A stretch of DNA of 36,491 nucleotides, taken from positions 1 to 36,491 of the forward strand of contig JANXOE010000143.1 in the NCBI GenBank assembly GCA_025353745.1, given 5' to 3'. A model generated the notes under the pieces. That model made no database searches. It was given only the letters and a program-made list of their open reading frames with translations, and had not been told where the DNA came from. The stretch's first letter is position 1. Every line of letters begins with the position of its first letter. Made by a program: the position numbers and the translations under genes. The stretch is from Hymenobacter sp. (GTDB lineage Bacteria; Bacteroidota; Bacteroidia; Cytophagales; Hymenobacteraceae). Shown one piece after another: positions 1 through 36,491 of this stretch.

Positions 1-1
1 G

Positions 2-2335
2 TCGGTGTCGCCCTACGCCCGGCGCCTGTTCCACCAAATGGCGGTGCCCGAGGTCGACCACATCGACGGGCTGCCGCCGGCCGTGGCCTTGCAGCAGCAG
101 CGCGGGGCCCCGAGCACGCGCTCGTCGGTGGGCTCGGTCACCACGCTCGCCAACCTGCTGCGGATGCTGTACTCGCGGGCCGGCCGCTACCCGCCGGGCC
201 AGGGCATCGTGTACGCCGAAGGCTTTTCGCCCAACACGCCGGAGGGCGCCTGCCCCACCTGCCACGGCCTGGGCCGCGTGTACGAAGTCACCGAAGCCTC
301 GATGGTGCCCGACCCGGCGCTCACCATCCGCGAGCGGGCCGTGGCGGCCTGGCCCCAGGCCTGGGGCGGCCAAAACCAGCGCGACATCCTGGTGAGCCTG
401 GGCTACGACGTGGACACGCCCTGGCGCGAGCTGCCCCAAAAAGACCGCGACTGGATCCTGTTCACCGACGAGCAGCCCGTGGTGCCCGTGTACCCCGGCT
501 ACTCGCCCGCGCAAACCCAGCGGGCCCGCCAGCGCCGGGAGCCGCCCAACTACCTGGGCACCTTCAGCAGCGCCCGGCGGCACGTGCTGCACACCTTTGC
601 CACCACCCAAAGCGCCCTGATGAAAAAGCGCGTGGCCCAGTACCTGCTCGGCCAGGACTGCCCCACCTGCCACGGCAAGCGCCTGCGGCGGGAAGCGCTG
701 GCCGTCACGTTTGCCGGGCTCGACATCGCCGAGATGGCGCGCCTGCCCCTCAAGCGCCTGGCCGCCCTGCTGGGGCCCTACGCGGCAGCCAACGTGCTGA
801 GTAAAGAAGAAGAAGCCGCCGCGCCCGAAAAAGCCATCGTCACCCAGCGCATCGCCGCCGACCTGGGGGCCCGCCTGGCCGTGCTCCTCGACCTGGGCCT
901 CGGCTACCTGGCCCTGGAGCGCGGCACGCCTACGCTTTCGCCCGGCGAATTGCAGCGGCTTCGGCTGGCCACGCAGCTCTATTCTAACCTGTTCGGGGTG
1001 GTGTACGTGCTCGACGAGCCGTCGGCCGGCCTGCACCCGGCCGACACCGAAGCCCTGCTCACGGCCCTGGCCGGCCTGAAAAAAGCCGGCAACTCGCTCT
1101 TCGTCGTCGAGCACAACCTCGACGTGGTGCGCCAGGCCGACTGGCTCGTGGACGTGGGCCCCGCCGCCGGGGCCCACGGTGGGCGCGTGCTCTACAGCGG
1201 CCCGCCCGCCGGCCTGGCCGCCGTGGCCGAGTCGCAAACCCGGCGCTACCTGTTTGCGGTCGACCCGCCGGTTTTGCCCGCGCCGCGCCCGGCCACCGGC
1301 TGGCTGCAGCTGCGCGAGGTCACGCGCCACAACCTGCGCGGCCTGGCCGTCGATTTTCCGCTGGGCGTGTTCACGGCCGTCACCGGCGTGTCGGGCTCGG
1401 GCAAATCGAGCCTGGTGAGCCAGGTGCTGGTGGAGCTGGTGGCCGCCCGGCTCGGCCAGGTCCGGCCCGATGAAGCAGCAGATGTCGACCCGCTGGCGCG
1501 CCCGGCCCCCGGGGCCCCCGGCGGCCGCATCGCCGCCGGCCTGGAAAACATTCAGCGGCTGGTGCAGGTCGACCAGCAGCCCATCGGCCGCACGCCGCGC
1601 TCCAACCTGGCCACCTACACCGGCTTGTTCGACCACGTGCGGCGGCTGTTTGCCGCCACGCCGGCGGCCCGGCAGCGGCGCTACGACGCGGGCCGCTTCT
1701 CGTTCAACGTGGCCAAGGGGCGCTGCTCCACCTGCCAGGGCGAAGGCTTCGTGATGGTGGAATTGCTGTTCCTGCCCAGCGTGTACGCGCCCTGCCCGGC
1801 GTGCCACGGGGCCCGCTACAACGAAAAAACCCTCGAAATCAAGTACAAGGAAAAAAACATCGCCGACGTCCTGCACCTGACCGTGGACGACGCCTGGGCG
1901 TATTTCGAAGACGAGCCGCCCGTGCGCCGGGCCCTCGCCGTGCTGCGCGACGTGGGCCTGGGCTACCTGCGCCTGGGCCAGCCCGCCACCGAGCTTTCGG
2001 GCGGCGAAGCCCAGCGCGTGAAGCTGGCCACCGAGCTGCAGCGGGCCCCGCGCGGCCACACCCTCTACGTGCTCGACGAGCCCACCACCGGCCTGCACCC
2101 GGCCGACGTGGAGCGCCTGCTGCTGCAACTGGACGCGCTGGTCGAAGCCGGCAATTCGGTGGTGGTCGTCGAGCATGAAATGCGCGTGGTGGCCGCCGCC
2201 GACTGGGTTATCGACATCGGCCCCGGGGCCGGCGACGAGGGCGGCCAAGTGGTAATAGCCGCCCCGCCGGCCGAAGTGGCGAGGGCCCCCCAAAGCCGGA
2301 TTGCGCCGTACTTACGACGGTTTCTGGCGGGATAA
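2..2335 (+). CDS. Excinuclease ABC subunit A-like protein (UvrA family, UvrA2-type), 5' end truncated by window edge
   Basis: Open from the window edge. Zn-finger CPTCHGLG / CPTCHGKR / CSTCQGEGF...CPACHGARYN; Walker A TGVSGSGKSSLV; signatures TLSPGELQRLRLATQL and LSGGEAQRVKLATEL; Walker B VVYVLDEPSAGLHP and LYVLDEPTTGLHP. Confidence 0.93.
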   Translation, partial: SVSPYARRLFHQMAVPEVDHIDGLPPAVALQQQRGAPSTRSSVGSVTTLANLLRMLYSRAGRYPPGQGIVYAEGFSPNTPEGACPTCHGLGRVYEVTEASMVPDPALTIRERAVAAWPQAWGGQNQRDILVSLGYDVDTPWRELPQKDRDWILFTDEQPVVPVYPGYSPAQTQRARQRREPPNYLGTFSSARRHVLHTFATTQSALMKKRVAQYLLGQDCPTCHGKRLRREALAVTFAGLDIAEMARLPLKRLAALLGPYAAANVLSKEEEAAAPEKAIVTQRIAADLGARLAVLLDLGLGYLALERGTPTLSPGELQRLRLATQLYSNLFGVVYVLDEPSAGLHPADTEALLTALAGLKKAGNSLFVVEHNLDVVRQADWLVDVGPAAGAHGGRVLYSGPPAGLAAVAESQTRRYLFAVDPPVLPAPRPATGWLQLREVTRHNLRGLAVDFPLGVFTAVTGVSGSGKSSLVSQVLVELVAARLGQVRPDEAADVDPLARPAPGAPGGRIAAGLENIQRLVQVDQQPIGRTPRSNLATYTGLFDHVRRLFAATPAARQRRYDAGRFSFNVAKGRCSTCQGEGFVMVELLFLPSVYAPCPACHGARYNEKTLEIKYKEKNIADVLHLTVDDAWAYFEDEPPVRRALAVLRDVGLGYLRLGQPATELSGGEAQRVKLATELQRAPRGHTLYVLDEPTTGLHPADVERLLLQLDALVEAGNSVVVVEHEMRVVAAADWVIDIGPGAGDEGGQVVIAAPPAEVARAPQSRIAPYLRRFLAG

Positions 2336-2638
2336 ACCGAAAAAAATCCGGCGCGAAAACCGGGCTTTTAAGGGTTCGTAAAGGTCATTCCCACTGCTGC
2401 ACTTGTAACCAGGGCATTGCGACGGCCCCGGCGGCTTGCCCCCGGCGCCCCGCAAGCAGCGCGGGAAGCGCGGCCGTTACAGCGGCGGCACCGGCCGCCG
2501 GTGGCGGCAGGCCAGAGTTGCCAAAATCTGGCGCTGGCACAGAAGCGGCAAAGCTGTTTTTGGATTTTTTCAGCCAACGGTGCAGCCTTCTTTCGAGGCC
2601 CTGGCCGGGGCTTTGGCAGGGCCCCAACGCGCTTGGTA

Positions 2639-3103
2639 TCAGTCGGCCAGGGCCGCGCGCAACAGCGCCGGTACTTGCGCCAGGCCCTTGGTCAGGGCCC
2701 CATCCACGCCGTACTGCACCGGGAGCAGCCGGGCCGCGTCCTGGTAGTCGACCTGCACGCGCTGCTGGTCGTCTTCCCATACCACGGCCCGCAGGGGCAG
2801 CTCCAGCGCCGCGTGGGGATGGGCTTGCATAATCGGCGTGCCCGCGGCCGGGTTGCCAAAAATAAGCAGCCGCGTCGGGCGCAAAACGGTGCCCGCCTGG
2901 GCCGCGGCCGCGCGCTGGTCAATGTCGGCAAACACCGTTAGGCCGTGCGCGGTCAGCGCCGCTTTAAGGCGCGTCACCGTCGCATCGAACCCGTGTTTGC
3001 TCTGCAACGTGACGACGGTGGAGGGAATTTGAGCCATGGTCGGGGAGGGGCTGGTTAGGGCCAGGGCGAGAAAAGAGGCCACCACTACCAGGCGTCTTTT
3101 CAT
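2639..3103 (-). CDS. DUF302 domain-containing protein with N-terminal signal peptide
   Basis: MKRRLVVVASFLALALTSPSPTMAQ signal followed by a DUF302-like core (HGFDATVTRLKAALTAHGLTVFADIDQRAAA...LLIFGNPAAGTPIMQAHPHAALELPLRAVVWED). Annotated start is internal to the longer ORF 2639..3655. Confidence 0.8.
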   Translation of the reverse strand: MKRRLVVVASFLALALTSPSPTMAQIPSTVVTLQSKHGFDATVTRLKAALTAHGLTVFADIDQRAAAAQAGTVLRPTRLLIFGNPAAGTPIMQAHPHAALELPLRAVVWEDDQQRVQVDYQDAARLLPVQYGVDGALTKGLAQVPALLRAALAD

Positions 3104-3130
3104 CGGGCAGCTGGGTAGGTTAATGGCTGT

Positions 3131-3598
3131 CATACAGCTGAGTAGTAAGTTTGCCGTGGCTTGTCGCGCAGGCCCGGCACGTCGGGCAGCCGCGGTAGGG
3201 CCCCGGTGTTGATGAAAATGCGGTCGGCTTCCACACAGCAGCTCTTCCCCGGCTTCGGCGAGGCGCACCCGCTCGGGGCCGGCAAGCGGGGCGTGGCCCG
3301 TGAGCAGCGTCGGCCCCGGAAAGGAGGTAACGTTGGCCCGGTTGCGCTTGCGCAAAAAATCGGTCAGGTTGTTTTTCTCCGCGATGGCCGTTGGGTAGGG
3401 CACGCCTTGCTCGGCGCTGTGCACCAGCGATTTGGTGGGAATGCAGGCAATATTGATGCACGTGCCGCCGTACATCTGCGCCGACTGCTCCACCGGGGCC
3501 ACGCGCCAGCCCTGGGCGGCCATGAAAGCGGCCAACGTTTTGCCGGCCTTGCCGAAACCGATGACCAAGGCTTGGAAGTGCTGCGCAGACGGGGGCAT
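3131..3598 (-). pseudogene. rclA: Truncated, frameshifted RclA-like FAD/NAD(P) pyridine nucleotide-disulfide oxidoreductase
   Basis: N-terminal FAD-binding and redox Cys region QALVIGFGKAGKTLAAFMAAQGWRVAPVEQSAQMYGGTCINIACIPTKSLVHSAEQG; a frame change at about 3228-3240, after which EADRIFINTGALPRLPDVPGL continues in another frame. Sequence ends after about one third of the expected protein. Confidence 0.8.
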
Positions 3599-3704
3599 GG
3601 CGGGGGCGTAGCGGGTTGGAACTGGACTAAATGGTCCGCGCCCGGGGCAGCGCACGCGGACGACAAGGCTTTAAGACCGCGCCGCCGGCCCCCAAGCGGG
3701 CGCT

Positions 3705-4301
3705 TTATTTGCTGTAAACAGCCTTCGTTTCCGTCAGGCGGTTCAGCCACTGCTGCGCCGAATTGGCCACCAGCACCACGGCCCCGGTTAGCATCATCAC
3801 GTCTTTGAGCACCAGCCGGCCCCGGCCCGACAGGAACGGGAACCCGTGGTCGGCATCTCCCAGGGGCGGCACCCACGATTCGGGGGTCGTGAATAAGAAG
3901 GACAGCGTGCCCAGGCTCAGGATGACAACCAGTAGGCCGCCAACGACGCCGAATGCCGGATGCACCCCATTGGCCAGCAGCAGAATGCCCAGGCCGACCA
4001 ACAGCGCGCCCAGCACGCGGGCGAAGCCGTAGGTGTTGTTGGCTTCGTTCCACTGCCGGTTTTCCGGCTTCAATTCTCCTTCTTTGCCCTGGTGCAGCTT
4101 GTATTCGGACGGGTGATTGTAGAAAAAGGACATCAAAGGCGTCGTCGCCACGAAGGGAACGATGCCGTCGGCTTCGTAAGCGAAAAACTTCAACCCGCCG
4201 ATCCAGATCAAGACGAGGGCAATGGCGATGCGCAGGGCGCGGACACCGGCCAGCTGCCAGCCAGCCAGCCAACGAAGGTTGCGTTGAAGTGATGAATCCA
4301 T
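3705..4301 (-). CDS. rclC: DUF417/YkgB family inner-membrane protein (RclC-like, reactive chlorine resistance)
   Basis: RIAIALVLIWIGGLKFFAYEADGIVPFVATTPLMSFFYNHPSEYK...NNTYGFARVLG...TLSFLFTTPESWVPPLGDADHGFPFLSGRGRLVLKDVMMLTGAVVL resembles E. coli RclC (YkgB) as recalled. Start chosen at MDSSLQRN. Confidence 0.88.
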   Translation of the reverse strand: MDSSLQRNLRWLAGWQLAGVRALRIAIALVLIWIGGLKFFAYEADGIVPFVATTPLMSFFYNHPSEYKLHQGKEGELKPENRQWNEANNTYGFARVLGALLVGLGILLLANGVHPAFGVVGGLLVVILSLGTLSFLFTTPESWVPPLGDADHGFPFLSGRGRLVLKDVMMLTGAVVLVANSAQQWLNRLTETKAVYSK

Positions 4302-4492
4302 TGCCATGATAGTTGGGTTTCTAACAGCTGGGCACATGCAAGCGTCCGGCCGTTCGGTGGATGAATTTAACTATTAATTATATGCAATTAAAAACACAAA
4401 AAGCTGCGGAGAAGCGCTAATGAACAGCTTGTTATCGGTACAGGAGGATCGAAAAGAGCGGCCCTGCTTGCCCGGGTTGGCCAACGGGGGCG

Positions 4493-5140
4493 TCAGCGCC
4501 GCCGGCGGGGCATGGTGCCGAACACGTGGTCCCAAAGGGTAGTGGATACGCCAAAGGCAGCTTCTTCCTGCGTGTAGTGGTGCATGGCGTGGTGGTGCCA
4601 GAGCAGCTTCAGCGCGTTTCTGGGCGGGGCGTACATGTGCAGCACGTAGTGCACGAACAGGTAGCTGGCATAGCCGAACACGAAACCGGCGAGCACGCCA
4701 AAGGCGGCCTGGCCCAGCGTGAACCGAAAAATGAAAAACAGCAGCGAGGCCACGAACACGGTGAGAATCGGCGGCATGGCCAGCCGGGTTTTGTCCTTCG
4801 GATACTCGTGGTGCACGCCGTGCATGGTGTACTGAAACGTCGTCCGCGCCGGAGTGGTGGTGGCCAGGTGGTACACGAACCGGTGCATCAGGTACTCGGC
4901 CAGCGTGAAAAGCAGCAGGCCCCCCAGGAACAGCCCAAAGGCCGAGAGCCCCGTGAGCAGGTTGCGCGTGAGGCCATAGTAGAGGCTAACGCCGGCCGTG
5001 ACCAGGAAAATGGACACGGGCGCGGCGAAGTGGGTATGCGTCAGGCGTTCCAGTACCGGGTTTTCGAACAATTGGGCAGAACCTTTGTGCTTCGGCCGGA
5101 GCGCCGCCGGTGGTTTTGGGGGGTTGGCAGGAGTAGGCAT
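4493..5140 (-). CDS. Fatty acid hydroxylase / sterol desaturase superfamily membrane protein
   Basis: Histidine boxes HRFVYH, HGVHHEYP and HHHAMHH with multiple TM segments. Start chosen at MPTPANPPK. Confidence 0.85.
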   Translation of the reverse strand: MPTPANPPKPPAALRPKHKGSAQLFENPVLERLTHTHFAAPVSIFLVTAGVSLYYGLTRNLLTGLSAFGLFLGGLLLFTLAEYLMHRFVYHLATTTPARTTFQYTMHGVHHEYPKDKTRLAMPPILTVFVASLLFFIFRFTLGQAAFGVLAGFVFGYASYLFVHYVLHMYAPPRNALKLLWHHHAMHHYTQEEAAFGVSTTLWDHVFGTMPRRRR

Positions 5141-5972
5141 GAGAAAGAAAAGCCACGGTAAACAAGCCGGCATCGGCCCCAGACCAGGAGCTAAAAGCAG
5201 CCAAAAGCTATGAACGGCGGGGAGAAACGTGCTTGGTGGTAAGCCCGGGTACGGTGCATCAGCCGCCCGAACCCGGTCACCAGCAATTGGCGCACTCGCC
5301 CCGCTACGACCGCAAAATTATGACCAACCAGTTGCCCGAAGGAGGCACAAATCCGGGTATGTATAGCACAAATCAACGATTTTATTTGAGGTTATCCTGA
5401 AGTAGGATGCTGGCTTTTAACCGAAGTTACTCCTGTGAAAAGTGCCTTTTTTAAATATTTAGGTACAATTCAACGCGGTGGGGGCCCTCGCCCAACGCCA
5501 CGTCTGGGTAGCCTGACGCTCAGTAGCGGCCCGAAAACACGGCTATTGCAGGTGGTAGCAGGCGCGGCGCAAACGCCTGATTTTTTCCAGCGCACGCTGG
5601 CGCAATCAGGGCCCCCCGTACAAAGTCAAGCAACGCCGATACTGGCGAAACACGGTTTCTGGTGCCCATTTCATTGCTGTTGTAAGCCGGGCTATAAAAT
5701 GGATTTTACAAAGTATAATAAAAAATTAATCATTAGATCCATGTTTTAAAGCTTAGCACTAGTCATTTTTATAAAATTACTTCGTTTTTTTGCTTAAAAC
5801 CTCTCATTATCAATCAAAAATGCAATCGCCGGTACTGGTTTCTAGTAATGGTTTTGCCGATTTCTTGAGGTGGTACGCACTATCTGACTAGTCATTATCA
5901 TCGGGTGTGGTTGAGTAATGCCGGGACGGCCCCCGTCTAAGCAGGCTGTTCTTTTGAAACATAGTCCCTGCC

Positions 5973-6344
5973 ATGCTCGCCGGCTTGTCGAATTTCACGC
6001 CCTTCGTGCTACAAAAACTCCGGGACCTGACCGAGCAGCACTACCGCCAGAAGCACACCCCGGCCGACTACGCCGGCCCGCTCAACCTCAGCCCCAAAGC
6101 GCTGGGGGAGCCGACGCGCATCCATTTCCAAAAAACCCTCACCGACCTCATCAAGGAGCGCCTCGTGATGGAAGCCCAGCGGGCGCTGTACCTGAGCGCT
6201 AAATCAATCAAGGAAATTGCCTGCACGCTGGGTTTCAGCGATGCGTATTACTTCAGCCGCTTTTTCAAGCACAATACGGCCGTGGCGCCCCGGCAATACC
6301 GCCACGCGGCATGGGCCACGCAGTCGGTCCATTCGTCCAAGTAG
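5973..6344 (+). pseudogene. AraC-family regulator C-terminal HTH domain only (N-terminal domain missing; truncated gene or standalone HTH)
   Basis: FQKTLTDLIKERLVMEAQRALYLSAKSIKEIACTLGFSDAYYFSRFFKHNTAVAPRQYR is a typical AraC double-HTH; no N-terminal sensory domain is seen upstream. Confidence 0.7.
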
Positions 6345-6436
6345 TAGTGCCAATTGTCCATTTCGGGGCGCCGGGGCATCGGCCATTTTTGTGTAGTCAA
6401 TTATTTGACACATAACCACAACCATAATTTACCATC

Positions 6437-6979
6437 ATGCCCCGTCTAACCGCCCTCAGCCCCGATACTGCCACCGGCAAAACCAAAACCCTTTTCGACG
6501 CGGTCCACAGCAAAATGGGCGTCGTGCCCAACATGATGCGCACCATGGGCAACTCGCCGGCCCTGCTCGAAGGCTACCTCAACCTGAGCGGGGCCCTGGG
6601 CAACGGCACGCTCGGCGCCAAGCTCGGCGAACAGCTGGCGCTGGCCATTTCCGAAACGCACGGCTGCGATTACTGTCTGGCGGCGCACTCGTTCATCGCC
6701 GACAAAATGGTCCACCTCGACGCCGGCACCATCGCCGCCAGCCGCTCGCTGAGCCCGATCGACGCCAAAACCGACGCCGCCCTCCTCTTTGCCCGGCAGC
6801 TGGTGGACAAGCGGGGCCTGGTGAGCGATGCCGACGTGGCCGCCATAAAGGCCGCCGGCTACACGGAAGGCCAGGTGGGCGAAATTGTGGGCCACGTGGC
6901 CCTGAACGTGCTCACCAACTACTTCAACAACACGGCCGGTACGACGCTCGACTTTCCGGCGGCGGCCAAGCTGGCTTAA
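6437..6979 (+). CDS. Carboxymuconolactone decarboxylase / AhpD-like peroxidase-related protein
   Basis: ETHGCDYCLAAHSFIADK (CxxC...H AhpD-like motif), all-alpha CMD pattern, complete ORF. Confidence 0.85.
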   Translation: MPRLTALSPDTATGKTKTLFDAVHSKMGVVPNMMRTMGNSPALLEGYLNLSGALGNGTLGAKLGEQLALAISETHGCDYCLAAHSFIADKMVHLDAGTIAASRSLSPIDAKTDAALLFARQLVDKRGLVSDADVAAIKAAGYTEGQVGEIVGHVALNVLTNYFNNTAGTTLDFPAAAKLA

Positions 6980-7034
6980 GGAGCGCAAGCAGCGGCGCGG
7001 CCGGCCATCAATCCATTTCTTACCCGACTCGACC

Positions 7035-8159
7035 ATGGCTTCCGACCCCAATAACCCCTTCACCCGCCGTCGCTTCCTCGGGGCCGCCGGCCTGCTGGCC
7101 GGCGGCCTGCCGTTTTTCTCCTTTGCCGGTTCCATTTCTCACCCTTCAAAAGCCTTGCTTATGAACACGCCGGAAGCCCCCAATCCTCCCATTACCGTAC
7201 ACGACTGGGCCACCGACCCGCACCTGGACCCGCAGGTGCGCGCCTTTCTCAAAGGCCTGAACACGGGCGGCCCCGGGCTGGAAACCCTCTCGCCGGTGGC
7301 CGCCCGGCAGGTTCTGGCCGATGCCCAAAAGGCCGCCAAAGTCGACTTGTCCGGGGTGGACGTCACCGAAAAGACGATCACGCAGGACGGCCTGACGGTG
7401 CCCTTGCACATCACGCGGCCCACGGGGGCGAGCGGCATTTTGCCCGTGTTCATGTTCATCCACGGCGGGGGCTGGGTGCTGGGCGATTTTCCCACCCACC
7501 GGCGCATGGTGCGCGATTTGGTGGTGCTCACGGGCTACGCCGGCGTGTTCATCAACTACACCCGCACGCCGGACGCTGCCTTTCCCACGGCCATCAACGA
7601 AATCTACGCCGCCACCAAGTGGGTGGCCGAGCACGGGGCCGAAATCAACGTGGACGGCCAGAACCTGGCCGTGGTGGGCAACAGTGTAGGCGGCAACATG
7701 ACGGCCGTCACCTGCCTGCAGGCCAAGGAGAAGGGAGGGCCCCGCATCAAGCTCCAGATCATGTTCTGGCCCATCGTGGACTCCAATTTCACCACGGAGT
7801 CGTACCAGCGGTACGGCCAGGACCGGTTCCTGACCACGCCCACGATGAAGTGGATGTACGACATGTACATTAAAGATCCCGCCAAGCGCAAAAATATCCA
7901 CGCCTCGCCGCTGCAGGCCACCATTGAGCAGCTGCGCGACCTGCCCCCGGCCCTGATCCAGGTGGCCGAGAACGACATCCTGCGCGACGAAGGCGAGGCC
8001 TACGGCCGCAAGCTGCGCGATGCCGGCGTGCCGGCCACGTGCATCCGCTACAACGGCGTGATCCACGATTTCGGCCTGCTCAACGGCCTGGCGGAGGTGC
8101 CGGCCACCAAATCGCTGTTTTACCACGCCGCCGCCCAACTCAAGCACTACCTGGGCTAA
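7035..8159 (+). CDS. Alpha/beta hydrolase (HSL/esterase-like) with Tat-type N-terminus
   Basis: TRRRFLGAAGLLAGG Tat-like leader; HGGGW oxyanion motif; GNSVGGN nucleophile elbow; NDILRDEGEAY and VIHDF for Asp/His. Confidence 0.88.
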   Translation: MASDPNNPFTRRRFLGAAGLLAGGLPFFSFAGSISHPSKALLMNTPEAPNPPITVHDWATDPHLDPQVRAFLKGLNTGGPGLETLSPVAARQVLADAQKAAKVDLSGVDVTEKTITQDGLTVPLHITRPTGASGILPVFMFIHGGGWVLGDFPTHRRMVRDLVVLTGYAGVFINYTRTPDAAFPTAINEIYAATKWVAEHGAEINVDGQNLAVVGNSVGGNMTAVTCLQAKEKGGPRIKLQIMFWPIVDSNFTTESYQRYGQDRFLTTPTMKWMYDMYIKDPAKRKNIHASPLQATIEQLRDLPPALIQVAENDILRDEGEAYGRKLRDAGVPATCIRYNGVIHDFGLLNGLAEVPATKSLFYHAAAQLKHYLG

Positions 8160-8241
8160 CCCCCGCCGGGCTTTGCAACCGAAGCGCCACGGCGGCCGTG
8201 CCGGGCCATTTTTTATTTCTCCATTCAACGGGTTGTTTGCC

Positions 8242-8687
8242 ATGAAATACAAAAAAATAAAAGCCGACAACCTCGACGTTTTCTATCGCGAAGCCGGCGA
8301 TAAGTCCAAGCCCGCCCGCCTGTCGCTGCCCGGATTTCCTGCCTCCTCGCTCATGTTCCGCGACCTAATGCGGGACTTAGAGGACCGGTACTACCTGGTG
8401 GCGCCGGACCATCCCGGCTTTGGCTGGGAAAGCTTTTCGAGCGTGGCGGAGTTCGAGTACATTTTTGACCGCTTGGCGCAGCTGATGGAAAGCTTTGTCC
8501 AGGCCCTGGGCCTGAAAAAAATGGCCATCTACGTCATGGACTGCGGGGCCCCGGCCGGGTTCCGCACGGCCGCGCACCACCGGAGGAGGTGAGCGCGCTG
8601 CTCATCGTGCAAAACGGCAACGCCTGCGACGAAGGCCTGGAAACTTTTTGGGCCCCCGTCAAGGCGTACTGGAAAGATAGCCAGTAG
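8242..8687 (+). pseudogene. Alpha/beta hydrolase (haloalkane dehalogenase-like) remnant, frameshifted and C-terminally truncated
   Basis: MKYKKIKADNLDVFYREAG...LPGFPASSLMFRDLMRDLEDRYYLVAPDHPGFGW...LGLKKMAIYVMDCGAPAGFR, then a frame break at about 8565-8585, continuing as EEVSALLIVQNGNACDEGLETFWAPVKAYWKDSQ*. Confidence 0.78.
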
Positions 8688-8818
8688 GCTGGAGGAAGCC
8701 CACAAAGTAGAGGCCGAGCTCATCGACAAATTCACGCAAAAAATGTGCCCCGGTAACCGTCCAGGCGGGCCGGTGGCGCAGCCCGCCGCAGGCCCTCTCC
8801 GCTAACCTACCCCAACCA

Positions 8819-9616
8819 ATGACCGCCCCGGAAGCTGGATTATTCTTCGGTGCCGCCGTCCTCGGCGGCGGCCTGAACGCGGTGGCCGGCGGGGGCGGCT
8901 TCCTGGCCATGCTGCCGCCCCTGGTGCTCACCAACGTGCCGCCGCTGCGGGCCAACGCCATGATCGCCGTGGCGCTGTGGCCCGGCTCGCTGACCAGTGC
9001 GCTGGCCACTGCCCGCCCACCGGTGCCGCGCCGGTGGGCGGCGGTAGCCGGGCTGCTACTGGCCAGCTCTGCCGGGGCCGTAGCGGGGGCCACGCTGATG
9101 CTGCGCACTCCGCCCCGGGTTTTTCTGCACTTGGTACCCTTCCTTGTGCTGGCCACCACGCTGCTTTTCGCGGCCAGCGGGCGGCTGGTGGCCCGGCACC
9201 GGGTGAACGGCGATACTTCTCCGGAAGCCAACGACATGGTGCCGCCGCTGACGGCGGCCGTACTGCTCAGCCAGCTGCTCATCGGCGTGTACGGGGGGTA
9301 TTTCGGGGCCAACCTTGGCTTGGTGCTGCTGGCCTCGCTGGGCTTGGCCGGCATGCGAAACCAGCACGCCATCAACGCCCTCAAAACGCAGCTGGCGTTG
9401 TGCAACGGGGCCGTCACGGCCGGGGTGTACACGTTTTCGGGCGTGGTGCTCTGGCCCCTGGCGCTGGTGCTGATCGCCGGGACCGTCGTGGGCGGCTGGG
9501 CCGGCAGTCGCTACGGCCACCGGTTTGCCGGCGATTGGCTGCACCGGGGCATCGTGGCCGCGGGCCTCGCCATAAGCGGGTTTTTGTTTTTTAAAGTTTA
9601 CGTGCTGTCTGCCTGA
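8819..9616 (+). CDS. TauE/SafE family sulfite exporter-like permease
   Basis: Multi-TM; GGGLNAVAGGGGFLAMLPPLV and a second-half repeat IGVYGGYFGANLGLVLLASLGLAG.. NALKTQLALCNGAVT. Confidence 0.85.
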   Translation: MTAPEAGLFFGAAVLGGGLNAVAGGGGFLAMLPPLVLTNVPPLRANAMIAVALWPGSLTSALATARPPVPRRWAAVAGLLLASSAGAVAGATLMLRTPPRVFLHLVPFLVLATTLLFAASGRLVARHRVNGDTSPEANDMVPPLTAAVLLSQLLIGVYGGYFGANLGLVLLASLGLAGMRNQHAINALKTQLALCNGAVTAGVYTFSGVVLWPLALVLIAGTVVGGWAGSRYGHRFAGDWLHRGIVAAGLAISGFLFFKVYVLSA

Positions 9617-9674
9617 GGCCAGTCTGCCTGAGGCAGCGCTGACAACCGTTTTTAACACAATTTAATTTAACGGC

Positions 9675-10100
9675 ATGAGCCCGCCTTCCCCGTTTTGGCA
9701 CCAGCAGCACCTGCGGCGCTGCCGCGAGCTGGCGGCGGAAGCGGCGCGGCAGGGCGAGTCGCCGGTGGGGGCCCTCATTGCTCTGGAAGGCGTCGTCGTT
9801 GCCGAGGGCCGGGAGGGGAGCCGCCAAGCCCAGGACATAACCTGCCACGCAGAAGTGGTGGCCATCCGGGCGGCCTGCCGGGCCCTGAACCAGCCCAAGC
9901 TAACGGGCTACGTCCTCTATTCGAGCCACGAACCCTGTATTCTGTGTTCTTACGTCATCCGCCATACGCGCCTGGCGGGGGTGTTTTTTGGGCAGTTTGT
10001 GCCCCACATTGGCGGCCTGACCTCGGCTTACCCGCTGCTGGCGGCCGCTGACATCCCCATTTGGGACGCCCCACCACTGAGCGAGCTGCTCGACATCTGA
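9675..10100 (+). CDS. Nucleoside/cytidine deaminase family protein
   Basis: Zn motifs CHAEVVAIRAA and SSHEPCILCSYVIRHTRLAGVFFG. Confidence 0.88.
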   Translation: MSPPSPFWHQQHLRRCRELAAEAARQGESPVGALIALEGVVVAEGREGSRQAQDITCHAEVVAIRAACRALNQPKLTGYVLYSSHEPCILCSYVIRHTRLAGVFFGQFVPHIGGLTSAYPLLAAADIPIWDAPPLSELLDI

Positions 10101-10190
10101 TGCTTGGCAAGTGCCAAGCAAAGGCCCTGAAAATCGGCGTTCGCCGCCCTTCAACCCATTCCCGACCTGCTTCCACGCCGGTTACGCCCC

Positions 10191-11132
10191 ATGAAGACGA
10201 TTCCTTACCACAGCGGCGAAGTGGCCGTGCAGGAACAAGCTGGCACCCGGCCCATGGCGGCCCACCTGGCCCAAATCCTGCAAACGGAGTTCCCGGCCCG
10301 GGCCCGCGCCTTTCTGGGGGGCCAGCCGCTGTTGGTGGTGAGCAGCGCCGACGCGCAAGGCCGGCTGTGGGCCTCCGTGCTGACCGGCGCGCCGGGCTTT
10401 ATCCGGGCCCCCGACGCGCGCACGCTGCACGTGGCGGCCCGGCCGGTGCCCGGCGACGTGCTGGCCGCCAACCTGGCCGCCGACGCCGCGCTCGGGGCCC
10501 TCGTCATCGATTTTGAGACGCGGCACCGCATCCGGCTCAACGGCCGGGCCCACTGGGCCGCCGACGGGCTCGTGGTGGCGCTCGACGAGGTGTTCACCAA
10601 TTGCCCCCGGTACATTCAGGCGCGGGAATGGCACGCCCGGCCCGGCCCGCCCGCGCCCCCGCAGGCCGGCGCCGTGGCCGCGGCGCTCACGCCCGCGCTT
10701 GAGGAGTGGATTGGGCGGGCCGATACGTTTTTTCTGGCCAGCGCCCACGCCAGCGCCGGCCTCGACGTGTCGCACCGGGGCGGCCTGCCCGGCTTTGTGC
10801 GCGTGGTGGACGCGCACACGCTGGAGTGGCCGGATTACAACGGCAACGGCATGTTTCAGTCGCTGGGCAACCTGGCCCTGGACCCGCGGGCCGGGCTGCT
10901 GTTTCCTGATTTTGCGACCGGGCACGTGCTCCAGCTCACGGGCCAGGCCCGCACCGATTGGGACCCGGCCCACGCCCGGCACTTTCCCGGCGCCGAGCGG
11001 GTGGTGGCCTTCCAGGTGGCCGAAGCCCGGACCCTGTGCGACGCGCTGCCGCTGCAGTGGGCGTTCGGGTCGTACTCCCCGTTCAACCCGCCGGTTGGCA
11101 GTCCGGCGGGCCCGGAAAGTCTTTCGCAGTAA
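10191..11132 (+). CDS. Pyridoxamine 5'-phosphate oxidase (PPOX) family flavoprotein
   Basis: FLGGQPLLVVSSADAQGRLWASVLTGAPGFIRAPDARTLHV and a second-half repeat TFFLASAHASAGLDVSHRGGLPGFVRVVDAHTLEWPDYNGNGMFQSLGNLALDPRAGLLFPDF. Confidence 0.85.
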   Translation: MKTIPYHSGEVAVQEQAGTRPMAAHLAQILQTEFPARARAFLGGQPLLVVSSADAQGRLWASVLTGAPGFIRAPDARTLHVAARPVPGDVLAANLAADAALGALVIDFETRHRIRLNGRAHWAADGLVVALDEVFTNCPRYIQAREWHARPGPPAPPQAGAVAAALTPALEEWIGRADTFFLASAHASAGLDVSHRGGLPGFVRVVDAHTLEWPDYNGNGMFQSLGNLALDPRAGLLFPDFATGHVLQLTGQARTDWDPAHARHFPGAERVVAFQVAEARTLCDALPLQWAFGSYSPFNPPVGSPAGPESLSQ

Positions 11133-11197
11133 AAGTGCCCGGCGGGCCTTGTTTCAGATTGTCACCAAATCAGGCTTTCACCAAAAACCCCGACCCG

Positions 11198-11983
11198 ATG
11201 TTTCGTCTCCATCTCCTTGCGCTAAGCGCCCTGCTTGTTCTCCTTCTGGCCCCCTCCCTCCCCGCGGCGGCGCAGGCCCCAGGGCCCTCCAAAGGGGCCA
11301 AAAACGTGGTGCTGGTGCACGGCGCTTTTGCTGATGGCTCCAGCTGGGCGAAGGTTATTCCGCTGCTACAAGCCAAAGGGTTTAACGTGATTGCCGTGCA
11401 AAACCCGCTCACGTCGTTGGCCGACGACGTGGCGGCCACCAAGCGGGCCCTGGCCCTGGTGAGCGGCCCGGTGCTGCTGGTGGGCCACTCCTGGGCGGGC
11501 ATGGTGATTACCGAGGCCGGCAACGACCCCAAGGTGAGCGGCTTGGTCTACATATCGGGCTTGGTTCCCGACGATGGGCAGTCCGTGGGGGACGTGCTGC
11601 AAGGCCAGCCGGCCATGCCGGGCAACGCCGAATTCCGCGTGGACGCCGCCGGCTTCCAGTCGCTGACGATGAAAGGCATGCTCGAGGATTTTGCCCAGGA
11701 CCTGCCCGTGGCGGAGCGCAAGCTGATCTTTGCCACCCAGGGGCCCTGGGCCAAGAGCGCGTTGAGCGAAAAGGTGACCACCGCGGCCTGGAAAACCAAG
11801 CCTTCCTGGGTCATCGTCGACACCGAAGACCGCATGATCAGCCCGGAGCTGGAACGGGCCCAGGCCAAGCGCATGAAGGCCACGACGCTCGAGCTCAAGG
11901 CCAGCCACGTGTCGATCGTGTCGCAGCCGGCGAAGGTAGCCGCGTTCATCATTGCTGCTGCGGAGAAGCTGCCGGCCCAGTAG
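11198..11983 (+). CDS. Secreted alpha/beta hydrolase
   Basis: Signal peptide MFRLHLLALSALLVLLLAPSLPAAAQA; VVLVHGAFADGSSWAKVIPLLQAKG; GHSWAGM nucleophile elbow; late His (ASHVSIVSQP). Confidence 0.88.
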   Translation: MFRLHLLALSALLVLLLAPSLPAAAQAPGPSKGAKNVVLVHGAFADGSSWAKVIPLLQAKGFNVIAVQNPLTSLADDVAATKRALALVSGPVLLVGHSWAGMVITEAGNDPKVSGLVYISGLVPDDGQSVGDVLQGQPAMPGNAEFRVDAAGFQSLTMKGMLEDFAQDLPVAERKLIFATQGPWAKSALSEKVTTAAWKTKPSWVIVDTEDRMISPELERAQAKRMKATTLELKASHVSIVSQPAKVAAFIIAAAEKLPAQ

Positions 11984-12120
11984 GGGCCTCCCGGGGGGGG
12001 GCGCCGGGCCCGGCGCTTCCCTCTTTGCCAAGCCTCAAGCTTACTGGTTGGCCCGCTTCCTGCCACGGCCCCGCTGTTTTCTGGTTCTCTGGTTGCTTCA
12101 CCCCCTAAAAAAGCAATGCG

Positions 12121-12801
12121 ATGCAAGTCACCTATTACGGCCATTCCTGTTTCGCGGTAGTGGCGGGGGGCAAGCGCCTGTTATTCGACCCTTTTGTTTC
12201 GGGCAATGAGCTGGCCAAGCACATCCGCCTGGACGACATCGAAGCCGACTATATTTTCGTGTCGCACGGCCATTTCGACCACGTGCTCGATGTCGTTGCC
12301 CTGGCCAACCGCACCGGGGCCCTGGTGTTGGGGATTTGGGAGCTCTACGAATATTTTGGCCAGCAAGGGGTGAAAAACGTGCATCCGATCAACCCGGGCG
12401 GCAAGTTCACCTTTGACTTTGGCACCGTGAAAGCGGTTATCGCCCAACACTCCAGCAGCCTGCCGGACGGGCGCTACGCCGGGGTGGCCTGCGGGTTCGT
12501 GTTCAAAACCGCCGATGGCAACTTTTACTACAGCGGCGATACGGCCCTGACGCTGGACATGACCCTCATTCCCGCCTGGGCCGCGCTCGACTTTGCCGTG
12601 CTGCCCATCGGGGATGGGCTGACGATGGGCGTGGACGAGGCCATCGAAGCGGCCCAGTTCGTGAAAGCCACCAAGGTGCTTGGGGTGCACTACGACACGT
12701 TCCCGTTCATCAAAATCGACAAACCCGCGGCGCTTCAGGCATTCGAGAGAGCTGGCTTGACGCTGTATTTGCCCGCCATCGGGGCCAGCATCGACCTGTA
12801 A
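12121..12801 (+). CDS. UPF0173-type metal-dependent hydrolase (MBL fold)
   Basis: MQVTYYGHSCFAVVAGGKRLLFDPFVSGN...HGHFDHVLD...YYSGDTALTLDM...GVHYDTFPFIK. Confidence 0.9.
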   Translation: MQVTYYGHSCFAVVAGGKRLLFDPFVSGNELAKHIRLDDIEADYIFVSHGHFDHVLDVVALANRTGALVLGIWELYEYFGQQGVKNVHPINPGGKFTFDFGTVKAVIAQHSSSLPDGRYAGVACGFVFKTADGNFYYSGDTALTLDMTLIPAWAALDFAVLPIGDGLTMGVDEAIEAAQFVKATKVLGVHYDTFPFIKIDKPAALQAFERAGLTLYLPAIGASIDL

Positions 12802-12957
12802 GGCCAGCAAGCCGCCCCGGGCCGAAAGCCGCCGGGGGCCCCCTGGCATCTGGTCCAAAAAGCCCTTGCCGTTGCGAATACTCCACCAACCCTGATTCGT
12901 TTTTGGTACCCCACCAGCAGGTGCGGTCGTTGCTGACACTGCCTTACCCCAGACGCC

Positions 12958-13443
12958 ATGGCACCCTCCCTCATGTACCTTTTCCTTATCGGCTGCTCGG
13001 TTGTAGGGCTGGCCTTCAACGCCGCGGCCCAGGCGCCGGCCCAGCCCTCGGCCCGGGACGTGCGCGGGGCCGCCCCCGTGGTGCCGCTGGCTTCCGAGCC
13101 GCCGGCCAGGCTGGTGGTCGATCCGCCGCTGCCCGGGCCGTTGGCCCTGGGGCGGGTCGTCATCCAGTACCGGACGGAAAACCTGCACATCGTGCCGGTT
13201 TACGGTCCGGCGGCGCTGGACGTCTCCCCGCGCATCGGCCACATCCACGTGACCGTCGACGGCACGCCGTGGCACTGGGCCGATGCCAGCGGCGAGCCGC
13301 TCATCCTCAACGGCTTCCCGCCGGGCCCCCACCGCATTCTGATCGAGCTGGTCGACCCGACCCACAAGCTCATCGGCAGCGAACGCCAAACCATCTCTTT
13401 CGTGGTGCCGGCCCCGAAGGCCCCCAGCGCGCCCCCCCGCTGA
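12958..13443 (+). CDS. Secreted DUF6130-like protein
   Basis: Signal peptide; GHIHVTVDGTPWHWADASGEPLILNGFPPGPHRILIELVDPTHKLI resembles the DUF6130 core (assignment from memory). Confidence 0.65.
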   Translation: MAPSLMYLFLIGCSVVGLAFNAAAQAPAQPSARDVRGAAPVVPLASEPPARLVVDPPLPGPLALGRVVIQYRTENLHIVPVYGPAALDVSPRIGHIHVTVDGTPWHWADASGEPLILNGFPPGPHRILIELVDPTHKLIGSERQTISFVVPAPKAPSAPPR

Positions 13444-13580
13444 AGCGAGGGCCCCGGGGCCCCTGTCGGGCCATCGGGCTTTGGGCCCCGGCAGCGCCAA
13501 TTGTGGCGTCTTTGCTCCAGGAGTGTTTTTGATAAATCGCATTGTAATTCAGTACTTTGACACCTTTAATCATCAGAACC

Positions 13581-14540
13581 ATGAACACTTCACGCGAAGA
13601 TTTTGCCATGAACCGCCGCCGGTTTATCGGGTCCAGCGGCCTGCTGGCCGCCGGCCTCTGGCTGTTCCCCGAAGACCTGTTTGCCCAGGCACAAAGCCCG
13701 GTCATCACCATCATAAACGCGGCCAAAACGGCCAAAATCCAGGTCACAAAGCTGCGGGGCAACATCAGTATGCTCGAAGGCTCGGGCGGCAACGTGGCCG
13801 TTCTCAACGGCCCCCAGGGCAAGCTGCTCGTCGACGCCGGCATCGGCGTCTCCAAAGTGAACATGGCGGCGGCCCTGAAATCCCTCGGGCCCCAGCCCAT
13901 CAAGTACCTGATCAACACCCACTGGCATTTCGACCACACCTATGGCAACGAGTGGCTGCACCGGGCCGGGGCCACCATCGTTTCGCACGAAACCACGTTG
14001 AAGCACCTCCACAAAACGGTTCGGGTGGAAGACTGGAACTACACCTTTCCGCCGGCCCCCCAGGCCGCCTGGCCGACCGTTGTTTTTAAAGACGAGAAGG
14101 TGCTGCATTTCAACGGCGAGGCCATTGAGATGAAGCTCTACCCGCCCGCGCACACCGATTGCGACATCTCCGTCTACTTTCCCAAAGCCGACGTCCTGCA
14201 CGTGGCCGACACGTTTTGGAACGGCTATTATCCGTTCATTGACTACTCCACCGGCGGCAGCATCAACGGGTCGATTGCGGCGGCCGAGCGAAACGTGGCC
14301 CACGCCACGGCGCACACCATCGTCATCCCCGGCCACGGCCCCGTGGGCAACCGGGCGCAGCTCGTCGAGTTCCGCGACATGCTGGTCGCGGTGCGGGACA
14401 AGGTGGCGGCGTCGAAAAAGCAAGGCAAATCGGTGGCGGAAGTGGTGGCCGAGAAGCCCACCGCCAGCTTTGACGCGAAATGGGGCGGCTTCGTCATTGA
14501 CGGCAAAACCTTCACCAACCTGGTGTACAAAGGGGTGTGA
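13581..14540 (+). CDS. MBL-fold metallo-hydrolase, Tat-like signal (tandem copy 1)
   Basis: NRRRFIGSSGLLAAGLWLF leader; NTHWHFDHTYGNE (HxHxDH); PAHTDCD; HVADTFWNGYYP; IPGHGPVGN. Confidence 0.92.
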   Translation: MNTSREDFAMNRRRFIGSSGLLAAGLWLFPEDLFAQAQSPVITIINAAKTAKIQVTKLRGNISMLEGSGGNVAVLNGPQGKLLVDAGIGVSKVNMAAALKSLGPQPIKYLINTHWHFDHTYGNEWLHRAGATIVSHETTLKHLHKTVRVEDWNYTFPPAPQAAWPTVVFKDEKVLHFNGEAIEMKLYPPAHTDCDISVYFPKADVLHVADTFWNGYYPFIDYSTGGSINGSIAAAERNVAHATAHTIVIPGHGPVGNRAQLVEFRDMLVAVRDKVAASKKQGKSVAEVVAEKPTASFDAKWGGFVIDGKTFTNLVYKGV

Positions 14541-14730
14541 GGGAGTAGAAGAACCGTGTTCGGTGGAATCGGCCGGGCCCGAACTTTGGTTTGTGCCCGG
14601 CCGATTTTTGGGCGAAGGCCCAAAGCAAGGTGGGGTTGTCCGGGTTGCATTTAGGGAATTCATCGCCTGCCCACTGCCCGTTTTATTTGCCTTCGTTCGC
14701 GCGGGCCCACCCTTTCAAAAATCAGCAATC

Positions 14731-15690
14731 ATGGATACTTCACGCGAAGATTTTGCCATGAACCGCCGCCGGTTTATCGGGTCCAGCGGCCTGCTGGCCG
14801 CCGGCCTCTGGCTGTTCCCGAAAGACCTGTTGGCCCAGGCACCAAGCCCGGTCATTGCCATCTTAAACGGCGCCAAAACGGCCAAAATCCAGGTCACGAA
14901 GCTGCGGGGCGGCATCAGTATGCTCGAAGGCTCGGGCGGCAACGTGGCCGTTCTCAACGGCCCCCAGGGCAAGCTGCTCGTCGACGCCGGCATCGGCTTG
15001 TCGAAGGTGAACATGGCGGCGGCCCTGCAGTCCCTCGGGCCCCAGCCCATCAAGTACCTGATCAACACGCACCACCACTTCGACCACACCTTTGGCAACG
15101 AGTGGCTGCACCGGGCCGGGGCCACCATCATCGCACAAGAGACGACCTTGAACCACCTCCAGCACACGGTGCAGATCAAAGACTGGAACTACACCTTCCC
15201 GCCGGCCCCCCGGGCCGCCTGGCCGACCGTTGTTTTCAAAGACGAGAAGGTGCTGCACTTCAACGGCGAGGCCATTGAGATGAAGCGCTACAAGCCCGCG
15301 CACACCGATTGCGACATCTCCGTTTACTTTCCCAAAGCCGACGTCCTGCACGCGGCCGACACGTTTTGGAACGGCTATTACCCCATGATTGACTATTCCA
15401 CCGGCGGCAGCATTGGCGGCATGATTACAGCGGCCCAGCGAAACATTGAAATAACTACGCCCAAAACCATCATCATTCCCGGGCACGGCCCCGTCGGCAA
15501 CCGGGCACAACTGATTGAGTACCACGACATGCTGGTTGCGGTACGGGACAAAGTAGCCGCGTTAAAAAAGCAGGGCAAGTCCCTCCAAGAAGTATACGCC
15601 GCCGCGCCAACCGCCAAGTACGACCAGAAATGGGCCAGCTTCCTGCTTACCGGGAAATTCTTTTCCTATCTGGCGTACGAAGGGGTGTAA
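14731..15690 (+). CDS. MBL-fold metallo-hydrolase, Tat-like signal (tandem copy 2)
   Basis: Same length as copy 1 (960 nt). NTHHHFDHTFGNE; PAHTDCD; HAADTFWNGYYP; IPGHGPVGN. Start at MDTSREDFAMNRRRF. Confidence 0.92.
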   Translation: MDTSREDFAMNRRRFIGSSGLLAAGLWLFPKDLLAQAPSPVIAILNGAKTAKIQVTKLRGGISMLEGSGGNVAVLNGPQGKLLVDAGIGLSKVNMAAALQSLGPQPIKYLINTHHHFDHTFGNEWLHRAGATIIAQETTLNHLQHTVQIKDWNYTFPPAPRAAWPTVVFKDEKVLHFNGEAIEMKRYKPAHTDCDISVYFPKADVLHAADTFWNGYYPMIDYSTGGSIGGMITAAQRNIEITTPKTIIIPGHGPVGNRAQLIEYHDMLVAVRDKVAALKKQGKSLQEVYAAAPTAKYDQKWASFLLTGKFFSYLAYEGV

Positions 15691-15739
15691 GCGAATGAAA
15701 GGCGCAGGCGCGCGGGAAGGGCAGGTCCATCAATAGCCC

Positions 15740-15767
15740 GGGGGCCGCTCTTTATTCAACGGCCCCC
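15740..15767. terminator. Possible hairpin between convergent genes
   Basis: GGGGGCCG(15740-15747)..12 nt loop..CGGCCCCC(15760-15767); no clear U-tract. Confidence 0.3.
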
Positions 15768-15814
15768 ACCACGGCGGCTGGCCCTTCGTTTCAAGGTGGG
15801 CTGGGTCCGGGGGG

Positions 15815-17818
15815 TTACTCCGTTTGTTTGGCAACATCCTGCTTCGCCAGCGCCAGCCGCACGCCGGCCATGAGCCAGCGGCGCGGCATCTGGGCCCCGA
15901 GCAGGTCGGCGTAGCGGGCATCGAACAGGTTCTGGACCTGGCCCAGGGCCCACAGGCGGCCGGGCAGCAGCGCCACTTCGGCGCGCAGGTTGAACACGGC
16001 GTAGCTCGGCGTCAGCTCGCTGCGAATGGCGGTGGGGGAGGGGGCCGTCTGCTGGGCGTTGCGCTGCTTGTAGAGGGCCCCCAGCGAGGCGCTAAAGCGG
16101 CGGTGCGTGAGGCCCACGGTGCCCGCCACGAGGTGCCGCGCCACGTTGGAGAGGTACTGCGACACCACGTCGCCGTCGGTGCGCAGGTGCACGTAGGTGT
16201 AGCCCACGTTGGCGTCGAGGCGCAGGCCCGGCGCGAGCTGGGCGCGGGCCGTGAGCTCGGTTTCGAGGCCCTGGGTGGTGACGGCGAACAGGTTCTGGGC
16301 GAAGCGGTAGGTTTTGGTGGGGTCGAGGTTGGCCAGGCCCGTGGCGTCGATTACCTGGCTGCCCGGCAGGCTCACGTAGTCGATCAGGTTGCGGCCGTAG
16401 CGGTTGAAGTAAGTAGCGCGCGCGCTCAGGGCCGGCGAAAACTGGTAATCGAGCCCCGCTTCGTAGTTGAGGGTGTGCTCGGCGGCCAAGCCGGGGTTGC
16501 CCACGTTGAAGCCGCCCGGCACCACGCCGGGCCGCACGTTGGACGTGTACTGCTCCGTGAAATTGGCCGCCCGGATGGCCCGGCCCACGGCCGCGCGCAC
16601 GGTCAGCTTCTCGCCAACTTGCTGGCTGGCATTGAGCTGCGGCACCAGCTCGGTGCCGTAGGCTTGGTCATGGTCGAGGCGCAGGGCCCCCGTCACGCTC
16701 AGGCCGGCCACGGGCGCGTAGGCCGCCGTGGCGAAGGCCCCCGTGTGCCACACGGCGTGGTCGCCGCGGTCGTTGCTGCGCACGGCGCGGCGGTCGGCCT
16801 GCCCGCCCACCGAGGCCCGCAGCCGGGGGCTCAGCTGCAGCTGGTGCTGGCCCTGCGCGTTGAAGTAGTGCATGAGGTGGTCGCTGGCCACCGACGTGGG
16901 CGTGTACAGGTACAAGTCGGTGCTCGCCGTGCCCCCGACCTGCAGCTCGGTGCGGGCCCGCGCGCTCCACTCGTAGCGCAGCTGGCCCTGGTACCAGTCG
17001 CGGCCGGTGGTTTCGCGGGCCCGGTCGCCGGCGTTGGTGGTGTAGAAATTCTGGGCGTTGAACTCACGCCGGTCGAAGCTGGCGCGGGCAGCGGCGCTGA
17101 GTTTTTCGGTGATTTGCAGGGCCCCCGACAGCGAGTAGGTGTTGAGCTTGATGTCGTTGCGGCCCCCGCCGGCCAGGTCGAGCTGCTGGCCGCTGGCCGT
17201 GTTGTTCAGCACGCCGCCGGCCAGGCGCAGGCCTTTGTCTTGCCCAAAAAAGCCGGCGTTGGTGCTCTTCAGCCCGTACTCGCCGGCCAGGAACGTGGCG
17301 GCCAGCTCGGTGCCGTCGGGGCGGTGGGTGGCGGCGAAAGTTTTGGTGACGATGTTGATGAAGCCGCCCACCGCGTCGGGGCCGTAGAGGGCCGCGCCCG
17401 GCCCGCGCACAATCTCAATCTGCTCAATCTCGGCCGGCGTAATCGGAAAATACCCCGCAAAGTGGCCCGTGAGCGGGTCGTTGAGCCGCATGCCGTCGAG
17501 CAGCAGCAGCACTTGGTTGAAGGTGGAGCCGCGCAGCGTGATGTCGGCCTGGGCCCCAAAATTGCCGCGGCTCTGCACTTCGATGGCGGGCAGCACGCGC
17601 AGCAAGTCGTCGAGCGACGTGACCGGGTAGGCGTTCAGCCGGCTGCCGGGGATGACGGTGACCGCGCGGCCCGTCTGCCCCGCCGACTGTTGCAGGCGCG
17701 AGGCGAAAACGGTCACTTCGCGCAGCGTGCGGGCGCTGTCGGCGGGCACGGCCTGGGCCAGGGCGTTGCCAGCGAGTAAGGTGCCGATGAGGGTAGCGGT
17801 GGGACGTATAAATGGCAT
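15815..17818 (-). CDS. TonB-dependent outer-membrane receptor
   Basis: Signal peptide; plug domain LREVTVFASRLQQSAGQTGRAVTVIPGSRLNAYPVTSLDDLLRVLPAIEVQSRGNFGAQADITLRGSTFNQVLLLLDGMRLNDP..IEIVRGPGAALYGPDAVGGFINIVTK; beta-barrel C-terminus. Start chosen at MPFIRPTA. Confidence 0.92.
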   Translation of the reverse strand: MPFIRPTATLIGTLLAGNALAQAVPADSARTLREVTVFASRLQQSAGQTGRAVTVIPGSRLNAYPVTSLDDLLRVLPAIEVQSRGNFGAQADITLRGSTFNQVLLLLDGMRLNDPLTGHFAGYFPITPAEIEQIEIVRGPGAALYGPDAVGGFINIVTKTFAATHRPDGTELAATFLAGEYGLKSTNAGFFGQDKGLRLAGGVLNNTASGQQLDLAGGGRNDIKLNTYSLSGALQITEKLSAAARASFDRREFNAQNFYTTNAGDRARETTGRDWYQGQLRYEWSARARTELQVGGTASTDLYLYTPTSVASDHLMHYFNAQGQHQLQLSPRLRASVGGQADRRAVRSNDRGDHAVWHTGAFATAAYAPVAGLSVTGALRLDHDQAYGTELVPQLNASQQVGEKLTVRAAVGRAIRAANFTEQYTSNVRPGVVPGGFNVGNPGLAAEHTLNYEAGLDYQFSPALSARATYFNRYGRNLIDYVSLPGSQVIDATGLANLDPTKTYRFAQNLFAVTTQGLETELTARAQLAPGLRLDANVGYTYVHLRTDGDVVSQYLSNVARHLVAGTVGLTHRRFSASLGALYKQRNAQQTAPSPTAIRSELTPSYAVFNLRAEVALLPGRLWALGQVQNLFDARYADLLGAQMPRRWLMAGVRLALAKQDVAKQTE

Positions 17819-17841
17819 TGGTAAAGTAAGAAATGGTACTG

Positions 17842-17849
17842 CAAAGCTA
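17842..17849 (-). promoter_or_regulatory. Bacteroidota -7 element TAGCTTTG for the TonB receptor
   Basis: Reverse complement of caaagcta matches TAnnTTTG, about 24 nt upstream of ATG. Confidence 0.5.
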
Positions 17850-17937
17850 GGGGCCCCGTTCGCCATGCGCTCCGCTGCGCAACGGCCGGCCCAAATCCTG
17901 CATCTTTGGGTTCTTACCCGTCCCCACCGCTCCCCTC

Positions 17938-20460
17938 ATGAAACACGCATTCGCGCTCGGCTTGCTGGGCCTGCTGGCCGCGCCCGCCCTGGGCCAGACC
18001 CCCGCGCCGCCTTCGCCGCCGGCCTCGCCGCTGCCCGCCACCGACCCGCCCGCCAACCCCGTGGGGCCCTATCGCGCCTCGGCCACTAAAATCAACGACC
18101 TGGTGCACACCAAGCTGGCGGTGCGCTTCGACTACGCCAAACGCTACCTCTACGGCCAGGAGTGGGTCACGCTCCGGCCCCACGGCTACGCCACCGACTC
18201 GCTCCGGCTCGACGCCAAAGGCATGGACATCAAGGCCGTGGCCCTGGTGAGCGGCGGGCAGCAAACGCCGCTCAAATTCGACTACGCCGACCACAACAAC
18301 CTGCGCATCGCGCTCGGCCGCCGCTTTAAGCCCGGCGAGGCCTACACCGTGTACCTCGACTACACGGCCAAGCCCGACGAGCTGAAAGTGAAAGGCTCGG
18401 CCGCCATCTCCGACGCCAAGGGCCTGTATTTCGTCAACCCCGACAGCACCACCAAGGGCAAGCCGGTGCAGGTCTGGACGCAGGGCGAGACCGAAGGCTC
18501 GTCGGCCTGGTTCCCGACCATCGACCGGCCCAACCAGAAAACGACCACCGAAATCAGCCTCACGGTGCCGGCCAAGTACGTGACGCTCAGCAACGGACGC
18601 CTCGACAGCCAGAAGCCCGCCGGCCCCGGCCTGCGCACCGACACCTGGAAGATGGAGCTGCCCCACGCCCCGTATTTGGTGATGATGGCCGTCGGCGACT
18701 TCAAAATCTACAAAGACACCTGGCGCGGCAAAGAGGTCAGCTACTACCTCGAACCCAAGTACGCGCCCTACGCCAAGCAGATTTTCGGCAACACGCCCGA
18801 CATGCTCGAGTTCTTCTCAACCCGCCTCGGCGTGGAGTTTCCGTGGAATAAATACGCCCAGATCGTGTGCCGCGACTACGTGAGCGGGGCCATGGAAAAC
18901 ACCACCGCCACGCTGCACGGCGAGCAGGTGCAACAAACGGAGCGCGAGCTGATTGACCGCGAGTACGACGGCGAATCGGTGATTGCCCACGAGCTGTTTC
19001 ACCAGTGGTTCGGCGACTACGTGACCTGCGAAAGCTGGAGCAACCTGACCGTGAACGAGTCGATGGCCGACTTTTCGGAGGGCCTCTACGCCGAGCACAA
19101 GTACGGCCGCGACGCCGCCGACGCCCACAACTACCGCAACCTGCGCCGCTACCTGGCCAACCCCGCCGACGCGGCCAAGGACCTCGTGCGCTTCCACTAC
19201 GGCGACAAGGAGGAGGTGTTCGACCTCGTGACCTACCAGAAAGGCGGGGCCGTGGTGGACATGCTGCGCACCTACCTCGGCGACGACGTGTTTTTCGCTG
19301 GCCTGCAAAAATACCTGAAAGACAACGCCTTCGGCAACGGCGAAGCCCACCAGATGCGCCTGGCCATGGAAGCCGTTTCGGGCCAGGATTTGAACTGGTT
19401 TTACAACCAATGGTATTTTGGGGCGGGGCACCCGGTCGTCAGCATCGACTACGCCTGGGACGCGGCCCGCAAAACGGAGGTCGTGACCGTGAAGCAAACC
19501 CAGCCGGGGCCCCCGTTCCGGCTGCCGTTCGCCATCGACTACTACGTGAACGGCCAGGCGCAGCGCCAGCGCGTGCTGATGACCGAGGCCACCCAGGCGT
19601 TTGAAATGCCCCTGGCCGCCCCGCCGGCCCTGGTGAACGTGGACGCCGAAAAGAAGCTGGTCTGGCTGAAAACCGACAACAAGCCCTTCAGCGCCTTCGC
19701 TTACCAGTACGCCCACGCGCCGGGCTACGTGGACCGCCGCGAGGCCGTGGCCGCCGCCAAAGACGCCCAGGCCAAGGACCCCGCCGCCCGCGCCCTGCTG
19801 CTGGGGGCCCTCAGCGACCAGTACTACAGCCTGCGGATGGCCGCCGCCCAAAGCCTCGACATGGAAAACAAAGCCGTGGCCAAGGCCGCCGGCCCCGCGC
19901 TGCGCAAGCTGCTCACCACCGAAAAAGACCCCAACGTGCAAGCTTATTTCCTGGAGGCCCTGGGCCAATTGAAAGACAAGCGCGACGAGCCGACCTTCAC
20001 CAAATACCTGGCCGACAGCCGCTCCTACGGCGTGCAGGGCCGGGCCCTGGAAGCCCTGGCCGAAGTGGCGCCCCAACGGGCCCTGGCCCGGGCCCAGGCC
20101 CTGGAAGGCGATGACCACCTGATCGTTACCCAGGCCGTGGTGGCCACTTACGCCGTGGCCGGCGGCGGGGCCCAGTGGCCGTACGTCCGCGACAAGTTCG
20201 ACGCGGCGGGCCTGCCCGGCAAGGCGGGCCTGCTGCCGGGCCTGGCCGCCATGCTGCCCCGCCTGAGCGACCCCAAGCTGTTTGCCGAAGACGTGGACCG
20301 CCTCAAGGCCATCGGCATTCAGTACAAGTCGCAGGGGGCCGACCAGGCCATCATCGGCCTGCTCCAGAACGGCCTGACCGAAAAATCGAAGAGCGCCAGC
20401 GTGCCCGAAAACCGGCAGACGCTGGAACGCGCCATCCAGGAGATTCAGCAAGCCAACTAA
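17938..20460 (+). CDS. M1 family metallopeptidase (aminopeptidase N-like)
   Basis: Signal peptide; GAMENT exopeptidase motif; HELFHQWFGDYVTCESWSNLTVNE zinc motif (HExxH-18-E). Confidence 0.95.
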   Translation: MKHAFALGLLGLLAAPALGQTPAPPSPPASPLPATDPPANPVGPYRASATKINDLVHTKLAVRFDYAKRYLYGQEWVTLRPHGYATDSLRLDAKGMDIKAVALVSGGQQTPLKFDYADHNNLRIALGRRFKPGEAYTVYLDYTAKPDELKVKGSAAISDAKGLYFVNPDSTTKGKPVQVWTQGETEGSSAWFPTIDRPNQKTTTEISLTVPAKYVTLSNGRLDSQKPAGPGLRTDTWKMELPHAPYLVMMAVGDFKIYKDTWRGKEVSYYLEPKYAPYAKQIFGNTPDMLEFFSTRLGVEFPWNKYAQIVCRDYVSGAMENTTATLHGEQVQQTERELIDREYDGESVIAHELFHQWFGDYVTCESWSNLTVNESMADFSEGLYAEHKYGRDAADAHNYRNLRRYLANPADAAKDLVRFHYGDKEEVFDLVTYQKGGAVVDMLRTYLGDDVFFAGLQKYLKDNAFGNGEAHQMRLAMEAVSGQDLNWFYNQWYFGAGHPVVSIDYAWDAARKTEVVTVKQTQPGPPFRLPFAIDYYVNGQAQRQRVLMTEATQAFEMPLAAPPALVNVDAEKKLVWLKTDNKPFSAFAYQYAHAPGYVDRREAVAAAKDAQAKDPAARALLLGALSDQYYSLRMAAAQSLDMENKAVAKAAGPALRKLLTTEKDPNVQAYFLEALGQLKDKRDEPTFTKYLADSRSYGVQGRALEALAEVAPQRALARAQALEGDDHLIVTQAVVATYAVAGGGAQWPYVRDKFDAAGLPGKAGLLPGLAAMLPRLSDPKLFAEDVDRLKAIGIQYKSQGADQAIIGLLQNGLTEKSKSASVPENRQTLERAIQEIQQAN

Positions 20461-20478
20461 GGGGCGCTGATTTCTAGT

Positions 20479-20517
20479 AAAAAAGGCCTTCCGCACTGCG
20501 CGGAAGGCCTTTTTTTA
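20479..20517. terminator. Bidirectional intrinsic terminator between aminopeptidase and carbonic anhydrase
   Basis: aaaaaaggccttccgc-actgc-gcggaaggccttttttt: long GC stem flanked by A- and T-tracts; overlaps the stop codon of the convergent gene. Confidence 0.9.
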
Positions 20518-21318
20518 TTTGTCCGAGCTTGGCACTGGCTCCTTAGTGGGTTTCTTGGCCGGCTCGTGCGCGTGGCCGTTGGGGTGGCCGGCAGCGGCGG
20601 GCTCGCTGGGCGGTGGCGTGCCGGGGTCCTCTTCGGGGTCGTGGGCTTCGGTGGCGTAGATGTGCTCCATGTCGCGCATCACGTCGTCGTTGTCGACTTG
20701 CAGGTCTTTCAGCACGCCGTCGGCGATGTCGTACACCAGGCCGTGGAGGCGGGGCGGCTTTTCGGAGCGCATGGCGTTCTGGATGATGTTGGTTTTGGCC
20801 AGGTTGCGCACCTGCTCAATCACGTTCAGCTCCACCAGCCGGCGCAGGCGCTCGGGTTCGTTCTTGATGCGCAGAAACTCGGTTTCGTGCAGCCGCACCA
20901 CGTCGCGGATGTTCGTCAGCCAGTTGTCAATCAGGCCGTACTGCTTGTTGGAGGCCGCCGCGGCCACGCCCCCGCAGCCGTAGTGGCCCACCACCATAAT
21001 GTCTTGCACGCCCAGCACTTCCACGGCGTATTGCAGCACGCTCAGCATGTTCATGTCGGAGTGCACCACCATGTTGGCGATGTTGCGGTGCACAAACATC
21101 TCGCCGGGCCCCGTGCCGGTGATGCCCGACGCCGGCACCCGCGAATCGGAGCAGCCAATGAAGAGGTATTTGGGTTGCTGGCCGTCGGCCATGCGGCGAA
21201 AATAGGCCGGGTCTTCGGCGTTTTTGGTGGCCACCCACTGGCGGTTGTTTTCGAGAATGGTTTGGATGCCGGACATGGGGCGGTCGTTGGTAAGTACTGG
21301 TTGCGTGGCGCGTGCCAT
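20515..21318 (-). CDS. Beta-class carbonic anhydrase
   Basis: IGCSDSRVPASGITGTGPGEMFVHRNIANMV and VVGHYGCGGVAAA zinc/active-site motifs. Confidence 0.95.
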   Translation of the reverse strand: MARATQPVLTNDRPMSGIQTILENNRQWVATKNAEDPAYFRRMADGQQPKYLFIGCSDSRVPASGITGTGPGEMFVHRNIANMVVHSDMNMLSVLQYAVEVLGVQDIMVVGHYGCGGVAAAASNKQYGLIDNWLTNIRDVVRLHETEFLRIKNEPERLRRLVELNVIEQVRNLAKTNIIQNAMRSEKPPRLHGLVYDIADGVLKDLQVDNDDVMRDMEHIYATEAHDPEEDPGTPPPSEPAAAGHPNGHAHEPAKKPTKEPVPSSDK

Positions 21319-21419
21319 TGGTAAGTATACGTAACTATTGGTTGGTTGCCGATGGTTTTTTGGGGCCCGGCCGCGTTGTTCAGGGCCCCGGCCCCCAAAA
21401 GCGGTTCTGGTAGAGCGGC

Positions 21420-23048
21420 TTAGTGGCCGGCCACGGCTACTTGCCGGATGCCGCGCAGCTCCAGGTGGATGCGGCGCTCGGGGGCCACCCGCCGAAACGC
21501 CTCAATGGCTTCGAGCACGTCGTGGTCGATGTCGGCCGACTGCGTGCCGTCGAGGATGACGCGGCTGCCGGCGGGCAGGCGCTCCAGCGTGTTCACGATG
21601 CTGGCCTTGTTGAGAAACGACACGTGCTCGGACAGGCGCAGGTGCAGCGTGCCGGGGGCCCGGCCGGGCGTGTCGCGGTTGAGGAAGTAGGCTTGCTCGG
21701 CGTTGGCCTTCAGAATAAAGAAAAAGCCCACCGCCAGGCCCACGCCCACGCCCTTGAGCAAATCGGTGAACAGCACGGCCCCGATGGTGACGATGAAGGG
21801 CAGAAACTGCGCCCAGCCCAGGCGCCACTGCATTCGGTACAGCACCGGCTTGGTCAGCTTGTAGCCCACCAGCAGCAGCACCGCCGCCAGCGCCGCCAGC
21901 GGAATCAGGTTCAGCACCGACGCCAGCAGCAACAGGCTGGCCAGCAGCAGCAAGCCGTGCACGAAGGACGACACGTTGCTTTGGGCCCCGGCGGCAATGT
22001 TGGCCGAAGACCGCACGATAACCGCCGTCAGGGGCAGGCCGCCGAGCAGGCCGCTCACGATGTTGCCGGCCCCCTGGGCCAGCAGCTCGCGGTTGGGCGG
22101 GGTGCGGCGCTTGTGCGGGTCGAGCTTGTCGACGGCTTCCACGCTGAGCAGGGTTTCCAGCGAAGCCACAACGGCAATGGTGAGGGCCACGCCGTAGGTC
22201 GCGGGCCGGGCAAACGCCGCCCAGTCCGGGAAGATCATCTGGCCAACCAGGCCGCCGAGCGACGACACCACGGGCAGCTTCACCAGGTGTTCGGGCCGCA
22301 CTTGCAGGCCGGGGGCCACGGCCCGCAGCAGCTGGTTCAGGCCGATGGCCGCGCACACCACCACCAGCGCCGCCGGCACTTTGCGGGCCCAGGCAAAGCG
22401 GCGCAGCCACGCGCCGTCCCAAAGCAGCAGCAGCGCCAGCGACACCACGCCCACCAGCACCGAGCCCGGGCTCAGGCCCCTGGCCGCGGCCCCGATGGCC
22501 GAAAACGTGTTCAGGCCGTTGAACTGAAGAAAGTCCAGGTCCTCGAAATAGTCCGTATCGGCCCCAAAAAAGTGCGGAATCTGCTTGAGAATCAAGATCA
22601 AGCCAATGGCGGCCAACATGCCGCGAATCACGGCCGCCGGGAAATACATGCCAATGACGCCGGCCTTGGCCACGCCCATCAGCACTTGAATGGCCCCCGC
22701 CACCACGGTGGCCGCCAGCACCGCCTGAAACGAGCCCAGCGACGAAATAGCCGTCAGGACAATCACCGTCAGGCCGGCCGCGGGGCCGCTCACGCTCAGC
22801 TGCGAGCCGCTGAGCCAGCTCACCAGCACGCCGCCTACGATGCCCGTGACCACGCCCGAGAGCAGCGGGGCCCCCGAGGCGAGCGAAATGCCCAGGCACA
22901 GCGGCAGCGCCACCAGAAACACGACCAGGCCGGCCGGCGCGTCCTGCCCAAGGGTGCTGAAAACCGATGGTTTGGGGCGGGGCGGCGCGGCGCCCGCGTT
23001 GGCAATGGGGGCCCCGGTGCGTGCCGGAGAAGAACTGATTTGGGGCAT
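21420..23048 (-). CDS. SulP (SLC26) family inorganic anion transporter with C-terminal STAS domain
   Basis: FLVALPLCLGISLASGAPLLSGVVTGIVGG...; STAS segment VSFLNKASIVNTLERLPAGSRVILDGTQSADIDHDVLEAIEAF. Confidence 0.93.
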   Translation of the reverse strand: MPQISSSPARTGAPIANAGAAPPRPKPSVFSTLGQDAPAGLVVFLVALPLCLGISLASGAPLLSGVVTGIVGGVLVSWLSGSQLSVSGPAAGLTVIVLTAISSLGSFQAVLAATVVAGAIQVLMGVAKAGVIGMYFPAAVIRGMLAAIGLILILKQIPHFFGADTDYFEDLDFLQFNGLNTFSAIGAAARGLSPGSVLVGVVSLALLLLWDGAWLRRFAWARKVPAALVVVCAAIGLNQLLRAVAPGLQVRPEHLVKLPVVSSLGGLVGQMIFPDWAAFARPATYGVALTIAVVASLETLLSVEAVDKLDPHKRRTPPNRELLAQGAGNIVSGLLGGLPLTAVIVRSSANIAAGAQSNVSSFVHGLLLLASLLLLASVLNLIPLAALAAVLLLVGYKLTKPVLYRMQWRLGWAQFLPFIVTIGAVLFTDLLKGVGVGLAVGFFFILKANAEQAYFLNRDTPGRAPGTLHLRLSEHVSFLNKASIVNTLERLPAGSRVILDGTQSADIDHDVLEAIEAFRRVAPERRIHLELRGIRQVAVAGH

Positions 23049-23179
23049 GGCGTGCAAGCAGTGGAAAGGGTGGGTGCGGTGTTTTTTGCGGGGCGTTGGA
23101 ATGCCGATGCAAGGGTACGGTGGCGCTATTAAGACGGGGTTAAAGCCGAATTAAAAGGAAATTAAAACCGCGAAAAACC

Positions 23180-24586
23180 TCACGAAAGCGGCCCAAACGG
23201 CCACTCCAGCCACACCTGGGTGCCTTGGCCTGGCGCGCTGTCGATGCGCACGGCCCCGCCGTGCAACGCCATAATCCGGGCCGCCAGGGGCAGGCCAATG
23301 CCGTGGCCCGGCACCGCCCGGGCCCCCGCCCCCCGGAAAAACGGCCGGAACACCTGCTGCAAATCGGCGGGCGCCAGGCCGGGGCCCTCGTCGGCCACCA
23401 GCAGCGCCAGGCGGGCCCCCGTCCGCGCCAGCGTGGCCGTGACGCTCCCGCCCGTGCCCGCCGAAAACTTGCAGGCGTTGTCGAGCACGTTCAGCACGGC
23501 CGCCAGCAGCAGGGCCTCGTTGCCCCGCACCGCGAACGCGCCGGCCTCGTCGGCGTCGCCGAAGACCAAATCGATCCGGCGGGTGGGGTAGCGGCGCCCG
23601 ATTTGCTCGTGGGCGAGCAGCAGCAGCTCGTCGAGCCGCACCGCCGCCATCGGCACCTGCGAGGGGTCGTCGGAGGCGCGGGCAATTTGCAGCAGGCCGC
23701 TGGTGAGCTCGCTGAGCTGCCGCGCCGAATCGAGGGTGCGCTGCAGCACGCTCCGGTACGCGGCCGGGGGCCGCTCGGCTTGCAGCAGCGCCACTTCCAG
23801 CTCGCCGATGAGGGCCGTGAGGGGCGTGCGCAGCTCGTGCGAGGCATCGCGCACGAACGTGCGCTGCCCGGCAAACGCCGCCTGAAGGCGGTCGAGCAGG
23901 CGGTTGAAGCGCTGGGCCAGGCGGCCCACTTCGTCGGGCGTGCCGTCGGCCTGGGTCAGGCGCTGGCCCAGATCGGTGGCCGTGATGCCGTCCACTTCCT
24001 GCACCATGCGCCGCAGCGGGCGCAGGGCCTGGCCCGCAAAAAACCAGCAGCCCGCGCCCAGCGCCACTGCCGCCGCCAGCAGGCCCACGGTCAGCAGCTG
24101 CCGCAATTCGCTCAGCTGCTGGCGGCTGTCTTCGTCCAGCGACGAGGCCACCACCACCAGGGCCCCCAGGCGGGCGTCGCGGTAGAGCAGGCCCACGGTT
24201 TCGTGGTAGTTGGTTTCGGGTTCGAGCACGGCGCGGCCGGCGCGGCGCACCTCGGCCAGCCACGCGGTGGGCACCGGCCGGTCACCGGCCTGCCCTTCCC
24301 GAAACACCAGCCGGTCGGACGCGTCGTACACCCGGCCTTCCTCGGCGGGCAAGGTGCGGTAGAGCTGCCGCAGGTAGCGCCGGTACAGGGCCTGCTGGCC
24401 CGCGCCGGCGCGGTACTGGCCGTCGGTATAGGCGTGCCCCACCACCAGCGTGCGCCGAAACAGGTTTTGGGTGAACAGCGTGCGGCGCGATTGCTGGGTG
24501 GCGAAGTAAATCACCAGTGCAAACAGCAGCAGCGTCGCGGCCAGAATGGACCCGAACTGAAGCGCCAGGCGCAGGCGGATGGACAT
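23180..24586 (-). CDS. Two-component sensor histidine kinase
   Basis: N-terminal TM, HAMP, FVRDASHELRTPLTALIGELEVAL H-box, NVLDNACKFS N-box, VADEGPGLAPADL and GHGIGLPLAARIMALHGG G-boxes. Start chosen at MSIRLRLALQ. Confidence 0.93.
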   Translation of the reverse strand: MSIRLRLALQFGSILAATLLLFALVIYFATQQSRRTLFTQNLFRRTLVVGHAYTDGQYRAGAGQQALYRRYLRQLYRTLPAEEGRVYDASDRLVFREGQAGDRPVPTAWLAEVRRAGRAVLEPETNYHETVGLLYRDARLGALVVVASSLDEDSRQQLSELRQLLTVGLLAAAVALGAGCWFFAGQALRPLRRMVQEVDGITATDLGQRLTQADGTPDEVGRLAQRFNRLLDRLQAAFAGQRTFVRDASHELRTPLTALIGELEVALLQAERPPAAYRSVLQRTLDSARQLSELTSGLLQIARASDDPSQVPMAAVRLDELLLLAHEQIGRRYPTRRIDLVFGDADEAGAFAVRGNEALLLAAVLNVLDNACKFSAGTGGSVTATLARTGARLALLVADEGPGLAPADLQQVFRPFFRGAGARAVPGHGIGLPLAARIMALHGGAVRIDSAPGQGTQVWLEWPFGPLS

Positions 24587-24593
24587 GGCTACC

Positions 24594-25274
24594 TCAGTTT
24601 TCAATTTTGAGCACGTAGCCCATGCCCACCAGCGTGTGGATGAGCCGGGGCTCGAAGCCTTTGTCGACTTTCTTGCGCAGGAAATTGATGTACACGTCAA
24701 TCACGTTCGAGCCCGTGTCAAAATCGAGGCCCCAGACGTACTCCAGCAAATCGGCCCGCGACACCACCCGGCCCTGGTTGCGCAGCAGGTACTCCAGCAG
24801 CGAAAACTCGCGGGCCGTGAGCTGCACTGCCTGGCCGGCGCGCTCCACGCGCTTGGCGGCGGGGTCGAGGGTGAGGTCGGCCAGGCGCAGGGGCGCGGCC
24901 GGCGCGGGGGCCTCGGCACGGCGGCGCACCAGGGCCCGCAGCCGCGCCAGCAGCTCTTCGAACGCAAACGGCTTCACCAGGTAGTCGTCGGCCCCGGCGT
25001 CGAGGCCCCGGATCTTGTCGTCCGTTTCGCCCAGGGCCGTGAGCATGAGGATGGGCACGCCGGGGTCGCGGGCGCGCACCTGGCGGCACACTTCCAGCCC
25101 GCTCAGGCCGGGCAGCAGCTGGTCCAGAATCAGGCAGTCGTAGGGGGCCGACTGGGCGCGGTGCAGGCCCAGCAGGCCGTCGGCGGCCAGGTCCACGGCG
25201 TAGCCCTGCTCGCCCAGGCCCCGGAGCAGAAACGCCGCTACGGCCGGCTCGTCTTCAACCAACAGGATTCTCAT
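24594..25274 (-). CDS. OmpR/PhoB-family response regulator
   Basis: MRILLVEDEPAVAAFL receiver, YDCLILDQLLPG phospho-Asp region, LVKPFAFEELLARL, C-terminal winged helix ending NVIDVYINFLRKKVDKGFEPRLIHTLVGMGYVLKIEN. Confidence 0.95.
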   Translation of the reverse strand: MRILLVEDEPAVAAFLLRGLGEQGYAVDLAADGLLGLHRAQSAPYDCLILDQLLPGLSGLEVCRQVRARDPGVPILMLTALGETDDKIRGLDAGADDYLVKPFAFEELLARLRALVRRRAEAPAPAAPLRLADLTLDPAAKRVERAGQAVQLTAREFSLLEYLLRNQGRVVSRADLLEYVWGLDFDTGSNVIDVYINFLRKKVDKGFEPRLIHTLVGMGYVLKIEN

Positions 25275-25322
25275 GGGCCGCAAAGTAACGCCCGTGCCCG
25301 CCCATTAACCCGGCCCCGGCCC

Positions 25323-25330
25323 TATCTTTG
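25323..25330 (+). promoter_or_regulatory. Bacteroidota -7 element TATCTTTG upstream of the SAM riboswitch
   Basis: Exact TAnnTTTG match, 28 nt before the riboswitch P1 stem. Confidence 0.6.
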
Positions 25331-25357
25331 CCCCGGCAATTCCGCGGTTTCAACGAA

Positions 25358-25457
25358 TTGTTTTTATACAGAGGCGCCGAGAGACAGGCTCGACGACGCG
25401 CCGGCAACCCCCAGCTTCCCGCTGGAACGGTGCCAACTCCTGGCCATATAAAAACAA
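25358..25457 (+). ncRNA. SAM-I (S-box) riboswitch
   Basis: P1: ttgtttttata (25358-25368) is the perfect complement of tataaaaacaa (25447-25457). Core gccgagagacaggctcgacgacgcgccggcaacc; P3 hairpin ccagc-ttccc-gctgg; conserved ggtgccaactcctg. Confidence 0.93.
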
Positions 25458-25551
25458 GCTGCCGTGACGTACCGCCCCGCTTTGTGCCCTCCCCCGTTGC
25501 CCGCCGGCGCGCCCAGTTGCGCCGCTGCCCGTTGTTGGGGCTGTTGACGCT

Positions 25552-25567
25552 GGCCCCGGCCGGGGCC
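25552..25567. repeat. 16-nt perfect GC palindrome in riboswitch leader
   Basis: GGCCCCGGCCGGGGCC. Confidence 0.8.
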
Positions 25568-25688
25568 GGGTGCTGAAAAACGCATAATCAATTTTTTACG
25601 GGTTGCAGCGCGCAGGACCGGGGCCCCGGGGCCGGTTCCGCTCGTTGCGCAATCATCGGTCGGGCGTGCGCCCGGCCCCCAAGTTTTC

Positions 25689-27152
25689 ATGCTGAAAAAA
25701 TCATTGGCCCTGCTGCAGCGCGAAGCGGCCGAAACCGGGGGCAACACCCTCAAGCGCACCCTCAACGGCGTCAGCCTCGTCGCGTTGGGCATTGGCGTAA
25801 TCATCGGAGCGGGCTTGTTTTCGCTCACCGGCCTCGCGGCGGCCAACCACGCGGGGCCCGCCGTCACGCTCTCCTTCGTGGTGGCGGCCGTGGGCTGCGC
25901 TTTCTCGGCGCTGTGCTACGCCGAATTCGCGGCCCTGGTGCCGGTGGCGGGCTCGGCCTATACCTACTCCTACGCCACCATGGGCGAGCTGTTTGCCTGG
26001 ATCATCGGCTGGGACCTGGTGCTCGAGTACTCGGTGGGGGCCGCCACGGTGGCCATCAGCTGGTCGCAGTACCTGGTGAAGTTCCTGGGCAAGTACGGCC
26101 TGCACCTGCCGGCCCGGCTGGTGATGTCGCCCTTCGAGCACGCCACCCTGGCCGACGGCACGGTGGTGACGGGCTACGCGAACGTGCCGGGCATGCTCAT
26201 TGTGCTGGCCATCACGGCGGTTATCGTGCGCGGCACCTCCGGCTCGGCCTGGTTCAACGCCCTGGTGGTGGCCCTGAAGGTGGCCGTGGTGCTGGTGTTC
26301 ATCGCCCTGGGCTGGCGCTACATCGACCCCGCCAACTACCAGCCCTACATCCCGGCCAACACCGGCACGTTCGGCGAGTTCGGGCTGAGCGGCATTTTGC
26401 GCGGGGCCGGCGTCGTGTTTTTTGTGTTCATCGGCTTTGACATCGTGGCCACGATGGCCCAGGAAACCAAAAACCCGCAGCGCAACATGCCCATCGGCAT
26501 CATCGGCTCGCTCGTCGTCTGCACCGTGCTGTTCGTGCTCTTCGGCCACGTCCTCACCGGGTTGGCCAACTACAAAGAGTTTAAGGACAGCGCCGCGCCG
26601 GTGGCCATCGCCATCGAAAAAACGCCCTACGCCTGGCTGAGCACGGCCATCATCGGGGCCATCCTCATCGGTTATACGTCGGTGATTCTGGTCGATTTGC
26701 TGGGGCAGAGCCGCGTGTTTTTCTCGATGGCGAAGGACGGGCTGCTGCCGCCGGTGTTCGCCCGCATCCACCCGCGCTTCCGCACGCCGCTGCAATCCAA
26801 CCTGTTGTTGGGGGCCTTCATCAGCGTGTTTGCGGGCTTCGTGCCCATCAGCGTGGTGGGGGAGATGACGAGCATCGGCACGCTGTTGGCCTTCGTGCTG
26901 GTGTGCGCCGGCATCCTCATCCTGCGCAAAACCGACCCCGACGCGCCCCGCAGCTTCCGCACGCCGTGGGTGCCGGTGGTGCCCATCCTGGGCATCGCCA
27001 CCTGCCTGCTGATGATGGTGAGCCTGCCCGGGGCCACCTGGGTGCGCCTCTTCGTGTGGCTGGCGCTGGGCCTGGCCATCTATTACGGGTACGGCCGGAA
27101 AAACAGCAAGCTGCGCCAGGCCCGCGACGCCGGGGCCCGCGAAGGCCAGTAG
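25689..27152 (+). CDS. APC superfamily amino acid permease (cationic amino-acid transporter-like)
   Basis: VSLVALGIGVIIGAGLFSLTGLAAANHAGPAVTLSFVVAAVGCAFSALCYAEFAALVPVAGSAYTYSYATMGELFAWIIGWDLVLEY; about 12 TM. Confidence 0.93.
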   Translation: MLKKSLALLQREAAETGGNTLKRTLNGVSLVALGIGVIIGAGLFSLTGLAAANHAGPAVTLSFVVAAVGCAFSALCYAEFAALVPVAGSAYTYSYATMGELFAWIIGWDLVLEYSVGAATVAISWSQYLVKFLGKYGLHLPARLVMSPFEHATLADGTVVTGYANVPGMLIVLAITAVIVRGTSGSAWFNALVVALKVAVVLVFIALGWRYIDPANYQPYIPANTGTFGEFGLSGILRGAGVVFFVFIGFDIVATMAQETKNPQRNMPIGIIGSLVVCTVLFVLFGHVLTGLANYKEFKDSAAPVAIAIEKTPYAWLSTAIIGAILIGYTSVILVDLLGQSRVFFSMAKDGLLPPVFARIHPRFRTPLQSNLLLGAFISVFAGFVPISVVGEMTSIGTLLAFVLVCAGILILRKTDPDAPRSFRTPWVPVVPILGIATCLLMMVSLPGATWVRLFVWLALGLAIYYGYGRKNSKLRQARDAGAREGQ

Positions 27153-27181
27153 CCGAGGGCCCCGGGCCCGGGCCAAAAAAT

Positions 27182-27224
27182 AAACGACAAGCGGCGGCCG
27201 AAATTCGGCCGTCGCTTGTCGTTT
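27182..27224. terminator. Intrinsic terminator after permease
   Basis: aaacgacaagcggcggccgaaattcggccgtcgcttgtcgttt: long near-perfect inverted repeat flanked by A- and T-runs. Confidence 0.88.
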
Positions 27225-27246
27225 TGGGTGGAGCAGGGCGGGCGGT

Positions 27247-28140
27247 TTAGCGGTCTTTGCGCGTGGCGGCGTCGTCCGGGCCCTGGCCGGTGTCGGTCCG
27301 GGCGGTGCCCAGGTTTTCAACTTCCACGTCGGTTTTGCGCACGGTGTCGCGCACGGTTTCCACGCGCTCCGTGGTGTTTTTGTCGATGCTGACCTCGCCC
27401 ACCACGCGGGCTTCCTTGCCCACCACGGCGCGCTCGGCCGATTCGGTCACGCTGATTTCGCCTTCCTTGAAGGCCGCGAAATCGGCTTCCGTGGCGGGGC
27501 GGTTCACGTCGGTGCGGTTCACGTTCACGTGCTCCTCGCGCAGGCGCACGCTCTCCTCCACTGGCCGCTCGATGATGCGGGTGCGGATGCGGGCCCCGCC
27601 GGTTTGCTCGACGCGCTTGCCCACTTGCAGGTTTTCTTCGATGATGTTCAGCTTCTGGGCCCCTTCGGTGCCCGCGGTGTAGCCCTCGCGGGCCCCGGTC
27701 ATGCCGTAGCCCTGGGCGGCCTGCTCGCTCACGTCGATGGCCCCGTACTGGTCGAGGATGTCGCGTGCGCGCCCGGCCTCGTCGGCCGAGGCGGCGTGCA
27801 CCGTTACCACCGAGCTGCCGCCCCGGGCCACCTGGGTGTAGGCGCGGGCGTCGTCGTTGTCGCTGCCGCCGAACAGGCTGCTGAAAAAGTTGCCGATGCC
27901 GTCCTCGGCCCGGCCGGCGGCGCGGGCAGTAGCATCCACGGCCCCTTCCGCGGCCGTGCCGCTGGTGTTCTGGTAGTCCGACGGGTCGTTGTTGCGGCCG
28001 GCGCTGCCGGCCACCGCGCCGCCCTGCGGCTGGGCGGCCACGTCCACGTTGTCGCGCACGAAGCCGGCGCTGGTCAGTTGCTGAACGGCCTGCTGTGCTT
28101 CCGAAGCACTATTGAACAGGCCCACTACGGTTTGTGCCAT
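27247..28140 (-). CDS. YsnF/AvaK (DUF2382) domain stress protein with N-terminal general-stress-like domain
   Basis: MAQTVVGLFNSASEAQQAVQQLTSAGFVRDNVDV; EENLQVGKRVEQTGGARIRTRIIERPVEESVRLREEHVNVNRTDVNRPATEADFAAFKEGEISVTESAERAVVGKEARVVGEVSI. Confidence 0.88.
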   Translation of the reverse strand: MAQTVVGLFNSASEAQQAVQQLTSAGFVRDNVDVAAQPQGGAVAGSAGRNNDPSDYQNTSGTAAEGAVDATARAAGRAEDGIGNFFSSLFGGSDNDDARAYTQVARGGSSVVTVHAASADEAGRARDILDQYGAIDVSEQAAQGYGMTGAREGYTAGTEGAQKLNIIEENLQVGKRVEQTGGARIRTRIIERPVEESVRLREEHVNVNRTDVNRPATEADFAAFKEGEISVTESAERAVVGKEARVVGEVSIDKNTTERVETVRDTVRKTDVEVENLGTARTDTGQGPDDAATRKDR

Positions 28141-28198
28141 AAGCGTTGCTGAAAGTGAGGGTGGGAAATGGAGGGGGAAACGTAGAAAAGGAAAAAAA

Positions 28199-28621
28199 TC
28201 AGGGTTGGGCGGGCGGCGTGGGCGGTGTTTCCACCCGCTCGTAGTGCACTTCTTCGCGGCGCAGCTCCACGGTTTGCGGGGTGCTGGCGTGCAGCACCTG
28301 CTTGTGGATGCGCAGCTCTTCCACCAGCAGCAGGCGCTTGGTGACGACCAGCTCCTCGCGCAGCACGGGCACGATCATCACCTCGCCCTCGTAGCGCACG
28401 GCCGGGGCCTCGTCCACGTAGCGGTTCACGGCGATTCGCTGCACCTGCACCTGCTCTTCGCGCAGGGGCACGTCCACGGTTTGGGTGTCCACGTGGACGT
28501 GCTTGCGCACCACCACGCGGCCGGTTTCCACTAGCTGTTTTTCGATGTGCACAAATTCCTCGATCACCGGCACCACCAGCGGGGCAGAATCGGGCGGCAG
28601 CTGGGAATCAGTAGGTTGCAT
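28199..28621 (-). CDS. DUF2382 (YsnF/AvaK) domain protein, short paralog
   Basis: VIEEFVHIEKQLVETGRVVVRKHVHVDTQTVDVPLREEQVQVQRIAVNRYVDEAPAVRYEGEVMIVPVLREELVVTKRLLLVEELRI. Confidence 0.8.
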   Translation of the reverse strand: MQPTDSQLPPDSAPLVVPVIEEFVHIEKQLVETGRVVVRKHVHVDTQTVDVPLREEQVQVQRIAVNRYVDEAPAVRYEGEVMIVPVLREELVVTKRLLLVEELRIHKQVLHASTPQTVELRREEVHYERVETPPTPPAQP

Positions 28622-28853
28622 GGGGGGTATTACGCGGCGCTTCCGGTAGGGTTTGGAGGCGCTGATAAAAGCCCGAATTATGTTGCAAATATCTATTATT
28701 CACAATGTTGGCCCGGGGTTGCCGAGCCGAAAACTACGGTCCAGCCGCTGGTTTTGCAGCGCTTGCGTTTCAACTGCTTGGGGCGGCCCCGGCGCAGCTT
28801 TCCGCCCGCGCCGGGGCCCCCGGCCGGGCCGCGGGGCCGACCTTTTCCCCTGT

Positions 28854-28861
28854 TATCTTTG
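28854..28861 (+). promoter_or_regulatory. -7 element TATCTTTG upstream of topB
   Basis: Exact TAnnTTTG match, about 58 nt upstream of the GTG start. Confidence 0.45.
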
Positions 28862-28918
28862 TTGATTGCGCCGCTGCCCGTTCAATCGGCGGCCCCCGTT
28901 TAATCAGCGAAAAACCCC

Positions 28919-31498
28919 GTGATTGTTTGCATTGCCGAAAAGCCCAGCGTCGCCCGCGAAATTGCCAACGTGCTGGGGGCCACCCGCCGCATGGACGGCT
29001 ACCTCGAAGGCAACGGCTACCAGGTGACCTGGACCTTCGGCCACTTCTGCCAGCTGAAGGAGCCCGACGACTACGACCCGGCCTGGAAGCGCTGGAGCCT
29101 GCACAGCCTGCCGATGGTACCGGACGCGTTCGGCATCAAGCTCATGCGCCGCGACGAAGGCGTGGTGAAGCAGTTCCACACCATCAAAAAGCTGGTCGAC
29201 GGCGCCACCGAAGTCATCAACTGCGGCGACGCCGGGCAGGAAGGGGAGGTGATCCAGCGCTGGGTGCTGATGGAAGCCCAGTGCCGCAAGCCCGTGAAGC
29301 GGCTCTGGATTTCGTCGCTCACGGAGGAAGCCATTCGCCAGGGATTCAATAACTTGCGCGACGGCAAGGAGTTCGATAAGCTCTACCAGGCCGGCAAGAG
29401 CCGGGCGGTGGGCGACTGGTTGCTGGGCCTGAACGCCACGCGCCTTTTCACCCTCAAGTACACCACCTACCAGGACAAGCAGCTGCTGAGCATCGGGCGC
29501 GTGCAAACGCCCACGCTGGCCCTGCTGGTGGCCCGGCACCACGAAATCCAGAACTTCCGCCCCGCGCCCTACTGGGTGCTGCGGACCGAGTACCGGGGCA
29601 CGATGTTCGCCCACATCGCCCCGCCCAAACAGGCCAAAGCGGCCGACGACGCCCCCGACGAGCAGGAGCGCCTGCGGGCCCTGGGCTACTTCGTGACCGA
29701 AGCCGAAGCCCAGGCCGCTTTGGAGGCGGTGCGCCCCGCGCCGCTCCTCATCACCGACGTGGAGATTAAGAAAGGGCGCGAGTCGCCGCCGCGCCTCTTC
29801 GATCTGACGTCGCTGCAAGTGCAGTGCAACAACCAGCTGGGCCTGTCGGCCGAAGACACGCTGAAGCTGGTGCAGGGCCTCTACGAGAAAAAGGCGGTGA
29901 GCTACCCGCGCGTGGACACCACGTTTCTGCCCGACGACCAGTACCCGAAAATCCCCGGTATTCTGCGCGGCATCGGCTACGAGGGCCTGACGGGGCCCCT
30001 GCTGGCGGGCAAGATTCCGAAGACCGGCAAGGTGTTCAACAACAACAAGGTAACCGACCACCACGCCATCATTCCGACCGGGGCGGCGGGCCCCGGCGGC
30101 GGCCTGGAAGGCAGCGTGTACGACATCATCGCCCGGCGCTTCATCGCCGCTTTTTACCCCGACTGCGAGGTGAGCAACACCACCGTGCTGGCCGAGGCCG
30201 CCGAGCAGCCGTTCCGGGTGCGCGGCCGGCAGATTCTCAGCCCCGGCTGGCGCGTGGTGTACGGCGATCCGGCCCAGCAGGCGGCCCCCAAGCCCGCGCC
30301 CGCCGCCGGCGAAAAGCCCGGGGCCCCCGCCCCCGAGGAAGACGACGTGGTGAGCACCGTGCTGCCGGCCTTCATCAAAGGCGAAAACGGGCCCCACGCG
30401 CCGCGCCTCGACAGCAAAACCACCCAGCCGCCCAAAGACTACACCGAAGCCAGCCTGCTGCGCGGCATGGAAACCGCCGGCCGCAACATCGACGACGAGG
30501 AGCTGCGCCTGGCGATGAAGGAAAACGGCATTGGCCGCCCCAGCACCCGCGCCGCCATCATCGAAACGCTGTTCAAGCGCAACTACATCCGGCGCGAAAA
30601 AAAGCGCCTCCTGCCCACGCCCACGGGCATCGAGCTGATCGGCCTGATCCGCAACCCCACCCTGAAATCGGCGGAGCTGACCGGGCAATGGGAGCACAAG
30701 CTGCGCCAGATCGAGCGCGGCGAGCTCACGAGCGAGCAGTTTTTGGGCGAGCTCACCGGCTTGGTGCGCGAGATGGTGCAGGAAGTGAAAACCGACGCCT
30801 CGGGCCGCGCCGTGACGAGCGGCAGCGCCGAGACGGCCCCGGCGCCGCGCCCGGGCGGGGGCCCGGCCCAGCCGGCCGCCGGCGGCGCAGCGGCGAAAGG
30901 CAAAGGCCAGCCGCCGCCCACGGGCGGCCCCCCCGAAAAAGGCCTGGGGCCCTGCCCGGCCTGCCAAATCGGCCAGGTGCTGCGCGGCAAAACGGCCTTC
31001 GGCTGCGCCCGCTTCCGCGAAGGGTGCCAGTTTCGGCTGCCGGTGGACATGCAGGGCAAGAAGTTCAGCGACCCGCAGATCCGGGCCCTGCTGGCCAAGG
31101 GCCGCACGCCGCTGATGAAGGGCTTCGTGGGGCCCGACGGCCAGAAATTCGACGCCGCCCTGGGCCTCGACGCCCAGCACCGGCCCGTGCTGCTGCCCGC
31201 CGCCGAAAGCAAGCCCGCCACCCCCACCGACCCCGGCCAGATTCCGTGCCCGGTGTGCCGGCTCGGCACCATGCTGCGCGGCAGCAGCGCCTACGGCTGC
31301 TCGCGCTTTCGCGAAGACTGCCAGTTCCGCGTGCCCTTCGCCTGGGGCGGCAAGGCCCTCACCGAAACGCAGCTCAAGCAGCTGCTGCGCCGCGGCGAAA
31401 CGGGCGTCATCAAGGGCTTCGTGTCGGCCAAAACCGGCAAGAAGTACGACGCCGCCCTGAAAATCGACGAAGGGCGCGTGGTTCCGGTCTTCAACTAA
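28919..31498 (+). CDS. topB: DNA topoisomerase III (type IA) with two C-terminal topo-Cys/ribbon repeats; GTG start
   Basis: MIVCIAEKPSVAREIANVLGA Toprim; GRVQTPTLALLVARH; YPRVDTTFLPDD active-site Tyr region; AIIPTGA; GIGRPSTRAAIIETLFKRNYI; C-terminal repeats CPACQIGQVLRGKTAFGCARFREGCQF and CPVCRLGTMLRGSSAYGCSRFREDCQF. Confidence 0.95.
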   Translation: MIVCIAEKPSVAREIANVLGATRRMDGYLEGNGYQVTWTFGHFCQLKEPDDYDPAWKRWSLHSLPMVPDAFGIKLMRRDEGVVKQFHTIKKLVDGATEVINCGDAGQEGEVIQRWVLMEAQCRKPVKRLWISSLTEEAIRQGFNNLRDGKEFDKLYQAGKSRAVGDWLLGLNATRLFTLKYTTYQDKQLLSIGRVQTPTLALLVARHHEIQNFRPAPYWVLRTEYRGTMFAHIAPPKQAKAADDAPDEQERLRALGYFVTEAEAQAALEAVRPAPLLITDVEIKKGRESPPRLFDLTSLQVQCNNQLGLSAEDTLKLVQGLYEKKAVSYPRVDTTFLPDDQYPKIPGILRGIGYEGLTGPLLAGKIPKTGKVFNNNKVTDHHAIIPTGAAGPGGGLEGSVYDIIARRFIAAFYPDCEVSNTTVLAEAAEQPFRVRGRQILSPGWRVVYGDPAQQAAPKPAPAAGEKPGAPAPEEDDVVSTVLPAFIKGENGPHAPRLDSKTTQPPKDYTEASLLRGMETAGRNIDDEELRLAMKENGIGRPSTRAAIIETLFKRNYIRREKKRLLPTPTGIELIGLIRNPTLKSAELTGQWEHKLRQIERGELTSEQFLGELTGLVREMVQEVKTDASGRAVTSGSAETAPAPRPGGGPAQPAAGGAAAKGKGQPPPTGGPPEKGLGPCPACQIGQVLRGKTAFGCARFREGCQFRLPVDMQGKKFSDPQIRALLAKGRTPLMKGFVGPDGQKFDAALGLDAQHRPVLLPAAESKPATPTDPGQIPCPVCRLGTMLRGSSAYGCSRFREDCQFRVPFAWGGKALTETQLKQLLRRGETGVIKGFVSAKTGKKYDAALKIDEGRVVPVFN

Positions 31499-31579
31499 GC
31501 CGAGGGCCCTGCACCGCCCTTGGCGCTTTGGCCGAAGCCCTGGCCGCCACCAGGGTGGGTAGGGCAAGCCCATTCGTTG

Positions 31580-31600
31580 TTTAGATTTATTCTTAATAAA
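31580..31600. promoter_or_regulatory. Candidate Fur-like operator upstream of fecA-like operon
   Basis: TTTAGATTTATTCTTAATAAA, AT-rich, with nested inverted repeat TTTATT-CTT-AATAAA; immediately precedes the promoter. Confidence 0.4.
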
Positions 31601-31602
31601 GC

Positions 31603-31633
31603 TTGCCTTCGGGAGAAAGACACCTTATTTTTG
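31603..31633 (+). promoter_or_regulatory. Bacteroidota promoter: TTG (31603-31605) ... TATTTTTG (31626-31633)
   Basis: TTG-N20-TAnnTTTG, 30 nt upstream of ATG 31663. Confidence 0.55.
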
Positions 31634-31662
31634 CTGATGTTTAGAATCAGTACAAATAGCGT

Positions 31663-33849
31663 ATGCGTCCGTTTCTCCCCTTTCTCTTACTCCTCGTTGC
31701 CGCGGGCGGGTCCGTTTTTGCCCAGCAGCAGCCCACCGCGCAGCGCCTCGACGAAGTGCGCGTGGTGGGGCTCAAGTCGAAAAACGGCCTGGGCAACCTG
31801 GGCCAGGTGAGCGGCGCGGTGGTGTACGCCGGCAAAAAAACCGAGGTGCTGGTGCTCGACTCGCTCGACGCCAACACGGCCCTGAACAACCCGCGCCAGA
31901 TCCTGGGGCGCATTCCGGGGGCCAACTTCTCCGAAACCGAGGGGGCGGGCTTCCCGTCGAACGGCCTCGGGCTGCGCGGCCTCAACCCGGTGCAGAGCGT
32001 GGAAATGAACGTGCGCCAAAACGGCTACAACATCACCGGCGACCTCTACGGCTACCCCGAAACCTACTACCAGCCGGCCATGGAGGCCGTGGAGCGGGTG
32101 GAAGTGACGCGCGGCGCGGCCTCGCTGCAGTTCGGCCCGCAGTTTGGCGGGGTGGTGAACTACGTGATGCGCCGGGGCCCCGAGGACCAGAAATTTGCGC
32201 TGGAGCTGCGCCAGACCGGCGGCTCGTTTGGGCTGGCCAACACGTTCACGAGCGTGGGCGGGCAGGTGGGCAAGCTCAACTACTACGCCTACGGCCAGTA
32301 CCGCCACCAGGAAGGCTGGCGGCCCAACTCGGCGCTGAGCCAGGTATCGGCCTTCGGCGGCCTGCAATACCAGGCCACCGACAAGCTGAAAATCGGCCTC
32401 GAATACTCGCTGCTGCGCAACAAAATTCAGATGCCGGGGGGCCTCACCGACTCGCTGTTCTCCGCCAACCCGCGCCAGAGCACCCGGGCCCGCAACTGGC
32501 TCGACAGCCCCTGGAACATCCTGACCCTCACCGCCGATTACCGCTTGTCGGACCGCACGCTGGTGACCTTTAAGACGGCCGGCAACCTGAGCGCCCGCCG
32601 CCTGGTGTGGCGCAACGAAGACGGCGGGGCCGCCGCCCCCGACACCATCGACCGGGCCACCGGCCAGTACGCGCCCCGCGAAGTAGAAAACGAGCGGTTC
32701 CGCAGCCTCACCAACGAGCTGCGCGTGCGCACCGACTACCGCCTGTTTGGCCTGAACAACACGGTGGCCTACGGCGTGCGCTACTTCACGGGGTACATGC
32801 ACCGGCAGGGCGGCGGGCCGGGCTCGACGGGCGCGGACTTCGACCTGGGCCTGTACGGCGGCGGCTACGAGTACGATTTCGAGTTTCGGACCCAAAACGT
32901 GGCGCCGTTTGCCGAAACGGTGCTGCGGCTCGGCGACAAGCTCTCGCTCACGCCGGGCGTGCGCTACGAGTTTCTGAACTCCAAAGCCGCCGGCTACAAA
33001 GTGCAGGACGACGGCTTGGCGCAGACCACCCACGAGTCGCGCAACCGCTCGTTTCTGCTCTTCGGGGCCGGGGCCCAGTACGAGGCCACCGCCACCACGG
33101 CCTTCTACGCCAACGTTTCGCAGGCCTACCGGCCGGTGGACTACTCGGCCCTGGAGCCGTTCGGCGTCACCTCCAAAATCGACCCCCACCTGAAAGACAG
33201 CAACGGCTACAACGCCGACCTGGGCTACCGCGGCGCGCTGGGCGAGTGGCTGAACTTCGACGTGGGCGGCTTTTTCCTGCGCTACAACCGCCGCATCGGC
33301 ACCGTCGCCCTCACCGACCCGACGACCGGCAACGACTACGCCTTCCGCACCAACGTGGCCGATTCCGAGCACAAAGGCGCCGAAACTTACGTCGAGATCA
33401 GCCCCTTGAAGCTGCTGAAGATTGCCAGCCGCCACCGCCTCAGCGCGTTCAACTCGTGGGCCTACGTCGACGCCCGCTACGTGAGCGGCGAGTTCAGCGG
33501 CAAGCGGGTGGAGTACGCGCCAAAAACCATTGAGCGCGTGGGGCTTACCTACGGCTACGGCCCGGCCAGCATCACCGGCCAGTACAGCTACACCGGCAAT
33601 TCGTTTGGCGAAGCCAACAACTTCGTGGCCCCCAGCAACGACGACCCGCTCCGGGGCCTGGTGCCGGCCTACTCGGTCTGGGACGTGTCGGGCACCTACC
33701 GCTTCCCCAACCGACTGGAAATCAAGGCCGGCGTGAACAACCTCACCGACGCCCGCTACTTCACCCGCCGCACCGACGAGTACCCCGGCCCCGGCATCAT
33801 CCCCAGCCTGGGCCGCTCGTTCTACGCCACGCTATCGGCTAAATTCTAG
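31663..33849 (+). CDS. TonB-dependent receptor, FecA-like (Fe3+ dicitrate type)
   Basis: Signal peptide; plug ILGRIPGANFSETEGAGFPSNGLGLRGLNPVQSVEMNVRQNGYNITGDLYGYPETYYQPAMEAVERVEVTRGAASLQFGPQFGGVVNYVMRRGP; C-terminal NLTDARYFTRRTDEYPGPGIIPSLGRSFYATLSAKF. Confidence 0.93.
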   Translation: MRPFLPFLLLLVAAGGSVFAQQQPTAQRLDEVRVVGLKSKNGLGNLGQVSGAVVYAGKKTEVLVLDSLDANTALNNPRQILGRIPGANFSETEGAGFPSNGLGLRGLNPVQSVEMNVRQNGYNITGDLYGYPETYYQPAMEAVERVEVTRGAASLQFGPQFGGVVNYVMRRGPEDQKFALELRQTGGSFGLANTFTSVGGQVGKLNYYAYGQYRHQEGWRPNSALSQVSAFGGLQYQATDKLKIGLEYSLLRNKIQMPGGLTDSLFSANPRQSTRARNWLDSPWNILTLTADYRLSDRTLVTFKTAGNLSARRLVWRNEDGGAAAPDTIDRATGQYAPREVENERFRSLTNELRVRTDYRLFGLNNTVAYGVRYFTGYMHRQGGGPGSTGADFDLGLYGGGYEYDFEFRTQNVAPFAETVLRLGDKLSLTPGVRYEFLNSKAAGYKVQDDGLAQTTHESRNRSFLLFGAGAQYEATATTAFYANVSQAYRPVDYSALEPFGVTSKIDPHLKDSNGYNADLGYRGALGEWLNFDVGGFFLRYNRRIGTVALTDPTTGNDYAFRTNVADSEHKGAETYVEISPLKLLKIASRHRLSAFNSWAYVDARYVSGEFSGKRVEYAPKTIERVGLTYGYGPASITGQYSYTGNSFGEANNFVAPSNDDPLRGLVPAYSVWDVSGTYRFPNRLEIKAGVNNLTDARYFTRRTDEYPGPGIIPSLGRSFYATLSAKF

Positions 33850-33913
33850 CGGTTGGGGCCTGGTTTTCAAGCCCCAACAACCAAGCGCCGAGCGCCCCCA
33901 ACCGAGCAATCCA

Positions 33914-34990
33914 ATGAAACGCGCTACCCTTATCCTAGCCGCTGCCCTGCTGGCCGGCTGCCAGAAGGAAGTCATCGACCCGCAAAATACGGGGGCCGGC
34001 TCGCCCGGCTACAACGCCGCGGCCTTGCTGAGCAATGCCGCCAACCACGTCATCCTGAGCAATTACCGCGACCTCGACCAGCAGGCCGGGGCCCTGCAAG
34101 CGGCCGTGCAAGCCCTGGCCGCCCAGCCCAGCCCCGCCGCGCTGGCGGCCGCCCGCGCGGCCTACCGCGCCGCCCGCCTGCCCTGGGAAACCACGGAGGC
34201 CTTCGCTTTCGGCCCGGTGAGCACCCTGGGCCTCGACGCCGTCATCGACACCTGGCCCCTGAACCGCGTGGACCTGGCCGCCCTGCTGGCCAGCGCCGAC
34301 CCGCTGACGCCCGCCAGCCTGGCCCCGCGCGACGGCGGCCTGCAAGGCTACCACCCCGCCGAGTTCCTGCTCTTTGGCAACGACGGCCACAAGGCGCTGG
34401 CGGCCTTCACGCCCCGCGAGTATTTGTTCCTGTCGTCGTCGGCCCAAAACCTGAAGGCCAACACCGCCCGGCTGCTGGCCGCCTGGGCCCCCGGCAACGG
34501 CAGCTTCGCCGCGGCGCTCGCCGGCGCGGGCCCCGGCAACGCCTTATATCCCAAGCAAAAGCAGGCCGTGCAGGAATTGCTCGACGGCCTGGTGGGGCCC
34601 GCCGATGAGCTGGCCAACAGCAAAATCGAAGCCCCGCTCGCCAACCAGAGCACGGAATTCGAAGAAGCGAAATTCAGCCAAAACTCCAAGGCCGAGTTCG
34701 CGGCCAACCTGGCCGGCATCGAAAACATCTACACCGGCCGCTACGGCCCCGGTGGTCCGGACGGCCCCGGCGCGGGCTTCGGGGCCCTGGTGGCGGCCCG
34801 CAGCCCGGCCCTCGACGCGCGCTTCCGCCAGGAGCTGGCCGCCGCCCAAACGGCCGTGGGGGCCCTGCCCGGCCGCTTCGACGAAGCCATCTTCCAAAAC
34901 CCCGCCGCCGTGCGGGTCGCCCAAGCCAAGGTGCGCACCGTGCTGAACACGCTGCAAAACGACTTCGCCCCGCTGGTCGAAGCGCTGTAG
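33914..34990 (+). CDS. Imelysin family lipoprotein (iron-related)
   Basis: Lipobox LAAALLAGCQKE; GYHPAEFLLFG (GxHxxE imelysin motif); all-alpha composition. Confidence 0.88.
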   Translation: MKRATLILAAALLAGCQKEVIDPQNTGAGSPGYNAAALLSNAANHVILSNYRDLDQQAGALQAAVQALAAQPSPAALAAARAAYRAARLPWETTEAFAFGPVSTLGLDAVIDTWPLNRVDLAALLASADPLTPASLAPRDGGLQGYHPAEFLLFGNDGHKALAAFTPREYLFLSSSAQNLKANTARLLAAWAPGNGSFAAALAGAGPGNALYPKQKQAVQELLDGLVGPADELANSKIEAPLANQSTEFEEAKFSQNSKAEFAANLAGIENIYTGRYGPGGPDGPGAGFGALVAARSPALDARFRQELAAAQTAVGALPGRFDEAIFQNPAAVRVAQAKVRTVLNTLQNDFAPLVEAL

Positions 34991-35016
34991 AACAGGTCTT
35001 TTTTTCGGGAAGCTCC

Positions 35017-36450
<1,434 letters not shown>

Positions 36451-36491
36451 AAGGCTCGGACGAGCATGACCGTCTTGGAACGCTATTTAAC

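Follow-up and report, generated by a model that had tools for sequence, protein, structure and literature searches.

The leader RNA in front of an amino-acid permease gene of Hymenobacter sp. appears to take two inputs; in our judgement, its SAM-I riboswitch is likely to control a short leader open reading frame (ORF) ending in cysteine codons, and not the permease gene directly. This leader lies in a 36,491-nucleotide stretch of DNA, referred to here as the window. Since a comparison of about 270 related leaders shows the aptamer together with a Cys-codon ORF, sensors for SAM and for cysteine supply appear to be combined, and at the sequence level this two-sensor architecture is strongly supported for the family. 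It is also probable, although we hold this broader proposal with somewhat less assurance, that many SAM-I riboswitches of the Cytophagales and related Bacteroidota regulate a poly-Cys leader ORF in place of the structural gene, in a nested device that fires only when SAM and charged tRNA-Cys are scarce at the same time, serving sulfur acquisition and not methionine-only genes; SAM would hide the A-rich, Shine-Dalgarno-less start of the ORF in the P1 helix. The usual view takes riboswitches and amino-acid leader peptides as two alternatives, whereas this type of leader seems to connect them in series, an arrangement seen in genomes of at least nine family-level groups.

The SAM-I Aptamer and the Permease Gene

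A covariance-model search with cmscan matched positions 25361-25454 of the forward strand to the SAM-I (S-box) riboswitch family RF00162 (70.3 bits; gathering score 44.4; E 1.3e-14; model positions 1-108 of 108), in agreement with the near-complete aptamer that the initial annotation had noticed. In being full-length and scoring far above the gathering threshold, it resembles known SAM-I members. The closing helix P1 consists of 11 perfect pairs, also as first described, between the 5' strand TTGTTTTTATA (25358-25368) and the 3' strand TATAAAAACAA (25447-25457). Together with the core motifs GGCAACC, GGTGCCAA and TCCTG, this helix is kept across 60 relatives, and GTTTTTATA of the P1 5' strand occurs in 60/60 permease leaders. 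By these features the RNA is a standard SAM-I riboswitch, predicted to bind SAM and to change expression in response.

The exact promoter motif TAnnTTTG reported upstream of the aptamer was recovered as the Bacteroidota -7 element TATCTTTG at 25323-25330 on the forward strand; it stands at a constant distance in 58/60 permease leaders, compared with 0.012 occurrences expected per 60 nt. The distance of 231 nt from P1 to the permease ATG (25689) was likewise borne out. Since the aptamer core and the ATG are separated by about 210-570 nt in 60 Hymenobacter leaders, the window leader, which had been described as very long, is of normal length for these genes. The initial annotation had seen no other gene before the permease; the aptamer does lie directly upstream of it, but a 27-codon ORF (25464-25547) sits in between.

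The permease itself (25689-27152, forward strand; 487 aa) belongs to the APC superfamily and is BcaP/CAT-like. Its domains match PF13520 and PF13906, and its nearest solved relatives are 5oqt and 6f34. The match to the BcaP model NF053761 (E 1.5e-163, 545 bits) falls below the curated NCBIfam cut-off of 690, and on this score the protein would be called BcaP-like only.

A Family of Leader ORFs Ending in Cysteine Codons

In the aligned permease leaders, the distances from the aptamer to GTTGTTG runs differ by multiples of three, and these runs form the end of a short ORF whose GTG start is found 6 nt after the P1 3' strand. The leader ORFs of relatives carry 3-6 cysteine codons at the stop, as in the ending GCCCCC. 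Full-length examples, each read up to the stop codon, are MDCFPKLPVAIVAVAKAAAPLRRAAGCCCCC (permease leader, H. nitidus), MDFLPRLTARFSVAAVVPRPFAAEACSCCSTGCCCC (permease leader, H. psychrotolerans), MEASNNQPVFLAAFSARLAAMPRTGMACCCCCCLA (ATP-grasp gene) and MVHSNNLRTLASPTLSGPVAACMGMMCCCACCC (PAPS reductase gene). Such ORFs, with an ATG or GTG start and up to eight cysteines at the end, also occur beyond the genus, both elsewhere in the family and in further families of the order and class; the positive family-level groups include those coded f1, f2, f4, f5, f14, f18, f19, f22 and f23.

To 271 distinct SAM-I leaders from related genomes, sorted into gene classes by N-terminal sequence motifs with HMM spot-checks, we applied a fixed rule: an ATG or GTG 3-14 nt after P1, an ORF of 12-60 codons, and at least three Cys among the last eight codons. 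Expected counts were taken from dinucleotide shuffles. The rule was passed by 57/65 permease leaders (0.35 expected), 32/35 ATP-grasp leaders (0.15), 21/56 O-acetylhomoserine (OAH) sulfhydrylase leaders (0.0) and 5/12 CysH (PAPS reductase) leaders (0.05; 9/12 when two Cys suffice). Among the same 271 leaders, it was passed by none of those preceding MetH (0/34), MetB-like (0/17), Hom (0/7) or MetX (0/3) genes. About 35 of the 56 OAH-sulfhydrylase leaders are without the ORF, and these come mostly from other families of the phylum. When ORFs were simply listed, 57/60 permease leaders had a Cys-rich ORF end.

A frame test on 125 leaders, in which the start was chosen by position alone, is less circular than the fixed rule. 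In 116/125 leaders the TGY (Cys) run shared the frame of the start codon, no in-frame stop preceded the run in this set, and in 65 leaders the run led directly into the stop codon; the corresponding binomial figure of 2e-44 overstates the case, since the sequences are related. Across the family, the cysteine codons are TGT 517 times and TGC 242 times. Both are thus in use, which indicates that the amino acid is kept and not a nucleotide repeat. In every positive leader, whether its ORF starts with ATG or GTG, 3-12 nt separate P1 from the start codon, and for the majority of permease and ATP-grasp leaders this distance is 6 nt. In the part of the ORF that encodes the peptide body, codon positions 1, 2 and 3 showed 155, 113 and 175 differences, respectively, which favors coding only mildly; purifying selection on the whole body was accordingly set aside as a description of these ORFs. 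A mild signal is what one would expect if only the Cys run matters.

These data bear on the idea that the GUUGUU repeat is an RNA element, either pairing with CAACAAC near the ORF start or serving as a protein site, with the reading frame as a by-product. RNAalifold applied to 16 ATP-grasp leaders does pair GUUGUU from the Cys run with AACAAC, which encodes Asn-Asn, and this fold suggests, but only suggests, an intra-ORF hairpin between the start region and the stretch downstream of the Cys run. We regard a pure RNA element as very unlikely, given that the runs keep frame without an intervening stop, end at or near the stop codon, and interchange TGT and TGC, and that most permease and OAH leaders lack AACAAC. 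By analogy with classical attenuators, the Cys run may have a mixed role, acting through its codons as well as through pairing.

A different proposal is that the leader peptide is itself the sensor, in that the nascent poly-Cys chain stalls or reacts (with oxidants or metal) while still inside the ribosome, so that the input would be redox state or metal and not charged tRNA-Cys. The placement of the cysteines speaks for it, since the four codons before the stop are each Cys in 63-85% of cases (85% at position -3), as in arrest peptides that act at termination. Unlike in known arrest peptides, however, the run varies from 2 to 8 cysteines and the upstream peptide is not conserved, and the target genes are those of sulfur assimilation; a peptide sensor is in our view distinctly unlikely, and we favor a ribosome that would respond to the supply of charged tRNA-Cys.

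The Leader ORF of the Window

The window copy of the leader ORF (25464-25547, forward strand) has a GTG start 6 nt past P1, encodes the 27 aa peptide MTYRPALCPPPLPAGAPSCAAARCWGC and stops at TGA (25545-25547). Its start lies 134 nt downstream of the promoter element and 3' of the aptamer. The peptide ends in RCWGC, with two Cys among the last eight codons, a level that about 3% of shuffled leaders of its class also reach. An attenuator is expected to have a short translatable ORF with a run of regulatory codons near the stop; the family has this feature, and the window copy has it in weak form. We judge from its sequence that the window ORF is a degenerate, weakened member of the poly-Cys leader peptide family, and with the run reduced to RCWGC, its cysteine response may be reduced as well. 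The two loci most like the window in leader sequence (G012 and G052) have a short or interrupted Cys run, and in the permease leader of G093 the run is absent. Because of these shortened, interrupted or absent runs and the weak ORF of the window, the cysteine arm may be relaxing or decaying in some lineages, including that of the window.

Folding Potential Downstream of the Leader ORF

Local folding of the window leader places three GC-rich elements on the forward strand after the ORF. A hairpin at 25550-25569, containing the palindrome GGCCCCGGCCGGGGCC (25552-25567), directly follows the leader ORF stop and is a possible attenuator arm; with a gap of about 23 nt before the T6 run at 25592-25597, it is not a canonical terminator. 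The second palindrome, CCGGGGCCCCGG, occupies 25618-25629, and its core GGGGCCCC is kept in G012 and G052. A further hairpin (GGTCGGGC/GCCCGGCC; 25658-25677; z = -1.98) ends 11 nt before the permease ATG, and G012 and G052 have one like it.

The palindromes had led the initial annotation to propose an alternative-pairing expression platform. In its general form, this reading makes the RNA a plain SAM-I riboswitch with a termination or alternative-pairing platform built from the GC palindromes, the leader ORF being incidental. Both palindromes are where they were described and could pair with each other, the fold of segment 25549-25640 is somewhat more stable than those of its shuffles (z = -1.5), and GC hairpins stand at similar places in G012 and G052. 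Yet the whole window leader folds no better than its dinucleotide shuffles (z = +0.86; 85/100 shuffles fold as well), and the 36.5-kb window holds four perfect palindromes of 16 nt and 23 of 12 nt, so that the pair does not go beyond chance for this DNA and the support for a palindromic platform reaches no further than base composition. It is the in-frame Cys run, and not the palindromes, that relatives have kept. We therefore rejected the palindromes as the switch, and we rate the plain riboswitch as unlikely.

Terminator-like sites after the leader ORF were found in 29/61 permease leaders vs 31% in shuffles, in 9/32 ATP-grasp leaders vs 25% in shuffles, and in 0/9 CysH leaders. In the OAH class they occur in 4/21 leaders vs 5% in shuffles, which is above the shuffled rate but a minority. 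With rates near those of shuffles in three of the four poly-Cys classes, an intrinsic terminator after the leader ORF was set aside as less likely, and the folding and terminator analyses of the poly-Cys leaders did not identify a conserved downstream attenuator. A terminator-like hairpin follows P1 in 16/17 MetB-like leaders and 7/7 Hom leaders. Hymenobacter thus uses plain SAM-I terminator leaders for its MetB-like and homoserine dehydrogenase genes, and these serve as an internal control.

The Hymenobacter SAM-I leaders of MetB-like, cysK/CBS-like and homoserine dehydrogenase genes (L008-L037, e.g., L008:1501-1616) rely on another platform, itself conserved; in most of them a terminator with a T run lies about 100 nt past the core. 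Two SAM-I platform types therefore coexist in Hymenobacter.

Proposed Mechanism

Bacteroidetes initiate translation without Shine-Dalgarno sequences; initiation needs upstream adenines (at -3, -6, -12 and -13) and little structure near the start (PMC6847099). The P1 3' strand, which is UAUAAAAACAA in the window and of the UAUAAAU type in other leaders, ends 3-12 nt before the start codon. In the window, TATAAAAACAA spans positions -17 to -7 relative to the start of the leader ORF, and the helix leaves the start codon itself unpaired, which bears on how strong a translational block would be. Because initiation depends on adenines and is sensitive to structure, the P1 strand, when closed by SAM, would cover the ribosome-entry region of the leader ORF.

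We envisage the following sequence of events. With SAM bound, P1 would be closed and the A-rich 3' strand paired, so that the leader ORF would stay untranslated and the system would be off by default. When SAM is low, P1 would open and the leader ORF would be translated. If charged tRNA-Cys is plentiful at that time, the ribosome would reach the stop codon and leave, and expression would remain off; if it is scarce, the ribosome would stall at the cysteine codons and protect the downstream RNA, permitting transcription (or translation) of the permease gene to proceed. Synthesis of the permease would thus require a shortage of SAM and of cysteine at once, and the transporter would import an amino acid that contains sulfur, or a related one.

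The last step would most likely be relief of Rho-dependent termination, because the leaders have no conserved intrinsic terminator and the body of the leader ORF is rich in C and poor in G. The bodies of the permease leader ORFs contain 36% C and 25% G, that of the window ORF 50% C and 28% G, and the window ORF segment is less structured than its shuffles (z = +2.09). Both properties, base composition and low structure, fit a Rho-dependent default.

Target Genes

The genes led by poly-Cys ORFs are largely those of sulfur assimilation: PAPS reductase, members of the nitrite/sulfite reductase family, OAH/OSH sulfhydrylases and the SfnG-like LLM protein. As expected of an attenuator, the controlled genes belong to the pathway of the regulatory amino acid.

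Four SAM-I sites were found in the source genome, preceding the permease gene, metH-metF, an O-acetylhomoserine sulfhydrylase gene and a gene of the carboxymuconolactone-decarboxylase family. Poly-Cys-type ORFs are present at two of the three sites other than that of the permease, and none precedes metH. The leader ORF of the OAH sulfhydrylase gene ends in RCWGPCCCG, and that of another SAM-I site in RCWGTMPRRGCC. Elsewhere in this genome, a poly-Cys ORF separate from SAM-I was sought, and only one exact TGTTGTTGTTGTTGA came up, with no recognisable leader ORF; it resembles a coding region read on its antisense strand.

In the source genome (C273; L003:1501-1610), a SAM-I aptamer and the leader ORF MPSQLPLFGASFLAPAAPRERCWGTMPRRGCC stand upstream of the carboxymuconolactone-decarboxylase-family gene, an unusual target for SAM-I. 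At three further loci (L226, L227 and L229), SAM-I aptamers are followed by leader ORFs ending in CMPSCCYC, QACCCC and CMHSCCCC, respectively, with TonB-dependent receptor and M14 zinc carboxypeptidase genes downstream, suggesting scavenging of peptide-bound sulfur.

Linkage of the Riboswitch and the Permease Gene

An orthologue of the permease is present in nearly all of the 101 Hymenobacter genomes searched. Upstream DNA was taken from 91 of these, giving 92 loci with the window included. A SAM-I aptamer lies directly upstream of the permease orthologue (81-91% identity) in 65/92 loci, a count that takes in the window as well as five aptamers that cmscan alone detected. The gene order in 22 of the 92 loci is ATP-grasp (RimK-like), LLM flavin monooxygenase (SfnG-like), then permease, with SAM-I before the ATP-grasp gene in nearly all of them; 4 or 5 loci have no SAM-I nearby. 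The direct arrangement and the ATP-grasp/LLM operons together support the initial annotation's view that SAM-I controls the permease. Import of methionine in particular goes further than these data: the protein stays under the BcaP cut-off, the leader peptide points to cysteine or sulfur supply as well as SAM, and orthologues of other genera, named below, have no SAM-I in the upstream DNA scanned.

The ATP-grasp gene occurs in 46/101 Hymenobacter genomes and is absent from the source genome; where it does not adjoin the permease gene, the coordinates listed usually place a separate SAM-I aptamer ahead of it. In the permease tree there are several switches between the two arrangements, with direct linkage on deep branches. 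Synteny and the tree thus indicate that the link between SAM-I and the permease is old and has been kept in Hymenobacter. No SAM-I was found in the 3.5 kb upstream of the Spirosoma, Larkinella, Chitinophaga, Pedobacter, Mucilaginibacter and Siphonobacter orthologues, and the link is not general beyond the Hymenobacteraceae.

Could the aptamer be a fossil, inherited from an operon whose ATP-grasp and LLM genes were deleted? In favor of this, 22 relatives have leader, ATP-grasp, LLM and permease in that order, the permease genes of G027 and G099 are preceded by ATP-grasp-type leader peptides, and the leader of G066 (L108) contains a relic of the LLM gene (E 4e-9), located in the last 350 nt or so before the permease gene. 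As judged from its sequence, this relic shows that the ATP-grasp/LLM pair was deleted there and an ATP-grasp-type leader peptide retained. The direct arrangement is the commoner one, however, and fills the deep branches, the window leader contains no LLM relic, and its promoter and aptamer are still intact, all of which makes a fossil leader highly improbable for the window. The initial annotation had considered that a met gene once directly downstream had been lost. Loss of this general kind took place in at least one relative, G066, but the window does not need it, because direct linkage is the deep state and no relic is present; we rejected the idea for the window on synteny and the permease tree, and the gene lost in such a scenario would not be a classical met gene.

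At L068 (1362-3416) and some 20 other Hymenobacter loci, the RimK-like ATP-grasp and SfnG-like LLM genes form a SAM-I-led operon in which the permease is often third. This gene pair looks like an organosulfur acquisition module.

Relation to Known Systems

SAM-I riboswitches usually act through an intrinsic terminator or by sequestering the start of the gene that they control. The poly-Cys SAM-I leaders differ in that P1 abuts a leader ORF that is followed by no conserved terminator, while the same genomes also carry canonical-terminator SAM-I leaders (MetB-like, Hom). In the mgtA leader of Salmonella, magnesium sensing is combined with the mgtL leader peptide, and translation feeds Rho-dependent control. 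It likewise joins a metabolite- or ion-responsive element and a leader peptide in one RNA, but differs in ligand, amino acids and organism, and has neither a SAM-I aptamer nor a Cys run.

Poly-Cys leader peptides have been reported in Actinobacteria (PMC1262725, PMC13236596) and alpha-proteobacteria (PMC8632094), and there are hints of leader-peptide attenuation in Flavobacterium psychrophilum (PMC9723704). Those of the mycobacterial cys operons (Seliverstov et al., 2005, PMC1262725; also Canestrari et al., 2020, in the form cited in PMC13236596) resemble the present ones as short ORFs with a Cys-codon run at the stop, located before sulfur genes and without an obvious terminator, for which Rho-dependent control was suggested (PMC1262725). 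They belong to another phylum, have no riboswitch and are described as leaderless, with the ORF at the 5' end of the transcript; the Hymenobacter ORF begins well behind the promoter element, after the aptamer. The uORFC-8-2 attenuator before cysS in Rhodobacterales (PMC8632094) also has a leader ORF with tandem Cys codons, but uses an intrinsic terminator, has no aptamer and precedes a different gene. The literature searched contained no report of SAM-I combined with a poly-Cys ORF, which is no proof of novelty.

If the proposed mechanism is correct, it would explain how SAM-I controls translation in bacteria that do not rely on Shine-Dalgarno sequences, would give sulfur metabolism a simple logic gate with two metabolite inputs, and would add the Bacteroidota to the groups with poly-Cys leader peptides.

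Elsewhere in the window, the reverse strand at 20515-23057 carries what is presumably a carbonic anhydrase-like gene adjoining a SulP-type transporter gene. On the forward strand at 31663-36450, a TonB receptor gene identified by profile match is followed by two further genes, which we take to be look-alikes of an imelysin-like lipoprotein and a di-haem oxidoreductase.
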